From Streptomyces sp. NBC_01788 (GTDB lineage Bacteria > Actinomycetota > Actinomycetes > Streptomycetales > Streptomycetaceae): a stretch of DNA of 64,000 nt. Both the position numbers and the translations under genes were made by a program. Below, in pieces: positions 1 through 64,000 of the stretch; the first letter of the stretch is position 1; each line of letters opens with the position of its first letter. The stretch lies in assembly GCF_035917575.1 (NCBI RefSeq), contig NZ_CP109090.1, positions 2,046,001 through 2,110,000 on the forward strand, written 5' to 3'. A model generated the notes under the pieces. It worked only from the letters and a program-made list of their open reading frames with translations. It was not told the origin of the DNA and searched no databases.

Positions 1-891
1 CTCGCCGCCGTCGGCACCCCCTCCGTCGCGGAGGCCGCCGCGCTCGCGCGCGGGGGCGAACTCCTCGTGCCCAAGCGGAAGTCGGAGCGCGCCGATGGGA
101 CGCCCGCGATGGCCACCTGCGCGGTCGTACGGCGGCCGGGGCGCGGTCGGCTCGCGGTCGTCGGGTTGGGTCCCGGCGCCCGGGACCTCCTCACGCCGCG
201 CGCGCGGGCGGAGTTGCGGCGTGCCTCCGTTCTCGTGGGGCTCGACCAGTATGTCGACCAGGTCCGCGACCTGCTGCGGCCCGGCACCCGCATCCTCCAG
301 TCGGGTCTCGGCGCGGAGGAGGAGCGGGCGCGCACGGCGGTCGCCGAGGCCCGGCGCGGGCATGCCGTCGCGCTGATCGGCAGCGGCGACGCGGGGGTGT
401 ACGCGATGGCCTCGCCCGCGCTGGCCGAAGCGTCCGACGACATCGACGTCGTCGGGGTCCCCGGCGTCACGGCCGCCCTCGCCGCGGGCGCCCTTCTCGG
501 CGCCCCCCTGGGCCACGACCATGTCTCGATCAGCCTCTCCGATCTGCACACCCCCTGGGAGGTCATCGAGCGGCGGGTGCGGGCGGCGGCCGAGGCGGAC
601 CTCGTCGTGACGTTCTACAACCCCCGCTCCCGGGGCCGGGACTGGCAGCTGCCGAAGGCGCTGATGGTCCTGGCGGAGCACCGGGAGCCGGCGACGCCGG
701 TCGGTGTCGTACGGAACGCGTCCCGGCCGGACGAGTCCAGCCGGGTGACGACGCTGGCCACGCTCGACCCGGAGACGGTCGACATGATGACGGTCGTGAC
801 CGTGGGCAACACCGCGACCCGAGAGATCGCGGGGCGCATGGTCACGCCGCGCGGCTACCGCTGGCAGGCGTCCGGGGAGGAGCCGAAGTGA
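1..891 (+). CDS. cobJ: CbiG/CobJ fusion, 3' part: cobalamin biosynthesis, precorrin-3B C17-methyltransferase
   Basis: The frame is open from base 1, so the gene begins left of the window. The first ~30 codons (AVGTPSVAEAAAL, then VPKRKS) resemble the C-terminal end of CbiG, the cobalt-precorrin-5A hydrolase. A full SAM-dependent tetrapyrrole methylase follows: VVGLGPGARDLLTPRA at the SAM-binding start, VALIGSGDAGVYAM in the middle, and VTFYNPRSR plus VVRNASRP typical of precorrin-3B C17-methyltransferase (CobJ/CbiH). CobJ methylates C17 and drives ring contraction in corrin synthesis, in the cytoplasm. Streptomyces often carry CbiG and CobJ as one fused chain, which fits here. The stop overlaps the start of the next gene by 4 bases, so translation is likely coupled. 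A GTG at 67 could be mistaken for a start, but homology-like residues continue upstream of it. The methyltransferase identity is firm; the CbiG part rests on a short stretch. Confidence 0.9.
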   Translation, partial: LAAVGTPSVAEAAALARGGELLVPKRKSERADGTPAMATCAVVRRPGRGRLAVVGLGPGARDLLTPRARAELRRASVLVGLDQYVDQVRDLLRPGTRILQSGLGAEEERARTAVAEARRGHAVALIGSGDAGVYAMASPALAEASDDIDVVGVPGVTAALAAGALLGAPLGHDHVSISLSDLHTPWEVIERRVRAAAEADLVVTFYNPRSRGRDWQLPKALMVLAEHREPATPVGVVRNASRPDESSRVTTLATLDPETVDMMTVVTVGNTATREIAGRMVTPRGYRWQASGEEPK

Positions 892-1511
892 ACCGTGTCG
901 TCCACCCGATCGAGCAGGAGTCGTTCCGGCGGCTGCGCGCCCGCCTGGACACCTCGCACTTCGCGCCGCTGACGCGGGCGGTGGTGGAGCGGGTCGTTCA
1001 TTCCTCCGCCGACCTGGAGTACGCGTCCGACCTCGTCATGGACGAGGGCGAGCTGCTGACGGCGCACGCCGCGCTGCACGCGGGGGCTCCCGTGGTCGCG
1101 GACGTGGAGATGGTGGCCGCCGGGATCACCCGGCGCGAGACCGTCTGCCGGCTCAAGGGCGCCAGGTCGGGTCCCGGGATGACCCGCTCCGCGCACGCGA
1201 TCCGGCTGGCGTACGAGGACGTCGGCCCGGGCGCGCTCTGGGTGATCGGCTGCGCGCCGACCGCCCTGGAGGAGCTGCTGAAGCTGAACGCCGCCCCCGC
1301 GCTCGTCATCGGCCTGCCCGTCGGTTTCGTCGGGGCGGCCGAGTCCAAGGCCGCGTTGCGCGAGAGCGGGCTGCCCGCCGTGAGCAACGTGTCCGAGAAG
1401 GGCGGTTCGGCGGTCGCTGCGGCCGCGCTCAACGCCCTTCTGTACCAACCCAGTTCGTTTGAATCGCCTGAACCGCTCGCATCGCTTGAATCGCTCGAGG
1501 AGACCCTGTGA
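888..1511 (+). CDS. cobH: precorrin-8X methylmutase
   Basis: The product moves the methyl group from C11 to C12 of precorrin-8X to give hydrogenobyrinate, a late step of corrin ring synthesis. The 207-residue protein shows family stretches: HPIEQESFRRL at the N-terminus, DLEYASDL around residue 45, HAALHAGAPVVADVEMV around residue 60, and IGLPVGFVGAAESK near residue 145, the conserved substrate-binding region of CobH/CbiC. The GTG start overlaps the cobJ stop (GTGA). The last ~17 residues are a low-complexity Ser/Glu/Leu tail encoded by imperfect short repeats at about 1455-1497. This tail is probably a strain-specific extension with no catalytic role. Confidence 0.93.
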   Translation: MNRVVHPIEQESFRRLRARLDTSHFAPLTRAVVERVVHSSADLEYASDLVMDEGELLTAHAALHAGAPVVADVEMVAAGITRRETVCRLKGARSGPGMTRSAHAIRLAYEDVGPGALWVIGCAPTALEELLKLNAAPALVIGLPVGFVGAAESKAALRESGLPAVSNVSEKGGSAVAAAALNALLYQPSSFESPEPLASLESLEETL

Positions 1512-2428
1512 CCACCCCGCCGCCGCCCGCTCTGCTCATCGCCGGTCACGGCACCCGGGACGACGCCGGAGCCGAGGCGTTCCGCGACTTCGTACGGGAG
1601 TTGGGGCGCCGTCACCCCGAACTGCCCGTCGCGGGCGGCTTCATCGAACTGTCCCCGCCGCCGCTGGGCGAGGCCGTCGCCGAGCTGGTGGAGCGGGGCG
1701 TACGCCGGTTCGCCGCCGTACCGCTGATGCTGGTGTCCGCAGGGCACGCCAAGGGCGACATTCCGGCGGCGCTGGCCCGTGAGAAGGAACGGCACCCGGG
1801 GATCTCGTACACCTACGGCCGGCCGCTGGGCCCGCACCCCTCACTTCTGCGGGTGCTGGAGCGGCGGCTGGACGAGGCGGTCGATCCGTCCTGGGACCGC
1901 TCCGAGGTGACGGTGCTGCTGGTCGGGCGCGGCTCGACCGACCCGGACGCCAACGCCGAGGTGCACAAGGCGGCGCGGCTGCTGTGGGAGGGACGTGGGT
2001 ACGCGGGCGTGGAGACGGCGTTCGTGTCGCTCGCGGCGCCGGACGTGCCGAGCGGGCTCGACCGGTGCGTGAAGCTGGGCGCGCGGCGGATCGTCGTGCT
2101 GCCGTACTTCCTGTTCACGGGCATCCTGCCGGACCGCGTGCGGCGGCAGACGGCGGACTGGGCGGCGGCGCACCCGGAGACCGATGTGCGCTCGGCGGAC
2201 GTGATCGGGCCGGAGCCGGAGCTGCTGGACCTGGTGATGGAGCGGTACGAGGAGGCGGTGAAGGGCGATCTGCGGATGAACTGCGACTCGTGCGTGTACC
2301 GGATCGCGCTGCCGGGCTTCGAGGACAAGGTGGGGCTGCCGCAGCAGCCGCACTTCCACCCGGACGACGACGGGCACGGACACGGGCACCACCATCATGG
2401 AGGGCACTCTCACTCCCATGCGCACTGA
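1508..2428 (+). CDS. cbiX: sirohydrochlorin/cobalt chelatase CbiX-type with histidine-rich tail
   Basis: The 306-residue protein has the two tandem chelatase half-domains of the large CbiX/SirB family. The first opens with LLIAGHGTRD (residues ~8-17), the second with VLLVGRGSTDPDAN (~137-150), and the catalytic-site histidine of the first half is in HGTRD. VSAGHAKGDIP (~77-87) is also a conserved metal-site region. Family members insert cobalt or iron into sirohydrochlorin; the location in a cobalamin operon favours cobalt. The C-terminus carries HFHPDDDGHGHGHHHH and further His/Gly residues, a metal-storage or delivery tail seen in some CbiX proteins. The GTG start overlaps the cobH stop by 4 bases. 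The 3' end overlaps the next gene's start region, so the operon is tightly coupled. Confidence 0.9.
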   Translation: MTTPPPPALLIAGHGTRDDAGAEAFRDFVRELGRRHPELPVAGGFIELSPPPLGEAVAELVERGVRRFAAVPLMLVSAGHAKGDIPAALAREKERHPGISYTYGRPLGPHPSLLRVLERRLDEAVDPSWDRSEVTVLLVGRGSTDPDANAEVHKAARLLWEGRGYAGVETAFVSLAAPDVPSGLDRCVKLGARRIVVLPYFLFTGILPDRVRRQTADWAAAHPETDVRSADVIGPEPELLDLVMERYEEAVKGDLRMNCDSCVYRIALPGFEDKVGLPQQPHFHPDDDGHGHGHHHHGGHSHSHAH

Positions 2429-3491
2429 GGACGCGGCCGGGCACGATCTGCGGCACCACGGGGACGCCGAGGTCCGCGACGACGGGGCGGCACTGGTGGA
2501 CCTCGCCGTGAACGTGCGGACGGACGCGCCGCCGGGATGGCTGCGGGAGCGGATCGCCGCCTCGCTGACCGGTCTCGCCGCCTACCCGGACGGGCGGGCC
2601 GCGCGGGCGGCGGTGGCGGCGCGGCACGGGCTGCCGGTGGAGCGGGTGCTGCTGACGGCGGGCGCGGCGGAGGCGTTCGTGCTGCTGGCACGGGCGCTGA
2701 AGGTGCGGCGGCCGGTCGTCGTGCATCCGCAGTTCACCGAGCCGGAGGCGGCGCTGCGGGACGCGGGGCACACAGTGGACCGGGTGCTGCTGCGGGCACA
2801 GGACGGCTTCCGGCTCGATCCGGCGGCCGTCCCCGAGGACGCGGACCTGGTGGTGGTCGGCAACCCGACGAACCCGACATCGGTGCTGCATCCGGCCGCG
2901 TCCGTCGCCGGACTGGCCCGTCCGGGACGGGTGCTGGTGGTCGACGAGGCCTTCATGGACGCGGTGCCGGGCGAGCGGGAGTCGCTGGCGGGGCGGACGG
3001 ACGTGCCCGGCCTCGTGGTACTGCGCAGCCTGACCAAGACGTGGGGTCTCGCGGGGCTGCGGATCGGCTACGTGTTGTCGTCGCCCGAGGTGATCGCCGA
3101 GCTGGAGCGTGCCCAGCCGCTGTGGCCGGTGTCCACTCCGGCGCTCGCGGCGGCGGTGGCGTGCGTGGAGCCGCGGGCGCTGGCCGAGGCGGAGGCCGCG
3201 GCCCGCCGTATCGCCGCGGACCGGGCCCACCTGGTGGCGGCCCTGGACTCCTTCGCGGGTCACGGGGTGCGGGTGGTGCGACCGGCCGAGGGCCCCTTCG
3301 TGCTGGTGCGCGTGCCGGGGGCGGCGGACGTACGGCGGCGGTTGCGCGGGCTGGGATACGCGGTACGGCGCGGGGACACGTTCCCCGGTCTTGGCGGGGA
3401 CTGGCTGCGGCTGGCGGTGCGGGACAGGGGGACGGTGGACGGCTTCGTCCGTGCCCTGGGCTCGGCGCTGGCGCCGCCCACCGTTCCCTGA
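2418..3491 (+). CDS. cobC: PLP-dependent aminotransferase-fold protein of the cobalamin operon (CobC-type)
   Basis: A fold type I PLP enzyme of about 357 residues, related to histidinol-phosphate aminotransferase and threonine-phosphate decarboxylase (CobD/CobC). Visible motifs are NPTNPTSVL (around residue 153), DEAFMDAVPGE (~176) and the PLP-lysine region SLTKTWGLAGLRIGY (~199-213). In corrin synthesis this family makes the aminopropanol linker precursor. The gene order CbiX then CobC matches actinobacterial operons. I chose the ATG at 2418; an in-frame ATG at 2397 would add seven residues (MEGTLTP) and overlaps the CbiX tail more deeply. It is the last gene of the operon, followed by a strong hairpin at 3500-3533. 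Confidence 0.85.
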   Translation: MRTEDAAGHDLRHHGDAEVRDDGAALVDLAVNVRTDAPPGWLRERIAASLTGLAAYPDGRAARAAVAARHGLPVERVLLTAGAAEAFVLLARALKVRRPVVVHPQFTEPEAALRDAGHTVDRVLLRAQDGFRLDPAAVPEDADLVVVGNPTNPTSVLHPAASVAGLARPGRVLVVDEAFMDAVPGERESLAGRTDVPGLVVLRSLTKTWGLAGLRIGYVLSSPEVIAELERAQPLWPVSTPALAAAVACVEPRALAEAEAAARRIAADRAHLVAALDSFAGHGVRVVRPAEGPFVLVRVPGAADVRRRLRGLGYAVRRGDTFPGLGGDWLRLAVRDRGTVDGFVRALGSALAPPTVP

Positions 3492-3499
3492 CTCACCGC

Positions 3500-3533
3500 G
3501 CCGGGAAGTCCCGCCGGACCTGGACTTCCCGGC
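3500..3533. terminator. hairpin terminator after the cobalamin operon
   Basis: Perfect 12-bp inverted repeat (gccgggaagtcc / ggacttcccggc) with a 10-base loop, lying between two convergent genes that end at 3491 and 3551. It can serve both strands. No T-run follows, as is usual in Streptomyces. Confidence 0.7.
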
Positions 3534-3550
3534 CGGCCGCGAGGCGGCTG

Positions 3551-4594
3551 TCAGCCGCGGCGCCGGCGTGCAACCGCCAGCGCGCCTCCCCCCGCCGCCA
3601 GCAGGACGGCGGAGCCCGCCGCCAGGTACGGCGTGACGGAGCTGCCGCCCGTCTCCGCCAGGTCGACGGTCTTCTTCTCGGAGACGGTCTGCGGCTTCAC
3701 GTCGGCGGCGTCCTGGGGCTTGACGTCGTCACTTCCGGGCTTGTCGTCGCCGCCCTGGGGCTTGTCGCCCCCCTGAGGCTTGTCTTCGGTCCCCTGAGGC
3801 TTGTCGTCGGTCCCCTGGGGCTTGTCGTCGCCGCCCTGTTCGGCGGGCGGGGCCGCCTCCTTCTCCGGAGCCTTCGGGGACTCGCAGGTCGCCCTGGCGA
3901 GGGTGACCGTGCCCTCCACCTCGGCCACGTTCAGCTTGAGCGGGTTGACGGAGACCTTGAGCTCCAGGGCCGTCGCGGCGGCCGTCCTCGAGGTCGTCTC
4001 CCGCTTCGACAGGTCCAGGCGGACCTCGCCGACGCCGGGGACGCGGACGTCGGTCGTGCCGCCGGCGCTCAGCGTCACCTTCTTGCCGAGCACCTTCACC
4101 GAGCCCAGGACGTTGCTGCTGGCGACCGGGGACTCGCCGGCCTCGCAGGTCGCCTTGGACGTGACCTGGTCGACCTCGATCAGGGACAGCAGGGGCAGGC
4201 CGGGGACATGGATGCGGGCGTGGGCCAGTTCGACGAAGCCCTCCGCCTTGTCCGCGGAGACGGTCGCGTCGGTCTTCGCCACGTCCGCGCGGATCACGCT
4301 GAAGGGCTTTCCGCCGTCGACGCCGTCGAGACGCGCGGTCAGCGCGGTCTGCTGCGCGCTCCGCGGTGCCTCGACCTCGTTGAGGGAGACCGCGAGCGGG
4401 ACGTTCACCGTCTTGTTGACCAGGGACACGTCCAGCCCGGTGCGCAGGACGGAGGCGCTCGCGTGACCCTCCTGCCCGCCGGTCGCGTGCGCGGACCCGG
4501 CGCCGATCAGCGTCACCGGCCCGGCGGCCAGCACGGTGGCCGCGGCGACGGAGGCGCAACGACGGGCGGACATGCGGAAGTTGTTGCCGTTCAA
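3551..4594 (-). CDS. SCO1860-type LAETG-anchored surface protein
   Basis: A secreted protein of about 347 residues. The N-terminus has a positively charged start and a hydrophobic stretch (SVAAATVLAAGPVTLIGAG) ending near SAHA, a signal peptide. The body has two similar all-beta-looking halves, each with a cysteine (ATCEAGES and ATCESPKA). A spacer of repeated DKPQG units (residues ~265-300) follows. The C-terminus is a sorting signal: LAETGG, a hydrophobic span and RRRRG, the pattern handled by class E sortases of Streptomyces. The protein is therefore probably linked to the cell wall. The start is a TTG at 4592-4594 with a GGGGG ribosome site ahead; ATG at 4573 and a longer start at 4645 are alternatives. 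Function is unknown. Its place next to the cobalamin genes matches the arrangement known for this family. Confidence 0.85.
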   Translation of the reverse strand: MNGNNFRMSARRCASVAAATVLAAGPVTLIGAGSAHATGGQEGHASASVLRTGLDVSLVNKTVNVPLAVSLNEVEAPRSAQQTALTARLDGVDGGKPFSVIRADVAKTDATVSADKAEGFVELAHARIHVPGLPLLSLIEVDQVTSKATCEAGESPVASSNVLGSVKVLGKKVTLSAGGTTDVRVPGVGEVRLDLSKRETTSRTAAATALELKVSVNPLKLNVAEVEGTVTLARATCESPKAPEKEAAPPAEQGGDDKPQGTDDKPQGTEDKPQGGDKPQGGDDKPGSDDVKPQDAADVKPQTVSEKKTVDLAETGGSSVTPYLAAGSAVLLAAGGGALAVARRRRG

Positions 4595-4761
4595 GGTGTG
4601 GGACCCCCAGAAAGGAATGCTTGGGACCCGGTAAGAATTACGCACTAAGGGTGAACCGTCAGCGATCCAGGGTTACTTCACCCTTTCGGGAGGTTTCCGT
4701 CCGCTCGTTCGATTTTCCGGGTACGGGCGTTCCCTCCGGCCACTCCCGTGACAGACGACTG

Positions 4762-4977
4762 TCAGCAGACCGCGCAACCCCCGGAGTAGGGCAGGAAGGC
4801 ACCCCAGGCCTCCCGGCTGACATGCACCTTGGCACCCCTCATGTTCTTCGAGTCCCGTACGACGACCTGGCCGACCGTCTCGGCGACCTCAACGCAGTTA
4901 CCGCCGCCCGAGCCGCTGTAGCTGCTCTTCCGCCACACCAACTGACCACGGTCGCCGGTGTCCTGCCGCGGGTTCAT
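4762..4977 (-). CDS. DUF397 domain protein
   Basis: A 71-residue protein with the diagnostic DUF397 core: WRKSSYSGSGGGNCVEVA (residues ~15-32) and VVVRDSKN (~38-45), followed by a W/F-rich end. Such proteins are abundant in Streptomyces and usually follow a gene for an XRE-type regulator, with which they act in developmental or antibiotic control (the WhiJ/BldB-like families). Here no intact XRE gene lies upstream, only a short unrecognised frame ending 8 bases before this start. GGAG stands just ahead of the ATG. The gene may be an orphan left after loss of its partner. Confidence 0.85.
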   Translation of the reverse strand: MNPRQDTGDRGQLVWRKSSYSGSGGGNCVEVAETVGQVVVRDSKNMRGAKVHVSREAWGAFLPYSGGCAVC

Positions 4978-4984
4978 GCCGCTC

Positions 4985-5143
4985 CTACAAGTCGTTCGAT
5001 AATTCTTTTCTGGTCACGCGAGACGCAACGGCCAAAAGATCCACCTCCGCAGCCCCGGAGATGAAGAAGAGGTACGCCTCGCCGCACTCCCCTCCTTCGT
5101 CATGCACTTCCGCTACCTCCTGTTCGGCAAGGAGGAGGCACAT
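4985..5143 (-). CDS. short unrecognised ORF upstream of the DUF397 gene
   Basis: An open frame of about 52 residues from an ATG at 5143 (a longer frame reaches 5227). It ends 8 bases before the DUF397 start, the position where an XRE regulator usually sits. The sequence (for example EVDLLAVASRVTRKEL) does not match a regulator I know, and I see no helix-turn-helix. It may be the displaced 3' end of a lost regulator, or not a gene. Coding bias is weaker than in the neighbours. Confidence 0.3.
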   Translation of the reverse strand: MCLLLAEQEVAEVHDEGGECGEAYLFFISGAAEVDLLAVASRVTRKELSNDL

Positions 5144-5335
5144 GGATCTCAACGATGATGTCCATAAGGGCATTGCCCCTGGCCAAGACCCGGCCGCATG
5201 CTCCGCTCCTGAAATGCCGCGACGCACGACAAACCAACGTGAAACAGACGCATCTGACTACGCCGAAGCCCTGAGTCCCCCTCCGACCGCACACGACAAC
5301 GGAGCGGACCGAAACGGCCCGCTCCGCGCCTCGGA

Positions 5336-5743
5336 TTACTTGTGAATCGTCGCGCAGGCCTTGGTCCCCGGGTAATTGTGCCAGTACCCGCAGATCTTGC
5401 TGCCGTCCGCCGCTGAAAGCCCCCAGGTGGTTCCGACCGTCTTCTTCTCGACCCGCGCGGCACTGACGGTTTGGCTCATAAAACCGCCCGACCCGTCCGT
5501 GAAGTCGATGTGCGCGTAATCGGTCCAGGCCCGGTTGTTCGACTGCTTGGACAGGTAGAAGCTGTCCACCTTGAGCCCGGTACCGTTCACCGTGATGCAA
5601 ACCGACCCGGACCCGTCCGTGGATCCCGCATTTCCGGTGCAGTTCGTGGCGCTGAACGGAGTGACATCTACCGCCTGCGCATTCCCGCCGAACATCGTGA
5701 CACCCATGACAGCGGCGGCGATTACGGTCAGAACCTTCTTCAA
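5336..5743 (-). CDS. small secreted protein of unknown function
   Basis: A 135-residue protein with a clear Sec signal: MKK start, hydrophobic stretch VLTVIAAAVMGVTMFG and a likely AQA cleavage site near residue 24. The mature part is about 110 residues, Ser/Thr/Gly-rich, with four cysteines (TNCTGN, SVCITV, KICGYW, KACATI) that could form two disulfides outside the cell. Its base composition is lower in GC than that of its neighbours and its codon use is less biased, which hints at recent arrival. I do not recognise the family. No operon partner is apparent: the gene ends facing the short ORF and DUF397 genes and begins next to a transposase remnant. Confidence 0.7.
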   Translation of the reverse strand: MKKVLTVIAAAVMGVTMFGGNAQAVDVTPFSATNCTGNAGSTDGSGSVCITVNGTGLKVDSFYLSKQSNNRAWTDYAHIDFTDGSGGFMSQTVSAARVEKKTVGTTWGLSAADGSKICGYWHNYPGTKACATIHK

Positions 5744-5833
5744 GTGGCTTCACACCTCAAGCAATTGAGCGGCAAGTGACAGGTTATATAAACAAGCTCC
5801 CGTGCACCGCAGCCACTCATTTCCGGCCCTGAT

Positions 5834-6233
5834 TTGACCAGTTCTCCACTTCTCAAACACGCCAAAGACCCCTCCGGGTTCGACTTCTCCGTGCTGACCG
5901 AGTTCCGAGCCCGGCTGGCCGGGGATGATGCGGGCGGGGGCGTGTTCGACGCGGTGCTGACCGCCGCTCGGGAAGCCGGGCTGGTCAAGCCGGGCAAGCG
6001 GCAGCGCACGGACGTCACCCACGTATTGGCCGCGACGAGGGACCTGAACCGGCTGGAGTTCGCGGTCGAGACGCCTGCGCAGATCCCGCTACCGGGGGCT
6101 CGCCAAAACCCGCTTGCAACACCACTTCACCGGTGCCGTCACCAACCTCGCACGCCTAGACGCCTGGCTCACCGGCAGACCCCTCGCCCGCACCCGCGTC
6201 TCACCCTTCGCAGCAATCCGCCCCGCTGGATGA
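5834..6233 (+). pseudogene. IS1182-type transposase remnant, internally deleted
   Basis: The frame at 5834 gives an N-terminal transposase stretch (GFDFSVLTEFRARL, then RQRTDVTHVLAATRDLNRLE) typical of IS1182-family enzymes. At about 6085 homology jumps, in another frame, to the normal C-terminal end (YRGLAKTRLQHHF, then TNLARLDAWL), stopping at 6231-6233. The catalytic middle is missing and the frame is shifted, so this is a dead copy carrying both ends of the gene. It marks an old insertion between the secreted-protein gene and the MBL hydrolase. Confidence 0.8.
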
Positions 6234-6248
6234 GATCCAGCGGGGCGG
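6218..6248. repeat. perfect 14-bp inverted repeat at the transposase remnant end
   Basis: ccgccccgctggat and its exact complement are separated by 3 bases and span the stop codon of the transposase remnant. It could be the terminator of the element or lie near its terminal repeat. It is perfect although the gene itself is broken. Confidence 0.65.
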
Positions 6249-6332
6249 ATTTACCAACAGCGTACGAGGCGCGGCGGTCGCGGTCGGACACCGGCGGCCG
6301 GGGCTGCCGGCCCCTTCGACGCCGGCGACGGC

Positions 6333-6762
6333 TCAGAAGGGGCCGTCGGGCAGTGCGCCCACCGTGTAGGTGTCGTAGATGTCGAGGAGGTCCTCCTCGG
6401 CACCCAGTCACACCTCCGGCGGCATCAGGCAGACCAGGGAGGTCAGCCGGCCCAGGGCGGTCAGTCCCGGCAGGCGGTCGGCCTCCTCCGTGGGAAGGGG
6501 ATCCGCGCCCGGCCACTCGGCGGACAGGGCGCTCAGGCAGTCGTGCCGGGCGCGGTTCTCGTCGACGGCCGGGCGCTCGTCCGTGACATGCCAGAGGCCC
6601 GCCGTCGGGACCGTCCGGCACGCGGCGACGAGCTGCCGCCGCAGTGCCGGGTCCGCGCCCTGCCAGGAGGCGGGGAGGGCCAGGCCGACCAGGGCCGCCG
6701 CGGCCTTCTCCTCCGCTTCGGTCAGCCGGTCCGGGGCAACGCCCAGCGCAGTCAGTCCGTAG
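6333..6762 (-). pseudogene. truncated hypothetical gene with in-frame stop
   Basis: Reading the minus strand from about 6762, a well-biased frame runs as LTALGVAPDRLTEAEEKAA ... RLTSLVCLMPPEV, meets a TGA at 6408-6410, and continues in the same frame with LGAEEDLLDIYDTYTVGAL to a stop at 6333-6335. Both segments look like genuine protein, so an inactivating stop seems to have arisen. The 5' end runs into the start region of the MBL gene without a start codon, so the gene is also truncated. I do not recognise the family. Confidence 0.6.
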
Positions 6763-6781
6763 TGAGAACGCGCAGAGCATC

Positions 6782-7669
6782 GTGCTGGGAGATGTCGAGA
6801 TCATCCGCCTCGTGGAGTGGCAGGGGGTGTACGCGCCGGCCCGCACGCTGGTCCCGGGCTCGTCGGAGCAGTTGTGGAAGGAGAACAAGGGCTGGCTCGC
6901 CCCGGACCACTGGTGTCCGGACAGCGATCAGGCGGTGGTCGCGCTGCAGACGTGGGTCCTGCGCAGCGGCGGCCGGACGATCGTGGTGGATCCGGGGCTG
7001 GGTGACGGCCGTGAGCGCCCTGGCTCGCCGTTCCACCACTGGCAGAGCGACTTCCTCGACCGGCTGACCCGGCAGGCCGGTGTCCGTCCGGAGGATGTGG
7101 ACGTCGTGGTCAACACACACCTCCACGCCGATCACGTCGGCTGGAACACCATGGGGCCTGCGGGAGAGTGGGTGCCGACGTTCCCCAACGCCCAGTATCT
7201 GCTGCCCGCCGCCGACGACTTCCACTTCGGTCCGTCCAACGCGTACGGGAACGGGCTGCGCGAGGACGACCGGCTGATCTACGAGGAGAGCATCGCTCCC
7301 CTCCACCAGGCCGGACAGGCCGTGCTGTGGGACGGCACGCACCGCATCGACGCCCGCCTCACCCTGGAGTCGGCCCCGGGCCACACGCCCGGCTCGTCCG
7401 TCCTGCGGCTCGACTCCGGGGGCGAACGGGCGGTCTTCGTCGGCGACCTGATGCACAGCCCGGTACAGATCCTCGCCCCCGCGTGCAGTAGCTGCCTGTG
7501 CCTGGACCCGGTACGGGCGGCGGCCGGCCGTCGCCGGATACTCGAGCGAGCGGCCGAAGCGAAGGAGTTGGCCATCCCCGCACACTTCGGCGGCGCGGGA
7601 GCCGTGGAGGTCCGGCGCGCGGGGAGCGGGTTCACGCTCGGGCGGTGGGCGGCGTATCAGACGCGGTAG
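6782..7669 (+). CDS. MBL-fold metallo-hydrolase
   Basis: A metallo-beta-lactamase-fold hydrolase of about 295 residues. The metal-binding signature THLHADHVGW (HxHxDH, residues ~112-121) is intact, as are the later ligands in SAPGHTPGS (~200) and FVGDLMHS (~223), with a final His in IPAHFGG. The overall form resembles lactonase-like or N-acyl-homoserine-lactonase-type members, but the substrate cannot be told. The start is uncertain: a GTG at 6782 is used here, yet homology-like residues (SENAQSIV) continue a few codons upstream without a start, right at the junction with a truncated gene. The native start may have been lost or replaced. The 3' end overlaps a decayed transposase on the other strand. 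Confidence 0.75.
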   Translation: MLGDVEIIRLVEWQGVYAPARTLVPGSSEQLWKENKGWLAPDHWCPDSDQAVVALQTWVLRSGGRTIVVDPGLGDGRERPGSPFHHWQSDFLDRLTRQAGVRPEDVDVVVNTHLHADHVGWNTMGPAGEWVPTFPNAQYLLPAADDFHFGPSNAYGNGLREDDRLIYEESIAPLHQAGQAVLWDGTHRIDARLTLESAPGHTPGSSVLRLDSGGERAVFVGDLMHSPVQILAPACSSCLCLDPVRAAAGRRRILERAAEAKELAIPAHFGGAGAVEVRRAGSGFTLGRWAAYQTR

Positions 7670-7815
7670 CCGACAAGGAGGACGAGCGCCGCGGAGGCAG
7701 ACGGACGATCTCGGCGGAAGACAGTCCGCGGCGACCAGGGCGAGTATCCCGTCCAGGCGAAGGCACGCTCGACCACCCGGCGGACCTTGCCCAGTCCGGA
7801 GCTGTGGGCGACGCC
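7657..7815 (-). pseudogene. IS5-type transposase C-terminal remnant
   Basis: On the minus strand, AHSSGLGKVRRVVERAFAW matches the conserved C-terminal block of IS5-family transposases (SGLG..RWVVERTFAW). After it the sequence diverges, and the stop at 7657-7659 lies inside the end of the MBL gene. Only the last ~50 codons remain. It is a second insertion scar within 2 kb. Confidence 0.6.
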
Positions 7816-7818
7816 GCC

Positions 7819-8916
7819 TCAGCCGGCCACCCTGCCGTTCAGGACCACCCGCCTTGGCGCCGCCAGCACGCGGACGTCCGCTCGTGGGTCCTCGTCGTAG
7901 ACGACGAGGTCGGCGGGGGCGCCCTCGGTCAGGCCGGGGCGGCCGAGCCAGGCGCGGGCGGCCCAGGTGGTCGCGGAGAGGGCCTGAAGGGGCGGGATGC
8001 CGGCCTTGACCAGTTCGGCGACCTCGGCCGCCGCCAGGCCGTGGGGCAGGGAGCCGCCGGCGTCGGTGCCGACGTAGACCGGGATGCCGGCGTCGTAGGC
8101 GTCCCGGACCGTGTCGTAGCGGCGCTCGTGCAGCCGGCGCATATGCGCCGACCAGCGCGGGAACTTGGTCTCGCCACCGTCGGCGAGACGGGGGAAGGTG
8201 GCGATGTTGACGAGGGTGGGGACGATCGCGACACCGCGTTCGGCGAAGAGCGGGATCAGGTCCTCGGTCAGGCCCGTGGCGTGCTCGATGCAGTCGATGC
8301 CCGCCTCGACCAGGTCACGCAGGGAGTCCTCCGCGAAACAGTGGGCCGTCACACGCGCGCCCAGGCGGTGGGCCTCCGCTATCGCCGCCTCGACCGCCTC
8401 GCGCGGCCAGCAGGCCGAAAGGTCGCCGAGGTCGCGGTCGATCCAGTCGCCGACCAGCTTCACCCAGCCGTCGCCGCGCCGGGCCTCCTGGGCGACATAG
8501 GCGACCAGGTCCTCCGGTTCGATCTCCCAGGCGTAGTTGCGGATGTAGCGGCGGGTGCGGGCGATGTGGCGGCCCGCACGGATGATCTTCGGCAGGTCCT
8601 CGCGCTCGTCGATCCAGCGGGTGTCCGAGGGCGAACCCGCGTCCCGCAGGAGGAGGGTGCCCGCGTCGCGGTCGTTGAGCGCCTGCTTCTCCGAGACGTC
8701 GTCGGGCACCGGTCCGTGCTCGTCGAGGCCCACGTGGCAGTGCGCGTCGACCAGGCCGGGCAGCACCCAGCCCTCGACGGTCCTCACATCGGAGGCGCCG
8801 GCGGGACGGTCGTAGGAGATCCGGCCGTCGACCACCCACAGCTCGTCCCGGACCTGATCGTCGTCCGGGCCGACGAGCACCCGACCCTTCACGTGCAGCA
8901 CCGCGCGATCGCTCAT
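7819..8916 (-). CDS. amidohydrolase family protein
   Basis: About 365 residues, TIM-barrel amidohydrolase of the imidazolonepropionase-like group. Metal ligands are visible: GLVDAHCHVG (HxH, residues ~56-64), a lysine-containing WVKLVGDW (~152), TAHCFAED (~193), IEHATGL (~212) and the catalytic Asp in YVGTDAGGS (~284). Beta-rich N- and C-terminal strands flank the barrel, the latter ending in ADLVVYDEDPRADVRV. It should hydrolyse a cyclic amide, ester or similar small molecule in the cytoplasm; the substrate cannot be told. The ATG at 8916 (MSDRAVLHVKG) is preferred over one 18 codons upstream. It is divergent from the aminotransferase gene at 9044. Confidence 0.85.
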   Translation of the reverse strand: MSDRAVLHVKGRVLVGPDDDQVRDELWVVDGRISYDRPAGASDVRTVEGWVLPGLVDAHCHVGLDEHGPVPDDVSEKQALNDRDAGTLLLRDAGSPSDTRWIDEREDLPKIIRAGRHIARTRRYIRNYAWEIEPEDLVAYVAQEARRGDGWVKLVGDWIDRDLGDLSACWPREAVEAAIAEAHRLGARVTAHCFAEDSLRDLVEAGIDCIEHATGLTEDLIPLFAERGVAIVPTLVNIATFPRLADGGETKFPRWSAHMRRLHERRYDTVRDAYDAGIPVYVGTDAGGSLPHGLAAAEVAELVKAGIPPLQALSATTWAARAWLGRPGLTEGAPADLVVYDEDPRADVRVLAAPRRVVLNGRVAG

Positions 8917-9043
8917 GCACCGCACCCTAATCAGCCCGCGCCCGCTGCGGACCACCCGGTCCGAGGTCACCGGTTGAAAGCGGGGCAGACCCGCCGACTA
9001 CGCTCGGTGCGTCCGTCCTCGCCCGTACGAAGAGAGCACCGCC

Positions 9044-10147
9044 GTGACCAACCCGTTCCTGGACCTCGCTCCGCTGAGCGCCGACCGCTTCGCCTCGATC
9101 GAGGACCGGGTGGCGCGGCTGCTGGCCACCGAGCAGGATGTCGTGATCATGCAGGGCGAGGCGCTGCTGCCGCTGGAGGGCGCGATCAGGGGCACGGCCG
9201 GTCCCGGCACGACCGCGCTGAACGTGATCACCGGGCCGTACGGGCAGACGTTCGGCAACTGGCTGCGCGACTGCGGCGCGACGGTGTACGACCTGTCCGT
9301 GCCGTACCACACGGCGGTCACGGCGGACCAGGTCAGGGAGGCCTTCGCCGAGCACCCGGAGATCGACTTCGTGTCGCTGGTGCACGCGGAGGCGGCGACG
9401 GGCAACACCAACCCGGTCGCGGAGATCGGCGAGGCCGTGGCGGAGCAGGGCGCCCTGTTCTACCTGGACGCCGTGGCCTCGGTCGGCGCGGAGCCGGTGC
9501 TGCCGGACGCGTGGGGTGTGGACCTCTGTGTGATCGGGGCGCAGAAGGCGATGGGCGGGCCGGCCGGGGTGTCGGCGGTGTCGGTCAGCGAGCGCGCCTG
9601 GGCCCGGATGGCGGCGAACCCGCACGCGCCGCGCCGCTCCTACCTGTCCCTGCTGGACTGGAAGGAGCGCTGGCTCGACGGCGGCCGCAAGGCGCTGCTG
9701 CACGCGCCCGCGCAGTTGGAGATGCTGGCCCTCGAGGCCTGTCTCGAGCGCATCGAGACGGCCGGCCTGGACGCCGTGATGGACCGCCACCGCCGCGCCG
9801 CCGCGGCGACCCGCGCGGGTGCTCGGGCCCTCGGCGCGGGCCTGGAGCCGTACGTGCACCAGGCGTCGGAGGCGGCCCCGGTCGCCACCACCCTGCGGGC
9901 CCCGTCGGACGTCGATGCCTCCGAGCTGGTGGCCCGCGCCCTGGAGACCGGCCCCGCCCTCCCGCTGGCCGCGGGCGGCGGCCCGCTCGCCAAGGAGATG
10001 ATCCGCGTCAACCACTACGGGCCCGACGCCACCCAGGACGTCGTCGAGGCCGCCCTGACGGCCCTGGCCGCCGCCCTGACGGGCAACGGCGCGACCGTGG
10101 ACGTCGAGGCCGCCCGGCAGGCGGCCGCGAAGGCCTGGCAGCGGTAG
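9044..10147 (+). CDS. class V aminotransferase (alanine/serine-glyoxylate type)
   Basis: A 367-residue fold type I PLP enzyme. VIMQGEALLPLEGAIRG near residue 35, NVITGPYGQTFGNWL (~64) and the PLP-lysine motif CVIGAQKAMGGPAGVSAV (~163-180, Lys within GAQKAM) match alanine-glyoxylate/serine-pyruvate aminotransferases. The likely role is moving an amino group between a small amino acid and a keto acid in the cytoplasm. It starts with GTG at 9044 after a moderate ribosome site. A short GC hairpin (gcgggc/gcccgc, 10152-10168) follows the stop. It lies directly before the ectoine operon; a link to amino-donor supply for ectoine is possible but not shown. Confidence 0.85.
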   Translation: MTNPFLDLAPLSADRFASIEDRVARLLATEQDVVIMQGEALLPLEGAIRGTAGPGTTALNVITGPYGQTFGNWLRDCGATVYDLSVPYHTAVTADQVREAFAEHPEIDFVSLVHAEAATGNTNPVAEIGEAVAEQGALFYLDAVASVGAEPVLPDAWGVDLCVIGAQKAMGGPAGVSAVSVSERAWARMAANPHAPRRSYLSLLDWKERWLDGGRKALLHAPAQLEMLALEACLERIETAGLDAVMDRHRRAAAATRAGARALGAGLEPYVHQASEAAPVATTLRAPSDVDASELVARALETGPALPLAAGGGPLAKEMIRVNHYGPDATQDVVEAALTALAAALTGNGATVDVEAARQAAAKAWQR

Positions 10148-10519
10148 GCGCGCGGGCATCGGGCCCGCATTCTCCGGAATCGGACGGACAGGGCTCACAA
10201 AACTCACAGAGATTATTGGCGAGACAATTCAGTAATTCAATTCTGGGCAGCCTCCCATTTTCTCCTGCCCCGTTTCCCGGGACGTAAACGCAGAGATTTC
10301 ACGAACACCCGGCGACACAATTCGAAGACCGCCGGGAGGGTTGCGTGATTGTGACGCACTCCACAGACGCGACCCTTTTGCCCAGTAATTAAGGGGCAAA
10401 CACTCCCATATCGCCACCCTCTCGCGCGATCACGCGCTCGCGCGATAACACATGCGCGCGGTTCAAGTAAGGCTCTTGGGCGATGCATTTTTGAATTCCG
10501 CTCGGTAAGTTCATTCCAC
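10148..10519 (+). promoter_or_regulatory. upstream region of the ectoine operon with repeated palindromic element
   Basis: A 372-base gene-free stretch that is clearly more AT-rich than its surroundings. It contains two copies of the 10-mer ctcgcgcgat at 10421-10430 and 10437-10446 (16-base period), each holding the self-complementary tcgcgcga. Runs such as cagtaattaagggg (10382-10395) and gcatttttgaattcc (10486-10500) could hold promoter elements. I could not assign a single -35/-10 pair with confidence. It should carry the osmotic or stress control of ectABCD. Confidence 0.55.
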
Positions 10520-11059
10520 ATGACTGCCGCCCAAGCAGACCTGCATTCCCCCCGCACAGAATTGCCGGAGGCACCCCGCATCGAGCGTCCATCCCCCGCC
10601 GACGGCGCCGCACTCTGGCGACTGGCGAAGGAATCCGGGACGCTCGATGTGAACTCCTCGTACAGCTACCTCCTCTGGTGCCGCGACTTCGCCGCCACGT
10701 CCGCGGTGGCGCGCGGAGCCGACGGCGAGCCGGTCGGTTTCGTCACCGGGTACGTGCGGCCCGACCGTCCGCACACCCTGCTCGTGTGGCAGGTGGCCGT
10801 GGACGCCGGCCACCGCGGACAGGGCCTGGCCGCCCGGCTGCTGGACGCGCTCACCGCCCGGGTCGCCGCCGAGCGCGGGCTCACCTCCCTGGAGACCACG
10901 ATCACCCCGGGCAACACCGCCTCCGAGCGGCTCTTCACCTCCTACGCCGCCCGGCACGGCGCCACGGTCGAGCGCGAGGTCCTGTTCGGGACCGAGCAGT
11001 TCCCGGACGGGCCGCACGACCCGGAGGTCCTCCACCGGATCGGTCCGCTCTCCTTCTGA
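10520..11059 (+). CDS. ectA: L-2,4-diaminobutyrate acetyltransferase
   Basis: EctA acetylates the gamma-amino group of L-2,4-diaminobutyrate, the second committed step of ectoine synthesis. The 179-residue protein has the GNAT fold: VNSSYSYLLWCRDFAATS (residues ~37-54) is the EctA substrate region, GFVTGYVRPD (~73) a core strand, and VAVDAGHRGQGLAARLLD (~93-110) the acetyl-CoA motif. SLETTITPGNTASERLF (~121) is also typical of EctA. It is the first gene of the ectABCD operon; ectB follows after 96 bases. The ATG at 10520 has only a weak ribosome site, and the N-terminal ~20 residues are variable in the family. Confidence 0.95.
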   Translation: MTAAQADLHSPRTELPEAPRIERPSPADGAALWRLAKESGTLDVNSSYSYLLWCRDFAATSAVARGADGEPVGFVTGYVRPDRPHTLLVWQVAVDAGHRGQGLAARLLDALTARVAAERGLTSLETTITPGNTASERLFTSYAARHGATVEREVLFGTEQFPDGPHDPEVLHRIGPLSF

Positions 11060-11101
11060 CCGCGGCCCCTCCGGCCGGCTTCCGGTCCCAGCCACCTCTC
11101 C

Positions 11102-11135
11102 GCCTCCCCTTCACTCCCGCCTCCCCTTCACTCCC
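11102..11135 (+). repeat. 17-bp tandem duplication in the ectA-ectB spacer
   Basis: gcctccccttcactccc occurs twice head to tail just before the ectB ribosome site (gaggag, 11141-11146). Confidence 0.6.
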
Positions 11136-11155
11136 CCACCGAGGAGCGATTCGCC

Positions 11156-12427
11156 GTGACCATCACCCAGCCCGACCTGAGCGTCTTCGAGACCCTGGAG
11201 TCCGAGGTGCGCAGCTACTGCCGCGGCTGGCCCACCGTCTTCGACCACGCGCGCGGCAGCCGTATGTACGACGAGGACGGCCACGAGTACCTCGACTTCT
11301 TCGCGGGCGCGGGCTCGCTCAACTACGGCCACAACAACCCGGTGCTGAAACGGGCGTTGATCGACTACCTGGAGCGCGACGGGGTCACCCACGGGCTCGA
11401 CATGTCGACCACCGCCAAGCGCACGTTCCTCCAGACCTTCCAGAACCTGGTCCTGCGCCCCCGCGACCTGCCGTACAAGGTGATGTTCCCGGGCCCGACC
11501 GGCACCAACGCCGTGGAGTCGGCGCTGAAGCTGGCCCGCAAGGTCAAGGGGCGCGAGGCGATCGTGTCCTTCACGAACGCCTTCCACGGCATGTCGCTGG
11601 GTTCCCTGGCCGTCACCGGGAACGCCTTCAAGCGGGCCGGCGCCGGCATCCCGCTCGTGCACGGCACGCCCATGCCGTTCGACAACTACTTCGACGGCAA
11701 GGTCCCGGACTTCCTGTGGTTCGAACGGCTGCTGGAGGACCAGGGCTCCGGTCTCAACAAGCCGGCCGCCGTGATCGTCGAGACCGTGCAGGGCGAGGGC
11801 GGCATCAACGTCGCCAGGCCCGAGTGGCTGCGCGCGCTCAAGGAGCTGTGCGAGCGGCAGGACATGCTGCTGATCGTCGACGACATCCAGATGGGGTGCG
11901 GGCGCACCGGGGCCTTCTTCTCCTTCGAGGAGGCGGGGATCGTGCCCGACATCGTCACCGTCTCCAAGTCCATCAGCGGCTACGGCCTGCCGATGTCGCT
12001 GTGCCTGTTCCGGCCGGAGCTGGACGTGTGGGAGCCGGGCGAGCACAACGGCACCTTCCGCGGCAACAACCCGGCGTTCGTCACGGCCTCCGCCGCGCTG
12101 GAGGCCTACTGGACGGACGGCTCGGCGATGGAGAAGCAGACCCGCGCCCGCGGTGAGCGGCTGGAGCAGTGGCTGATCTCCATCACCGAGGAGAACCTCG
12201 CGGACGTCAGGGAGTACCGGGGCCGGGGTCTGGTCTGGGGCCTGGAGTTCCGCGACCCGGAGCGGGCCGGGCGGATCGCGCGGCGCGCCTTCGACCTCGG
12301 GCTGCTGATCGAGACGTCGGGCCCGCAGGGCGAGGTCGTCAAGCTGCTGCCGGCGCTGACCATCACCGCCGACGAGCTGGACGAGGGCATGAGCATCCTC
12401 GCCCGCGCGGCCCGCGAGACCGCCTGA
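11156..12427 (+). CDS. ectB: diaminobutyrate--2-oxoglutarate transaminase
   Basis: EctB makes L-2,4-diaminobutyrate from aspartate semialdehyde with glutamate as amino donor, the entry step of ectoine synthesis. The 423-residue class III aminotransferase shows [15 protein letters not shown] (~44-58), the PLP region [16 protein letters not shown] (~108), [14 protein letters not shown] (~143), [15 protein letters not shown] (~236-250) and the PLP lysine in [12 protein letters not shown] (~265-276). The start is GTG at 11156, with GAGGAG nine bases upstream. Second gene of the operon. Confidence 0.96.
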
Positions 12428-12438
12428 CCACCAGGCCG

Positions 12439-12470
12439 CAGAGCCGCAGAGCCACAGAGCCACAGAGAAC
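12439..12470 (+). repeat. 8-bp tandem repeat in the ectB-ectC spacer
   Basis: Units cagagccg, cagagcca, cagagcca and a degenerate cagagaac follow each other directly after the ectB stop. It is non-coding and lies upstream of the ectC ribosome site (aaggagg, 12486-12492). Confidence 0.6.
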
Positions 12471-12503
12471 CGGAAACAACCACGCAAGGAGGCACGCGAC
12501 ACC

Positions 12504-12908
12504 GTGATCGTCCGTTCGTTCAAGGACATCGAAGGCACCGACCGGCATGTGAAGGCCGCGTCCGGCACCTGGGAGAGCAAGCGCATCGTCCTCGCCAAGG
12601 AGAAGGTCGGCTTCTCCGTGCACGAGACGATCCTGTACGCGGGCACGGAGACATCGATGTGGTACGCCAACCACATCGAGGCCGTCGTCTGTGTCGAGGG
12701 CGAGGCCGAGCTGACCGACCGCGAGACCGGGAAGACGTACACGATCACGCCCGGCACCATGTACCTCCTCGACGGCCACGAGCGGCACACGCTCCGCGTC
12801 AAGGAGGACTTCCGCTGCATCTGCGTGTTCAACCCGCCCGTCACGGGCCGGGAGGACCACGACGAGAACGGCGTCTATCCCCTGCTCACCGAGGACGAGG
12901 AGGTGTGA
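12504..12908 (+). CDS. ectC: ectoine synthase
   Basis: EctC closes N-gamma-acetyl-diaminobutyrate to ectoine. The 134-residue cupin shows the usual start [37 protein letters not shown] (here residues ~37-57, broken across two strands) and the metal-site region [13 protein letters not shown] (~89-101). Length and all conserved blocks match the family. The GTG start follows AAGGAGG. The stop overlaps the GTG start of ectD by 4 bases, so ectC and ectD are translationally coupled. Confidence 0.97.
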
Positions 12909-13804
12909 GCACGACCATGCGCAACGTCACCGATCCGTACCCCACCCGCGGCACCACCGAGGTGACCACTCCCCGCCAGGACCCGGTCGTCTGGGGCTCC
13001 CCCGACACACCCGGACCGACCGACACCACCGGCCTCCAGGCGTTCGAGCGTGACGGCTTCCTCGCCGTCGACCAGCTGATCACCGAGGACGAGGTGGCCG
13101 TCTACCGGCGCGAGCTGGAGCGGCTGGTGAGCGATCCGGGGATCCGCGCCGACGAACGCTCCATCGTGGAGCCGAAGTCCAAGGAGATCCGCTCGGTCTT
13201 CGAAGTCCACCGGATCAGCGAGGTGTTCGCCGCTCTGGTGCGCGACGAGCGCGTCGTCGGGCGGGCCCGGCAGATCCTCGGCTCGGACGTCTACGTCCAC
13301 CAGTCGCGGATCAACGTCAAGCCGGGCTTCGGGGCCAGCGGCTTCTACTGGCACTCGGACTTCGAGACCTGGCACGCCGAGGACGGCCTGCCGAACATGC
13401 GGACGGTGTCCGTCTCGATCGCGCTGACCGAGAACCTCGACACCAACGGCGGCCTCATGATCATGCCGGGGTCGCACCGGACGTTCCTCGGCTGTGCGGG
13501 GGCCACGCCGAAGGACAACTACAAGAAGTCGCTGCAGATGCAGGACGCGGGCACGCCGTCCGACGAGGCACTGACCGCGATGGCCGGGCAGCACGGCGTC
13601 AAGCTGTTCACGGGCAGGGCGGGCTCCGCGACCTGGTTCGACTGCAACTGCATGCACGGCTCCGGCGACAACATCACGCCGTTCCCGCGCAGCAACGTGT
13701 TCATCGTGTTCAACAGCGTGGAGAACACGGCGGTCGAACCGTTCGCGGCGCCGGTACGGCGCCCGGAGTTCATCGGGGCACGGGACTTCACACCCGTGCG
13801 ATGA
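12905..13804 (+). CDS. ectD: ectoine hydroxylase
   Basis: EctD is a non-haem Fe(II), 2-oxoglutarate-dependent dioxygenase that converts ectoine to 5-hydroxyectoine. With the GTG start at 12905 it has 299 residues, the usual length. The EctD signature [15 protein letters not shown] (residues ~141-155) contains the His and Asp iron ligands, and the distal His lies in CMHGSGDN near residue 258. [12 protein letters not shown] and [13 protein letters not shown] are also conserved EctD blocks. An ATG at 12917 is an alternative start. Its presence means the strain can make 5-hydroxyectoine as well as ectoine. It ends the operon before a hairpin at 13819-13850. Confidence 0.95.
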
Positions 13805-13818
13805 GACGACGGACCGGT

Positions 13819-13850
13819 CGGGGCCTCCTCGTGTGGGACGGGAGGCTCCG
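13819..13850. terminator. hairpin between ectD and a convergent gene
   Basis: A 10-bp stem (cggggcctcc / ggaggctccg, one G-T pair) with a 12-base loop, 15 bases after the ectD stop and 28 bases before the end of the convergent aminotransferase gene. Confidence 0.6.
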
Positions 13851-13877
13851 GCCCGTGTCCGGATCCCGGCGCCGGCC

Positions 13878-14927
13878 TCAGCCGGCCAGCGCGTCCAGCA
13901 GGCGGTCGACGTCGGCGGGCGTGTTGTAGAGGTGGAAGGCGGCCCGCAGATTGCCCGCGCGCTGCGAGACCTCGATGCCCTTGGCGCTCAACTCGCCCTG
14001 GCGCGCGCCGAGTCCCGGCACGGCGACGATCGGGGAACCCGGCGCGGAGACCGGCTCGTGGCCGAGGGAGCGCAGCCCGGCGCGGAACCGGTCGGCGAGC
14101 GCGAGATCGTGGTCGCGTACGGCGGACACGCCGAGTTCCTCGACGAGTTCGAGCGAGCGGCGGGCTCCCGTGTAGCTGAGGAGGGCGGGGCTCTCGTCGA
14201 ACCGCCGTGCGGAGTGGGCGAGTTCCTCGATGGGGCCGTAGCAGCTGTCCCAGGGCCGCTCCCCCGCCACCCAGCCCGCGAACAGCGGGTTCAGGCCGCC
14301 GAGGTCGTCGGGGACGACCAGGAAGGCCACGCCTCGTGGGCACAGGAGCCACTTGAAGGCGACGGCGCTGACGTAGTCGTAGGCATTCGCGTCGAGGTCC
14401 AGCCAGCCGGCGGCCTGGGAGGCGTCGACGTAGACGCGCGCGCCGTGCTCGCGTGCGGCCGCGCGGATGGCGGGCAGGTCGGCGACGCGGCCGTCGGCCG
14501 ACTGTGCGGCGCTCACCGCGACCAGGGCCGTGCCGGGCCGTACCGACTCGGCGATCCGTTCCAGTGGCGCGCTGCGCACCTTCAGGTGCCGGCGGACGTG
14601 GAAGGGGTTCACCACGGAGCTGAAGTCGCCGTCCACGGTGAGGACTTCGGCGCCCTCGGGCAACGCTGCGGCGATCAGCCCGGTGTAGACGGCGACGGAG
14701 GCCCCGACCGCCACGCGGCGCTCCGGCACCTTCATCAGGCGGGCGAAGGAGGCGCGGGCGGCCTCGACGTCGGCGAACATGTCGGTCGGCTGCCCGGAGG
14801 CGGCCGCCGTCACGGCGGTGCCCAGGGCCTCCACCGTGCGGGCGGGCAGGAGACCGAGGGACGCGCTGTTGAGATACGTGGTCTTCGGGGCGAACTCGGC
14901 GCGGACGAGGGTCTCGAAGGTTTCCAT
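13878..14927 (-). CDS. class V aminotransferase (cysteine desulfurase-like group)
   Basis: About 349 residues, PLP-dependent. YLNSASLGLLPARTVEAL at the N-terminus, VDGDFSSVVNPF (~110), VSAAQSADGRVADLP (~150-164), YVDASQAAGWLDLD (~176) and the PLP lysine in AVAFKWLLCPRG (~199-210) place it with class V aminotransferases close to the CsdA/kynureninase-like branch. No zinc or FeS-cluster partners are nearby, so a role in FeS assembly is not suggested. The ATG at 14927 (METFETLV) is preferred; a start at 14963 would add 12 residues. It runs convergent to the ectoine operon. Substrate unknown. Confidence 0.8.
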   Translation of the reverse strand: METFETLVRAEFAPKTTYLNSASLGLLPARTVEALGTAVTAAASGQPTDMFADVEAARASFARLMKVPERRVAVGASVAVYTGLIAAALPEGAEVLTVDGDFSSVVNPFHVRRHLKVRSAPLERIAESVRPGTALVAVSAAQSADGRVADLPAIRAAAREHGARVYVDASQAAGWLDLDANAYDYVSAVAFKWLLCPRGVAFLVVPDDLGGLNPLFAGWVAGERPWDSCYGPIEELAHSARRFDESPALLSYTGARRSLELVEELGVSAVRDHDLALADRFRAGLRSLGHEPVSAPGSPIVAVPGLGARQGELSAKGIEVSQRAGNLRAAFHLYNTPADVDRLLDALAG

Positions 14928-15034
14928 GGGTCCACTGTGCGGTCCGTCGCGGCCCCCGTCCATTGCGCGTTTTTGCGCAGATCCGCGAAGGATTCCTTAT
15001 GAATCCGCCGTGACCTGCGGTTCGTCCGCGCCGC

Positions 15035-15757
15035 TCAGCTCCGCGGCACCGCGCATCCGTCCGGACCGCAGGCGTCCCCGTCGCTGTCGCCGCCCTGGAA
15101 GAGGGTCAGCGGGGAGCGCTCGCCCCATGCCTGGGTGAGGGCCTGGGTGAAGACCTCGGCGGGCTGGGCACCGGAGACGCCGTACTTCCGGTCGAGCACG
15201 AAGAACGGGACTCCGGAGGCTCCGAGTTGCGCGGCCTCCCGCTCGTCGGCACGGACCTCGGCGGCGTAGGCGTCGGTATCGGCGAGCACCTTCCGGACGG
15301 CGTCGGCGTCGAGTCCGGCGGCGACGGCCAGCTCCACCAGCCGTTCGCCGCCCTCGGTGAAGACGGACCGCTCCTCGGCGAAGTTCGCCCGGTACAGGGC
15401 GTCCAGCAGCTCACTCTGCCTGCCGTGCTCCTTGGCGAGGTGCAGCAGGCGGTGCATGTCGAAGGTGCTGCCGTGGTCCCGGCCCCGGGTGCGGTAGTCG
15501 AGGCCCTCGGCGGCGGCCTGCCGTCCGAGGTTGTCCTCGCCGTCGTGGGCCTGCGCCTCGCTCATTCCGTACTTCTTGGTGAGCATGGCGACCACCGGCT
15601 GCACGTCGTCCTTGGCCCGCCCCGGATCCAGCTCGAACGACCGGTGCACCACCTCGACCTGCTCCCGGTGCGGGAAGGCCGCGAGCGCCTTCTCGAAGCG
15701 CGCCTTCCCTACGTAGCACCAGGGACAGGCGATGTCCGACCAGATCTCGACGCGCAT
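15035..15757 (-). CDS. DsbA-family oxidoreductase, FrnE type
   Basis: About 240 residues with the thioredoxin-like FrnE layout: MRVEIWSDIACPWCYVGK at the N-terminus holds the CPWC redox motif (residues ~11-14), and the helical insert and the end (SGVPFFVLDRKYGVSGAQ) match the family. The cis-proline region is SGVPFF. There is no signal peptide, so it acts in the cytoplasm as a dithiol-disulfide oxidoreductase or isomerase. The C-terminal tail contains two cysteines (GDACGPDGCAV), an extra pair seen in several actinobacterial members. The ATG at 15757 is chosen because the conserved domain starts there; upstream codons to 15826 look non-coding. Confidence 0.88.
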   Translation of the reverse strand: MRVEIWSDIACPWCYVGKARFEKALAAFPHREQVEVVHRSFELDPGRAKDDVQPVVAMLTKKYGMSEAQAHDGEDNLGRQAAAEGLDYRTRGRDHGSTFDMHRLLHLAKEHGRQSELLDALYRANFAEERSVFTEGGERLVELAVAAGLDADAVRKVLADTDAYAAEVRADEREAAQLGASGVPFFVLDRKYGVSGAQPAEVFTQALTQAWGERSPLTLFQGGDSDGDACGPDGCAVPRS

Positions 15758-15836
15758 GCTCTCGGCTCTCTCCCGCTCGTACGGAAGCGGAGATGGACGA
15801 CCTCCGCCGGGTCCGTGAACGTTCAAGCAGCGGTTT

Positions 15837-16340
15837 TCATTCCCCGGTCACCGTGTAGCGCAGCCCCAGATGATGATCGCCCTCGACGGCGGGCCGCAGC
15901 GGATCCGGGGTCCAGCCACGCCGGGCGTAGAAGCGCCGCGCCCGTTCGTTGCCGGTGTGCACCTCCAGGACGGCCGTCCGCCTGCCCTCGGTGCGCCAGT
16001 GCTCGACGCAGGCCGCGTGCAGCGCCGTGCCGATGCCCGAGCCCCAGTGGCCGGGGTCGACGTGGAACTGCAACAGCGCGACCGTGTCCGCGGGGCCGTC
16101 GGGCGGGGTGCGGAAGGAGGCGACGGCGACAACGCGGCCCTGGTCGGCGGCGCACAGCACCTGGCCCTCGGCGCGGGCGATGGCCTCGCGCCACCGGGCG
16201 ATCCAGTCGGCATCGGCGTCCGGGACGCCGTCCGGGTAGTACGTTGCCCGCGCACGCAGCATCAGGCCCGCGACGGCCTCCGCCTCGGCGGGCACGGCCG
16301 TACGGATCACCAGGCGTCCGCTCGCACTCTCGTCGATCAT
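15837..16340 (-). CDS. GNAT family N-acetyltransferase
   Basis: About 167 residues. The acetyl-CoA-binding block is FHVDPGHWGSGIGTALHAAC (residues ~88-107), followed by TAVLEVHTGNERARRFYARR and GWTPD, the standard GNAT ending. The N-terminus (LVIRTAVPAEAEAVAGLM) is also typical. The target is unknown. The ATG at 16340 begins the conserved domain; the frame remains open upstream but without matching residues. It lies between the FrnE-like gene and the aldehyde dehydrogenase, all on the minus strand. Confidence 0.82.
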   Translation of the reverse strand: MIDESASGRLVIRTAVPAEAEAVAGLMLRARATYYPDGVPDADADWIARWREAIARAEGQVLCAADQGRVVAVASFRTPPDGPADTVALLQFHVDPGHWGSGIGTALHAACVEHWRTEGRRTAVLEVHTGNERARRFYARRGWTPDPLRPAVEGDHHLGLRYTVTGE

Positions 16341-16389
16341 GAGAGGGAGGACGCGGAGGCCCGGCGATCCGGTTCCGTACGGTGCGCGG

Positions 16390-17916
16390 TCAGCGCTCCA
16401 GGCGGCCGTTGAAGCGGCGGGGCAGCCCGAGCGGGTTGTCGTCGCGCAGCTCGGGCGGCAGCAGTGCCTCCGGGGCGTTCTGGTACGCCACCGGACGCAT
16501 CCACCGCTCGATCGCCGTACCGCCCACGGAGGTGGAGGTCGACGTCGTCGCCGGGTAGGGGCCGCCGTGGTGCTGGGCGGCGGCCACCGCGACACCGGTC
16601 GGCCAGCCGTTGACGAGCACGCGTCCGGCGAGCGGGGTCAGCCGGGCGAGCAGTTCGGCACCGCGCCCCTGGCCGGCCGCCTCCTCGGCGGACAGGTGCA
16701 CGGTCGCGGTGAGGTTGCCGGGCAGCCGCGACAGGACGGCCTCGACCTCGGTCTCGTCCTCGTAGCGGGCCACCACGGTGACCGGTCCGAAGCACTCCTC
16801 CAGGAGCAGGTCGTACTGCCCCTCCTCGGTGAGCCGCGCGGCCGGGACGGTCAGGAAGCCCGCGCTGACCGAGTGCTCGCCGCCCGCGCCCGCGGTGACC
16901 GGCGACTCGACTCCGGGCAGTGCGGAGCGTTCGGCGACGCCGGTGAGGAAGTTGTCGCGCATCCGGTGGTCGAGCAGGACGCCCGGGTCGGTGTCGCTGA
17001 CGGCGTCGGTGAGGGACTTCACCAGGCCGTCGCCCGCGGCTCCGGACGGCACGAGGACCAGTCCGGGCTTCACGCAGAACTGCCCGACGCCCAGCGTCAT
17101 CGAGCCGGCCAGCCCGGCGCCGATGGCCTCGGCCCGCTCGGCGGCAGCCGCCTCGGTGACGAGGACCGGGTTGAGCGAGCCCAGCTCGCCGTGGAACGGG
17201 ATCGGCGCCGGCCGCGCGGCCGCGGCGTCGAACAGGGCCCGGCCGCCGCGTACGGAACCGGTGAAGCCGGCGGCCGCGACCAGCGGGTGCCGGACGAGCT
17301 CGACGCCCGCCTCGAAGCCGTGGACGAGGCCGATCACGGTCTCGGGGACGCCGTGGTGCGCGGCCGCCCCGCGCAGCACCCTCGCGACCAGCTCGGACAG
17401 GGCCGGGTGGTCGGGGTGGGCCTTGACGACGACGGGGCAGCCCGCGGCGAGCGCGCTCGCGGTGTCGCCGCCGGCGACCGAGAAGGCGAACGGGAAGTTG
17501 GAGGCGGAGTAGACGGCGACGACCCCGAGCGGCACCTTGTGGCGGCGCAGGTCCGGGATCGGCGGGGTCGCGTCGGCGTCGGGGTGGTTGATGATCACGT
17601 CGAGGAAGGCGCCCTCGTCGACGATGTCCGCGAAGGCCCTCAACTGATAGCAGGTGCGGGCCAGTTCGCCGGTGAGCCGGACCGGTCCGAGCGCGGTCTC
17701 GGCGTCGGCGGCCTCGACGAGCCGGTCCCGGGCCCCTTCAAGGCGGTCGGCGGCGGAGCGCAGGAAGGCCGCGCGGACGGCACGGTCGGCGAGCGCCGCG
17801 CGCGCCTCGTGCGCGGCCCGCACGACGGCGTCCACCTCCTGCGCCGTGGCCTCCACCGCGACCTGTTCCCGCTGCTTCCCGTTACGGGGGTCGACACTCC
17901 AGACTGGTGCTGCCAC
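16390..17916 (-). CDS. aldehyde dehydrogenase, alpha-ketoglutarate-semialdehyde type
   Basis: About 508 residues. GVVAVYSASNFPFAFSVAGG (residues ~130-150), DTASALAAGCPVVVKAHP next to it, and FHGELGSLNPVLV (~240) match NADP-dependent aldehyde dehydrogenases of the alpha-ketoglutarate semialdehyde (2,5-dioxopentanoate) group. The catalytic Cys is in VGQFCVKPGL (~285) and the general base Glu in GELG. The usual reaction ends non-phosphorylating sugar-acid pathways by making alpha-ketoglutarate. The start is GTG at 17914-17916, with GGAGGGATC nine bases upstream. It is divergent from an IclR regulator gene, a pairing that suggests direct control by that regulator. The family call is firm, the exact aldehyde inferred. 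Confidence 0.85.
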   Translation of the reverse strand: MAAPVWSVDPRNGKQREQVAVEATAQEVDAVVRAAHEARAALADRAVRAAFLRSAADRLEGARDRLVEAADAETALGPVRLTGELARTCYQLRAFADIVDEGAFLDVIINHPDADATPPIPDLRRHKVPLGVVAVYSASNFPFAFSVAGGDTASALAAGCPVVVKAHPDHPALSELVARVLRGAAAHHGVPETVIGLVHGFEAGVELVRHPLVAAAGFTGSVRGGRALFDAAAARPAPIPFHGELGSLNPVLVTEAAAAERAEAIGAGLAGSMTLGVGQFCVKPGLVLVPSGAAGDGLVKSLTDAVSDTDPGVLLDHRMRDNFLTGVAERSALPGVESPVTAGAGGEHSVSAGFLTVPAARLTEEGQYDLLLEECFGPVTVVARYEDETEVEAVLSRLPGNLTATVHLSAEEAAGQGRGAELLARLTPLAGRVLVNGWPTGVAVAAAQHHGGPYPATTSTSTSVGGTAIERWMRPVAYQNAPEALLPPELRDDNPLGLPRRFNGRLER

Positions 17917-17993
17917 CGCGGATCCCTCCACATGTCTTGCCGAAGTATCCGGCCGGTCCCTACGGTCGACCGGATTCGGGGTCACCACCAGCC

Positions 17994-18052
17994 CGTTCGA
18001 TATGCTGAACGCTGTCTCTGATGGTGAATGCACTGCCGGAGACTATATCTCC
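17994..18052. promoter_or_regulatory. two palindromes between divergent aldehyde dehydrogenase and IclR genes
   Basis: cgttc-N8-gaacg (17994-18011) and ggaga-ctata-tctcc (18038-18052) stand in the 167-base divergent intergenic region. Both are perfect in their arms. Their position fits operators for the adjacent IclR-type regulator, but binding is not shown. Confidence 0.4.
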
Positions 18053-18083
18053 AGCTTCTCGTCGAACGAAGGGGTCCAGGGCG

Positions 18084-18857
18084 ATGTCGGCAGGCGACGC
18101 AGGCGGCGGTGCGCAGGTCAAGTCCGCGGTACGGACCGTGGAGTTGCTCGAGTTCTTCGCCGGCCAACCCGGTATGCACTCGCTGGCCGCGGTCCAGGAG
18201 GCCGTCGGCTATCCCAAGTCCAGCCTGTACATGCTGCTGCGCACACTCGTCGAGCTGGGCTGGGTCGAGACCGACGCCACCGGCACGCGCTACGGCATCG
18301 GCGTGCGGGCGCTGCTCGTCGGCACGTCCTACATCGACGGCGACGAGGTGGTCGCGGCGGCCCGTCCCACGCTGGACCGGCTGTCCGACGACACCACCGA
18401 GACGATCCACCTCGCCCGCCTGGACGGCACGAACGTCGTCTACCTGGCAACCCGCCAGTCGCAGCACTATCTGCGCCCGTTCACCCGGGTCGGCCGCCGC
18501 CTGCCCGCCCACTCCACCTCGCTGGGCAAGGCGCTGCTGAGCACATACACCGACGAGCAGGTGCGCAAGATGCTCCCCGAGACGCTGCCCGCGCTGACCG
18601 AGCACACCATCACCGACCGCGAGCGGCTCATCGGGGAACTGCATCGGATCCGCGAGCAGGGGTACGCCGTCGACCGCGAGGAGAACACCCTGGGTCTGCG
18701 CTGCTTCGGGGTGGCGATCCCGTACCGCACCCCGGCCCGGGACGCGGTGAGCTGCTCGGTCCCGGTGGCGCGCCTGACGCCGGCGCACGAGCAGATGGTG
18801 AAGGATGCTCTCTTCGACGCCCGTGACCGACTGACGCTCGCCACCCGGAGGCTGTGA
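18084..18857 (+). CDS. IclR family transcriptional regulator
   Basis: About 257 residues. The N-terminal winged helix-turn-helix (VKSAVRTVELLEFFAGQ, then VQEAVGYPKSSLYMLLRTLV, residues ~12-58) is followed by the IclR effector domain with the conserved stretch LPAHSTSLGKALLS (~151-164) and YAVDREENTLGLRCFGVAIP (~205-224). IclR proteins usually bind a small acid or aromatic ligand and control a divergent catabolic gene. Here that gene is the semialdehyde dehydrogenase. The ATG at 18084 is preferred to 18021, which precedes the conserved domain by 21 codons and overlaps the promoter palindromes. The GNAT gene follows after 3 bases. Confidence 0.9.
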   Translation: MSAGDAGGGAQVKSAVRTVELLEFFAGQPGMHSLAAVQEAVGYPKSSLYMLLRTLVELGWVETDATGTRYGIGVRALLVGTSYIDGDEVVAAARPTLDRLSDDTTETIHLARLDGTNVVYLATRQSQHYLRPFTRVGRRLPAHSTSLGKALLSTYTDEQVRKMLPETLPALTEHTITDRERLIGELHRIREQGYAVDREENTLGLRCFGVAIPYRTPARDAVSCSVPVARLTPAHEQMVKDALFDARDRLTLATRRL

Positions 18858-18860
18858 GAC

Positions 18861-19340
18861 ATGGAGGTCGTGCTCCGCGAGGTCCACGACAGTGATCTGC
18901 CGGTGTTCTTCCGGCAGATGAACGACCCGGAGGCGCTGCGGATGGCCGCCTTCACCCCGAAGGACCCGGCCGACCACGAGGCCTTCGCGGCGCACTGGCG
19001 CGGGATGCGCGCCTCGTCCGTCGTGCTGCGCACCGTCCTGCTGGACGGTGACGTGGTCGGCAGCGCCGCCGTCTACGGCGAGCCGGGTGAGCGCGAGGTC
19101 ACCTACTGGGTGGACCGCGCCTACTGGGGCCGGGGCGTTGCCACGGCCGCGCTGCGGGCCCTGCTGGCCGAGGTTCCCGAACGCCCGCTGTACGCGCGGG
19201 CGGCGGCGGACAACGCCGGTTCGCTGCGGGTGCTCGCCAAGTGCGGGTTCCGGGAGTCGGCGCGGGCCCGGGGGTTCGCCGAGGCACGCGGCGAGGAGAT
19301 CGACGAGGTGGTGCTGACGCTGCGGGCCGACGCCGGATGA
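18861..19340 (+). CDS. GNAT family N-acetyltransferase
   Basis: 159 residues of the ribosomal-protein-alanine acetyltransferase (RimJ/L-like) branch. VVLREVHDSDLPVFFRQMND opens the fold, VTYWVDRAYWGRGVATAALR (~76-95) is the acetyl-CoA site, and AADNAGSLRVLAKCGFRES (~114-132) is the typical final helix-strand. Its ATG follows the IclR stop by 3 bases, so the two are co-transcribed. Target unknown. Confidence 0.85.
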   Translation: MEVVLREVHDSDLPVFFRQMNDPEALRMAAFTPKDPADHEAFAAHWRGMRASSVVLRTVLLDGDVVGSAAVYGEPGEREVTYWVDRAYWGRGVATAALRALLAEVPERPLYARAAADNAGSLRVLAKCGFRESARARGFAEARGEEIDEVVLTLRADAG

Positions 19341-19359
19341 CGGCGGGCGCGCACAGGGC

Positions 19360-19394
19360 GTGCCCCGCCCGGTCTCGTGGAGCGGGCGGGGCAC
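19360..19394. terminator. hairpin between convergent genes
   Basis: Perfect 12-bp stem (gtgccccgcccg / cgggcggggcac) with an 11-base loop, between the GNAT gene ending at 19340 and the phosphatase gene ending at 19404. Confidence 0.75.
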
Positions 19395-19403
19395 GAGCCT
19401 TGA

Positions 19404-20201
19404 CTAGCCGACGAAGTACGTCGGGTTCGGCAGCTTGAAGGTGTGGTCGGCGTGGCCGCCGTCGAGGTCGGAGTACTGGTCGCCGAGGTTGGCGACGATG
19501 TCGTACCCGAGGTCCTCGATGTGCTTGCGGGTGCCGGACTTGTACTGGACGGTCGTGCAGGTCCAGGAGCCCGGGGTGGCGCAGTCCTTCAGGTAGGACG
19601 GCGGGTTGGCCGCGTCCTTGAGGAACATGTGCGCGGCGTCGAGGTTGACGTCGGCACCCACCTTCTTCAGGTTCTCCACGGCGGCGGAGCGCTGCGCCTC
19701 GCTGAGCCCGGAGTTGTAGAAGACCGTGACGCCCTTCTTCGCGGCGTACTGCACGAGCTCGGGGCTGCCGAAGACGGCCGGACGGTCGGCCCGGTTGACG
19801 TAGGCCGCCCAGGTGGCGCTGTTGTAGCCGTAGCTGTTCTTCTTCTCGTAGTCCAGGCTGAGCAGCAGCGTGTCGTCGATGTCGAAGACGACGGCCGGCT
19901 TCTTCTGGCCCTTGTGGCCCGCCTTGTCCGCCGCCTTGTCGATCCACTTCCTGGCCTCGGCGTCGACGGCCGCGAGGTCCTTGGCGTACTGGCTGGCCGG
20001 GGACGCCTGGTAGACACCGTCGCTGTCGAGCTTGGTGCCGTAGTAGGTGTCGATGTCCTGGGTGAGGAGCCCGATGTTGTAGGGCTCGTGGGTGGAGTTG
20101 GCGGTCGTCTGACCTGCCGTGGCCGCACCGGCGCCGTAGATCACGGCACCGGTGAGGGCGCAGGTGGCGGCGAGGGCCGCGATACGCAGTGGCTTGTGCA
20201 T
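19404..20201 (-). CDS. secreted HAD-family acid phosphatase
   Basis: 265 residues with a signal peptide (hydrophobic IAALAATCALTGAVIYGAG, residues ~7-25, cleavage near residue 30). HAD motif I is VVFDIDDTLLL (~102-112), motif II is VFYNSGLSE (~162), and the final acidic motif is NLGDQYSDLDGG (~240-251). It belongs to the class B / plant vegetative-storage-type acid phosphatase group (HAD subfamily IIIB). It should release phosphate from organic phosphates outside the cell. Two cysteines (KDCATPGSWTCT) may be bridged. It begins about 95 bases from the next divergent elements and appears to be a single-gene unit. Confidence 0.88.
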   Translation of the reverse strand: MHKPLRIAALAATCALTGAVIYGAGAATAGQTTANSTHEPYNIGLLTQDIDTYYGTKLDSDGVYQASPASQYAKDLAAVDAEARKWIDKAADKAGHKGQKKPAVVFDIDDTLLLSLDYEKKNSYGYNSATWAAYVNRADRPAVFGSPELVQYAAKKGVTVFYNSGLSEAQRSAAVENLKKVGADVNLDAAHMFLKDAANPPSYLKDCATPGSWTCTTVQYKSGTRKHIEDLGYDIVANLGDQYSDLDGGHADHTFKLPNPTYFVG

Positions 20202-20354
20202 GAGTCGTTTTCTACGCGCGTCACCCTTGGATGCGCGAGACCGTGCGGGGTACCTTTTGCCCTATCGATATCTGACGGTACAGACAATTCGCCTACGCAA
20301 CCCGCCGTTCACCTCGCCCGGTCACGCACCGTCAACACCGCCGCCGCGGCACCG

Positions 20355-21506
20355 TCAGCGCCCCCGCCACGGCGTCCAGTCGCCGAGATACGCCTCCCGG
20401 GTCGCCGCCCGGGCCTCGAACCGGGCGAGCTGGGGGCGGTTGGCCGGTACGGTGATCCGCGCACCGGGCCCGGAGTTGCGGTACTCGGCGAAACGCTGGT
20501 CCTGCCAGGGGTACATATCCGACATATTGGCGTATGGCGCGACCGTGTCGACACCTGCGCCGAGCCATGTGTCACGGACGGTCAGCATCGGCCGGGCGGT
20601 CGTGTCCGAGCTGGGCACCCAGGGGCGGGCGAGCTTGTAGCCGCCGTCCGGGGCCCGGCTGGTGACCCGGCCGTGCGTGACCAGGTAGCCGCGCGGGTTG
20701 GCGACCGCGGTGGAGGGCGCGAAGACGAAGCCGTACGGCGGCGCCGCCAGGTCGGTGCGGTCCAGCGCGCGGAAGTGGCAGTGCTCGAACACCGCGGTCG
20801 CCCGGCCGAAGACGAAGTCGACGTCACCCTCGACATGGCAGTGGGCGTAGTACTGGCGGGCGAAGGCGGTCAGGGACCTGGTGTCGGCGTACAGGGTGTC
20901 CTGGTGGCCGAGGAAGCGGCAGTGCCAGAACGCCGAGCGGTCGCCCTGCGCCTTGACGGCGACGGCCTGGGTGCCGGTGACGCCGGGGTGGTCCGCGCGC
21001 AGCCAGTCGTTGGCGAACGTGATCCGGTGGGCGGTGAAGCCGTCCGCCTGGACGGTCGTGGTGGCCGATCCGCTGGTGCCGTAGGTGCCGCCGTCGGGCC
21101 TGGGGGTGCCGGCCGCGTTGTCGTACACGATCACCACGTCGCGGGCGTCGCCCGTGGCGCCGATCCAGGTCATGTCGGTTCGGGCGGTGTCCACGGAGAC
21201 GGTCTCCCGGTAGGTGCCCGGCGCGAGGACCAGGGTCCAGCCGCCGCCGGCGGCCGCGTCCACCGCGGCCTGCACCCGGGTGAAGTCGCCGCGGCCGTGC
21301 GGGTCGACGTAGAGGGTGCGCGGGGTGCGACGGTCGGCCGGTGAGCCGTGGCGGCCGAACGGATGCGGCCGGGCGGCGGCCCGCGCGGGCACGGCTGCCG
21401 AACCGAGCGCGGCGCCGGCGGCGGCACCGGCGAGCAGCAGTCCCCTTCTCGACAGCCCCTTTCCGGGCAGTGACGGCGGGGACGGACGGAGGTGGGGCGA
21501 GGGCAT
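20355..21506 (-). CDS. secreted pectinesterase (carbohydrate esterase family 8)
   Basis: About 383 residues. A twin-arginine-like signal (LSRRGLLLAGAAAGAALG, residues ~19-36) is followed by the right-handed beta-helix of pectin methylesterases. Active-site regions are visible: FLGHQDTLYADT (~210), CHVEGDVDFVFGRA (~235, with catalytic Asp) and YKLARPWVPSSD (~300, Arg-Trp of the LGRPW site). It removes methyl esters from homogalacturonan outside the cell so that pectate lyase can cut. The ATG at 21506 (MPSPHLRPS) is chosen because the signal peptide starts there; the open frame upstream lies inside the pectate lyase gene. The two enzymes are adjacent on the same strand (87 bases apart) and probably co-transcribed. 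Confidence 0.92.
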   Translation of the reverse strand: MPSPHLRPSPPSLPGKGLSRRGLLLAGAAAGAALGSAAVPARAAARPHPFGRHGSPADRRTPRTLYVDPHGRGDFTRVQAAVDAAAGGGWTLVLAPGTYRETVSVDTARTDMTWIGATGDARDVVIVYDNAAGTPRPDGGTYGTSGSATTTVQADGFTAHRITFANDWLRADHPGVTGTQAVAVKAQGDRSAFWHCRFLGHQDTLYADTRSLTAFARQYYAHCHVEGDVDFVFGRATAVFEHCHFRALDRTDLAAPPYGFVFAPSTAVANPRGYLVTHGRVTSRAPDGGYKLARPWVPSSDTTARPMLTVRDTWLGAGVDTVAPYANMSDMYPWQDQRFAEYRNSGPGARITVPANRPQLARFEARAATREAYLGDWTPWRGR

Positions 21507-21592
21507 GCGGGTGCTCCTTCGCGGGATGGGCCGGGCGGGTCGGCGGTGGCGGGCCGGGCGCAGGACGCGCCCGGCCCGCCGGAAGGTGAGCG

Positions 21593-22912
21593 TCAGCGCA
21601 GGCGGCCGGCGCCCGCCTGGTGGTCGACGATCCCGGGCAGCGCCTTCGGGTTGTCGATCCGGGTGCGCAGGGCCGGGGTCCAGTCCCCGCCCCGCTGGAG
21701 GATCTCGTCGGGCACCTGGGCGTTGTGCACGGCGATCAGGTCGGTGAGCCTGCCGTTGACGTAGTTGTGGGACTCGGTGACCGGCGAGTCCTTCCACTTC
21801 TTCAGGATCTGGCCCGCCCCGACGCCCCGTGCCAGCGTGAACGCGTTGTGCTCGGCGACGAGTTGGGACTCCATGCCGATGCCGAGGCTGTAGCCGAAGC
21901 CGGCCTCGGCCACGTAGTGGTTGTTGTAGGAGTCGACCTGCCCGAAGCGGACGCGCGGGGCCCGCTCGACCAGGTTCCTGAACAGGTTGTGATGCAGGGT
22001 CACCTTGAGGTGGCCCCGGTCGATCGCGGCGGTGGACGCGCTGTCGCTGTTGCCGATGAGGATGGTCTTGTCGTGGTCCTCGAAGACGTTCCAGGAGACC
22101 GTCACGTAGTCGGCGCCCTTGACGATGTCCAGCTCGCCGTCGTGCTGCTCGAAGATCCGGCCGTAGTAGTACGGCAGGGTGCTGTTGGGGTGCTCGCCGT
22201 CGGTGAACGTGTTGTGGTCCATCCACACATGGGTGGAGCCGGTGATCACCGCGCTGTCGTACTCGGAGTTCCAGTTGCCGTCGGCGGTGTCGGTGGGGTC
22301 CCACTGCGGGAAGCAGTCCAGCGGGCTCTCCAGGGTGAGGTTGCGGACGATGACGTTGTCCACGTTCTTGATCTGGAAGCTGGCGCCCTTGAAGCCGGCG
22401 TCCTTGCCGACGCCGACGATGGTGGTGTTGGCGGGGATGTTCGCCTTGATGTACTTGTCCTGGAGGGCGGCGGAGGCACGGCGCAGGCCCTCGGGGCTGT
22501 TGTCGGGCTCACCGTCCAGGTTCCGGTCCCGCCCCCAGGCCTGTGGCGAGTAGGTCTCCAGGTAGGCGTCGAAGTCGTAGCCGGGCACCTCGAAGGCGGA
22601 GCAGCTCGGGCCGTCGGCGTCGACCATGCCCTTGACCTTGATGACCTTGGGCGCACTGCCGCCCGCGGCGAGCGCGGCCTTGAAGCCGTCCCAGGTGGTG
22701 ACGGTGTAGGTGTGGGCCGCGTCGGCCGTGCCGCCGCCGGTGGTGCCGGTGCCGTACGAGGCCCAGCCGTCCTTGGCCGCGAGCACCTGGCGGGCGGGGT
22801 CGGCGGCCTTGGGGGCCGCGGCGGCGGACGTGGTACCGGTGACGGCCAGTACCAGCGCCGCGCAGCCCACCGTCATCGCGATGACGCGCGCATGACACAT
22901 TGAAGTACGCAC
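21593..22912 (-). CDS. secreted pectate lyase (polysaccharide lyase family 1)
   Basis: About 439 residues. The signal peptide (VIAMTVGCAALVLAVTG then TTSAAAA) is followed by a PL1 beta-helix. Key motifs: STHVWMDHNTFTDGEH (residues ~220-235, the vWiDH signature with Ca-binding acids), ILIGNSDS (~265) and RAPRVRFGQVDSYNNHY (~295-311, with catalytic Arg). It cleaves de-esterified polygalacturonate by beta-elimination, giving unsaturated oligogalacturonides. A GTG at 22912 with a GAGG ribosome site is the preferred start; ATG at 22900 or the longer 22930 are possible. It precedes the pectinesterase gene and follows a solute-binding protein gene on the same strand. Confidence 0.92.
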   Translation of the reverse strand: MRTSMCHARVIAMTVGCAALVLAVTGTTSAAAAPKAADPARQVLAAKDGWASYGTGTTGGGTADAAHTYTVTTWDGFKAALAAGGSAPKVIKVKGMVDADGPSCSAFEVPGYDFDAYLETYSPQAWGRDRNLDGEPDNSPEGLRRASAALQDKYIKANIPANTTIVGVGKDAGFKGASFQIKNVDNVIVRNLTLESPLDCFPQWDPTDTADGNWNSEYDSAVITGSTHVWMDHNTFTDGEHPNSTLPYYYGRIFEQHDGELDIVKGADYVTVSWNVFEDHDKTILIGNSDSASTAAIDRGHLKVTLHHNLFRNLVERAPRVRFGQVDSYNNHYVAEAGFGYSLGIGMESQLVAEHNAFTLARGVGAGQILKKWKDSPVTESHNYVNGRLTDLIAVHNAQVPDEILQRGGDWTPALRTRIDNPKALPGIVDHQAGAGRLR

Positions 22913-22976
22913 TCTACGATCCTCTTTCAACGGGGAGTTGGGACGAGAAGGGGCGCGGGGAACCGCGCGCCCCGCC

Positions 22977-23025
22977 GCGGACGGTCCGAGACCCGGATGC
23001 GGCCTCGGGTTCCCGGACCGTCCGC
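22977..23025. terminator. terminator after the sugar-binding protein gene
   Basis: Perfect 12-bp stem (gcggacggtccg / cggaccgtccgc) around a 25-base interior that can pair further (accc/gggt). It lies just after the stop of the solute-binding protein gene at 23046. A second GC hairpin (ggggcgcg / cgcgcccc, 22950-22973) is adjacent, in the pectate lyase leader. Confidence 0.7.
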
Positions 23026-23045
23026 CTTCGTTTCACCGGCCGGCG

Positions 23046-24386
23046 TCAGCCCTTGTTCTGCTTCCACTCGGCCTGCGCCTTGTCGAGCTGGTCGGCCAGC
23101 GTGTCCAGGAACTGCTTGGCGCTCATCTTGCCGAGCAGCACCTTCTGGAAGTTCGGCTCGTTGTCGGCCTTGGAGATGGTGTTCCAGTCGGGCAGGTAGT
23201 ACGGGAGCTGCACGATCTTCGTGTCGGCCCCGTTCAGCGCCTCGGCCGCCAGCTTCGTCGGCTCGGCCTGCTGGATCCAGGCGTCCTTGGCGGCGTCGAC
23301 GTTGGTCGGCACCTGCCCGGCGGACTCGTTGAACTTGGAGTTCTCCGCGGCCGAGGCGGCGAACTCGATGAACTTCCAGGCGGCCGCCTTGTTCTTGCTC
23401 GCCTTGAACAGGCCCAGGCCGTCGACCGGGTTGGACACCTGCACCCGGGTGCCGTCGTCCAGCGTGGGGTTCGGGACGCCGCGGAACTTGTCCTTGCCGA
23501 GGGCGTTCAGATGGTCCTGGTACGAGCCCAGGTTGTGGCTCAGCATGCCGATGGTGCCGCTGTCCCACTGGGCGACCATCTTGGTGAAGTCGTTGTTGAC
23601 GTCGGCGGACGGGGTGTCCTTCTTGTACAGCGCGACGTACTTCTCCAGCGCCGTCACGTTCTTGGGGTCGTTGACGGTGGTCTTGTCGCCGTCCCAGAAC
23701 GAGGTGATGCCGGACTGCCCGTACACCGCGTCCAGGGCCGGCGCGATGGACCCCTCGCCGCCGCGGATGGTGAAGCCGAACGCGTTCTTGCCCTTGTTCG
23801 TGAGCTTGTCCGCGGCCTCGTAGAACTTGCCCCAGGTGGTCGGCGCGTCCAGGCCCGCCTTCTCGAACAGGTCGGTGCGGTACCACAGCGTGCCGTTGTT
23901 CACCGAGGTCGGCACGTGGTACAGGGTGTCGCCGCCGCCCGCCGCCTTGCTGACGCCGAGCACGTTCTCGCTGAGCTTGCCGTTCAGCTCGCTCTTGGCC
24001 AGCCGGCCGTCCAGCGGCTCGAGGGCGCCCTGGGCGGCGATCTCGGCGAGCACCGCGGTGCCCACACCGCCGACGTCCGGCAGACCGCCGCCCTGGATGG
24101 CGGTGTCGAACTTGGACTGGGCGCTCGCGGCCGGGATGCCGACGTAGTTGACCTTGATGTCCGGGTACTTCTTCCCGAAGTCCGCGATGATCTGCTTCCA
24201 GACGTCGGTGCGCACACCGCCGTTGTTGTCCCAGAAGGTGATCTCGCCCTTGCCGGAGCCCTCGGAACCCTTGCTCTTCCCGGAGCCGCTGCCGTCGTCA
24301 CCGCACGCGGTGGCGGTCAGCGCGAGCGCGGAACCCAGGACGACGGCGACGGCGGCGCGCCTGCTTCTACGGATGTTGATCTTCAT
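23046..24386 (-). CDS. sugar ABC transporter substrate-binding lipoprotein
   Basis: 446 residues. The signal peptide ends in a lipobox (LALTATACG, Cys near residue 28), so the protein is lipid-anchored outside the membrane. The family-1 carbohydrate-binding fold is clear: ITFWDNNGGVRTDVW (~49-63), PDVGGVGTAVLAEI (~100), NNGTLWYRTDLFEKAGL (~147) and NPVDGLGLFKASKNKAAAWK (~324-343). It delivers an oligosaccharide or sugar to the permeases encoded upstream at 26614-28427, although the DUF6807 and Gfo/Idh genes intervene. A LacI-type operator (24475-24485) lies in its leader, so it can have its own promoter. The substrate is not known; pectin-derived sugars are a reasonable guess from the neighbours. 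Confidence 0.9.
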   Translation of the reverse strand: MKINIRRSRRAAVAVVLGSALALTATACGDDGSGSGKSKGSEGSGKGEITFWDNNGGVRTDVWKQIIADFGKKYPDIKVNYVGIPAASAQSKFDTAIQGGGLPDVGGVGTAVLAEIAAQGALEPLDGRLAKSELNGKLSENVLGVSKAAGGGDTLYHVPTSVNNGTLWYRTDLFEKAGLDAPTTWGKFYEAADKLTNKGKNAFGFTIRGGEGSIAPALDAVYGQSGITSFWDGDKTTVNDPKNVTALEKYVALYKKDTPSADVNNDFTKMVAQWDSGTIGMLSHNLGSYQDHLNALGKDKFRGVPNPTLDDGTRVQVSNPVDGLGLFKASKNKAAAWKFIEFAASAAENSKFNESAGQVPTNVDAAKDAWIQQAEPTKLAAEALNGADTKIVQLPYYLPDWNTISKADNEPNFQKVLLGKMSAKQFLDTLADQLDKAQAEWKQNKG

Positions 24387-24474
24387 TGATCAGCTCTCTT
24401 CTTCTGGATCCGACTCGGAGGTGGAGCGAGGTGCTTGGGACTTGGGGACTTGAGACGTGGAAGAACTCTTCGGT

Positions 24475-24485
24475 AAGCGCTTGCT
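24475..24485 (-). promoter_or_regulatory. LacI-type operator upstream of the binding-protein gene
   Basis: aagcgcttgct contains the palindrome aagcgctt typical of LacI-family operators. The identical 11-mer occurs at 28471-28481 upstream of the permease genes of the same set. Confidence 0.5.
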
Positions 24486-24530
24486 GAAGGGGTGTGCCAC
24501 GGCGGCTCCCGGCTGATGACTGCGGGTGGG

Positions 24531-25391
24531 CTACGGCTCGTCGGGCATCGGGGACGACAGGGCCGCCTCGCGAGCCAGCTCCCCGGCCTCGTCCCGGCCG
24601 AGCCGTCCGTCGGCGACGACGGTGACGACCCGGCGCAGGACCGTCCCGCCCGGCTCGATCGCGAGCCGTTGCTCCGCCGCCAGCGACGAGCCGACTCCCG
24701 GGTACTCCGCGGCCCGCACGAACCAGGGGTCCTCGCGGGTGGCGCCTGTGGCGCCGGCGAACACCAGCGTCCAGGTGCTGCCGACGAGGGCCAGCCAGTC
24801 GGCGCGGGTGCCGTGGGCCGCCGCCTCGCCGTCCCCGTCGGCGGTGAGCACGAGCGGGGGCTGCTCCTCCTTGCGGGCCCGCCAGAAGAAGCCGCCGTAC
24901 GCCGCGCCGGGGCGCCCGTTGGTGGCGGGGCTGCCGATCGACAGCGCCCGCGGGGTGACGTTGGTGAGGGCGAAGGTGAAGTCCAGGGCCCAGGCGGTGG
25001 CGGTGAGTCCGGTGGCCGCGACGGTCCGGCGCTCGTGCAGCAGTTCGCGGCCCGCGGCCACCCAGCGCAGCTCCTCCGTGAACCGGTCGGCCTCGCGCAG
25101 CGGGAAGCCGATGTGCCGCTGGGCGCCGTGGTTGTCCAGCTCGGTCGGGCCCCGGTCGCGCACGAAGGTGCGCCCGCCCCAGAAGTTGTGCCCCTCGACA
25201 TCGGGAACGGCGACACCGACGCCGAGGTGGTGGAGGTGATCGGCCGGGCCGAGTTCGGTGACCGCCGTGCCGGCCAGGGTGGTGACGGGGTGCAGATACG
25301 GGCGCGGGGAGCGCCGGCCGGGCAGCTCGGGACGGGTGACGCAGCGCGCGACCGGGCGGCCCGCCACGCGCAGGACCGGGGAGTCCGTCAT
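24531..25391 (-). CDS. DUF6807 (PmoA-like) family protein
   Basis: About 286 residues of a family usually found beside sugar ABC transporters and Gfo/Idh oxidoreductases. Features are LHPVTTLAGTAVTELGPADH (residues ~33-52), HLHHLGVGVAVPDVEGHNFW just after, and RHIGFPLREADRFTEEL (~92). The conserved His pairs (DHLHHLG) suggest a metal or substrate site. The fold is probably a beta-sandwich like those of sugar mutarotase-type proteins. The biochemical role is not established. The ATG overlaps the stop of the Gfo/Idh gene by 4 bases, so the two are coupled. Confidence 0.75.
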   Translation of the reverse strand: MTDSPVLRVAGRPVARCVTRPELPGRRSPRPYLHPVTTLAGTAVTELGPADHLHHLGVGVAVPDVEGHNFWGGRTFVRDRGPTELDNHGAQRHIGFPLREADRFTEELRWVAAGRELLHERRTVAATGLTATAWALDFTFALTNVTPRALSIGSPATNGRPGAAYGGFFWRARKEEQPPLVLTADGDGEAAAHGTRADWLALVGSTWTLVFAGATGATREDPWFVRAAEYPGVGSSLAAEQRLAIEPGGTVLRRVVTVVADGRLGRDEAGELAREAALSSPMPDEP

Positions 25392-26617
25392 CCCACGGTC
25401 ACCTCCTTCGGCAACGCCCAGTCGACGTCCAGTTCGGAGTACAGGGAGAGGGTGTCGGCGACGGCCGCGACGAGTCCGTCGACGCCGGGCACGACCCGGC
25501 GGTCCTCGCCGGCCGGGCGCCGCCAGGAACGGTCCGGCAGCGCGGCGGGATCGGGGGCGGTGCGGATCGCCTCGACGACCCGCATGAAGGCGCCCGTTGA
25601 GGCGGGCGGGGCCAGCAGTCCCGCCCCGGTGGTCAGGTGGTCGACCAGGTTCTCCAGCAGGTCGGTGCGGCCGTACTCGAACTCCTCCGGGCCGTGGCCG
25701 GCCCGTTGCAGCAGCACCCGGTCCTGCTTGTACCAGAAGGTGATCCGGCCGCTGCTGCCGTGCACCATGACGTACGGGTCGTCGGGGCGCTCGGCGCACA
25801 GGGTGGCCGCGACGGCGGCCCGGCCGTGCGGGGTGGTGACGCGGACGCAGGAGGTGTCGTCGGCCTCGATGGCGTTGGCCCGCCACAGCTCGGTCTCGAT
25901 GCCGGTGACGTCCTCGGCGCGGGTGGCGCCGAGCAGGGCGAGCGAGGTGGAGACGGCGTGGGCGAGGGGGTTGGTGAGCACCCCGTCGACCACGTCGACG
26001 CCGTTCAGACGGCGTCTGCCCGCCCAGGGCGCCCGCCGGTAGTAGGCCTCGTCGCGCGCCCAGGCGCCCGCCGCGCCGACCCCGTCGACCGTCCCGATCA
26101 CGCCGTCGGCGACCAGCTCCCGGATCGCGGGCATCGCGTGCGAGCCCAGCGCCTGGAAGCCGATCTGGCAGGCGACCCCGGCCTCGGCGACCCCGTCGGC
26201 CATGCGGCGGAACTCCGCGTACGAGGGGGCGGGCGGCTTCTCCAGCAGCAGGTGGACACCCCGGCCTGCGGCGGTGAGCGCCAGGTCGGTGTGGGTCGGG
26301 ATGGGCGTGCAGATCACCGCGATCCGCGCGCCGGTGGCGTCCAGCAGGGCGCCGAAGTCGGCGGCCTGCGCCGGGGTGCCGAGCCCGTCGGGGATCTCGT
26401 CCCCGGTCAGCGGGGTCAGCTCGCAGATGCCCACGAGCCGTACGAGGCCCCTCTCCTGGAGCCGGCGGATGTTGTCCAGGTGCCAGCGGCCGTGACCGCG
26501 GGCACCGGCGAGCACGACCGGCAGGGGCGCGGTGGCGGCTGTCGGTGAGCCGGTCGCCGTCGGATCGGGGGTCGCCGTCGGCGTGCTGGTCGCCGTGGGC
26601 GGCGTGGTGGCCGTCAT
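25388..26617 (-). CDS. Gfo/Idh/MocA family oxidoreductase
   Basis: About 409 residues. After a low-complexity N-terminal tail of ~30 Thr/Pro/Ala residues comes an NAD(P)-binding Rossmann domain (VVLAGARGHGRWHLDNI, ~34-50), CTPIPTHTDLALTAAGRGVH (~108-127) and the family signature LLLEKPPAPS (~128, Lys of the EKP motif). The C-terminal beta-sheet domain binds the sugar. Members oxidise or reduce sugars, inositols or their acids. It sits between the permease gene and the DUF6807 gene with 4-base overlaps on both sides. The low-complexity tail is unusual and may be cloned-in repeat growth or a mis-chosen start, although no better start is seen before the Rossmann domain. Confidence 0.87.
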   Translation of the reverse strand: MTATTPPTATSTPTATPDPTATGSPTAATAPLPVVLAGARGHGRWHLDNIRRLQERGLVRLVGICELTPLTGDEIPDGLGTPAQAADFGALLDATGARIAVICTPIPTHTDLALTAAGRGVHLLLEKPPAPSYAEFRRMADGVAEAGVACQIGFQALGSHAMPAIRELVADGVIGTVDGVGAAGAWARDEAYYRRAPWAGRRRLNGVDVVDGVLTNPLAHAVSTSLALLGATRAEDVTGIETELWRANAIEADDTSCVRVTTPHGRAAVAATLCAERPDDPYVMVHGSSGRITFWYKQDRVLLQRAGHGPEEFEYGRTDLLENLVDHLTTGAGLLAPPASTGAFMRVVEAIRTAPDPAALPDRSWRRPAGEDRRVVPGVDGLVAAVADTLSLYSELDVDWALPKEVTVG

Positions 26618-27498
26618 CCCTTCACCGCCCCCGCGCTGAAGCCGGTGATCAGCCACTTCTGGATGAAGGCGAACACGATCACCACGGGTACGGCGGCGAC
26701 GATGCCGCCGGCGGCCAGCGCTCCCAGGTCGACGCTGTCCGCGCTCATCAGGGTGTTGAGGCCGACCGGGATGGTCTGCTTGCTCTGGTCGGAGAGGAAC
26801 ATCAGGGCGAACAGGAAGTGGTTCCAGGCGTGCACGAAGGCGAAGGAGCCGACGGCGATCAGCCCGGGCCGCAGCAGCGGCAGGACGACGATCCGGAAGG
26901 CGGAGAAGCGGTTGCAGCCGTCCACCCAGGCGGCCTCCTCCAGGGAGGGGGGCACGTTCTTGATGAAGCCGCTGATCAGGATCATCGACAGCGGCAACTG
27001 GAAGACGGTCTCGGCGATGATGACGCTGCCCAGCGAGTTGATCATCGACAGCTTGGCGAAGATCTGGAAGAGCGGGACGAGCAGCAGCGCGCCGGGCACG
27101 AACTGGGAGCAGAGCAGGGCCAGCATGAAGCCGCGCTTGAGCCGGAAGTCGAACCGGGCGAGCGCGTAGCCGCCGGCCAGGGCGACGACCGTGGTGAGGA
27201 CCAGGGTCGCGACGCCGACGAGCACGCTGTTCTGGAAGTAGAGGCCGAAGCTCCGCTCGGTCCACACCTTCTCGAAGTGGTCGAAGGTCATCGGCCAGGG
27301 CACGAGCGAGGTGGAGCCGGCCGGGCGCAGCGCGAACAGCAGGATCCAGTAGAAGGGGATCAGCGTGAAGAGCAGGTACACGGACAGCGGCAGATAGATG
27401 TGCCACCGCGGCACCTCGTCCCAGGCGCGGCGCGTGCCGCGCGGCCGGGCCGGTCCGGACACCGCGCGCTCGGGCGCGGGCGCGATCTCGGTGATCAC
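26614..27498 (-). CDS. carbohydrate ABC transporter permease (MalG type)
   Basis: 294 residues with six predicted membrane spans (for example LPLSVYLLFTLIPFYWILL near residue 35 and LGALAAGGIVAAVPVVIVF near 265). The EAA loop that contacts the ATPase is EEAAWVDGCNRFSAF (residues ~187-201) with the following Gly in LLRPG. It forms the channel with the MalF-type protein encoded just upstream; the genes overlap by 4 bases. No ATPase gene is present in the operon, so the common Streptomyces ATPase MsiK is likely to power it (inference). Confidence 0.93.
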   Translation of the reverse strand: MITEIAPAPERAVSGPARPRGTRRAWDEVPRWHIYLPLSVYLLFTLIPFYWILLFALRPAGSTSLVPWPMTFDHFEKVWTERSFGLYFQNSVLVGVATLVLTTVVALAGGYALARFDFRLKRGFMLALLCSQFVPGALLLVPLFQIFAKLSMINSLGSVIIAETVFQLPLSMILISGFIKNVPPSLEEAAWVDGCNRFSAFRIVVLPLLRPGLIAVGSFAFVHAWNHFLFALMFLSDQSKQTIPVGLNTLMSADSVDLGALAAGGIVAAVPVVIVFAFIQKWLITGFSAGAVKG

Positions 27499-28427
27499 TT
27501 CTCACCTCCGAACTTGCTCAGCCGCAGATAGACGATCGAGCAGAAGAGCAGGATGACGAACGCCACCGTGGTCAGGGCGGACGCGTAGCCGAAGTTGTGG
27601 GCGTCGACGCTGGTGTTGGCGATGTAGAGCGGCAGGGTGGTGGTCTCGCCGGCCGGTCCACCGCCGGTCAGGGTGTAGAGCAGGTCGACGTTGTTGAACT
27701 CCCACACCGCGCGCAGCAGCGTGGACAGGACGATGGCGTCCTTCAGATGGGGCAGGGTGATGTGCCAGAACTGCTTGAGCCGGCTCGCCCCGTCGACCTC
27801 GGCGGCCTCGTACAGGTCCTTCGAGACGGACTGGAGGTCGGCGAGGATGAGGATGGCGAAGAAGGGCACCCCGCGCCACAGGTCGGCGACCACCGCCGCC
27901 GGGAACACCGTGGAGGTGTCCGACAGCCAACTGGTGCCGTAGGAGCCGATGCCCATGTCGGCGAGGTAACGGGTGATGCCGGTCTGGGAGTTGTAGAGCA
28001 GCACCCAGATCGCGGAGGTGAGCACGCCGGACACGGCCCACGGGGAGAACACCATGGCCCGGCCGATCCCGCGGCCCACGAAGGTCTGGTTGACGATCAG
28101 GGCGAGGGCGAGTCCGAAGAGCAGTTGCAGCCCGACCTCGACGACCACCCACTTGGCGCTGAAGATCAGCGTGTCCCAGAACTGGGGGTCCTGGGTGAAG
28201 GCGTGGACGAAGTTGTCGAAGCCCGCGTATCCGTTCCGCCACGGCTTGGTGGGGTTGTAGTTCTGCAGGCTGTAGTAGAAGACGCTGAGCACCGGGTAGG
28301 CGATGAAGCCCAGCATGAGCAGGGCGGCCGGGGCGATCAGCAGGTACGGGAGCCTGCGCGGCGTGGCGGAGGCACCGCGCCGCCGGGGTGGCGCGGGCGG
28401 TTTCGCCACGGCTGCGGCTTGGGCCAC
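27495..28427 (-). CDS. carbohydrate ABC transporter permease (MalF type)
   Basis: 310 residues with about six membrane spans (LLIAPAALLMLGFIAYPVL near residue 30, final span LTTVAFVILLFCSIVYL). The EAA motif is YEAAEVDGASRLKQFWHITLP (residues ~205-225, in two overlapping parts). The N-terminal ~25 residues are charged and Pro/Ala-rich (KPPAPPRRRGASATPRR). It is the first gene of the operon that runs on through the MalG-type permease, Gfo/Idh and DUF6807 genes. A LacI-type operator lies 44 bases upstream of its start. Confidence 0.93.
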   Translation of the reverse strand: MAQAAAVAKPPAPPRRRGASATPRRLPYLLIAPAALLMLGFIAYPVLSVFYYSLQNYNPTKPWRNGYAGFDNFVHAFTQDPQFWDTLIFSAKWVVVEVGLQLLFGLALALIVNQTFVGRGIGRAMVFSPWAVSGVLTSAIWVLLYNSQTGITRYLADMGIGSYGTSWLSDTSTVFPAAVVADLWRGVPFFAILILADLQSVSKDLYEAAEVDGASRLKQFWHITLPHLKDAIVLSTLLRAVWEFNNVDLLYTLTGGGPAGETTTLPLYIANTSVDAHNFGYASALTTVAFVILLFCSIVYLRLSKFGGEK

Positions 28428-28470
28428 GACTGTTCTCCGTTCGCAGTGGGGCAGTACAGCGGTCCGTAGG

Positions 28471-28481
28471 AAGCGCTTGCT
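28471..28481 (-). promoter_or_regulatory. LacI-type operator upstream of the permease operon
   Basis: aagcgcttgct, identical over 11 bases to the site at 24475-24485. It lies between the permease start (28427) and the end of the dehydratase gene (28561), so it could control the permease operon separately from the dehydratase operon. Confidence 0.5.
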
Positions 28482-28560
28482 ATGTACACGTGGGTGAGGC
28501 GCTTCCGCGGAGTGGGCAGGGGGGGCGGGGTGGTTGTCTCCCGGTCCCGGGCGGGGCCGG

Positions 28561-30300
28561 CTATCCGGCGTACGGGTCCGGCACCTTTCCGGGCCGGGCC
28601 AGGAACTCGAAGTCGCAGCCGGTGTCGGCCTGGGTGATCTGTTCGGAGTACAGGGCGCCGTAGCCCCGCTCGTACCGCGCGGGCGGCGGCGTCCACTCGG
28701 CCCTGCGGAGCTCCAACTCCTCGTCGTCCACGTGGAGTCGGAGAGTGCGGGCCTTGACGTCGAGAGTGATCCGGTCGCCCGTGCGCACCAGCGCCAGCGG
28801 TCCGCCGACGTGGCTCTCGGGGGCGACGTGCAGTACGCAGGCGCCGTAACTCGTGCCGCTCATACGGGCGTCGGAGATCCGGACCATGTCCCGCACGCCC
28901 TGCTTGAGCAGGTGGTCGGGGATGGGCAGCATGCCGTACTCGGGCATTCCGGGTCCGCCCTTGGGTCCGGAGCCGCGCAGCACGAGCACGCTGTCGGCGG
29001 TGATGCCGAGCGACGGGTCGTTGATGGTGCGCTGCATGGTCCGGTAGTCGTCGAAGACGACGGCGGGCCCGGTGTGTTCGAGCAGGTGCGGTTCGGCGGC
29101 GATGTGCTTGATGACGGCGCCGTCCGGGCAGAGGTTGCCGCGCAGCACCGCCACGCCGCCCTCGTCCGCGACCGGATTGTCGCGGGGCCGGATCACGTCG
29201 TCGTCGTGCACCCGCGCGCCGGCGAGCTGCTCGCGCAGGGTGTCGTACGACACCGTCGGCCGGTCCAGGTGGAGCAGGTCCGGGATGCGGGAGAGGAAAC
29301 CGGGCAGGCCGCCGGCGAAGTGGAAGTCCTCCATGAGGTACTTCTGTCCGCCGGGGCGGACGTTGGCGAGGACCGGCACGGTGCGGGCGATGCGGTCGAA
29401 GTCGTCGAGGGTGAGCGTGACGCCCGCGCGGCCCGCCATGGCGATCAGATGGATCACCGCGTTGGTGGAGCCGCCGAGGCCGAGGACGGTGGTGACCGCG
29501 TCCTCGAACGCCTCGCGGGTGAGGATCTCGCTCAGCTTGCGGTCCTTGCGGACCAGTTCGACGATCGTCAGGCCCGCTTTCGCCGCCATCCGGTCGTGCC
29601 CGGAGTCCACGGCCGGGATGCTGGAGGCGCCGGGGACGGTCACGCCGAGGGCCTCGGCCGCGGCGGTCAGCGTGGAGGCCGTGCCCATGGTCATGCAGTG
29701 ACCGGGCGAACGGGCCAGGCCGCTCTCCAGTTCGGCCATCTCGCAGTCGCCGATCAGTCCGGCCCGCTTGTCGTCCCAGTACTTCCACATGTCGGTGCCG
29801 GAGCCGAGGACCTCGCTGCGCCAGTGGCCGGGCAGCATGGGCCCGGCGGGCACGAATACGGTGGGCAGGTCGACGCTCGCGGCGCCCATCAGGAGGGCGG
29901 GGGTGGACTTGTCGCAGCCGCCCATCAGGACCGCGCCGTCGACCGGGTAGGAGCGCAGCAGCTCCTCGGTCTCCATGGCGAGCATGTTGCGGTAGAGCAT
30001 CGGGGTCGGCTTCTGGAAGGTCTCGCTGAGCGTGGAGACCGGGAACTCCAGCGGGAAGCCGCCCGCCTGCCACACCCCGCGCTTGACCGCCTGGGCGCGG
30101 TCGCGCAGGTGGACGTGGCAGGGGTTGATGTCGGACCAGGTGTTGAGGATCGCGACGACCGGCTTGCCCAGGTGCTCCTCGGGCAGGTAGCCGAGCTGGC
30201 GGGTGCGGGCGCGGTGGCTGAAGGAGCGCAGGCCGTCGGTGCCGTACCACTGGTGGCTGCGCAGGTCCTCCGGGCGCCTTTCGCTCGGCCGGGCACTCAT
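28561..30300 (-). CDS. IlvD/Edd family sugar-acid dehydratase
   Basis: 579 residues. Fe-S cluster cysteines are visible in SDINPCHVH (residues ~56-64), VLMGGCDKSTPA (~122) and SPGHCMTMGTASTL (~195). VLGLGGSTNAVIHL (~270) and RISDARMSGTSYG (~478-490) are family hallmarks. The family contains dihydroxyacid dehydratase, phosphogluconate dehydratase and the aldonate (arabonate/xylonate) dehydratases. HDRMAAKAGLTIVEL and the operon context (DapA-like gene next to it) favour an aldonate dehydratase over IlvD. It would remove water from an aldonate to give a 2-keto-3-deoxy acid. The ATG at 30300 overlaps the preceding gene's stop by 4 bases. Confidence 0.88.
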   Translation of the reverse strand: MSARPSERRPEDLRSHQWYGTDGLRSFSHRARTRQLGYLPEEHLGKPVVAILNTWSDINPCHVHLRDRAQAVKRGVWQAGGFPLEFPVSTLSETFQKPTPMLYRNMLAMETEELLRSYPVDGAVLMGGCDKSTPALLMGAASVDLPTVFVPAGPMLPGHWRSEVLGSGTDMWKYWDDKRAGLIGDCEMAELESGLARSPGHCMTMGTASTLTAAAEALGVTVPGASSIPAVDSGHDRMAAKAGLTIVELVRKDRKLSEILTREAFEDAVTTVLGLGGSTNAVIHLIAMAGRAGVTLTLDDFDRIARTVPVLANVRPGGQKYLMEDFHFAGGLPGFLSRIPDLLHLDRPTVSYDTLREQLAGARVHDDDVIRPRDNPVADEGGVAVLRGNLCPDGAVIKHIAAEPHLLEHTGPAVVFDDYRTMQRTINDPSLGITADSVLVLRGSGPKGGPGMPEYGMLPIPDHLLKQGVRDMVRISDARMSGTSYGACVLHVAPESHVGGPLALVRTGDRITLDVKARTLRLHVDDEELELRRAEWTPPPARYERGYGALYSEQITQADTGCDFEFLARPGKVPDPYAG

Positions 30301-31205
30301 ATGGACCACCCGGCGGCGATGGCGGCGACCTCGGCGCGTTCGCTCTCCGGCAGCGGCTTGCTCGGCGGGCGCACGTCCCGGCGGCACAGGCCGAGCGCGG
30401 CGAGGGCCTCCTTGACGACGGTGACGTTGTTCGCGGACCCGTTGGCCGCGCGCAGCTCCTCGAAGCGGCGGATCCGCTCCCAGACCTTCATGGCGGCCGG
30501 GTAGTCGCCGGCCCTGAGCGCCCGGAGCATGCTGACGGAGACGGCCGGGGCGACGTTGACCAGGCCGGAGGTGAAGCCGGTGGCGCCGGCGGAGAAGTAG
30601 GAGGGCGCGTAGGGCTCGGCGAGTCCCGCGACCCACACGAACCTGTCCAGTCCCGCGTCCCGGGCGAAGGCACCGAAGCGGGTGGCGTCCGGGACGGCGT
30701 ACTTGACGCCGATGACGTTCGGGCAGGCGTCGGCGAGTTCGGCCAGGCGGGCGCCGGGCAGTTGGGCGTTGCGGATGTAGGGGACGACGCCCAGCTCGGG
30801 CACGGCCTCGGCGATGGCGCGGTGGTAGTCGACCCAGCCGCCCTGGGAGACGTAGGGGTGCACGGGCTGGTGGACCATGACCATCTGCGCGCCCAGCTCG
30901 TGGGCCTGCCGGGCGGTGGCGATCGCGGTGGGCACGTCGTGGCCGACGCCGACGAGGATGCTCGCCCGGTCGCCGGCCTCCTCGACGGTCATCTCGGTGA
31001 CCTGCCGGCGCTCCTCGGGGGTGAGGGCGTAGAACTCGCCGGTGTTGCCGTTGGGCGTGAGGGTGGTGATGCCGCCGTCGAGCAGGCGGCGCAGCAGGGT
31101 CCGGTAGGTGGCGCCGTCGACGCCGCCGTCCTCGGTGAACGGGGTCACCGGGATCGCCACCACGTCGGCCAGTGCCGCCCGCTGGGTCTCGAACGCCGTT
31201 GTCAT
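30297..31205 (-). CDS. dihydrodipicolinate synthase/aldolase-superfamily protein
   Basis: 302 residues, class I aldolase TIM barrel of the DapA/NAL superfamily. VAIPVTPFTEDGGVD opens the barrel, LTPNGNTGEFYALTPEER (residues ~48-65) is the substrate loop, and the Schiff-base lysine is in NVIGVKYAVPDA (~163-174). The tyrosine of the catalytic set is in VVPYIRNAQ (~140). In this operon, after an aldonate dehydratase, a 2-keto-3-deoxy-acid dehydratase role is most likely; those enzymes give alpha-ketoglutarate semialdehyde. An aldolase role is the alternative. It is coupled to the GntR regulator gene and the dehydratase gene by 4-base overlaps, forming a three-gene unit. Confidence 0.85.
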   Translation of the reverse strand: MTTAFETQRAALADVVAIPVTPFTEDGGVDGATYRTLLRRLLDGGITTLTPNGNTGEFYALTPEERRQVTEMTVEEAGDRASILVGVGHDVPTAIATARQAHELGAQMVMVHQPVHPYVSQGGWVDYHRAIAEAVPELGVVPYIRNAQLPGARLAELADACPNVIGVKYAVPDATRFGAFARDAGLDRFVWVAGLAEPYAPSYFSAGATGFTSGLVNVAPAVSVSMLRALRAGDYPAAMKVWERIRRFEELRAANGSANNVTVVKEALAALGLCRRDVRPPSKPLPESERAEVAAIAAGWSI

Positions 31206-31870
31206 GCCTGACCGTCCTCTCCCTGGGCCTTCGACTCCGCTGAGGGGAAGGCCCGTTGCACGAACGACGCGATGTGGGCGTGGAGGGCGCGGGCAGCGCC
31301 GTCGGCGTCGCCCTCCAGGGCGAGCCGCAGGATGTCCCGGTGCTCGGTGGCCTCCCGGTCCCAGGAGGGGTCGGCGGACCAGGCGACGGCGGAGACGAGG
31401 GCGGCCTGGTCGCGGACCTCGTCGAGCATCCGGCCGAGCAGCGGGTTGCCGCAGGGCAGGTAGAGGGCGCGGTGGAACTCGCGGTTGGCGAGGGAGCGTT
31501 CGGCGGTGTCCACGGCCTCGTCGGCCCGCTTCAGCGCGTCACGGGCGGCGTCCAGGGAGGCACCGCGGCGCACCGAACGCCTCAGTGCCTCCGGTTCCAG
31601 GAGCAGCCGCACGTCGTAGACCTCGAGTGCCATGTCCGCGTCCACCTCGCGCACCGTGACGCCCTTGTACTGGTTCATCACGACCAGTCCGGTGCCGGCC
31701 AGGGTCTTCAGCGCCTCGCGCACCGGGGTCTTGGACACCCCGAACTGAGCGGCGAGTTCGGTCTCGACCAGGGCCTGACCGGGCGTCAGCAGCCCGGTGA
31801 GGATGCGGTGCTTGATCCCCTCCAGCACGACCTGCGTGCGGGAGGGGATCGGCGTGGGCACAGAGGTCAT
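31202..31870 (-). CDS. GntR family (FCD/FadR subgroup) transcriptional regulator
   Basis: About 222 residues. The N-terminal winged helix-turn-helix includes GIKHRILTGLLTPGQALVE and LAAQFGVSKTPVREALKTL (residues ~17-55), a perfect GntR core. The FCD domain follows, with DVRLLLEPEALRR (~83) and metal-binding histidines in NREFHRALY (~127) and a later EHRDILRLAL. FCD regulators respond to sugar acids and other small acids. It is the first gene of its operon and probably controls the dehydratase and DapA-like genes and itself. The ATG at 31870 is chosen; upstream codons overlap the palindromic promoter region. Confidence 0.92.
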   Translation of the reverse strand: MTSVPTPIPSRTQVVLEGIKHRILTGLLTPGQALVETELAAQFGVSKTPVREALKTLAGTGLVVMNQYKGVTVREVDADMALEVYDVRLLLEPEALRRSVRRGASLDAARDALKRADEAVDTAERSLANREFHRALYLPCGNPLLGRMLDEVRDQAALVSAVAWSADPSWDREATEHRDILRLALEGDADGAARALHAHIASFVQRAFPSAESKAQGEDGQA

Positions 31871-31911
31871 GCGCGCCTCTCGGATCTCGTCGATCACATC
31901 ACGGCTCGGAT

Positions 31912-31970
31912 CGCGAGTTTCCGAACTCGCGTATCGCGTCTCATATATGACGTACGAAGTACGACGCGAT
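31912..31970. promoter_or_regulatory. stack of palindromes upstream of the GntR operon
   Basis: cgcgagtt-tccg-aactcgcg (31912-31931) is followed by a nested structure. Outer arms atcgcgtc / gacgcgat (31933-31940 and 31963-31970) enclose tcatatatga (31941-31950, self-complementary) and cgtac-gaa-gtacg (31951-31963). All arms are perfect. The position upstream of the regulator start fits an autoregulatory operator region. Confidence 0.55.
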
Positions 31971-32082
31971 GAAGGTAAGAGGGGCAAGCGGTTTCGTCAA
32001 TGCCTCCGACACAGGAAAATCCCGCCGCACCCCGGCCGCGGACCGCCGAGGACCGTGTCCGGCACCGGGCGGCGCGAAGAAA

Positions 32083-32111
32083 CCCCGCGACCGCCGGGTG
32101 CGGTCGCGGGG
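32083..32111 (-). terminator. hairpin terminator after the TIGR03086 gene
   Basis: Perfect 12-bp stem (ccccgcgaccgc / gcggtcgcgggg) with a 5-base loop, about 33 bases after the stop of the gene ending at 32144. Confidence 0.75.
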
Positions 32112-32143
32112 CGCGTGGACGAGGTGCACTGCGATTCGGCGGT

Positions 32144-32731
32144 TCAGGGCTTCCAGCCGGGATCACGGCCGCTCAGGCCCACCGCACGGTCGAGCAGTGG
32201 AGCGTCCTCGGGGACGGGGACGACGGGTCCGAACGGGCCGTTGCCCCGGTTCGGGTCGTCGGCCGCCGCGCGCAGGAAGCTGTACGACGCCTGGAGCGCG
32301 GCGGGGTCGGGGTCGTAGTCCTGGCCGGTGGCCCGGGCCAGGTCCCAGCCGTGGATCACCAGTTCGTCGGCGGCCACCGCCCCGGCGACCGCGCCCGGCA
32401 GGTCCACGCCGCCGGCGCGGGTCATGCCGGTCCAGGCGGCCGGGTCGCGCCAGACCTCGGCGAGCTCGTCGAGGGCCTTGGGCAGTTCCTCGCGCCGGCC
32501 CGGGCCGATGTCGGGTGCGGCGGCGTCCGGGCTGGTGTCGGTCGTGACGCCCAGGTCCTTGCGGCCGGCGTCGCGGAAGGCCACGGCCAGGCCGAGCAGG
32601 TGCCCCAGCAGGTTGCGCACCGCGCAGTCCGGGCACGGTGTCACCGCGCCGAGCTGCTCCTCGCGCACCGCCTCGGCCAGCCTCGCCACGACTCGGGCCT
32701 GCGGCCCGAGATCGATGATCGTGTCGTTCAT
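32144..32731 (-). CDS. TIGR03086-type metal-binding protein (DinB/maleylpyruvate isomerase-like)
   Basis: About 195 residues of the mycothiol-dependent-enzyme-like DinB fold. AVTPCPDCAVRNLLGHLLGL (residues ~28-47) holds the first His ligand, VAADELVIHGWDLARATG (~131-148) the other(s). The family motif WDLARATGQ is clear. Members are four-helix-bundle proteins that may use mycothiol or bind a metal; this one's reaction is unknown. The ATG at 32731 is preferred to one eight codons earlier. It is separated from the MFS gene by about 540 bases without a recognisable gene. Confidence 0.8.
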   Translation of the reverse strand: MNDTIIDLGPQARVVARLAEAVREEQLGAVTPCPDCAVRNLLGHLLGLAVAFRDAGRKDLGVTTDTSPDAAAPDIGPGRREELPKALDELAEVWRDPAAWTGMTRAGGVDLPGAVAGAVAADELVIHGWDLARATGQDYDPDPAALQASYSFLRAAADDPNRGNGPFGPVVPVPEDAPLLDRAVGLSGRDPGWKP

Positions 32732-33274
32732 CGTTCCTCCAGTCCTGCGTCTCACGTACAGGAGGTGGACCGCCGCCGCCCCCGAAACTCATCGCCGCAC
32801 GGACGGGGCCCGGCGGCCGGGCGGCCAGGCGGGGCGCGTGCTCGTACACCCGGCTCCCCCACCGACGCGGACCATCCGCGACGGCCGTCCCTGACACACG
32901 ACCGCCGTTACCGAGCCACGCCCCGGCGGCACGACCGCACACTCCCGCCCGATCCGGACTCGGCACCCGCGCGACACCACGACGCCCGGCAGCCGGGGCA
33001 CAGGCTCGGACGCCCCGCCCCCACCGCGGCGAACCCAGCGCCGCGAACCGTCCCGGAGCGGGACCGCCGGTACCCGGCCGTGCCCCGACAGCACGCCCCC
33101 ACGGCTCCAACGGAGTTCGGCCCGGCCGGAACCCGGCACCCACCGACGCGAGCCGCCCGCCCATCACCCCGTGACATGACCGACCCCACCTGCGGATCGC
33201 CGGCCGGGCGGGCCCGGGTTCTACGGCATCTGCCGGATCCGTGGGGCGGGTCCTTAGGGCGACGATCGGGCCGT
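32732..33274. other. gene-free stretch of 543 bases
   Basis: Open frames cross this stretch on both strands, but they are Arg/Pro-rich, lack conserved-looking residues, and show poor codon bias. I see no start with a ribosome site and no strong hairpin. It probably holds the divergent promoters of the DinB-like gene and the MFS gene. Confidence 0.5.
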
Positions 33275-34507
33275 ATGACGACTGAATGGACCCTGGTGCG
33301 GGTGCTGCGCGACCGTGCGGCGGGGGTGTGTCTGGCCGCTGTGGTGGTGTCCGGTTTCGGCACCTCGGCGCTGTGGCTGGCCTCGGGTGTGTGGGTCAAG
33401 GACCTCACCGGCTCGGACGGGCTGGCCGCGCTGTGCCTGCTGGCGATGTGGGCGCCGACCCTGGCCGGCCCGGCGCTCGGCACGCTCGCCGACCGCACCC
33501 GCCGGCGGCCGATGCTGATCGGCACGAACCTGCTGCTGGCGGCGCTGCTGCCGATCCTCCTCACCGTCGACGCCCCCGGCCGCGTCTGGGTGCTGTACGG
33601 GGTGCTGTTCCTCTACGGCGCCACGGGCGTCGTGGAGGACTCGGCGCAGTCGGCGCTCGTCGCCACCGCCGTCGACGCGAGGCTGCTCGGCGACTTCAAC
33701 GGGCTGCGGATGACCGCCAACGAGGGCATGAAGCTGCTGGCTCCACTGGCGGGCGCCGGCCTGTACGCGGCGTACGGCGGCCGCTGTGTGGCCCTGCTGG
33801 ACGCGGTCACGTTCCTGCTCGCCGCCGGGCTGTACGCGATGCTGCGGGTCCGCGAGGACGAGCCCCGCCGGCCCGAGGGCTCCTGGCGCGCGCAGAGCGC
33901 CGAGGGCGCCCGCCATCTGTGGTCCCACCCGCGACTGCGGCCCCTGGTGCTGGCCGGCGGCGCCACGATGCTGCTCACCGGCGTGACCGGCGCGCTGATC
34001 TACGCCGTCGTCGACCGCCTCGGCCACGCGCCCGCGTACGCCGGGGCGCTGTACGCCGTCCAGGGCGCTGGTTCGGTGGCGGTCGGTCTCGCCTCGGGCA
34101 CCGCTCTGCGCCGCCTGGGCAGCCGCCGCTTCGCGGCCTTCGGCATCGCCCTCACCGCGGCCGGCGTGGCCCTGCGCGTGATCCCGTCCGACCCGGTGGC
34201 CCTGGTCAGCAGCCTGGTGAGCGGTGCCGGACTGCCGTGCGTACTGATCGCCGCGTTCACCGCCGTACAGCAGGAGACACCGGCGGAACTGCTCGGCCGG
34301 ACGTCCGCCACCGCGAACACGCTGCTCTTCGCCCCCAACGTCGTCGGCCTGGCCGCGGGTGCGGCCATGGTCGGCGTCGTCTACCTGCCGGTGCTCCTGG
34401 CCCTCCTCGCCCTCGGCCTGTCGGCCACGTCACTGATGCTGCTTCACAGGCCCCGCAGCGCCGACCGCACCGCCTCCAGGTCGCCGTCCGAGGCCAACCC
34501 CGCGTGA
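33275..34507 (+). CDS. MFS transporter
   Basis: About 410 residues with around 12 membrane spans (AVVVSGFGTSALWLASGVWV near residue 22, final LLALLALGLSATSLMLL). The loop between spans 2 and 3 has GTLADRTRRRPMLIG (residues ~67-81), the typical MFS signature. It looks like a drug-efflux-type or general solute exporter of the MFS_1/MFS_3 group; the substrate cannot be told. The ATG at 33275 is the first with a full first span; the open frame extends far upstream but is not protein-like. Its 3' end overlaps the convergent gene at 34444 by 64 bases. Confidence 0.87.
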   Translation: MTTEWTLVRVLRDRAAGVCLAAVVVSGFGTSALWLASGVWVKDLTGSDGLAALCLLAMWAPTLAGPALGTLADRTRRRPMLIGTNLLLAALLPILLTVDAPGRVWVLYGVLFLYGATGVVEDSAQSALVATAVDARLLGDFNGLRMTANEGMKLLAPLAGAGLYAAYGGRCVALLDAVTFLLAAGLYAMLRVREDEPRRPEGSWRAQSAEGARHLWSHPRLRPLVLAGGATMLLTGVTGALIYAVVDRLGHAPAYAGALYAVQGAGSVAVGLASGTALRRLGSRRFAAFGIALTAAGVALRVIPSDPVALVSSLVSGAGLPCVLIAAFTAVQQETPAELLGRTSATANTLLFAPNVVGLAAGAAMVGVVYLPVLLALLALGLSATSLMLLHRPRSADRTASRSPSEANPA

Positions 34508-35643
34508 TACAGCCGAAGTTCGCCTGCCCCCAGGTCCCGCGCGCGGCCCGCGTCCTCGGCGAGGGTGCCCGGGCTGCCTCCCATGCCGGAGACGATCGTG
34601 AAGTTGGCGGCCAGGACGGCGTCCGGGCGGCCCTGTTCGGCAAACGGGGCCAGCAGGCCGGAACCGCCCGTGCACGGCACCACCACGCCGTCCGCCACGG
34701 ACAGGATGTGAGCGGGGTCGACACCGGCGTTGGCGCCGCAGTGGTAGGACACCGGATCGGCGTGCAGAAGGACCTGGAAGCCATCGGGCGCCGCCGCGCG
34801 GACCGCCGCGACCGCCGCCTCCTGGAGGGTGCGCGCGGTCCGGTCGCGCCATGCGCGGGTGGCGTCCGCCCTGCTCTCGCCGAGCAGTTCCACCACCCCG
34901 GCCCAGCCTCCCCCGGTCCCGCCTCCGCTCGGCCGGGCGGCACCCCCGCCGGAGGGCGCCCCCCGCCACACCGGTTCCAGGGCGGAGCGTACGGCGTGCG
35001 CCAACTCGTCCGGATCCAGGCCCTGTTCGCCGTACCCGGTGCGGCAGGCGGGGCAGAAGCACAAGGACATCAGGTACTGCCCGGACTCCCCGAGGCCCAC
35101 CCCGGCGGTCTTGTCGTGGGCGTGCAGATGGGCGAGCCCGTACCAGCCGAGGGACTCCAGCTCGGTGCCGCGCGCCCCGGGGCGGACGGCCGCCTCGGCG
35201 GCCAGCTCGGTCAGGTACGCGCGCGTGGCGGGCTGGGCGATGCACGGCGCCCACGGGTAGCGGTCGCCGTAGGCGTTGACGACGGAGGTGTCCGGATGCT
35301 CGGCGCCCAGGCGGGAGTTGTGCGCGAGGACGACCCAGGTGTGCACCTCCAGACCGGCCTCGGCCAGGGCCGCCGCGGCCTCGCCATACGCGTCGCCGGG
35401 CGCCCAGTCGCCGGCCGGGTACGGACGCGGCGTGCGGCCCTCCCAACGGTCGTCCACCGGATACAGCACGGCGGCGTGCTCGGCGGTGACCACACGGTGG
35501 CGCGGATGGCGGGGGGTCAGCGCGCGCGTGGAGTGGTAGGCGGCGGCGAGCGTCACCTGTTCCACTCCGAGGGCGGCCAGACGGCCGGGCGCCTCGGGAT
35601 CGCCGTTCACGTCCCAGGGGTAGACGAAGGCCGAGGTCTTCAC
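34444..35643 (-). CDS. conserved hypothetical protein, TIM-barrel glycoside-hydrolase-like
   Basis: 399 residues, no signal peptide. The alternation of beta-like and helical segments (TSAFVYPWDVNG, GLEVHTWVVLAHNSRLG, FQVLLHADPVSYHCG, DAVLAANFTIVSGMGG) suggests a TIM barrel of the kind seen in putative glycosidases. CFCPACRTGYGEQGLDPDEL (residues ~195-214) has a CxxC pair that may bind a metal or be structural. I do not recognise a named family. It starts with GTG at 35643, overlapping the stop of a 36-codon leader frame. It lies next to the uronate dehydrogenase gene (divergent), so a role with uronic-acid-containing glycans is possible. Confidence 0.65.
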   Translation of the reverse strand: MKTSAFVYPWDVNGDPEAPGRLAALGVEQVTLAAAYHSTRALTPRHPRHRVVTAEHAAVLYPVDDRWEGRTPRPYPAGDWAPGDAYGEAAAALAEAGLEVHTWVVLAHNSRLGAEHPDTSVVNAYGDRYPWAPCIAQPATRAYLTELAAEAAVRPGARGTELESLGWYGLAHLHAHDKTAGVGLGESGQYLMSLCFCPACRTGYGEQGLDPDELAHAVRSALEPVWRGAPSGGGAARPSGGGTGGGWAGVVELLGESRADATRAWRDRTARTLQEAAVAAVRAAAPDGFQVLLHADPVSYHCGANAGVDPAHILSVADGVVVPCTGGSGLLAPFAEQGRPDAVLAANFTIVSGMGGSPGTLAEDAGRARDLGAGELRLYHAGLASDGDLEAVRSALRGL

Positions 35644-35750
35644 GCTTCCTCCTCGTCGAGCAGCACGCTGCCGCGCTCGATCAGCCGGGCGAGTGCATGT
35701 TTCTGAGCAATGTCCACGTTCATGAACGCGATCACGTTAGGAGCCCCCAT
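35640..35750 (-). CDS. short coupled ORF upstream of the hydrolase-like gene
   Basis: A frame of 36 residues starting with ATG at 35748-35750 (MGAPNVIAFMNVDIAQKHA, then further to LLDEEEA). A second ATG at 35723 would give 27 residues. Its stop overlaps the GTG start of the next gene (GTGA), the usual coupling seen in this genome, which supports translation. It is amphipathic and acidic at the end. It may be a leader peptide or a small subunit. Confidence 0.5.
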   Translation of the reverse strand: MGAPNVIAFMNVDIAQKHALARLIERGSVLLDEEEA

Positions 35751-35812
35751 TCGGGCAGGTCAAGCGGGCGAACCGGCAACTAGGGAGCGGATTTCGCGTG
35801 TTCGCGACACAC

Positions 35813-35866
35813 TTGACGGGGTACGGACACTCTTCATAGCGTGTCCATCCATGTGAATCGTGTCCA
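35813..35866 (+). promoter_or_regulatory. promoter candidate of the uronate dehydrogenase gene with GTGTCCA repeats
   Basis: ttgacg (35813-35818) and tagcgt (35837-35842), 18 bases apart, fit a housekeeping-type Streptomyces promoter. The 7-mer gtgtcca occurs at 35841-35847 and 35860-35866 (19-base period), overlapping the -10 and the likely transcription start. The repeats could be an operator for a nearby regulator. Confidence 0.5.
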
Positions 35867-35899
35867 CACACAAGAACGACCCCTTCAAGGAGACCGAGG

Positions 35900-36709
35900 A
35901 TGCCCGCTCCCCGCACCGTTCTGCTCACCGGCGCCGCCGGCGGGCTCGGCACCCTGATGCGGGGCCTGCTGCCCGACTACGGCTACGTGCTGCGCCTGCT
36001 GGACATGCGGCCCATCGAGGACGAGCCGGACGCGATCGTCGCGGACCTCTCCGACCGGGAGGCACTGCGCGAGGCCGTCCGAGGCGTCGACGCGATCATC
36101 CACCTCGCGGGCATCTCCCTGGAAGCCCCCTTCGAGAAGGTCCTGAAGGCCAATATCGAGGGCACGTACCACCTGTACGAGGCGGCCCGCGAGGAGGGCG
36201 TGCGGCGGATCGTCTTCGCCTCCTCCAACCACGTGGTGGGCCACACCCCGCACCCCGGCCCCGGCGAGCCGCTCCTGCCGATCGGGACCCCGCGCCGCCC
36301 CGACACCTTCTACGGCCTGTCCAAGTCCTTCGGCGAGGACCTCGCCCAGCTCTACTGGGACAAGCAGGGCCTGGAGACCGTATCGGTGCGCATCGGCTCC
36401 TGCTTCCCCGAACCGACCAGTGTGCGGATGCTCTCCATGTGGATGAGCCCCGCCGACGGCGCCCGCCTCTTCCACGCGGCCCTGACCGCCGAGGACGTGG
36501 GCCACACCGTCGTCTACGGCGCGTCCGCCAACACCCGCCTGTGGCTCGACCTGACCAGTGCGCGGGCGCTCGGCTACGAACCGCAGGACGACTCCGAGCC
36601 GTACGCCGAAAAGCTGATCGCCGAGCAGGGCGAGCTCGACCCGGACAACAAGGCCCATCTCCACATCGGCGGCCCCTTCGTGACGGACCCGCCCATCTGG
36701 CCATACTGA
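35900..36709 (+). CDS. udh: uronate dehydrogenase (NAD-dependent)
   Basis: 269 residues of the extended SDR type, the length of the Agrobacterium Udh family. VLLTGAAGGLGTLMR (residues ~8-22) is the NAD-binding Gly motif, IIHLAGISLEAPFEKVL (~76) and IVFASSNHVVGH (~108-119) match uronate dehydrogenases closely, and FYGLSKSFGEDLAQLY (~138-153) contains the YxxxK catalytic pair with the preceding Ser in SSNH. RIGSCFPEPTSVRMLSMW (~166-183) is also conserved in Udh. It oxidises galacturonate or glucuronate at C1 to the aldarolactone. It follows a promoter-like region and ends with a hairpin at 36736-36766, so it can be a single-gene unit. Confidence 0.88.
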   Translation: MPAPRTVLLTGAAGGLGTLMRGLLPDYGYVLRLLDMRPIEDEPDAIVADLSDREALREAVRGVDAIIHLAGISLEAPFEKVLKANIEGTYHLYEAAREEGVRRIVFASSNHVVGHTPHPGPGEPLLPIGTPRRPDTFYGLSKSFGEDLAQLYWDKQGLETVSVRIGSCFPEPTSVRMLSMWMSPADGARLFHAALTAEDVGHTVVYGASANTRLWLDLTSARALGYEPQDDSEPYAEKLIAEQGELDPDNKAHLHIGGPFVTDPPIWPY

Positions 36710-36735
36710 CGCGGCGGAAAATCGACGCAGCAAAA

Positions 36736-36766
36736 GGCGGGCGGGCTCCGAACGGGCCCGCCCGCC
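36736..36766 (+). terminator. hairpin terminator after udh
   Basis: Perfect 11-bp stem (ggcgggcgggc / gcccgcccgcc) with a 9-base loop, 27 bases after the stop. Confidence 0.75.
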
Positions 36767-36978
36767 CTCGTATTCGGGCATCCGCGTTGCCCGTTCCCAC
36801 GTCCCGGAACACCCCCTTGCAGGTCCGAGGCGGGCACCAGCCGAGCCGAACGGACGTAAACGGGCAGGAGCGAACCCAAAACAAGCCTGGTCAGAACCGC
36901 TTACCCGCTGTAGAACATCCGGCAAGGGCCGCACCGAGCCCGAACGGGCATCGAAACCAGGAAGCGGGTGGTCGACCC

Positions 36979-37749
36979 ATGAGCCACGGGACGGCCGAGG
37001 AGCGCCAGCGCGAGATCGTGCGGCTGGCGCGTGCCACCGGATCGGTCGACGTCACCGCGCTCGCCACCGACCTGGGCGTGGCCAAGGAGACCGTCCGGCG
37101 GGACCTGCGCTCCCTGGAGGACCACGGTCTGGTGCGCCGTACCCACGGAGGCGCCTACCCCGTGGAGAGCGCCGGCTTCGAGACCACCCTGGCCTTCCGC
37201 GCCACCAGCCACGTACCCGAGAAGCGCCGGGTGGCGACCGCCGCCGCCGAACTGCTCGGGGACGCCGAGACGGTCTTCGTCGACGAGGGCTTCACCCCGC
37301 AGCTCATCGCCGAGGCCCTGCCCCGGGACCGGCCGCTGACCGTGGTCACCGCCTCCCTGCCGGTCGCGGGCGCGCTCGCCGAGACCGGCACCATCTCCGT
37401 GCTGCTGCTCGGCGGCCGGGTCCGCTCCGGCACCCTCGCCACCGTGGACCACTGGACGACGAAGATGCTGTCCGGTTTCGTCATCGACCTGGCGTTCATC
37501 GGCGCCAACGGCATCTCCCGCGAACACGGTCTGACCACGCCCGACCCGGCGGTGAGCGAGGTGAAGGCGCAGGCGGTCAGGGCCGCGCGCCGGGTGGTGC
37601 TCGCGGGCGTCCACACCAAGTTCGGGGCGGTCAGCTTCTGCCGGTTCGCCGAAGTCGGCGCGTTGGAGGCGATCGTGACGAGCACCCTGCTCCCGGCGAC
37701 CGAGGCAAACCGCTACTCCCTGCTCGGGCCACAGGTCATCCGGGTCTGA
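36979..37749 (+). CDS. DeoR/GlpR family transcriptional regulator
   Basis: About 256 residues. The N-terminal HTH is RQREIVRLARATGSVDVTAL, ATDLGVAKETVRRDLRSLED and HGLVRRTHGGAYP (residues ~9-60), the full DeoR signature. The C-terminal sensor domain (VFVDEGFTPQLIAEAL, FIGANGISREHGLTTPD near residue 173, SFCRFAEVGALEAIVTS) has the fold of phosphosugar isomerases and binds a sugar phosphate or polyol. It lies 107 bases upstream of the second ABC operon on the same strand and probably controls it. The ATG at 36979 is chosen as the start of the HTH domain. Confidence 0.9.
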   Translation: MSHGTAEERQREIVRLARATGSVDVTALATDLGVAKETVRRDLRSLEDHGLVRRTHGGAYPVESAGFETTLAFRATSHVPEKRRVATAAAELLGDAETVFVDEGFTPQLIAEALPRDRPLTVVTASLPVAGALAETGTISVLLLGGRVRSGTLATVDHWTTKMLSGFVIDLAFIGANGISREHGLTTPDPAVSEVKAQAVRAARRVVLAGVHTKFGAVSFCRFAEVGALEAIVTSTLLPATEANRYSLLGPQVIRV

Positions 37750-37856
37750 CCGCCGAGTCGCCCGGCACCCCGCTGAACCTCACCCTTCACCCGCCCCGCG
37801 AGGCGCTCTCGTCCCCCCTCAAGTCCCCATTAGTGTCAACATCTCCTGGAGTACCC

Positions 37857-39218
37857 ATGCGAACCCAGAGCCGACGCTCGCCACGGACCCTCTTCGCCGT
37901 GGCGGCGGTAGGGACGCTGATCGCTCCGCTCGCCGCCTGCTCGGGCGCCGGCGGGTCCGGATCCGCCGGCGGCAGCTCCGTCAACGTCCTGATGGTGAAC
38001 AATCCGCAGATGGTGGAGCTGCAGAAGCTGACCGCCGCCCACTTCACCAAGGACACCGGCATCAAGGTGAACTTCACCGTCCTGCCGGAGAACGACGTCC
38101 GGGACAAGATCAGCCAGGACTTCGCCAACCAGGCCGGGCAGTACGACGTCGCCACCCTGAGCAACTACGAGATCCCGATCTACGCCAAGAACGGGTGGCT
38201 GCACCCCCTGGACGCCTACGTCAAGAAGGACACCGCCTTCGACCAGGCCGACATCCTCCCCCCGATGACCCGGGCGCTCACCGCCGAGGACGGCAAGCTG
38301 TACGGCGAGCCGTTCTACGGCGAGTCCTCCTTCCTGATGTACCGCAAGGACGTCCTGGAGAAGAAGGGCCTGAGCATGCCGGCCAAGCCCACCTGGAAGC
38401 AGGTCGCCGATCTGGCCGCCAAGGTCGACGGCTCCGGCATGAAGGGCATCTGCCTCCGCGGACTGCCGGGCTGGGGCGAGGTCATGGCACCGCTGACCAC
38501 GGTGGTGAACACCTTCGGCGGCACCTGGTTCGACAAGGACTGGACGGCACGGCTGGACTCCAAGGAGTTCAAGGAGGCCACCCAGTTCTACGTCGACCTG
38601 GTCCGCAAGCACGGCGAGGCCGGTGCCGCCCAGTCCGGCTACGCGGAGTGCCTGAACAACATGACCCAGGGCAAGACGGCCATGTGGTACGACGCCACCG
38701 CCGGAGCCGGCTCCCTGGAGGCCGACGGCTCTCCGGTCAAGGGCAAGATCGGCTACGCCCCGGCCCCGGTCGAGAAGACCGACGGCTCGGGCTGGCTCTA
38801 CACCTGGGCGTGGGGCATCCAGAAGGCGTCCAAGAACTCCGAGAACGCCTGGAAGTTCATCTCCTGGGCCTCCAGCAAGGACTACGAGAAGCTCGCCGGC
38901 GAGAAGGCGGGCTGGTCCAACGTCCCGGCCGGCAAGCGCGCCTCGACCTACGACATCCCGGAGTACCGCAAGGAGGCCGCCGCGTTCGCGGACGTCACCC
39001 GGGACGCCATCGCGAACGCCAAGCCCGAGGACCCGGGCGTGCAGCCCCGGCCCGCGCCCGGCATCCAGTTCGTCGGCATCCCCGAGTTCACCGACCTGGG
39101 CACCAAGGTCTCCCAGGAGATCAGCTCCGCCATCGCCGGACGCCAGTCGGTGGACAGCGCCTTGACGAAGGCCCAGAAGCTCGCCGAGGCCGTCGCCCAG
39201 AAGTACGAGGGGTCATGA
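37857..39218 (+). CDS. polyol-type ABC transporter substrate-binding lipoprotein
   Basis: 453 residues. The signal peptide (TLFAVAAVGTLIAPLAACS) ends in a lipobox with Cys near residue 28. VLMVNNPQMVELQKL, YDVATLSNYEIPIYAKNGWL (residues ~94-113) and LYTWAWGIQKASKNSENAWK (~312-331) resemble the sorbitol/mannitol-binding (SmoE/MtlE) group. GGAG precedes the ATG at 37857. It heads an operon with two permeases and a zinc dehydrogenase; the stop overlaps the first permease start (ATGA). The substrate is probably a sugar alcohol. Confidence 0.87.
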   Translation: MRTQSRRSPRTLFAVAAVGTLIAPLAACSGAGGSGSAGGSSVNVLMVNNPQMVELQKLTAAHFTKDTGIKVNFTVLPENDVRDKISQDFANQAGQYDVATLSNYEIPIYAKNGWLHPLDAYVKKDTAFDQADILPPMTRALTAEDGKLYGEPFYGESSFLMYRKDVLEKKGLSMPAKPTWKQVADLAAKVDGSGMKGICLRGLPGWGEVMAPLTTVVNTFGGTWFDKDWTARLDSKEFKEATQFYVDLVRKHGEAGAAQSGYAECLNNMTQGKTAMWYDATAGAGSLEADGSPVKGKIGYAPAPVEKTDGSGWLYTWAWGIQKASKNSENAWKFISWASSKDYEKLAGEKAGWSNVPAGKRASTYDIPEYRKEAAAFADVTRDAIANAKPEDPGVQPRPAPGIQFVGIPEFTDLGTKVSQEISSAIAGRQSVDSALTKAQKLAEAVAQKYEGS

Positions 39219-40159
39219 CCTTGACGTCCCCGGCCCGCGCCGCCGCCGTCTCCGGACGGCCGGCGGCCCGGCGCCCGAACCGCATGCGCGCCTGGGCCAC
39301 CCGGGCGCCCCTGCTGCCGGCGCTGATCTTCATGATCGTCGTCACCCAGCTGCCCTTCGTGGCGACCCTGGTCATCTCGTTCCTCGACTGGAACGCGCTC
39401 TACCCGGACCGGCGCCACTTCGCCGGATTCGCCAACTACGGCGAGGTGCTGAGCGACGCCGACCTGCGCAGTTCGGTGTGGACGACCATCCTGCTGACTG
39501 TCACCGTGGTGCTGGTCAGCCTGCTGCTCGGCCTGCTCCTCGCGCTGCTGCTCGACCGCCGCTTCCGCGGCCGGGCCGCCGTGCGCACCATGCTCATCGC
39601 GCCGTTCCTGCTGGTGCCGATCGCCGCCGCGCTGATGTGGAAGCACCTGCTGTTCAACCCGGAGTACGGGCTGTTCAACGGCATCCTGCACGCCATCGGC
39701 GGGGACGGGGCGGTGCAGCCGGACTGGATCTCCGAGATGCCGCTGATGGCGGTGGAGGCCGCGCTGATCTGGCAGTGGACCCCGTTCATGATGCTGATCC
39801 TGCTGGCCGGACTGCAGAGCCGCGACTCACAACTGCTCGAGGCGGCCAGGATGGACGGCGCGAGCAACTGGCAGATCTTCGTGCACATCACCCTGCCGCA
39901 TCTGCGCCGCTACCTCGAACTCGGCGTGCTGCTCGGCTCGATCTACATCGTGCAGAACTTCGACGCGGTGTTCACCATCACCTCCGGCGGCCTGGGCACC
40001 GCGAACCTGCCGTACACGATCTACCAGACCTTCTACCAGGCGCACGAGAACGGCCTCGCCTCCGCGGCCGGCGTCATCGTCGTGATCGGCTCGATCATCC
40101 TGGCGACCTTCGCGCTGCGCGTGGTGTCGTCGCTGTTCCGTGAGGAGGTGTCCCGCTGA
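39215..40159 (+). CDS. polyol-type ABC transporter permease (MalF/SmoF type)
   Basis: 314 residues, about six membrane spans (LLPALIFMIVVTQLPFVATL near residue 34). The EAA loop is LEAARMDGASNWQIFVHIT (residues ~208-226). IVQNFDAVFTITSGGLGTAN is typical of sorbitol/mannitol permeases. The ATG overlaps the binding-protein stop, and the stop overlaps the next ATG (TGATG). It partners the protein at 40159. Confidence 0.92.
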   Translation: MTLTSPARAAAVSGRPAARRPNRMRAWATRAPLLPALIFMIVVTQLPFVATLVISFLDWNALYPDRRHFAGFANYGEVLSDADLRSSVWTTILLTVTVVLVSLLLGLLLALLLDRRFRGRAAVRTMLIAPFLLVPIAAALMWKHLLFNPEYGLFNGILHAIGGDGAVQPDWISEMPLMAVEAALIWQWTPFMMLILLAGLQSRDSQLLEAARMDGASNWQIFVHITLPHLRRYLELGVLLGSIYIVQNFDAVFTITSGGLGTANLPYTIYQTFYQAHENGLASAAGVIVVIGSIILATFALRVVSSLFREEVSR

Positions 40160-41025
40160 TGGCCACCGTAGACACCACCGCCTTGCGGTACGGCAAACCG
40201 CGCGGCCGGTTCCGGGGTGCGGCCCTGGGCGTCGTCGCCTGGCTGGCCGGGCTCGTGTTCGTGCTGCCCCTGCTCTGGATGGTGCTGACGTCCTTCCACT
40301 CCGAGGCGGACGCGGCGACCAACCCGCCGTCGGTGGCCGCCTCGCTGACGCTGGACGGCTACCGGCAGTTCTTCGGGGTGACCGGCGGGGCCAGTCCCTG
40401 GCCCGCGCTGATCAACTCCATGACCGCCTCGCTGGTCTCCACCCTGCTGACCCTCCTCCTCGCGCTGCCCGCCGCGTACGCGCTGTCCATCCGGCCGGTG
40501 AAGAAGTGGACCGACGTCCTGTTCTTCTTCCTGTCCACCAAGATGCTGCCCCTGGTGGCCGGTCTGCTGCCGATCTACCTGTTCGCGAAGAACACCGGCC
40601 TGCTCGACAACATCTGGGCGCTGGTCATCCTCTACACGGCCATGAACCTCCCGATCGCGGTCTGGATGATGCAGTCCTTCCTGTCCGAGGTCCCGGCCGC
40701 GATCATCGAGGCCGCCCAGATCGACGGCGCCCGGCTGCCGACCGTGCTGGGCCGCGTGGTCGCCCCGATCGCCCTGCCCGGCATCGCGGCGACCGCCCTG
40801 ATCTGTTTCATCTTCAGCTGGAACGAGCTGATGTTCGCGCGGGTCCTCACGGGCGTGGTCGCCGAGACCGCCCCCGTGTTCCTCACCACCTTCATCACCA
40901 GCCAGGGCCTGTTCCTGGCCAAGGTGTGCGCCGCGTCGCTCGTCATCTCCCTGCCGGTGCTCGCCGCGGGGTTCGCCGCCCAGGACAAACTGGTCCAGGG
41001 CCTGTCGTTGGGAGCCGTCAAATGA
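40159..41025 (+). CDS. polyol-type ABC transporter permease (MalG/SmoG type)
   Basis: 288 residues with about six membrane spans (GLVFVLPLLWMVLTSFHSE near residue 30). The EAA motif is IEAAQIDGARLPTVLGRVV (residues ~185-203). LFFFLSTKMLPLVAGLLPI (~117) is a block shared with mannitol/sorbitol transporters. It is translationally linked to both neighbours by overlaps. No ATPase gene follows, so the shared MsiK-type ATPase is presumed. Confidence 0.92.
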   Translation: MATVDTTALRYGKPRGRFRGAALGVVAWLAGLVFVLPLLWMVLTSFHSEADAATNPPSVAASLTLDGYRQFFGVTGGASPWPALINSMTASLVSTLLTLLLALPAAYALSIRPVKKWTDVLFFFLSTKMLPLVAGLLPIYLFAKNTGLLDNIWALVILYTAMNLPIAVWMMQSFLSEVPAAIIEAAQIDGARLPTVLGRVVAPIALPGIAATALICFIFSWNELMFARVLTGVVAETAPVFLTTFITSQGLFLAKVCAASLVISLPVLAAGFAAQDKLVQGLSLGAVK

Positions 41026-42011
41026 AGGCCGCCGTCATCGAGTCCGTGGGCCGCGCCGTCGTCACCGAGGTCCCCGACCCGACGCCGGGGCCCCGCGAGG
41101 TCGTCGTCGAGGTGGCGGCCTGCGGGCTGTGCGGCACCGATCTGCACATCCTCCAGGGCGAGTTCGCGCCCAAGCTGCCGATCGTGCCCGGGCACGAGTT
41201 CGCCGGCGAAGTGGCCGCGGTCGGCACGCAGGTCACGGAGGTTTCGGTCGGCGACCGGGTGGCGGTCGACCCGTCGCTGTACTGCTACGAGTGTCGTTAC
41301 TGCCGCGACGGGCACAACAACATGTGCGAGCGGTGGGCCGCGATCGGCGTGACCACCGCGGGCGGCGCCGCCCGGTACGCCGTGGCCCCGGTCGCCAACT
41401 GCGTCAAGCTGCCCGAGCACATCCGCACCGAGGACGCGGCCCTGATCGAGCCGCTGTCGTGCGCGGTCCGCGGCTACGACGTACTGCGCACGCGCCTGGG
41501 CTCGAACGTGCTGATCTACGGCTCCGGGACCATGGGCCTGATGATGCTGGAGCTGGCCAAGCGGACCGGCGCGGCCAGCGTCGACGTGGTCGACGTGAAC
41601 CCGGCCCGCCTCGAGACGGCCCGGCAGCTGGGCGTGTCGGCGTCCGCGGCGAACGCCGACGAACTGGACCGGCCGCGGGGCTGGGACGTGGTGATCGACG
41701 CGACCGGCAACGCGGCGGCGATCCAGGACGGCCTGGACCGGGTGGCCAAGGCGGGCACGTTCCTCCAGTTCGGGGTGGCCGACTACGCGACCCGGGTGAT
41801 GATCGACCCGTACCGGATCTACAACCAGGAGATCACCATCACCGGCTCCATGGCGGTGCTGCACAGCTTCGAACGGGCCGCCGAACTGTTCGCGGCCGGG
41901 GTGCTGGACCCCGAGGTCTTCATCAGTGACCGGATCCCGCTGGAGCGGTACCCGGAGGCGCTCGACCAGTTCGCCTCCGGGGTGGGCCGGAAGATCGTGG
42001 TGATCCCGTAG
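41022..42011 (+). CDS. zinc-dependent alcohol dehydrogenase (polyol dehydrogenase type)
   Basis: 329 residues of the MDR superfamily. The catalytic zinc site is ACGLCGTDLHILQGEF (Cys near residue 36) with GHEFAGEVAAVG (His, ~58-69). The structural zinc site has CYECRYCRDGHNNMCERW (four Cys, residues ~87-104). The NAD-binding motif is VLIYGSGTMGLMMLELA (~163-179). Its last place in a polyol-type ABC operon suggests it oxidises the imported sugar alcohol to a ketose. No kinase is present next to it. The ATG overlaps the permease stop by 4 bases. Confidence 0.9.
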   Translation: MKAAVIESVGRAVVTEVPDPTPGPREVVVEVAACGLCGTDLHILQGEFAPKLPIVPGHEFAGEVAAVGTQVTEVSVGDRVAVDPSLYCYECRYCRDGHNNMCERWAAIGVTTAGGAARYAVAPVANCVKLPEHIRTEDAALIEPLSCAVRGYDVLRTRLGSNVLIYGSGTMGLMMLELAKRTGAASVDVVDVNPARLETARQLGVSASAANADELDRPRGWDVVIDATGNAAAIQDGLDRVAKAGTFLQFGVADYATRVMIDPYRIYNQEITITGSMAVLHSFERAAELFAAGVLDPEVFISDRIPLERYPEALDQFASGVGRKIVVIP

Positions 42012-42095
42012 CGAGCACCGGTTGCGGGCGTTGCGCCGCCTCACCCGTTTGCCGGGTAAGGGAACGGTAAAGCGCCCTCGCTCGTTACCTCCCAC

Positions 42096-43316
42096 ATGAC
42101 AGCTATGACCCCCGGCTCGAACATCCCGCTGGCCGTCGCGCGTGTGACGGTCGACGTCGCCGCTCCGGTGCGGCTGGACGTATCGGGCCTGCTGCTCACC
42201 GCCGACGGCAAGGTGCGCTCGGACGACGACTTCATCTTCTACAACCAGCCGTCCGGGCCGGGCGTGACCTACCGTTCGGGCGGCGGCGGCGCGCCCGACG
42301 CGATCACCGTGGACACCACCGCGGTGCCGCCGGGCATCGAGAAGATCGTGGTCACCGCGAGCCCGGACGCCGCCGGGCAGACCTTCCAGGGCATCGAGCC
42401 CACGGCCACCGTCCGCGACGCGGACACCGGTTCGGTGCTGGCCACCTTCACCCCGCCGCAGCTCGGCACCGAGACGGCGCTGGTGGTCGTGGAGATCTAT
42501 CTGCGCGGCGGCCAGTGGAAGGCGCGGGCCGTCGGCCAGGGGTACGCCGACGGACTCGCGGGCATCGCCACCGACTTCGGAGTGACGGTGGAGGAACCGG
42601 CCCTCGCCCCGGTGGCCCCGCCGCAGCCGGCCGTCCCGCCCCGGCCGCTCACCCCGCCGCCCCCGGCGCCCGCCGCGCAGTCTCCGGCCGCCCCTCCGGT
42701 TCCCCCGGCCCCGTCGGCCGCCCCCGCCCCGGGCGCCGGGAAGGTCAACCTGGACAAGGGCCGGGTCAGCCTCCAGAAGAACCAGACCGTGTCCCTGGTC
42801 AAGGGCGGCCGCCCGCTGCTCGCCCGGGTCAAGATGGGCCTCGGCTGGGAACCGGCGTACCGCGGCGCCGACATCGACCTGGACGCCTCGGTCATCGCCT
42901 ACGGCCCGCAGCGCAACCACATCGACAGCTGCTACTTCGGCAAGCTCACCATCCTGAACGGCGCCGTGAAGCACTCCGGCGACAACCTCACCGGCGAGGG
43001 CGCGGGCGACGACGAGGTGATCGTGGTCGACCTCGGGCGCCTGCCGCAGGAGGTGACCGGCCTGGTCTTCACCGTGAACTCCTTCTCGGGCCAGAAGTTC
43101 ACCGATGTCGCCAAGGCCTACTGCCGCCTGGTGGACGCCACCACCGAGGAGGAGCTGGTCCGCTTCGACCTCACCAACGCCGAGGCGCAGACCGGGGTGC
43201 TGATGGCCAAGCTCATCCGTCAGTTCACCGGCGAGTGGGAGATGACGGCCATGGGCGACTTCGTCAAGGCGCGCACCGTGCGGAACATGGTGAAGCCCGC
43301 GGCCCAGGCGCTGTAG
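42096..43316 (+). CDS. two-domain TerD family protein (TerA-like)
   Basis: 406 residues. Two TerD-type beta-sandwich domains (about 1-165 and 215-406) are joined by a Pro/Ala-rich linker of about 45 residues. The C-terminal domain has the calcium-binding signature KHSGDNLTGEGAGDDEVIVV (~288-307). The N-terminal domain keeps the fold-like pattern (DDDFIFYNQPSGPGVTYRSG) but lacks the GDDE ligands. TerD proteins take part in tellurite resistance and stress-linked membrane complexes. It is followed 48 bases later by a second TerD gene. Confidence 0.88.
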   Translation: MTAMTPGSNIPLAVARVTVDVAAPVRLDVSGLLLTADGKVRSDDDFIFYNQPSGPGVTYRSGGGGAPDAITVDTTAVPPGIEKIVVTASPDAAGQTFQGIEPTATVRDADTGSVLATFTPPQLGTETALVVVEIYLRGGQWKARAVGQGYADGLAGIATDFGVTVEEPALAPVAPPQPAVPPRPLTPPPPAPAAQSPAAPPVPPAPSAAPAPGAGKVNLDKGRVSLQKNQTVSLVKGGRPLLARVKMGLGWEPAYRGADIDLDASVIAYGPQRNHIDSCYFGKLTILNGAVKHSGDNLTGEGAGDDEVIVVDLGRLPQEVTGLVFTVNSFSGQKFTDVAKAYCRLVDATTEEELVRFDLTNAEAQTGVLMAKLIRQFTGEWEMTAMGDFVKARTVRNMVKPAAQAL

Positions 43317-43364
43317 GACAGAATTCGCCTGTCGCAGCCACCTTCACCAGAGGATGAACCACAC

Positions 43365-43949
43365 ATGATCACGCTGACGAAAGAAGACGGACCGGCGGAC
43401 CTGGACGGGGTGACCCACATGTCCATCGGCGTGTCCTGGGACCCCACCGGGGGCACCTCCGGCGGGGTGATGGGCATGCTCCGCCGCAAGATGGGCACCG
43501 ACCTCGACCTGATCGCCGTCGCCATGCAGGGCACGGACCCGGTGCGCCTGGCGGGCCTGGACTCGCTGGACCCCATGGGCAACGGCTCGTTGCAGCACAG
43601 CGGCGACAACCAGACCGGCCGCGGGGACGGCGACGACGAGACGGTGACGGTGGAGTTCGCGCGGATACCGCAGAACATCACCTCGATCGTGTTCATCGCC
43701 GCCGCGTTCAAGAAGGGCAGTTCCTTCCAGAAGGCGCGCAACATCAGCTTCAAGGTCTACGACGCGACCGGGGGCACCTCCCAGCAGGTCGCCGACATCT
43801 GGCCGAGCCTGCTCACCCAGGACAACGGCTGCGCCGTGGCCAAGGCCATGCGCGTCGGCGGCTCCTGGAAGCTCGAAGTGATCAACGAGACGGGCAAGAT
43901 CAAGCAGGGCGACGAACACGCCCTGATGCGCTTCGCCGTCAGCAATTGA
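43365..43949 (+). CDS. TerD family protein
   Basis: 194 residues, one TerD domain. LDGVTHMSIGVSWDP at the N-terminus, then LQHSGDNQTGRGDGDDETVT (residues ~79-98) with intact calcium ligands, and INETGKIKQGDEHALMRFAV at the end. It resembles TerZ/TerE-like single-domain members. It is likely co-transcribed with the two-domain protein before it and ends at a strong hairpin (43972-44008). Confidence 0.88.
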   Translation: MITLTKEDGPADLDGVTHMSIGVSWDPTGGTSGGVMGMLRRKMGTDLDLIAVAMQGTDPVRLAGLDSLDPMGNGSLQHSGDNQTGRGDGDDETVTVEFARIPQNITSIVFIAAAFKKGSSFQKARNISFKVYDATGGTSQQVADIWPSLLTQDNGCAVAKAMRVGGSWKLEVINETGKIKQGDEHALMRFAVSN

Positions 43950-43971
43950 CGAACCCCGCGACATGACCGAA

Positions 43972-44008
43972 CGGCCGCGGCCCGCACAGCGAATGCGGGC
44001 CGCGGCCG
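43972..44008. terminator. hairpin between convergent genes
   Basis: Perfect 15-bp stem (cggccgcggcccgca / tgcgggccgcggccg) with a 7-base loop, between the TerD gene (ends 43949) and the gene ending at 44023 on the other strand. Confidence 0.8.
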
Positions 44009-44022
44009 GTCACTGTCCTCGC

Positions 44023-45450
44023 TCAGCCGCCGTGCGCGGAGCGTGCCTTGAAGGCTGCCTTGCGGGCCTCCTTGGCGGTCTTCTTGTCCGGGTGCAGGCG
44101 GCCCATCGCCTCCAGTACGTCCGCCGTCTGCGGGTGGTCCACCCGCCAGGCGGCCGCGAAGAAGCCGCTGTGCTGTTCGGCGAGACCCTCGACGAGGGCG
44201 TGCAGTTCCTCGGAGTCGCCCTCGGCGGCCAGTTGCGCGGCCACCGTGTCGATGGTCAGCCAGAAGATCATCTCCTGGGACGGCGGCGGCACGTCGGCCA
44301 GGCCCCGCTCGGTCAGCCAGACCCGGGAAAGACCGCCCAGTTCGGCGTCGTCGAGCACCTCCCGCAGCGCCGGTTCGGCCTCCGCGCCGACCAGGGACAG
44401 CGCCTGCTGGCAGCGCAGCCGCCGCAGCGGCGCACCCGCGTCCATGCCGCGCGCCGCAACGAGCAACTCCCGTGCGGCGGAAAGCGGTTCACGGCTCGCC
44501 AGCCACCGCTCGGTCTCCGCGTGCGTGGCCGCGGGCGGAAACCCGGCGGTACCGTCGAGCAGCGCGTCGGCACCCTTGTCCGCGAGCTCGCCGATCACCG
44601 GCGCCCGGCAGCCGGCCTCAAGCAGCCGGGTCCGCAGCCCGTGCAGTCCGAGCGGGGTCAGCCGCACCATGCCGTAGCGGGCGACGTCCACCTCCTCCGC
44701 CGGCGTGGACGACTCGCTCTCGGCCTCCGCCATCAACTCCTCGTCCACCGGCCGGTACTCGACCAGACCCGCCGGCTCCAGCAGCCGGAACTGGTCGTCC
44801 AGCCGCATCATCGCCTCGGAGACCTGCTCCAGTATGTCGTTGGTGGGCTCCCCCATGTCGCTGGGCACGATCATGGAGGCGGCGAGCACGGGCAGCGGCA
44901 CCGGAACACCGCCGGCCCCCTCCGCACCGGCCGTCAGCCGGTAGAGATTGGCGAGCACCCCGTCGAGGAACTCCGCCTCCGCCCCGGGGTCCCAGTCCAG
45001 CCCGGAGAGGTCGACCGCGCCGCCCTGCCCCACCGCTTCGACCAGCGCGTCCAGGTCGGGCACGCTCGCGTCGGCCAGCGCGGTCTCGAGGGCGTTCGAC
45101 CAGAGGGCGAGCACGTCGTGCGGCGAGCCGCCGGTCAGCAGCTCCAGGTCGGGGCCGGGCGCGACGGCGCCCTCGTCCTCGTCGGCGATCCGGACGAGCC
45201 CGGTGTCCAGGGCGACCCGCCAGGCTTCGCCCGCCCCGGCCGCCGCGTCGTCGCCGCTCAGTCCGAGCACCTCGGCGGCGGCGGGCAGTTGCTCCTGCGC
45301 GAGCCCGCCGTCCGCGTCGACCCGTGTCCCGTCCCCGGCCCAGCGCGCGAGTCGCGCGGCGCGGGACAGCAGCGGTGTGGCGAGCGCGTACCGGGCCAGT
45401 TCCGGTTCGGAGGCGATCCGCACCGGCGGGAACGAGGACCTGTCTGACAT
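44023..45450 (-). CDS. conserved actinobacterial hypothetical protein
   Basis: About 475 residues, acidic and helix-rich, with no signal peptide or membrane span. Segments such as SEPELARYALATPLLSRAAR at the N-terminus, MMRLDDQFRLLEPAGLVEYR (residues ~215-235) and LTPLGLHGLRTRLLEAG suggest winged-helix-like modules, and the C-terminal half has HEAT-like helical repeats with a final basic stretch (KKTAKEARKAAFKARSAHGG). I know no function for the family. The ATG at 45450 is preferred to the one at 45522. It has no clear operon partner. Confidence 0.7.
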   Translation of the reverse strand: MSDRSSFPPVRIASEPELARYALATPLLSRAARLARWAGDGTRVDADGGLAQEQLPAAAEVLGLSGDDAAAGAGEAWRVALDTGLVRIADEDEGAVAPGPDLELLTGGSPHDVLALWSNALETALADASVPDLDALVEAVGQGGAVDLSGLDWDPGAEAEFLDGVLANLYRLTAGAEGAGGVPVPLPVLAASMIVPSDMGEPTNDILEQVSEAMMRLDDQFRLLEPAGLVEYRPVDEELMAEAESESSTPAEEVDVARYGMVRLTPLGLHGLRTRLLEAGCRAPVIGELADKGADALLDGTAGFPPAATHAETERWLASREPLSAARELLVAARGMDAGAPLRRLRCQQALSLVGAEAEPALREVLDDAELGGLSRVWLTERGLADVPPPSQEMIFWLTIDTVAAQLAAEGDSEELHALVEGLAEQHSGFFAAAWRVDHPQTADVLEAMGRLHPDKKTAKEARKAAFKARSAHGG

Positions 45451-45558
45451 CGGCTGGTTTCTCCTAGCGGACCGGGGCCCGGAGGGTGGGAAGCCCATGG
45501 GCCGGTAAGTCTGACGACTCAAAAGCTCAGCCTAGACGGATTTCGCCCCATCCCATCC

Positions 45559-45580
45559 GGTTCACCTTTCCGTCACCTCC
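45559..45580 (+). promoter_or_regulatory. PHO-box-like direct repeat upstream of the secreted nuclease
   Basis: Two adjacent 11-base units, ggttcaccttt (45559-45569) and ccgtcacctcc (45570-45580), follow the pattern of PhoP direct-repeat units (core GTTCACC). They lie about 180 bases upstream of the nuclease start, with a ttgaca-like element at 45598-45603 between. The 311-base gene-free stretch 45451-45761 holds little else that I recognise. Confidence 0.45.
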
Positions 45581-45761
45581 CGTCCATGGCGGAAACCTTG
45601 ACAACCAACTGGGCCGCGCAGCAGATTGACGCGCGTAGAAATGCGGAGGCGGCTCGTTCCCGTCACGCTCTACGCGCGTCGACCGGTGCCTCCCGCCCGC
45701 GTCCCGCGCTTTCGCGTCGCACCCCCGTCGCCGTACTCCGTCACGCCCGAAGGGATCCACC

Positions 45762-47591
45762 GTGCCCAGCAAGCCCTCCGCCCGTCTCGCCGCGCTGACC
45801 ATCGCCGCCGTCTGCTCGGCCGCGTCCGCCGTCGTCCTCACCTCTCCCGCGCACGCGGACACCGTGCGCATCCACGACATCCAGGGCACCACCCGGATAT
45901 CCCCCTACGCGAACCAGCAGGTCACGGCCGTGCCCGGCATCGTCACCGCCGTGCGCACCTACGGCTCCACCAGAGGCTTCTGGATGCAGGACGCCAATCC
46001 GGACAACAACCCCGCCACCAGCGAGGGCATCTTCGTCTTCACCAGCTCCACCCCGACGGTCGCCGTCGGCGACTCCGTCACGGTGACCGGAACCGTCTCC
46101 GAGTACGTCCCGGGCGGCGCCACCTCCGGCAACCAGTCGGTCACCGAGATCACCAAGCCGGTGGTCACCGTCGTCTCCAAGGGCAACCCGGTCCCGGCCC
46201 CGGTCGTGATCGACGCCAAGTCGGTTCCCGCCGTCTACGCCCCGGCCGGCGACCCCGCCGCGAAGGGCTCGATCAACAGCCTGACCCTGGAGCCGACGAA
46301 GTACGCCCTGGACTACTACGAGTCCCTGGAGGGCATGAACGTCCAGATCGCCGACGCCCGCGTGGTCACCGCCACCAACCCCTACAGCGAGCTGTGGGTC
46401 ACGGTGAAGCCGGACGAGAACCGCAGCTCCCGCGGCGGCACGGTCTACGGCTCCTACGACTCCCAGAACACCGGCCGCCTCCAGGTCGAGTCGCTGGGCT
46501 CCACCGCCGACTTCCCCGTGGCGAACGTCGGCGACACCCTCGCCGGCACCACCACCGGCCCGATGGACTTCAACTCCTACGGCGGCTACACGCTCGTCGC
46601 CAACCGGCTCGGCACGCTCAAGAGCGGCGGCCTGCAGCGCGAGACGACCGCCAAGCAGTCCCCCGGCGAGCTCTCTGTGGCCACCTACAACGTCGAGAAC
46701 CTCGACCCGTCCGACGCCACCTTCGACGAGCACGCCGCCGCGATCGTGCACAACCTGCAGTCGCCCGACATCGTGTCCCTGGAGGAGATCCAGGACAACA
46801 ACGGCGCCGTGGACGACGGCACGGTCGACGCGAGCGTGACCATGGGCAAGCTGATCGACGCGATCGTCAAGGCCGGCGGCCCGAAGTACGACTGGCGCTC
46901 CATCGACCCGGTCAACGACCAGGACGGCGGCGAGCCGGGCGGCAACATCCGCCAGGTCTTCCTGATCAACCCCGCGCGGGTCTCCTTCACCGACCGCCCG
47001 GGCGGCGACTCGACCACCGCGGTCGACGTCCAGAAGGTGAACGGCAACAAGGCGGCCCTGACGGTCTCCCCGGGCCGGATCGACCCCGCGAGCAGCGCCT
47101 GGAAGAACAGCCGCAAGCCGCTGGCCGGCGAGTTCGTCTTCCGCGGCCGCACGGTCATCGTGATCGCCAACCACTTCGCCTCCAAGGGCGGCGACCAGGG
47201 CCTGACCGCGCAGTACCAGCCGCCGGCGCGCAGCTCGGAGATCCAGCGCCACCGCCAGGCGGCCGAAGTGAACTCCTTCGTCAACGACATCCTGAAGGTC
47301 GAGAAGAACGCGGACGTCGTCGTGCTCGGCGACATGAACGACTTCGAGTTCTCCGACACCGCGAAGATCCTCGAGGGTGACGGCGAGCTGTGGTCGGCGA
47401 TCAAGTCGCTGCCCAAGAACGAGCGTTACACCTACGACTACCAGGGCAACCAGCAGGTCCTGGACCAGATCCTGATCAGCCCGGCGATCAGGCGCGGCGG
47501 CAACTTCGACTACGACAGCGTGCACGTCAACGCGGAGTTCCACGACCAGACCAGCGACCACGACCCGCAGGTGCTGCGCTTCCACCCGTAG
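45762..47591 (+). CDS. secreted endonuclease/exonuclease/phosphatase-family nuclease
   Basis: 609 residues. The signal peptide (ALTIAAVCSAASAVVLTS, cleavage near AHA at ~32) is followed by an OB-fold-like domain (residues ~35-125, VHDIQGTT-type start here as RIHDIQGTTRISPY) and a C-terminal EEP domain: LSVATYNVENLDPSD (~305-319), IVSLEEIQDNNG (~341), VIVIANHFASKGGD (~465-478), VVVLGDMNDFEFSD (~521-534) and the final catalytic QTSDHDPQVL (~597). This arrangement matches extracellular nucleases such as ExeM-like enzymes. It should degrade DNA or nucleotides outside the cell, possibly for phosphate supply. The start is GTG at 45762. Confidence 0.88.
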   Translation: MPSKPSARLAALTIAAVCSAASAVVLTSPAHADTVRIHDIQGTTRISPYANQQVTAVPGIVTAVRTYGSTRGFWMQDANPDNNPATSEGIFVFTSSTPTVAVGDSVTVTGTVSEYVPGGATSGNQSVTEITKPVVTVVSKGNPVPAPVVIDAKSVPAVYAPAGDPAAKGSINSLTLEPTKYALDYYESLEGMNVQIADARVVTATNPYSELWVTVKPDENRSSRGGTVYGSYDSQNTGRLQVESLGSTADFPVANVGDTLAGTTTGPMDFNSYGGYTLVANRLGTLKSGGLQRETTAKQSPGELSVATYNVENLDPSDATFDEHAAAIVHNLQSPDIVSLEEIQDNNGAVDDGTVDASVTMGKLIDAIVKAGGPKYDWRSIDPVNDQDGGEPGGNIRQVFLINPARVSFTDRPGGDSTTAVDVQKVNGNKAALTVSPGRIDPASSAWKNSRKPLAGEFVFRGRTVIVIANHFASKGGDQGLTAQYQPPARSSEIQRHRQAAEVNSFVNDILKVEKNADVVVLGDMNDFEFSDTAKILEGDGELWSAIKSLPKNERYTYDYQGNQQVLDQILISPAIRRGGNFDYDSVHVNAEFHDQTSDHDPQVLRFHP

Positions 47592-47627
47592 CACCTACGC
47601 GTTCGGGGGCAACGGTCCCCCGGGCGC

Positions 47628-47680
47628 GGCACTCCGAAGGCCGCCCCCACCTCTCAGGTGGGGGCGGCCTTCGGAGTGCC
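47628..47680. terminator. very long perfect hairpin between convergent genes
   Basis: A 25-bp perfect inverted repeat (arms 47628-47652 and 47656-47680) with a 3-base loop. It lies between the nuclease gene (ends 47591) and the DUF3618 gene (ends 47734), and can stop transcription from both sides. Confidence 0.9.
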
Positions 47681-47733
47681 GGTGGTCCCGGTCGGCCGTG
47701 GTCACCGCCGCGCGTCCGGACCGGCTCGCGGGT

Positions 47734-48261
47734 TCAGCGGCGGCGGCTGCGCCGGATCAGCAGTCCGGTCGCGACCAGGGCCGCCGCGCCCGCCGCGAGC
47801 GCTATCACCATCGGGCGAGGGTTGCGCCGGTACGCCTCGACCGCGTTGCTCACCGGGGCGGACTGCCCGGCCCGGGAGGCCTGCTCCTGGACCGTGTGCC
47901 CGGCACGCGTGGCCTGTTCCTGGACCAGGTGACCCGCCCGCGTGGCCCGCTCCTGAAGCGTGTGCCCGGACCGGCCCGCCCCCTCCTGGGTCCGGTGACC
48001 GGCCTGGATGGCCTTCTCCTGGACGCGATGCCCGGCGTGCGCGGCCGAGCTGCGCAGCTGGACCGTCATGGCGCCGGCCTTGTCCATCAGGTCCGCCGCG
48101 CGGGCCTTCGCGCGGCCCTTCACGTCCGCCTTGGCCGCCAGCTCCTCGACGGTGTCGCCGAGCCGGCTCCTCGTCTGCTCGATCTGCTGCCTCAGCTCGT
48201 CGGGGCCCTTCGCTCCGGTCGGCGTGGTGGCGCCGCCGTCCCCCTGTGTCCTGTCCGTCAT
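47734..48261 (-). CDS. DUF3618 domain protein with 11-residue repeats
   Basis: 175 residues. The N-terminal DUF3618 region is DELRQQIEQTRSRLGDTVEELAAKADVK (residues ~21-48, in parts). Then five consecutive 11-residue units of the form AGHxVQExAxR run from about 75 to 130 (AGHRVQEKAIQ, AGHRTQEGAGR, SGHTLQERATR, AGHLVQEQATR, AGHTVQEQASR), likely a long amphipathic helix. A C-terminal membrane span (MVIALAAGAAALVATGLLI) and basic RRSRRR end follow. The protein is probably a small membrane-anchored helical rod. It is coupled by a 4-base overlap to the holin-type gene upstream. Role unknown. Confidence 0.82.
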   Translation of the reverse strand: MTDRTQGDGGATTPTGAKGPDELRQQIEQTRSRLGDTVEELAAKADVKGRAKARAADLMDKAGAMTVQLRSSAAHAGHRVQEKAIQAGHRTQEGAGRSGHTLQERATRAGHLVQEQATRAGHTVQEQASRAGQSAPVSNAVEAYRRNPRPMVIALAAGAAALVATGLLIRRSRRR

Positions 48262-48797
48262 CGGTGGTGTGCCCTTTCCTTGATCGCCTCGACGTCCGCC
48301 TTGACGCTGCCGAGCATCTCCTCCGGCGTGGGTGGTGAGGCGCGGCGCAGCTGGGCGCGGCCGACAATGGCCAGCACGCTCGCGATCGCGAACAGCAAGG
48401 CCGTCACGACAAGCGCCGCGGCCCACACGGGCAGCGCCAGCGAGAGGGCGGCGGTGGCCGCGCCGGCGAGGGCGATCAGCCCGACATAGCCGACGGCGCC
48501 CGCCGCGCCGAGCAGTCCGCCGCCGCGTCCCATGCGGCGCCCCTTCTGTGTCAGCTCCGCCTTGGCCAGCGCCATTTCCTGCCGTACGAGCTGGGAGAGC
48601 TGCTCGGTGGCCCGGTGGACGAGTTCACCCACCGAGTGCTCGCCCGCCATCGGCACAGCCGGTGAACGGTCACCCACCGACGGTTCGGCAGGCAGACGTT
48701 CGTCCAGCGAACGTGTATCCGGTGCACGATCGCCCGGGCGCTCGCGCACTGGGCGGCGCTGGTCGGGCGCAGGCCTCACATCGATAGTCCCGGTCAC
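48258..48797 (-). CDS. phage holin family protein (actinobacterial holin-X / DUF1469 type)
   Basis: About 179 residues. After a charged, disordered N-terminus (~75 residues) comes HSVGELVHRATEQLSQLVRQ and EMALAKAELTQKGRRMGRGG, then two membrane spans (YVGLIALAGAATAALSLALP and AAALVVTALLFAIASVLAIV), the pattern of the putative actinobacterial holin-X family. Despite the name, these are chromosomal membrane proteins paired with DUF3618 proteins. The start is GTG at 48797 after GAGGAGG. The stop overlaps the DUF3618 start (ATGA). Confidence 0.82.
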   Translation of the reverse strand: MTGTIDVRPAPDQRRPVRERPGDRAPDTRSLDERLPAEPSVGDRSPAVPMAGEHSVGELVHRATEQLSQLVRQEMALAKAELTQKGRRMGRGGGLLGAAGAVGYVGLIALAGAATAALSLALPVWAAALVVTALLFAIASVLAIVGRAQLRRASPPTPEEMLGSVKADVEAIKERAHHR

Positions 48798-48849
48798 GGT
48801 GTCCGCCTCCTCTCGGTCCGGACCATCCGGGTACCCGGGACCTGCGCGA

Positions 48850-49575
48850 CTACCCGTGGCCGGGACCACCAGGACCGCGCTCGCCGAGCCGGGCCAGTTG
48901 GGTCTGGAACCAGTCGAGGCGCGCCTGCAACAGGGCGGCCTCCGCTGCGAGTTCGGGTACCCCGAGCCCTTCGGGTCCGGCGAGCGGCCCGGCCGGCGCC
49001 CCGGAGGCGGCGACCGCCGCGGCGACCGGTGCCGGCCAACCGCCGCCGGCCGCGACCCGCAGCCCGGCCCCGGCCAGCCGGGCGAAGCCTGCGCAGGTCA
49101 CGGATGCACGGCCGTGCAGGCAGCCCGCGCAAGCGGTGGTCAGCGCCCGCCAGCCGGGCCTGCCCCAGCCGGCGTCGGCCAGGGCGGAGGCGGGCGCGCC
49201 GCAGGCGCACGGGCCGACCGTCGCCGTGCGCACCCGCTGGCGGGCGTAGCGGAACCCGCGTTCGTAGCGGATGTAGGCGCCGAGGACGGAGACCTCCAGC
49301 AGGACGGCTCCACGGTGCTCGGCCGTGCACAGCAGGGCCTCGGCGGCGGCGCGCTCGTGCACGCAGTGGAAGCCGCAGTCGCACAGACGGGCGGGTGCCC
49401 GGTGCCGGCGGCCGTAGACGCAGGCGGCGTCGGCGACGACGCCGTACGGCAGCGCGCCGCCGAGCGACACACCGGTGAAGCGGGCCCGGGTGCCGTCGTG
49501 GGACAGTACCGGGTGGGCGATCTTGTATCCGGTCGGCGGCTCCGTCGGGCGTTCCGCGGGCAGCCGCAGCCTCAT
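48850..49575 (-). CDS. cysteine-rich hypothetical protein
   Basis: 241 residues, no signal peptide. Cysteines are grouped: ARLCDCGFHCVHERA (residues ~63-77), VGPCACGAPA (~121), TACAGCLHGRASVTCAGF (~150-167). The spacing (CxCxxxC, CxC, CxxC) suggests zinc or another metal. The N-terminal ~60 residues (GYKIAHPVLSHDGTRARFTG) look beta-rich. The C-terminal ~70 residues are Ala-rich and helical. I do not recognise the family. Its ATG overlaps the stop of the 51-residue gene upstream (ATGA). Confidence 0.7.
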   Translation of the reverse strand: MRLRLPAERPTEPPTGYKIAHPVLSHDGTRARFTGVSLGGALPYGVVADAACVYGRRHRAPARLCDCGFHCVHERAAAEALLCTAEHRGAVLLEVSVLGAYIRYERGFRYARQRVRTATVGPCACGAPASALADAGWGRPGWRALTTACAGCLHGRASVTCAGFARLAGAGLRVAAGGGWPAPVAAAVAASGAPAGPLAGPEGLGVPELAAEAALLQARLDWFQTQLARLGERGPGGPGHG

Positions 49576-49727
49576 CGGGCGGCCGGAGCCTCTTCGGGCG
49601 CGGCGGCGGCCTGCGGTTCCTGGATCTCCTGACTCTCCTGGACCGCCTCTGGGAGTCCGGCCTGCTCCTCGCGGACCGTCGGCCGTTCCTCCGCCACGCC
49701 GGTGGCCAGTGCCTTGCCGAGCTTCAT
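49572..49727 (-). CDS. 51-residue small acidic protein
   Basis: Translation gives MKLGKALATGVAEERPTVRE followed by a Glu/Gln/Pro/Ala-rich tail ending APAAR. A strong ribosome site (GGGAGG) stands about 6 bases ahead of the ATG at 49727. The stop overlaps the ATG of the Cys-rich gene by 4 bases, so the two are coupled. The short size, the strong ribosome site and the coupling make it a real gene. Function unknown; the protein looks largely disordered. Confidence 0.7.
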   Translation of the reverse strand: MKLGKALATGVAEERPTVREEQAGLPEAVQESQEIQEPQAAAAPEEAPAAR

Positions 49728-49820
49728 GACGCCTCCCGTGCCCTGCCGTCGGTGACCTCCTGACCATGGTGACGCATCACGGCCGACTTGGACACAGGAC
49801 GCCTTCCCTCCAGCTTTGCT

Positions 49821-49835
49821 TACCGATAACCGGTA
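49821..49835 (+). promoter_or_regulatory. inverted repeat upstream of dapA
   Basis: taccg-ataac-cggta, 47 bases before the dapA start in an unusually AT-rich spot. Possibly an operator. Confidence 0.35.
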
Positions 49836-49882
49836 GGAGAATTAAGTGGAGCTTCACTGTCAACTCTGCCGACACTGCTTCC

Positions 49883-50788
49883 ATGACGACGACCACAGCC
49901 ACTCCCGCCCCGCCTTTCGGCCGCGCCCTGTGCGCCATGATCACGCCCTTCACCGCCTCGGGCGAACTCGACCTCGACGGCGCCCAGCGGCTCGCCGACC
50001 GGCTGGTGACCGAGGGGTGCGACGGACTCGTGCTCAGCGGTACGACGGGCGAGTCGCCGACCACGACGGACGCCGAGAAGTCGGCGCTGGTCCGGGCCGC
50101 ACGCGAGGCGGTCGGGGAGCGCGCCCCGATCGTCGCGGGCGTGGGCACCGCCGACACCCGGCACACCGTCGAGCTGGCACTGGCGGCAGGTAAGGCGGGC
50201 GCGGACGGGGTGCTGGTGGTGACGCCGTACTACAGCAGACCGCCGCAGGACGCCGTGGAGGAGCACTTCCGCACGGTGGCGGACGCCTCCGGGCTGCCGG
50301 TGATGCTCTACGACATCCCCGGCCGCACCGGCACGCGCATCGAGCCGGAGACCATGCTGCGCCTTGCCGCACACCCCCGGATCGTGGCGGTCAAGGACTG
50401 CTCCTACGACTTCCTCGGCACCCAGAAGGTGCTGTCCCGCACCGAGTTGGCGTACTACGCGGGCTGCGAGGAGCACATCCTCCCGCTGTACGCGGTGGGC
50501 GGCACCGGATACGTCAGCACGGTCGCGAACCTGGTCCCGCGCCAACTGCGCTCGATTCTCGACGCGTTCGACGCGGGCGAAACCGCCCGGGCCGCCCGCC
50601 TCCAGCAACAGGCCACGGAACTCATCGAGTCGACGATGTCCGCCGGCCTCCCTGGCACGGTCACCGTCAAGGCCCTCCTGAACGACCTGTCCCTGCCCGC
50701 CGGCCCGGTCCGCCCACCCCTGCGCCCGGCCACCCGCGAAACGACGGCCGGACTGCGCGCGGCCTACGAACGCCTGCGGGCGGGATGA
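49883..50788 (+). CDS. dapA: 4-hydroxy-tetrahydrodipicolinate synthase
   Basis: 301 residues. GRALCAMITPFTASGELD opens the barrel, VLSGTTGESPTTTDAEK (residues ~48-64) has the two threonines, MLYDIPGRTGTRIEPETM (~137-154) has the Tyr and the Arg of true DHDPS, and the Schiff-base lysine is in IVAVKDCSYD (~163-172). It condenses pyruvate and aspartate semialdehyde, the first step of the lysine/diaminopimelate branch. Aspartate semialdehyde is also the ectoine precursor, but the genes are 35 kb apart. The ATG at 49883 is used. A second, more divergent member of the superfamily is at 30297-31205. Confidence 0.88.
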   Translation: MTTTTATPAPPFGRALCAMITPFTASGELDLDGAQRLADRLVTEGCDGLVLSGTTGESPTTTDAEKSALVRAAREAVGERAPIVAGVGTADTRHTVELALAAGKAGADGVLVVTPYYSRPPQDAVEEHFRTVADASGLPVMLYDIPGRTGTRIEPETMLRLAAHPRIVAVKDCSYDFLGTQKVLSRTELAYYAGCEEHILPLYAVGGTGYVSTVANLVPRQLRSILDAFDAGETARAARLQQQATELIESTMSAGLPGTVTVKALLNDLSLPAGPVRPPLRPATRETTAGLRAAYERLRAG

Positions 50789-50814
50789 TCACGGTTACGC
50801 GCCCGCAGCCGTGA

Positions 50815-51153
50815 CATCACGTCAGCTGCCTCCGCAACTTCGAATACGCGCTGATAGAAGCGGACTGCGCCTTCGTGGACGTCGTCCGGGTGCGTCATCT
50901 CCTCCCCAACCGCGACGACTTCGAGCCACGCCGGCCCCTGCTCCGCGGCTGCTTCGGCGACGTTCGGCCCGCCGCCAAGATGATGGTCTGCGGCCTTGCC
51001 GACCCCCGGATGAGGATCGAGACCGAGGTGTACGCCCGCCGCCGGAGCCTCACGGGGGGCCCACATCTGATCGCCGCACCGGCTGGGTACGATCGCCTAT
51101 CCGATCTGAGTACCCGAGCGGTTGCCCGCCGCGCGCGGTCCCGGAAGGGTTGA
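50815..51153 (+). pseudogene. truncated RidA (YjgF/UK114)-family gene
   Basis: From about 50821, the frame reads CLRNFEYALIEADCAFVDVV, then RVRHLLPNRDDFE, FGDVRPAAKMMVCGLADPRM and IETEVYARRR: the second half of a RidA-family enamine deaminase. The first half is missing; a stop codon (50812) precedes it. The normal end after YARRR is also gone, and the frame runs on with 35 unrelated residues. It is therefore a remnant. Confidence 0.7.
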
Positions 51154-51156
51154 GGC

Positions 51157-51891
51157 ATGCGTCGACTGCTGCTGCTCGCACCGCTGTTGCTGTTCACCGC
51201 CGGCTGCGGGGTGGTGCAGTCCTCCGAGGACGAGGCGACGGACGCCGCACGGGAGGTGGCCAGGACGGCTGGCGAGCGGCTCTACGGCCAGCGTCCGCGC
51301 ACGGCGGAGGAGGTCGGGCGCTCCGCTTCCGGCATCGACGGGGTGGAGGTACTGCGGGTGACGGGTACCTCGACGCACGACGGCGACGGCATCGACGTGG
51401 TCGTCCGCACGTCCGGCACGGCGTTCAACAAATGGGTCGACATCGACGAGATCGCCGTGCGGCGCTGTTTCGCGGTGCGGGTGTCGCCCAAGTCGGAATG
51501 GGGTGAGGATCCCCATGACGTGGACTGCCCGGACGGCCCTCCGTTGGCCTTCGCCCCGCCACCCGAACCGCCCCGGCTGCCGTACGAGGAACTCCGCGCG
51601 AAACTTCCCCGTGTGCCGGTGGGCGGCCGGGTGGACGAGGCGGAGGTGCGCCGTACGCTCGCCGCCCTGCACCTGCATCCGAAGATCCGTACCGAGGTGA
51701 AGGCGGACGGTGGCCGGGTCGGTGTTCTCCTGTCGGTGGAGGGCAACCACTACGACGCGCAGGACTGCCTTCTTGCCCGCGTGGACCCCGGCGCCACCGA
51801 GGTGTGGGCGCCGCCCCGGATCCAGCGAATGCCCGGAGAGGGCGGCTGCACCGTCGACAACGCCCTGCACCCGGCACCGGCACCGCACTGA
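51157..51891 (+). CDS. putative lipoprotein of unknown function
   Basis: 244 residues. The N-terminus MRRLLLLAPLLLFTAGCG is a lipoprotein signal with Cys at residue 17. The mature part contains GEDPHDVDCPDGPPLAF (residues ~118-134) and an acidic, Pro-rich middle, then KIRTEVKADGGRVGVLLSVE near 175. Three further cysteines are present. No family is recognised. It is a conserved-looking Streptomyces lipoprotein anchored on the outer face of the membrane. The ATG at 51157 lies 4 bases after the end of the RidA remnant frame. Confidence 0.72.
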   Translation: MRRLLLLAPLLLFTAGCGVVQSSEDEATDAAREVARTAGERLYGQRPRTAEEVGRSASGIDGVEVLRVTGTSTHDGDGIDVVVRTSGTAFNKWVDIDEIAVRRCFAVRVSPKSEWGEDPHDVDCPDGPPLAFAPPPEPPRLPYEELRAKLPRVPVGGRVDEAEVRRTLAALHLHPKIRTEVKADGGRVGVLLSVEGNHYDAQDCLLARVDPGATEVWAPPRIQRMPGEGGCTVDNALHPAPAPH

Positions 51892-51954
51892 ACGGGGTGC
51901 CCGGCTCGGGCGAAAAGCTGCTTGCACCTTCCCCGCCGCCCGGCGGTGAGAAGC

Positions 51955-52845
51955 TCAGTAACCGGCTACCCCGTCGGTCGTCATCCGGTGCCAGACCTCT
52001 TCCGCCCGCTGCCGAAGGGCGGGAACGAGTTCCAGGTTGTCTCCGCGTTCGGCGCTCTGCAGGAGTTCGGTGATGACCACCAGTTCGGCGAAGCGCCCGG
52101 CGTCACTGTCGAGACCAGTGGAAAGTTCCCGGCGGACGCGCTCGGCGGTCTCCGGCATCGTAAGGCTGTAGGCGTGCAGGAGGGCTGCGTCATAGCCGGC
52201 CGGGGCGGTGCCCCATCCTTCCCAGTCCAGGATGCCGAGTTCGGGACCGGCGAGATTGGCCCAGTGCAGGTCACCGTGTGCGGTGGACCACGCGGGCGGA
52301 GTCGTGGGCACCCCACTGCCGAGGAAAGCGAGGTACTTCGGCATGGCGCGATCCAGGTAGGCACGACGTACGGCCGTCCGGTCGGTACGGACCGCCGAAA
52401 GGTGGTCGAGGGCCTTGCGGAGGCCATCCCACCAGGCTGTTGTCAGGCGGGGCGGGGCGGCAAGTACCGCAGTGGACGAGAGGGTTCCGTCGACAACAAG
52501 GTCATACAGCTCTGCTTTGTACGCCTCCTCCCCCTTCGTCCACTGCCGTACGAGACGAAGACAAGGGCGCGGCACCTGCTGGGGTACCAACTGCTCGGCG
52601 TCCTCCGGTCCCATCCACAGTTTGCCGCTCGCCTTGTCCGCCGAGCTGTGGACGACGCGCAGCCATGCCGGCCCGTAGGGCCCGGTGACGGGTCGGCCCA
52701 GCGTGCGTCCCCTCCACCCCCACGCCTCCTGCGTGCCTCCGCCAGACGGCCGAGCATCCAGGACCGCCCCGAGGAAGCCGCACGCCACGGTATGGGCCCT
52801 CCGCATGCGCGCGGCGACCTCGGGATCGTCAGGTTCCGAGGACAT
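51955..52845 (-). CDS. aminoglycoside-phosphotransferase-fold protein
   Basis: 296 residues. The kinase-like catalytic loop is TAHGDLHWANLAG (residues ~188-200: His190, Asp192, Asn197) and the metal-binding Asp is in LGILDWEGWGTAP (Asp207). This is the APH/choline kinase fold. The N-lobe is weakly conserved, with no clear P-loop Gly motif. It is the last gene of a four-gene minus-strand operon (47-residue peptide, JmjC cupin, aldo/keto reductase) and overlaps the reductase gene by 17 bases. In RiPP clusters such phosphotransferase-fold proteins act as Ser/Thr kinases in dehydration or in self-protection. Here the role is inferred only from the context. Confidence 0.8.
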   Translation of the reverse strand: MSSEPDDPEVAARMRRAHTVACGFLGAVLDARPSGGGTQEAWGWRGRTLGRPVTGPYGPAWLRVVHSSADKASGKLWMGPEDAEQLVPQQVPRPCLRLVRQWTKGEEAYKAELYDLVVDGTLSSTAVLAAPPRLTTAWWDGLRKALDHLSAVRTDRTAVRRAYLDRAMPKYLAFLGSGVPTTPPAWSTAHGDLHWANLAGPELGILDWEGWGTAPAGYDAALLHAYSLTMPETAERVRRELSTGLDSDAGRFAELVVITELLQSAERGDNLELVPALRQRAEEVWHRMTTDGVAGY

Positions 52846-53725
52846 CGATGACCTTCCTCAGGCGATCGGGTGACAAGGGCTCGCATGCCTCAGCGCCCAG
52901 GGCATCAGCCCAGTGTGCCGGTGTACTCGACGACAGCAGGACACGCGACACCCCGGGAGCCGACAGGGCGACCGAGAGCACGGCCTGCACCGGGGAGGCA
53001 GCGGGGTCGATGACGCGCACCAGTTCCTCCGCCACCGCGCCGAGGAGCTCGCCGCCTCCGAGCGGGGCCGATGCGAAGACATCGAGCCCCGCTTCCCGTG
53101 CCTCCACCAGTGCTCCGCACCCGTCGAGTGCGTCCGCCACCACGGCGAGTTGAATCAGTGAGACCGGGAACTGCACAGCTCGGAAGCAGTGATGTGGCCC
53201 GCCCACGGTTTCCGCAAGTGCCGTGAGTTCAGAGATGGTGAACATTCCGCTCGACAGGCCCGCCCAGGTGGCGACGCCGTAGCCGCCGATCTTGCTGGCG
53301 TCCGCCGCGCTCTCCAGTTCCTCGAATGCGTCGGTCAGCGTCCGCGACAGATCGGCCCTGTCCGTCCGGCCGTGCTCCGGATTGTGAACGAAGACCAGGT
53401 CCGGGACGCGGCCAAGGCGGGCACGACTACGGGCGAGCTGCCAGGCGATGTAGGGACGTGCCAGGCAGTGGCCTTGATCGCGGTCGTACGGCGGCACCCC
53501 GGCGTCCCGAGCAGCCTGCCGGTCGGAGTCGGGCACGAAGCCGACCTTGGTCGAGACACGTACCTGTGGACACGCGTCGAGGACCGGCCGCAGAGCTGCC
53601 TCGGCCGTACCGGACGCGTAGTTCGGCGCCGTATCGACCCATGTCACCCCGGCGTCCACGGCCGCGACCACCGACTGCGACACGTCACGGCACCGATACG
53701 TCCCGGCTGCCAGTCGCGCGCTCAT
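52829..53725 (-). CDS. aldo/keto reductase
   Basis: 298 residues with the full catalytic tetrad: Asp31 and Tyr36 in WVDTAPNYASG, Lys60 in VSTKVGF, His114 in VFVHNPEHG. The NADPH-binding end of the barrel is in VQAVLSVALSAPGVSRVL near residue 255. It resembles the pyridoxal/L-fucose-dehydrogenase-like branch. The start overlaps the JmjC gene stop by 4 bases; the stop overlaps the phosphotransferase-like gene. It might reduce or oxidise a carbonyl or alcohol generated on the peptide or another small molecule made by the operon. Confidence 0.87.
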   Translation of the reverse strand: MSARLAAGTYRCRDVSQSVVAAVDAGVTWVDTAPNYASGTAEAALRPVLDACPQVRVSTKVGFVPDSDRQAARDAGVPPYDRDQGHCLARPYIAWQLARSRARLGRVPDLVFVHNPEHGRTDRADLSRTLTDAFEELESAADASKIGGYGVATWAGLSSGMFTISELTALAETVGGPHHCFRAVQFPVSLIQLAVVADALDGCGALVEAREAGLDVFASAPLGGGELLGAVAEELVRVIDPAASPVQAVLSVALSAPGVSRVLLSSSTPAHWADALGAEACEPLSPDRLRKVIDVLGT

Positions 53726-54906
53726 CCAGCCCGCCCCACAGCCGCGACCTCGCCGTCCACCAGTTCGCTCACGAGTTGCGCCACCTGCCCGACGCGAAGC
53801 CCGGCCGCCCGGGCGAGTGTGTCCAGGCGGTAATGGCCTCCGTCCACGAGGAGGGACAGCAGGGGCGCGGCCTGCGGGGAGAAGGTCCATTCCTCTCCCC
53901 CTGCTGTCAGCACCGCGTGGCCCTCCCTGTCGCTGTGCAGCCCGGCGCGAGCGGTCACCAGGTGTACGACGACGGCGGGGTCGGGCGGTACGCCCTCGAC
54001 ATACGGCAGTGAGGGCACGAGGCGGGCCCGGTCGGCGGCGTCCCGCATGGTGAGGAAGCGGTCGAGTAGCCGTTCGTCCTCGAACTCCTTCATGACGAGG
54101 TCGCCGAGCGACCGCACGAAATCCGCCTTCTCTTCCTCGGTCCCGAAGCGTGGCAGGTCGCTGCGCACGGTCGTTTCACGGCGCAGATCCTCGGAGAGCC
54201 ACTGGAGGAGGTCGGCGCCGGTCGTCGTCTGCATGCCGCAGGTGAGGTGGAGGGAGTGGACGCCTTCGGAAGCGGCGACAGCGTGCCACCAACCGCGCGG
54301 CAGGTACAGCATGTCCCCTGCGTGCAGGACCAGTTCGACGAGAGGCTCATGCGGCGGCGGTTCGGGGACGTCCGTGTCACGGTGGAGCGGGGCTTGCCTC
54401 GTGGGGCCGTGGATGCGCCATCGTTTGGCGCCGTCGAGTTGGAGGACGAGCACGTCGTGGTCGTCCCAGTGGACTCCGAAGCCCTCCTCGGGCGTCCAGG
54501 AGGCGTAGGCGTTGACCTGGATGCCGGTGCGCAGGTGTCGTTCCAGTTCCTGGGCGAGGTGGCCGACGCCCGGGTGCAACTCGTCGATCGCGTCCAGGAC
54601 GAGGGTGGCGCCCTCGGCGAGGTGGCGGTGCAGTTCGGCGGGCTTGAGCCGGTGCCACACGGTGCTGCGACGGGTGGTGACCGGCGCCGAGTAGGCGTGT
54701 TGGGGCAGCGCCTCGCCGCCCGCCGAGAGGCGCAGGCGGGGCGGTTCGAGCCGGTGGTGGGTGAGCAGGGCGTTCAGGTCGTCCCAGCCGAGCAGGCCGC
54801 CGAAGCGGCCCGGTTCACCGGGAAAGTGGCGGTAGGTACGGCCGTACACCTGGGCGAGGAAGTCCTCGCCCAGGCGCGCGACCACCGCGGGTACGTCGGT
54901 GGTCAT
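53722..54906 (-). CDS. JmjC-type cupin oxygenase
   Basis: 394 residues. The fold of ribosomal-oxygenase-like JmjC proteins (YcfD/ROX family) is suggested by RLRLSAGGEALPQHAYSAPV (residues ~57-76), the iron site GFGVHWDDHDVLVLQL (His146, Asp148) and the distal His208 in YLPRGWWHAVAA. The 2-oxoglutarate-site Lys is likely in GAKRWRIHG (~159). The C-terminal ~150 residues are helical with a winged-helix-like end, as in YcfD relatives. Such enzymes hydroxylate side chains (His, Arg, Asp) in proteins or peptides. It is directly downstream (15 bases) of the 47-residue peptide gene, which makes that peptide a possible substrate. Confidence 0.82.
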   Translation of the reverse strand: MTTDVPAVVARLGEDFLAQVYGRTYRHFPGEPGRFGGLLGWDDLNALLTHHRLEPPRLRLSAGGEALPQHAYSAPVTTRRSTVWHRLKPAELHRHLAEGATLVLDAIDELHPGVGHLAQELERHLRTGIQVNAYASWTPEEGFGVHWDDHDVLVLQLDGAKRWRIHGPTRQAPLHRDTDVPEPPPHEPLVELVLHAGDMLYLPRGWWHAVAASEGVHSLHLTCGMQTTTGADLLQWLSEDLRRETTVRSDLPRFGTEEEKADFVRSLGDLVMKEFEDERLLDRFLTMRDAADRARLVPSLPYVEGVPPDPAVVVHLVTARAGLHSDREGHAVLTAGGEEWTFSPQAAPLLSLLVDGGHYRLDTLARAAGLRVGQVAQLVSELVDGEVAAVGRAG

Positions 54907-54921
54907 CGATTACGGCCCTTC

Positions 54922-55065
54922 TCAGTCGTTGCCGTCGGAACGACCGGTGGAACCGCCGTCCGAGGGCTGCTCGGCCCGCGATCGGGCGGCGGCGATCCGG
55001 CGACGGGCGACCAGCAGGCCGTGGCCCTCTTGATCACCGTTCGTGGTCACGTTCTGTTCGGACAT
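54922..55065 (-). CDS. 47-residue peptide, candidate RiPP precursor or small partner of the JmjC enzyme
   Basis: The ATG at 55065 follows a near-perfect ribosome site (AAGGAG, 8 bases away). The peptide begins MSEQNVTTNGDQEGHGLLVA, has an Arg/Ala-rich middle (RRRIAAARSRAEQ) and ends in a Ser/Asp/Gly/Asn tail (DGGSTGRSDGND). It is the first gene of the minus-strand operon with JmjC cupin, aldo/keto reductase and phosphotransferase-fold genes. Its polar tail is rich in residues that such enzymes modify (Ser, Thr, Asp, Asn, Arg). No Cys is present, so a lanthionine product is excluded. A regulatory or scaffold peptide is the other option. Confidence 0.7.
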   Translation of the reverse strand: MSEQNVTTNGDQEGHGLLVARRRIAAARSRAEQPSDGGSTGRSDGND

Positions 55066-55203
55066 GGCTGTGTCTCCTTAGGTGTTGGCGGAAGCGAGCA
55101 GGTTGCCCACTCCCTGGCTGTGGCGTCTCCAGCTGCCCCACCAGGCGGTGGCGGCCCGGCCGGAGGCGCCTGTACCCGGCTTCAGGACTCATGCGTCCAA
55201 AAG

Positions 55204-55227
55204 TCAGGTGGTCAGTGATCAGGTGGT
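55204..55227. repeat. direct repeat upstream of the peptide operon
   Basis: tcaggtggt occurs at 55204-55212 and 55219-55227 (15-base period). It lies in the region between the peptide gene start and the end of the upstream ATP-binding gene. It may be a regulatory site for the operon. Confidence 0.4.
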
Positions 55228-55758
55228 GGTGACATGCGCACGGGAGCCGCTGAGCACGCCACATCCCGGTTCGGCAACCGTCACCGGCCGCCGTGCACCC
55301 CCGAACGAGAGATCGCTTTCGCATGCGGCGGGGAACGGGCGGGACTGCGAGGGCGAGCAACTGCCGACCTCGAACCAGACCGCCTTTCCGGCCGTGGTCG
55401 ACCGGACGCCCCACGCCTGGGCAAGACCGTCGACCAACTGCAGTCCGCGCCCGCTCTCCTCGTCCAGGTCGGCCGGCGCCCGCTGCGGGAGAAGGCCGCC
55501 TTCCGCGTCCTCGGCTTCCAGGCGTACGCGAGTCCCGTCCCAGCTCACCGTGACCCGGCAACCCTCCCCCGCGTGCACCACGGCGTTCGCGATCACCTCA
55601 CCGGCCAGCAGCTCCAGCGTCTCGACCGTGTCCTCCGCAAGTGGCACGTCCCAGTCACGGACGATCGCGACAACCCTGCGACGAGCGGAAGAAACGGAGC
55701 TGACGTCCGATGGGACACAGAGGGACGAGAACTTCGGGGCAGGTGCTCGGAACGTCAT
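55219..55758 (-). CDS. ATP-binding protein of the HATPase_c (SpoIIAB/RsbW-like) family
   Basis: About 179 residues. The N box is ELLAGEVIANAVVHAGEGCR (residues ~48-67), the G box is DEESGRGLQLVDGLAQAWGV (~97-116), followed by GKAVWFEVG. These motifs match small GHKL ATPases that Streptomyces encodes in large numbers, often as partners of XRE regulators and DUF397 proteins. It may act as an anti-sigma-type kinase. It is divergent from the XRE/TPR regulator at 55936. The ATG at 55758 is preferred to the longer 55800. Its stop is about 150 bases from the peptide gene start. Confidence 0.87.
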   Translation of the reverse strand: MTFRAPAPKFSSLCVPSDVSSVSSARRRVVAIVRDWDVPLAEDTVETLELLAGEVIANAVVHAGEGCRVTVSWDGTRVRLEAEDAEGGLLPQRAPADLDEESGRGLQLVDGLAQAWGVRSTTAGKAVWFEVGSCSPSQSRPFPAACESDLSFGGARRPVTVAEPGCGVLSGSRAHVTTT

Positions 55759-55935
55759 GGAGGGCGAACCTTCCTGGCTGTGTGCGTCGGAGTTCCACAC
55801 AACCGCTCACAGCTGCCAACGCCCAGAGCACAATGGACGCACCAATGCGGCATCCGTGCGTCACCACCACGCCTCACCTGGGGACTCGCCCAGCCGCACG
55901 TCCTGGCAGGGCAGGAGAAACGGGGAGACAGCGTC

Positions 55936-57102
55936 ATGGCGCACCACCGCAACGGCCTCGCAGCGCGTCGCCGAACCGTGGGCCTCACCCAAGAGGCCCT
56001 CGCCGAGCACATGCAGGTGGACCGCTCCACCATCACCCGTTGGGAATCAGGCCGCACCGCCCCGCAGCCCTGGATGCGTCCACGGCTGGCCCGCCTTCTT
56101 CGCGTCAACGCCGAGGGTCTCAACGACCTACTGACCGCCTGGTCGCCAGGCAGCACGCAGGCACAGGACGCCCTCGATTACGCGATGCTTCACCCGGGCC
56201 GCCTCGATCTGCCCGCCGTCGCCACACTTCGTACTCGCTTCGACGACTGCGCCGCTCGTTACGACCTTGTGCCTTCGGCCGGCCTCATCGCAGAAGCAGC
56301 AGCGCAGCTCAACCGCATCGACCAGCTCGCCGCAGGCTCCGCCCGCGGACGCGTCCAGAGGGAACTCGACGCCCTGCACGCCGACGCCTGCACTCTCATG
56401 GGTCAGTTGGTCTGGGACGCCTCTCAGCGCCGCGACCACACCACCGCGAAGACGTACTACGAGCAGAGCGCCAACCTCGCTCGCCACCTACGGGACACCA
56501 CTCTCGAAGCCCACGCCTTACTGCGCACCTGTTACGTCGCGCTGTACGGCGCACACGACGCGCAGGCAGGGCTCGCGCTCGCGAAGCACGCAGCCGAGAT
56601 TGCCCAGCGCACGAGTCCCGCCCTGTCCGGGCTGGCGCTGCTGCACGTCGCCGAGGCACACGCCATGCTGCGGTCGACCTCGGACTGCGAACGCGCTCTC
56701 TCCCGCGCAGAGCGCCAACTCGACCACGCGGACGACAGCGACGCCGCCGCCGACCTGGTGTCCCCAACCCAGTTCGGCCGCCTCGCGGGCTCCTGCTATC
56801 TCTCGCTTGGAGACCACCAACGGGCCGAAACCCTGCTGACCAGCACGGCAGAGAAGCTACGGGACAGGCGAAAGTCACGCGCAATCGTGCTGGGGAACCT
56901 TACGCTCGCCCGTATCCGTCAACGCGATGTCGAGGCGGGGGTGGCCAGCCTCACCGAAGCCATCGCCGAGCTGGAGACCACACGCGGAGGCGGAGGCATG
57001 AACATCGTCTTCGGAGCCGCCCGCGAACTGCGCCCCTGGCGACAGGAACCCCTCGTCGCGGAGGTCCACGACAGACTGCTCGGCCTGATGACGGCAGCGT
57101 AG
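55936..57102 (+). CDS. XRE family regulator with TPR-like domain
   Basis: 388 residues. The N-terminal HTH is GLAARRRTVGLTQEALAEHM plus QVDRSTITRWESGRT (residues ~7-42). The remainder is helical: repeated TPR-like segments such as AKTYYEQSANLARHLRDTTL (~172) and ALALAKHAAEIAQRTSP (~210), ending with ETRRGG-type turns. Such proteins respond to peptides or partners through the TPR domain. The position next to the ATP-binding gene and 0.9 kb from the peptide operon is suggestive of a control role, but unproven. The ATG at 55936 is chosen because the HTH begins there. Confidence 0.87.
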   Translation: MAHHRNGLAARRRTVGLTQEALAEHMQVDRSTITRWESGRTAPQPWMRPRLARLLRVNAEGLNDLLTAWSPGSTQAQDALDYAMLHPGRLDLPAVATLRTRFDDCAARYDLVPSAGLIAEAAAQLNRIDQLAAGSARGRVQRELDALHADACTLMGQLVWDASQRRDHTTAKTYYEQSANLARHLRDTTLEAHALLRTCYVALYGAHDAQAGLALAKHAAEIAQRTSPALSGLALLHVAEAHAMLRSTSDCERALSRAERQLDHADDSDAAADLVSPTQFGRLAGSCYLSLGDHQRAETLLTSTAEKLRDRRKSRAIVLGNLTLARIRQRDVEAGVASLTEAIAELETTRGGGGMNIVFGAARELRPWRQEPLVAEVHDRLLGLMTAA

Positions 57103-57121
57103 GAGAGAGAAGGAGACACCG

Positions 57122-57847
57122 GTGGCAGCCAACTCCCTGGACCGCGCCAAGCAGGCGGTACGCACGCAGGTCTGGGACGCCCTGACCGCCGCCGACGCCG
57201 TCCACGACCCCTCCGTCCACGGCCGCATCCCTCACTTCAAGGGCGCCGAGGAAGCTGCGGCCCGACTCGCGGGGCTCCCGGCCTGGCAGCGAGCGAGTGT
57301 CGTCAAGGCAGTGCCGGACAAGGCCCAGCTTCCGGTTCGGGCACGGGCCCTGGAGGAGGGCAAAACCGTCTACATGGCGGTGCCGAAGTTGGCCACCCTC
57401 AAACCCTTCTACCTCCTCGACCCGGCCAGCCTCACCGTCCCACCCAACGAGGCCGCAGCCAGCCGCACCGCCGCCACGATCGCCCCCACCGTCGAGGTCG
57501 ACGCCCTCCGACCACTGGACCTGATCATCCTCGGCAGCGTCGCCGTCAACCGCGACGGCACCCGCATCGGCAAAGGCGCCGGCTACTCCGACATCGAGTT
57601 CGCCCTGCTCACCGAGGCCGGCCTGGTGACGCCGGAGACCATCGTCGTCACCACCGTCCACGCACTCCAGGTGACCGAAACCCCGATCCCCACCACGGAG
57701 CACGATGTCGCAGTCGACCTGATCGTGACCCCCGACGAGACCATCGCCTGCCCGAACCCCCACCGCCCGTCAGGAGTCGACTGGTCGGCCCTTACGGCAG
57801 AGAAGATCGCCGCCATCCCGGCACTCGTGGCCCGACAGGGCTCTTGA
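57122..57847 (+). CDS. 5-formyltetrahydrofolate cyclo-ligase family protein
   Basis: 241 residues. The start is GTG at 57122, 19 bases after the XRE/TPR stop, so the two are probably co-transcribed. Family segments: VYMAVPKLATLKPFYLLDP (residues ~80-98), LDLIILGSVAVNRDGTRIGK (~125-144) followed by GAGYSDIEFALL (~146-157), the conserved GKGxGYYD-like loop with Ser for the second Tyr. VTTVHALQVTETPIPTTEHD (~177-196) is the end block of the family. True members ligate 5-formyl-THF to methenyl-THF with ATP; the altered loop means the reaction here is uncertain. Confidence 0.8.
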   Translation: MAANSLDRAKQAVRTQVWDALTAADAVHDPSVHGRIPHFKGAEEAAARLAGLPAWQRASVVKAVPDKAQLPVRARALEEGKTVYMAVPKLATLKPFYLLDPASLTVPPNEAAASRTAATIAPTVEVDALRPLDLIILGSVAVNRDGTRIGKGAGYSDIEFALLTEAGLVTPETIVVTTVHALQVTETPIPTTEHDVAVDLIVTPDETIACPNPHRPSGVDWSALTAEKIAAIPALVARQGS

Positions 57848-58087
57848 CGACCTCAGCGGAAAGCGTTCGAACCCTGTGCCACACCGGCGCCTGAAACCCC
57901 GCCCGCTCCACGGTGTGTGGGTCGACGGCGGACGGGATGGGAGCTGGGGTGACTGGTGGGTGGAGGGCTGTGAGAGCAGTTACGGTTCCGGGGCGCAGCT
58001 GCGCCGACCAGCAGTCATAGTGCCTGTAACGGTTGGCTGCTATTCCACTTGCGAGTGCCCGGGGGGCAGCTGGGCCATGACGATCCA

Positions 58088-58231
58088 ATGAGCATGGACA
58101 CGGACAGCGTGGCTGCGGCGATCGCGCGAGAGTTGCAACTGATCGAGCAGGGCCACGCCTCACCCAAGGTCGACACGCTCATCCGCATCGCCGTCGCGCT
58201 CGACACGCCGCTCGCCGACCTCGTCAGATGA
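58088..58231 (+). pseudogene. fragment of an XRE-type helix-turn-helix gene
   Basis: The frame ends with LQLIEQGHASPKVDTLIRIA, then VALDTPLADLVR, the third helix and end of an XRE HTH domain. The recognition helix and the N-terminal half (normally QEELAxRSGLxRTYIS) are missing. It is a truncated remnant. Confidence 0.6.
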
Positions 58232-58334
58232 ACGGACCCCCCGTCCCCGGCGGGGGTGAGGAGAGGGCCAGTCCTGCCCGCCGCCCTGTTCACATCGGCT
58301 ACCTTGCTGCGCATCAGAGCGAGGTGGTGCAGGG

Positions 58335-58737
58335 ATGAAGGAGCGGAGCGAGGTCTTCGCGCGGGACGGCCGGCCGGTTCGACGTCGTCGAGCGCCCGTC
58401 ACGTGACTGCCCCTTCGACCCCCAGACCGGCCACCGTTTCACTGCGGCTGGCGTACCCGTATGCGTGCACCCCGAGAGGGTTGGGCTGCCCGCCGCTCCG
58501 TACGCCACCGAGAGGCTCCCGCTGCCGTGGGAGACCCCGCCGCCCGCTGAGGCCGACGAGGTCCCCGCCTGGGTACGCCAGGTGCTGACCGCAGCACCGC
58601 CGGACGCCTGCGACGAGGTGATCCAGCAGGCGACTGCGATCCTGCTCGCCGCCGACCCCGACACCGACGTCACAGCAGTGCTGCGCGCCGCCCTCGGCCA
58701 GACCGCGACCGGATCGGCGAAGTCGAGTGCGTGCTCC
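58335..58737 (+). pseudogene. frameshifted hypothetical gene
   Basis: An ATG at 58335 begins MKERSEVFARDGR. A +1 shift near 58370 (ccggccgg) leads to RFDVVERPSRDCPFDPQTGH and then LPLPWETPPPAEADEVPAW, VTAVLRAALG, until a junction near 58720. The combined protein reads naturally across the shift, so a base was probably gained or lost. I know no function. It may be accessory DNA from an integrative element. Confidence 0.45.
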
Positions 58738-59102
58738 CGGCCGGAGCGGCCCATGCCGATGCTCTCGTACAGGCCGGCCAGGACGCTTCGCCGCCGCACG
58801 ACCTCCTCATGGTCCAGCCAGTACCGGGCCGGCGGCTTACCCCACGCCAGGCGGTAGCACTCGTGGGTGTACCCACCGGCGCGGTAGTCGGTGTGCTCCT
58901 GATCGGTCTGGTGGATGATGACGATGCCGCGGGCGTCGGCGATCCGCTGGAGCAGTTGCGCCTGGGCGAGCATCGCATGGGTCATCTCGTCGACCGGCAC
59001 GGCGATCGGGATCTCCGCCATCTGGTCGTTGGCGATGAGCGCGTACACCGCGGACTTCAGCGCCAGGGCGCGCAAACCGCAACGCGTTTCGCGAGCTGGC
59101 AT
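58710..59102 (-). pseudogene. truncated hypothetical gene
   Basis: On the minus strand from about 59102 the frame includes AEIPIAVPVDEMTHAMLAQA, ARGIVIIHQTDQEHTDYRAG and YRLAWGKPPARYWLDHEEVV, a protein-like sequence that breaks off near 58710 where it collides with the plus-strand remnant. Both ends look incomplete. I do not recognise it. Confidence 0.45.
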
Positions 59103-59261
59103 TCACGAAGATTATGGCGATTCCATAGAGTTAGCCCCCGCTCACTCCTTGGGGCACTGGACTGGACCGACGCCGCTGCCTTGCCGCGTCGGTCCAGAGC
59201 CGTTAGTCGTCACCACTGCGCAGTTGATGTCCCAGGCGCCTAGAGAGGCACCCGGAGCAAG

Positions 59262-62200
59262 TCACGAGCCGGTCACCCTCAACCAACAGGAATGCAGCAC
59301 CGGTTCAGGGCGGTGCAGACCAGCCGAGTCCACGTCGAAGACTTGGAGAGCACGGAGGATCCGGATGGCATCGACGGCTTCCGGCCCAGGGTTCAGACCG
59401 GCGGCGCCAGCAGCTACCTCGAGATCTTCGAACGGCAAGCCCTGCTCTGTCATGAACTCCAGCACAGCGGTGAACGCCGACCATCGGAACGTCTCTGGTA
59501 CGAGACCCACCTGGGCCAGAAAGTCTGCCGCGCCCTCGGGACCGTCCAGCCGACTGCGCACCGACTTCAGGGCAGCACCCTCTGAGTCGCCCCGGGATAC
59601 TTGTTCGGAGAGTTGATCGATGAGCAGCGGCCAGCCACCCGTGGTTTCCGCCGCCCTCTGCAACGCCGCCTCCGACGTAAACGAGTTCTGGTCGAGGGAC
59701 CAGGTGCGCAGCCCGTGTCGGGTGAAGCGCCGCAGCGGGACGACTCCGACGGCGGACGTCTGCTCGTCCGACAACAAGGATGCCCACAGGGAAAGCTGCT
59801 CAAGCCCTGCCACGACCACGGCGGATCGAGTCACCCCTGGACCGTCGGGCAGTCGGGTGGTTGCCAGTTCCGGGGAGATGAGGCAGGACTGCTCGCCGGG
59901 AGACTTGACGGTCAGGTCGGAGACCACGAGTCGACTCATCCCCGGCTCGCCGCCGACGAGCTCCCGCTCGAAGTCGGCCCGTCGAACCACATGCGGCATC
60001 TTCCAGCCGGTGGTCTCAGCAATCTCGCGCAACGCGGTGGTGACCCGGTGTACGCCTGTGGCGGGGGAGCCGAGTACCACCCGAGCCAAATTCCGGCGCC
60101 CCGGCTCAGAACCGGAGACCTGCCTCCCCGGCAGGATGTCTGCGATCTGTGCGGCGGTCAGCGGGCAGTGCAAGTGGGACTTCGCGGACTTGTGCCGTGT
60201 CTCCAGGGCGGTCAGCCGTTCGGTCACCTGCCGGCTGGAGGTGTTCTCCAGCTGCGCGTCCACGTCTTCCAACGTACCGATCATGCTGAGGGCGTTGGCA
60301 CTGCGTAGATGCCAGCCCCGGTGATCCGGGTCGGGGGCGAGAACACCGAGACCCTCCATCTCCGTGAGGTACGCGCGGAACTGGTCCGGGTCCAGGTCCC
60401 TGAACCCCTCCGCCCACCAGTAGGTACACCCGTCGCGCAGTTCGGCATGGGTCATCCGAGCGTCAATCCCGTGGTGATGAGCGTGGTGCGCTACCACGTT
60501 AGCGATCATGTTGTACCGGGAATCGAGCCGCAAGGTGTCGTGGAAGGCGGCGGTGATACTCCGCTGGAGGTCCTTATCGGACTGAACGCGTTCGACATCA
60601 TCGCGGGCGATGAAGTGCAGCGGACCTGACTTCGCCTCCCGCCTCCTAGCGTGCATGGTCTGCACAAGCCGGTGCGCGAACATCTGCAGCAGGAACGGCT
60701 GGTAAGAACAGTGACCCAGGATGCGGTGCACCAATGGCGGCTCCAAGAACTGGTATCCCAGTGCGGCCAGCGGTTTGAGAAGCAGGTTCGCCGCGTCCTG
60801 GGGCTGAAGCGGGCCGATGACCGTCGGATGCTGCGAGAGGTGGCTGAAGGGATTGTTCGCCGCGAGGGTGGCGTATCGCTGTACCGAGTGGAGTCCGGCA
60901 AAGACGATCTTGACACCGTCGTTGGTCTCGGAACTGAGGTCACGCAGCCGCCGGGTCTCGGTGAACCTCGGCGAGTCCGACTCGAAGAATCCGTCCGCCT
61001 CGTCCAGCATGATGAGCATCCGCCGACTGCTGTCGGCCTTCAGCCAAGCCCTGATGCCGGTCAGCACGTTGTCGTAGGTGAGGGTCGCATCGGCCCGCAC
61101 ACGCTTGGGCAGTGGAAGGGCGCCCTCCTCCAGCAGCCTGCGCCCGATGAGATTCCACACGGCCGAGGACTGGGCACTGGTGCCGTTATAAGTGGAGTCC
61201 AAGCTGAGAGCCATGCTGATGTGAGCCATAGGTGCCTGCGCGGTGAACTTCCGGCCCGCTTCCTTCAGCAGTGCTGACTTGCCGAGCCCTCGGCCTCCAA
61301 ACACCACCTGGTTGCCCACCGGGTTCTGTACGGAGCCGAGTTCTTCCAGACGTCCGAAGAACATTTCCTCGGCCACGCGGCCGCGCTTCTCACTGACGTA
61401 CGGATTCACGGCCGAGAACGGCAGCAGCACCCGCATCGCCGGGTCGAGCAGCTGGTTGCCCCGGGCGGCGAGGTAGGCGAGGGCCGCATCGTCGAGCACC
61501 ACCATGGGTCGACGTCCGACGCTGAGCGCGGCCAGTGAGGTCCGAGCCTGTGCGGAAAGTGTGCCGAAGTACGCGACCAGCAGGCTCTCCTGGCTGGGGT
61601 CCTGTTGTACGCGCGCCATCAACGCTTCCGGAGTCGGCTGGCCCCACGCCAACATGACCCGCAGCCTGCCACGCAGAGCAGAGCCAAAAGAGGGCACCAA
61701 GGCTTCTCCCGTGTACCGGACCTCCTGCAGGTCCAGGAAACGGTGTTCGGCGGTGGTGCTGCGCTGTCGGTCACGTTGCGGTTTGCGCAGGCTTCGGTAT
61801 CCGATGAGACGGAGCGCCGGCATGAGCAGATTCTCCTCGCTCAGGCCCTCTGTCCTCCTGACGCCCCGTCGTGAGGCCATCTCTCGCCAACCCGACAGAC
61901 CATTGGCTGCCTGATCGGTGAACTCCTGTGACATGGCGGAGAAGTCGAGTGCGTCCAGGTTCTGGAAGCGCTGCCGGTCCCGTACCGCCCGAATGAGCTC
62001 CTCGGTGATGCCGTGGGGCAGGGCATCAGGCACCGAAGGGAAGAAGGCGTTCAGCGGATGGTCCCCGTAACGCGTGTCGGGGATGCTCTCGCCGTTGGAA
62101 AGGTGAGAGATCAGCTCCTCGGCGGTCAGCAGGTCGCCGTCGTCGAGAAGGGGAGTCACCCGTGCGGCATCCTCGGTCTTCAGGCCGGGGATCTCCATGA

Positions 62201-64000
62201 GCCGCGTCCGCAGTTTGGCGGTGGCTGTCGCGTGGGCACGTTCAAGCTCCTCCGACAATGCATCGAGCCGCTGCCGTATGGAAGCAAGGTCAGATTTCGT
62301 GGTGAGCGCGGGCGTTTGAAGCCGGTGTTCAAAATCGCGCTCCTCCTCTTCCTTGAAGACGCCGTTGACGCGCGTGCGGCGCAGCGAGTCCTCAAGTTCC
62401 CGCCGCTTGCCTTCCAGAGCGGCCACCGTGTTCCGTGCCGCCTCCCGCAATGCAAGATGAACGCTCTCGTCAGTCAACTCTTCATGACCATTCGGGCCAG
62501 GTGGCAGCAAACGCATCTCGGAAAGACCCAGGAGATGATCCGCGAGGTCGAACCGTTCAGCCGCCCGATGGCTGTCGATGACGTCCAGCCAGGACCGGTC
62601 GGCGGCCTCAACGATGCTCTCGGCGGTCAGCTCCGGTGGAATCACGCGTCCCGTCGCCTCTTCCACCCGCACGCCGGGGAGCTTGAGGAGATCAATGCCA
62701 AGGACGACTTCCGCCGAATACTCAGGGGGATCGAGCCTAGCGTCACCCGCCAACAGGTCGAAGGTGCGCCGCAGCGAATCCGCAGCGGCTCGCATGGCGG
62801 ACTGGGTGTAAGCGTCGCCGGCGAGCGACTGTACCGCCAGGTCATCCAGTACGTGGTCTCGCAGAGCCAGCACGGCCCCGCGCATCGCCTGGACCTGATC
62901 AACGCTCCAGTCGTTCGCTCCGACATCGAGCGCGCGAGCGGCGACGACCCACTTTTCGGCGGTGCGCAGCCGGTCGTTCATCAGTCGGAGCAAGTTCTGC
63001 CTGGCGGGCCCTTCCAGGCGGCTCCTGCTGGATTTCATCAGCCTGCGGTCGACCTCGTTGAGTTCGTCCTGGAGGCCGGAACCGTTGGTCAGCATCCGCA
63101 CTCGGTTCGCGACCTCGTCCAGGCCGTCCCTGTTGTCGTCAGCGGCCTGGCGGAGCAGGCTGCCGATGAGACCGGAGGGTGCGAGCCAGAGCCGGGTGAT
63201 CTCGGTGGCCCGGTTGAACCGGATGCGGGGCAGCTGGTCCAGGCCCTGCCGACATTCTTCGCGGGCCTCTTGGAGGGAGCGTTCCAGTTCGGCTGTGCCA
63301 CGCGCCAGGCTGAGCGGCGGGGAATGCAGCAGCATGGACTGTAGCGCGCACCGGGAAACCTCGTCGGCTACGGACACGAGGCTCGGCGGCAGTACGGCGG
63401 CCACCTGCTGAAGCGGGGCGCTGGTCTCAGCGTCCCCGGTCACAAGGACGATCCGCAGCAGAGCGGCCGTGACGAGAGCCGCGTCCGGGCGGCTTTGGAC
63501 GAGGGCATCAATGTCCATCCCCGCCAGTTCGGCGCGTACCCGCGAGGCGCAGTCTCCGCTGGAGGAACGCAGCGCGAGGGCGTACGCGGAGATCCGCAGG
63601 GCGGCAGTGCGGAATCCGGGCTCGGCATTCTGCTCGGCCAGCGCGGCAGCGGCTCCGTAGCGTTGTTCCGCCACCAAGGGGGCCAGGACAGCCTCCGGAG
63701 AGTCACCTGGCACGAGCGCTGGGCCCGCCTTCACGGCCGTGTCGCCGGTCGGGTGCGGGCCCTGCTGCGACAAGACGGAGTTCGAAGCGGCGGGCTGCGC
63801 GGCCGGGGGGGCAGGCGTCGGCTCGGCGGAACGGGACGACGCATCGGGCTGTGTCGGGTGGTTGACGCGCTGCCGGTCCTCCCCCAGAGCGGGTCCTCGG
63901 CGCGGTCTGGACGCGACGCCGCGGTCCGCAGGAACGGCGGGACGCCCCTTCCCGGTGGTGTGCGAGCCAAGCTCAGTTGTACGGGGGCTCCCGTGCGGGT
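59262..64000 (-). CDS. large P-loop ATPase, 5' end outside the window
   Basis: The frame is open from the right edge to a stop at 59262, at least 1,578 codons. A TTG at 63773 is the first start-like codon in the computed frame, but the frame continues upstream to base 64000 as a Pro/Ala/Ser-rich stretch, so the true start may lie outside. From 63773: an N-terminal helical region with TPR-like helices (~1-650), a domain with RRPMVVLDDAALAYLA near 770, Walker A VFGGRGLGKSALLKE (around residue 825), Walker B MLIMLDEADGFF (~920), then winged-helix-like and helical segments to the end. This is an AAA/STAND-like ATPase with long sensor regions. Proteins of this build often act in phage defence or conflict, but no named system was recognised. 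It sits beside gene debris. Confidence 0.75.
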   Translation of the reverse strand, partial: PHGSPRTTELGSHTTGKGRPAVPADRGVASRPRRGPALGEDRQRVNHPTQPDASSRSAEPTPAPPAAQPAASNSVLSQQGPHPTGDTAVKAGPALVPGDSPEAVLAPLVAEQRYGAAAALAEQNAEPGFRTAALRISAYALALRSSSGDCASRVRAELAGMDIDALVQSRPDAALVTAALLRIVLVTGDAETSAPLQQVAAVLPPSLVSVADEVSRCALQSMLLHSPPLSLARGTAELERSLQEAREECRQGLDQLPRIRFNRATEITRLWLAPSGLIGSLLRQAADDNRDGLDEVANRVRMLTNGSGLQDELNEVDRRLMKSSRSRLEGPARQNLLRLMNDRLRTAEKWVVAARALDVGANDWSVDQVQAMRGAVLALRDHVLDDLAVQSLAGDAYTQSAMRAAADSLRRTFDLLAGDARLDPPEYSAEVVLGIDLLKLPGVRVEEATGRVIPPELTAESIVEAADRSWLDVIDSHRAAERFDLADHLLGLSEMRLLPPGPNGHEELTDESVHLALREAARNTVAALEGKRRELEDSLRRTRVNGVFKEEEERDFEHRLQTPALTTKSDLASIRQRLDALSEELERAHATATAKLRTRLMEIPGLKTEDAARVTPLLDDGDLLTAEELISHLSNGESIPDTRYGDHPLNAFFPSVPDALPHGITEELIRAVRDRQRFQNLDALDFSAMSQEFTDQAANGLSGWREMASRRGVRRTEGLSEENLLMPALRLIGYRSLRKPQRDRQRSTTAEHRFLDLQEVRYTGEALVPSFGSALRGRLRVMLAWGQPTPEALMARVQQDPSQESLLVAYFGTLSAQARTSLAALSVGRRPMVVLDDAALAYLAARGNQLLDPAMRVLLPFSAVNPYVSEKRGRVAEEMFFGRLEELGSVQNPVGNQVVFGGRGLGKSALLKEAGRKFTAQAPMAHISMALSLDSTYNGTSAQSSAVWNLIGRRLLEEGALPLPKRVRADATLTYDNVLTGIRAWLKADSSRRMLIMLDEADGFFESDSPRFTETRRLRDLSSETNDGVKIVFAGLHSVQRYATLAANNPFSHLSQHPTVIGPLQPQDAANLLLKPLAALGYQFLEPPLVHRILGHCSYQPFLLQMFAHRLVQTMHARRREAKSGPLHFIARDDVERVQSDKDLQRSITAAFHDTLRLDSRYNMIANVVAHHAHHHGIDARMTHAELRDGCTYWWAEGFRDLDPDQFRAYLTEMEGLGVLAPDPDHRGWHLRSANALSMIGTLEDVDAQLENTSSRQVTERLTALETRHKSAKSHLHCPLTAAQIADILPGRQVSGSEPGRRNLARVVLGSPATGVHRVTTALREIAETTGWKMPHVVRRADFERELVGGEPGMSRLVVSDLTVKSPGEQSCLISPELATTRLPDGPGVTRSAVVVAGLEQLSLWASLLSDEQTSAVGVVPLRRFTRHGLRTWSLDQNSFTSEAALQRAAETTGGWPLLIDQLSEQVSRGDSEGAALKSVRSRLDGPEGAADFLAQVGLVPETFRWSAFTAVLEFMTEQGLPFEDLEVAAGAAGLNPGPEAVDAIRILRALQVFDVDSAGLHRPEPVLHSCWLRVTGS

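Follow-up and report, generated by a model that had tools for sequence, protein, structure and literature searches.

A conserved peptide, JmjC oxygenase, aldo/keto reductase and phosphotransferase operon in Streptomyces: a possible undescribed RiPP-like pathway

RiPP classes are defined by chemistry, and JmjC oxygenases, known mainly as histone and ribosomal-protein hydroxylases, occur in few RiPP pathways; to our knowledge, no earlier RiPP class is defined by a JmjC enzyme together with a kinase. PQQ and mycofactocin are cofactor RiPPs with invariant cores that need a radical SAM enzyme. In the calcium-dependent antibiotic, AsnO and HasP reportedly hydroxylate an Asn and then phosphorylate the new hydroxyl, and a Cys-Tyr cross-link is said to be made by a dioxygenase (Xia et al. 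2025). In the available part of the source, the cupin-like PbsQ and the JmjC protein BpmG of biphenomycin-type RiPPs are hydroxylases working on a ribosomal precursor, in clusters that encode an MNIO and a B12 radical SAM enzyme as well as an arginase (PMC12257519). JmjC (PF08007) proteins with fused RRE-like domains are described, in the accessible text of PMC12710340, from fish and algae with bacterial homologues at ~30% identity, and in that of PMC12291118 the kinase catalytic residues are absent from TvaE.

The four-gene cassette and its flanks

The cassette lies in the window (the whole 64,000-nucleotide stretch of Streptomyces sp. NBC_01788 contig NZ_CP109090.1 that was analysed) and comprises four genes, all on the minus strand, in the order peptide ORF, JmjC, aldo/keto reductase (AKR) and APH-fold kinase (Table 1). 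The peptide ORF is separated from the JmjC gene by 15 nt, the JmjC TGA and the AKR ATG overlap by four bases (ATGA), and the AKR and APH-fold genes overlap by 17 bases. These junctions, the ORF, its AAGGAG site and the catalytic motifs can be read directly and reproduce the preliminary description base for base; its interpretation as a RiPP-like operon was supported in outline, but not its forecast for the two ends of the peptide, its choice of Arg as a target or its set order of hydroxylation, redox step and phosphorylation.

Table 1. Features of the cassette and its flanks, numbered by position in the window
Feature	Position	Strand	Basis
Putative precursor peptide gene, 47 aa, stop included	54922..55065	-	Sequence reading, homologues, profile search
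Ribosome-binding site AAGGAG, 8 nt 5' of ATG	55074..55079	-	Direct reading
Putative leader motif, residues 16-28 (GLLVARRRIAAAR)	54982..55020	-	Alignment and sister family
Putative core, residues 35-47 (SDGGSTGRSDGND)	54925..54963	-	Alignments
JmjC_2 (PF08007) 2-oxoglutarate/Fe(II) oxygenase gene, HxD...H, 394 aa	53722..54906	-	Pfam, alignment, structural comparison
JmjC C-terminal winged-helix domain, residues 313-394, candidate leader binder	53725..53970	-	Predicted model
AKR gene, 298 aa, tetrad D32/Y37/K61/H115 intact	52829..53725	-	Pfam, alignment
APH-fold kinase gene, 296 aa, HGDxxxxN and DWE intact	51955..52845	-	Pfam, alignment, structure matches
HATPase_c_2 (RsbA/anti-sigma-like) gene, upstream of cassette	55219..55800	-	Pfam
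XRE-type helix-turn-helix regulator	55936..57102	+	Neighbour in some relatives only

Pfam places the three enzymes in JmjC_2 (E 7.7e-30), Aldo_ket_red (PF00248, E 1.2e-15) and APH (PF01636, E 3.5e-6); YcaO, radical SAM, MNIO and ATP-grasp proteins were not found by Pfam among the three enzyme genes or 10 flank proteins of relatives. Neither Pfam nor NCBIfam matches the 47-aa peptide, and the four proteins here and five relatives have none in NCBIfam above the cut-off. A role in phage defence was rejected, as none of the four proteins has a PADLOC match at E <= 0.001. No peptidase or transporter was present among 10 neighbour proteins scanned in relatives; leader removal by housekeeping proteases is possible. 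Regulators of the XRE and HATPase types are recurrent neighbours, in an ORF survey that overlooked AKR genes and may overlook other neighbours too, and the neighbouring regulators differ by lineage; the HATPase_c_2 gene is possibly a regulator lying outside the conserved four-gene core.

The peptide, its relatives and their distribution

Conservation of the small ORF beside JmjC homologues, on which the preliminary description had staked its reading, is found at 107 of 110 loci, where related precursors lie 5' of the JmjC gene (one, L065, is frame-shifted, with leader and core in different frames, and is counted as precursor-bearing here and in the four-gene count below). A profile of the peptide gave 41 strong matches (E <= 2e-14) in 37 of 295 Streptomyces genomes, every one 5' of this JmjC gene and in its orientation; the distance to the JmjC match is 14-52 nt in 39 of them and 196 and 351 nt in the other two, in which the JmjC match does not span the whole gene. 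A chance ORF is rejected by these two sets of homologues. Fourteen weak matches (E 0.002-0.009) comprise five upstream of a sister-family JmjC gene and nine with no adjoining JmjC match among the rows compared. Viewed from the enzyme, 74 JmjC rows were compared among the matches listed (the short pieces G046:C37, G234:C1 and G196:C3:723117, at least 45% identical, lie outside this set): a strong peptide match accompanies 41 of the 45 rows with at least 45% identity and none of the 29 below it, the four exceptions being G173:C17, which holds a core remnant as in L067, and three gene pieces.

The search for the four-gene order proposed in the preliminary description shows it kept at 67 of 80 loci in several actinobacterial genera. 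An intact precursor is absent at three of the 80 (L067, core remnant only; L070, leader and core out of frame with each other; L071, truncated JmjC match), L062 and L069 have the peptide with a shortened JmjC match and neither AKR nor APH, the APH gene of L024 sits about 4.5 kb away from its usual place, and L047 stops at a contig edge. At six loci the peptide and APH are present and AKR absent; one clade has no AKR, probably through a single loss. All four genes occur on each of six plasmid records inspected, including pSV2 and pSglau1, with the peptide annotated as 'hypothetical protein'. In a phylum-wide JmjC search 57 of 396 genomes had a match at E <= 1e-20, with >400 bits in the same genus only.

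In a 15-sequence alignment of the precursors, D36, G41, D44, N46 and D47 of the core are invariant and S35 nearly so, the far N-terminus varies, and the leader motif (consensus GLLVAxxxIxAARxR) sits between them, which reverses the conserved N-terminus and variable tail that had been forecast. Together with carriage on plasmids, the invariance of the core suggests that actinobacteria share one useful molecule. The precursors are about 31-60 aa long; homologous starts were chosen by script, partly by ribosome site, so AAGGAG-like sites there give no independent support and some N-termini (e.g. L051) may be wrong. The core Arg position holds R in 43, K in 17 and V in 13 of 73 distinct precursors, which makes the proposed modification of Arg unlikely, and Arg was rejected as the hydroxylated residue. 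Cys is absent from all 88 distinct precursors of this family (family A, L065 left out) and all 22 of its sister, family B.

Family B has the same set of three enzymes and, at 26 of 26 loci, a matching leader with a different core; the leader counterpart in most of the family is GLLVAVEELTAVHDR or near it. In 24 of the 26 loci its APH gene runs on the opposite strand, yet all 26 keep it inside the one short stretch. The cores, swapped behind a common leader, show the part that is probably recognised and the part that is probably modified. Further afield, 40 distant JmjC loci were hand-picked from the matches listed, and 14 of them lacked both AKR and APH by tblastn (E <= 1e-3); among those 14 the JmjC gene is preceded by a repeat protein in four and by a 53-aa ORF in two. 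At the other eight (L111, L112, L113, L119-L122 and L124) no such peptide was recognised before the JmjC gene, a result that speaks against the wider JmjC family being linked to peptides in general. A third JmjC group lies beside Asp-Gly-Gly repeat proteins, and would widen the tentative version of the pathway given below to a superfamily.

The enzymes, a proposed pathway and its alternatives

His146, Asp148 and His208 of the JmjC protein are invariant in 48 aligned sequences. Its predicted model matches NO66, MINA53 and YcfD along the whole length (residues 1-392 aligned with NO66) and has the architecture of these ribosomal oxygenases: HxD...H, a helical part and a C-terminal winged helix. 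The modelled winged helix has strands at 313-316, 322-325 and 331-335, a fourth at 338-342, and helices at 344-354, 361-368 and 372-384, following the strand-strand-strand-helix-helix-helix order by which the available part of PMC12710340 defines RREs. In eight C-terminal pieces Pfam showed no RRE-type family at E <= 10; such weak hits as there were belonged to HTH_15, the ROXA-like winged helix and similar families, and one piece had none. Linkage to a ribosomal protein gene, which the preliminary description had named as contrary to its reading, was absent from the six plasmid stretches and the 10 scanned neighbour proteins, and ordinary ribosomal-protein linkage was rejected; the linkage to the peptide gene argues that the JmjC substrate would be the peptide and not a ribosomal protein. 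Counting letters at each column, with gaps and truncated rows excluded, the AKR tetrad is conserved at D32 (102/102), Y37 (102/102), K61 (102/103) and H115 (102/103), and the APH-fold protein at H190 (111/111), D192 (111/111), N197 (109/111), D207 (109/109) and E209 (107/107), its catalytic residues being intact as in class V lanthipeptide and thioamitide kinases. A PDB sequence search gave no match for APH (E <= 0.1) or AKR (E <= 0.001).

Since the genes travel together and the tail barely changes, the enzymes very probably rework the tail into a small molecule. We infer, with good support, that the peptide is their substrate; on comparative evidence an encoded precursor with recognisable leader and core is tied to modifying enzymes, as in RiPPs. 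The cassette is probably an undescribed RiPP-like class making a JmjC-hydroxylated, APH-phosphorylated and AKR-tailored core. The leader motif would be the recognised part, probably bound by the winged helix of the JmjC protein. That protein would hydroxylate a core residue, most likely an invariant Asp or Asn at its beta-carbon; the APH-fold kinase would then phosphorylate a core hydroxyl, be it the one just made or that of a Ser/Thr, the AKR would perform a further oxidation or reduction, and the end product would be a phosphorylated acidic peptide. A more specific version is tentative: a RiPP class spread horizontally, in part on plasmids, whose single product is nearly fixed and in which a ribosomal-oxygenase-type JmjC enzyme may beta-hydroxylate the Asp/Asn-rich core, an APH-type kinase may phosphorylate it, and the AKR may interconvert carbonyl and alcohol on a residue derived from Ser/Thr.

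The same RiPP-like pathway could also employ its APH-fold enzyme as a self-resistance kinase, keeping the finished product inactive in the cell. Foldseek ranks the amicoumacin kinase AmiN first, antibiotic kinases head the VIA-align list with a corramycin phosphotransferase among the rows, APH is retained where AKR was lost, and its opposite strand in most sister loci is what a separate function might show. We nevertheless regard this role as unlikely, as APH stays inside the short stretch at every sister locus, RiPP pathways with peptide-phosphorylating APH enzymes are known, and no transporter adjoins among the 10 proteins scanned.

In a rather improbable alternative, the small peptide has a regulatory or scaffolding role and its modified tail acts intracellularly, as a signal, metal-binder or carrier, with no metabolite made; the near-invariant, acidic, Asp/Asn-rich core, the recurring XRE and HATPase regulators and the lack of a peptidase or transporter among the 10 neighbours would suit it, but the regulators change between lineages while the enzymes stay, and the patchy, sometimes plasmid-borne cassettes resemble specialised metabolism. 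That the JmjC protein is an ordinary YcfD-like ribosomal oxygenase, with the small ORF a chance neighbour or regulatory leader ORF, is hardly credible: the whole-length structural match speaks for it, but the peptide is conserved across bacterial families, all its strong matches adjoin this JmjC clade and none the listed rows below 45% identity, the solved enzymes are distant in sequence, and the arrangement is repeated in the sister family.

Were the tentative version true, the class would be defined by a JmjC enzyme and a kinase, with a ribosomal-oxygenase winged helix as its recognition domain, and would suggest a common origin for JmjC 'ribosomal oxygenases' and peptide-modifying enzymes. 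The self-contained four-gene cassette with its near-invariant core is a clear test case for JmjC peptide chemistry, and the clade without AKR is a natural dissection of the pathway steps. In agreement with the preliminary description, no earlier account of such a compact operon was found among the matches listed from the open-licence literature, subscription papers lying mostly outside this set.

Comparison with described systems

The ribosomal oxygenases NO66, MINA53 and YcfD (ROXA) share with this protein the JmjC domain, C-terminal winged helix and conserved HxD...H triad; identity to the solved enzymes is 15-23%, and here, unlike there, a short conserved peptide gene adjoins and the substrate is presumably the peptide. 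Class V lanthipeptides and thioamitides (kinases CaoK, LxmK and TvaC; TvaE/LanX) similarly have an APH-fold kinase adjoining the precursor in Streptomyces, but the Cys-free family A precursors and the lack of a HopA1-type lyase (PF17914, 0 matches in the whole genome) set the cassette apart, and lanthionine chemistry was rejected on these grounds. Unlike TvaE, its second-ranked Foldseek match, the APH-fold protein here keeps the kinase catalytic residues. The proteins of PMC12710340 have the Pfam family in common and, by the modelled order of strands and helices, an RRE-like domain, whereas the available part of that source mentions neither an operon or precursor nor an AKR or kinase for them. 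Compared with biphenomycin-type RiPPs, the three enzymes belong to other families. AsnO and HasP, which resemble the proposed steps in hydroxylating an Asn and phosphorylating the new hydroxyl, reportedly act on a non-ribosomal peptide. The enzymes also differ in family from those of PQQ and mycofactocin, but as in these cofactor RiPPs the near-invariant core suggests a single conserved product.

The four-gene operon and its small open-reading frame

Read directly from the sequence, the four genes of the cassette (47-aa precursor peptide, JmjC, aldo/keto reductase (AKR) and APH-fold kinase) lie where the preliminary description placed them, and the identities it gave all three enzymes agree with the Pfam matches; the peptide has no match in Pfam or NCBIfam. 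The genome is a single contig of 8.27 Mb, and the nearest relatives of its JmjC protein are in Streptomyces.

Features of the window around the JmjC gene
Feature	Position	Strand	Signal or spacing	Basis
Operon, four genes	55065-51955	minus		read from sequence
47-aa peptide ORF		minus	AAGGAG 8 nt 5' of ATG
JmjC gene (PF08007)		minus	15 nt after the 47-aa ORF	Pfam
Aldo/keto reductase gene		minus	ATGA overlap with JmjC gene	Pfam
APH-fold gene		minus	17-base overlap with aldo/keto reductase gene	Pfam
1503-aa protein, AAA_22 ATPase domain	59262-63773	minus		domain search alone

Some JmjC match occurred in 148 of 295 same-genus genomes, and from a scan of the JmjC protein against genome contigs we took the best 80 loci of 100 confirmed relatives. 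The small ORF is kept beside JmjC homologues, as the preliminary description required: a precursor was found upstream at 107 of 110 loci (one, L065, frame-shifted). This set takes in the locus of the window itself along with close relatives, so its members are not wholly independent. An independent check came from running a profile built from 15 precursors on six frames of the 295 genomes; all 41 strong matches (E <= 2e-14, in 37 genomes) were on the same strand and upstream of a cassette-type JmjC gene, and five of 14 weak matches were upstream of a sister-family JmjC gene. Counted in reverse, among the rows taken in, a strong peptide match accompanied 41/45 JmjC rows with identity >= 45% and 0/29 below this.

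The third codon position was the most variable in five of six comparisons of the window ORF with close relatives (the exception, locus L002, has 4, 2 and 4 differences at the three positions), with synonymous/nonsynonymous changes of 4/1, 4/5, 5/3, 6/4, 6/5 and 6/7. Across 73 distinct precursors chosen because they have the SDGG core, S35 is encoded by four different codons and D44, N46 and D47 by one each. This codon evidence gives limited agreement with a real peptide gene; what carries most weight is that different genera conserve the protein and that it is linked to the JmjC gene. JmjC and APH matches persist at L067, L132, L070 and L065 next to a precursor that is decayed or frame-shifted, which looks as though this part of the cassette goes first.

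Integrity and spread of the cassette

Peptide, AKR and APH all adjoined the JmjC gene at 67 of the 80 loci (including L065); AKR alone was missing at six, adjacent APH at two and an intact peptide at three, and the peptide was the sole partner at two. Four genomes (G279, G085, G051, G064) are among those with two copies, G064 carrying one near each end of its single contig. A JmjC match (tblastn, E <= 1e-20) was present in 49 of 72,556 plasmid records (39/49 Streptomyces), not every one of which need belong to a cassette. The six examined are all linear, pSV2 (NC_004934.1) and pSglau1 (NZ_CP009439.1) among them; all match the window's JmjC, AKR and APH at 39-53% identity (tblastn), annotated as 'cupin domain-containing protein', 'aldo/keto reductase' and, at the kinase position and the small ORF alike, 'hypothetical protein'. 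The peptide was matched in five (tblastn), and the sixth, locus L193, has the variant core SDNTGGKSDMND; locus L192 has Gly in place of S35. Flanking genes differ by lineage: the 10 representative flank proteins scanned included a HATPase, several helix-turn-helix regulators and a methyltransferase, and none was a transporter or peptidase. In S. albidoflavus, IS112-family transposase genes flank the cassette on both sides.

Conserved cores, a sister family and the probable loss of AKR

The preliminary description forecast a conserved N-terminal part and a variable tail, yet alignment shows the core (35-47) conserved and the far N-terminus variable in length and sequence. In 15 diverse precursors L17, D36, G41, D44, N46 and D47 are invariant, and R28 and S35 nearly so. 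SDGG[SG][TS]G[RKV][STG]DxND fits 72 of 88 distinct precursors and SD[NV][TS][GSA]G[RK][ST]DxND fits 14, two deviating slightly from both; none of the 88 contains Cys. ND is the exact C-terminal end in 70/88, and since the others run 1-4 residues further, the core motif is conserved rather than a free C-terminus. By alignment, this pattern is the opposite of what RiPPs with hypervariable cores show, and it suggests a single product.

We selected by hand 40 distant JmjC loci from the matches listed in the 295 genomes, of which 26 also have AKR and APH (29-32% identity to the window's protein for JmjC, 28-31% for AKR, 30-34% for APH in six loci compared). All 26 encode a precursor with a matching leader (e.g. 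GLLVAVEELTAVHDR) and a different core, SDNAGSSGDAPWPGGDGNLTDIE or SDSTGTSAGDDGENRDGLNLPQE, and at 24 APH is encoded on the opposite strand. Swapped cores behind a shared leader, with the same enzymes, are our strongest argument that the peptide is the substrate of all three. The other 14 loci lack AKR and APH, with no recognisable peptide except two ORF types. An Asp-Gly-Gly repeat ORF (GPADGGAAGTPGVHDGGADGG...) lies 5' of another JmjC gene (about 34-36% identity) at L125, L128, L129 and L130, and may be a third JmjC/peptide pairing; a protein with an FFCADAAR motif is encoded nearby in L128 and L130. At L114 and L117 a conserved 53-aa ORF (MADNTARNT..EQEFPEVEVKVSPVAERARATFAKTHNRAGVPDFTQMFGDS), unlike cassette precursors, precedes the JmjC gene (31-32% identity).

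One clade lacks AKR (in a tree of 53 JmjC proteins it takes up 7 rows, with support 100/99), and as window-type and sister families otherwise both have AKR, a single loss is likely. Its members (L021, L025, L030, L032, L046, L058, L093, L095) have short precursors of 31-33 aa, with the core SDGGGTG[KR]GDGND (PDGGG in L046). Ser or Thr occupies position 39 or 43 in 83/83 distinct AKR-positive precursors, whereas 3/3 distinct AKR-negative ones have Gly at both, a correlation amounting to one evolutionary event which hints that AKR may act on a Ser/Thr-derived site.

Proposed chemistry and known systems

Judged by sequence comparison, the cassette is real, conserved and RiPP-like, its membership of the RiPPs being putative on this comparative evidence, and we infer its chemistry and product. 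No description of it was found in the open-licence literature or annotation sets compared. Characterised ribosomal oxygenases hydroxylate the side-chain beta-carbon; the JmjC enzyme would likewise hydroxylate the core, most probably at an invariant Asp or Asn because the core is acidic. In calcium-dependent antibiotic tailoring (AsnO/HasP) a newly formed hydroxyl is reported to be phosphorylated, and by analogy the APH-fold kinase may phosphorylate the hydroxyl newly made on the core, although it could instead be an immunity enzyme. Phosphorylation of the precursor has a parallel in class V lanthipeptides, where, according to PMC9486802, APH-type kinases phosphorylate precursor peptides. The cassette differs from these pathways in that its genome has no match to their HopA1-type lyase (PF17914) and its precursors lack Cys, so the phosphate may stay on the product.
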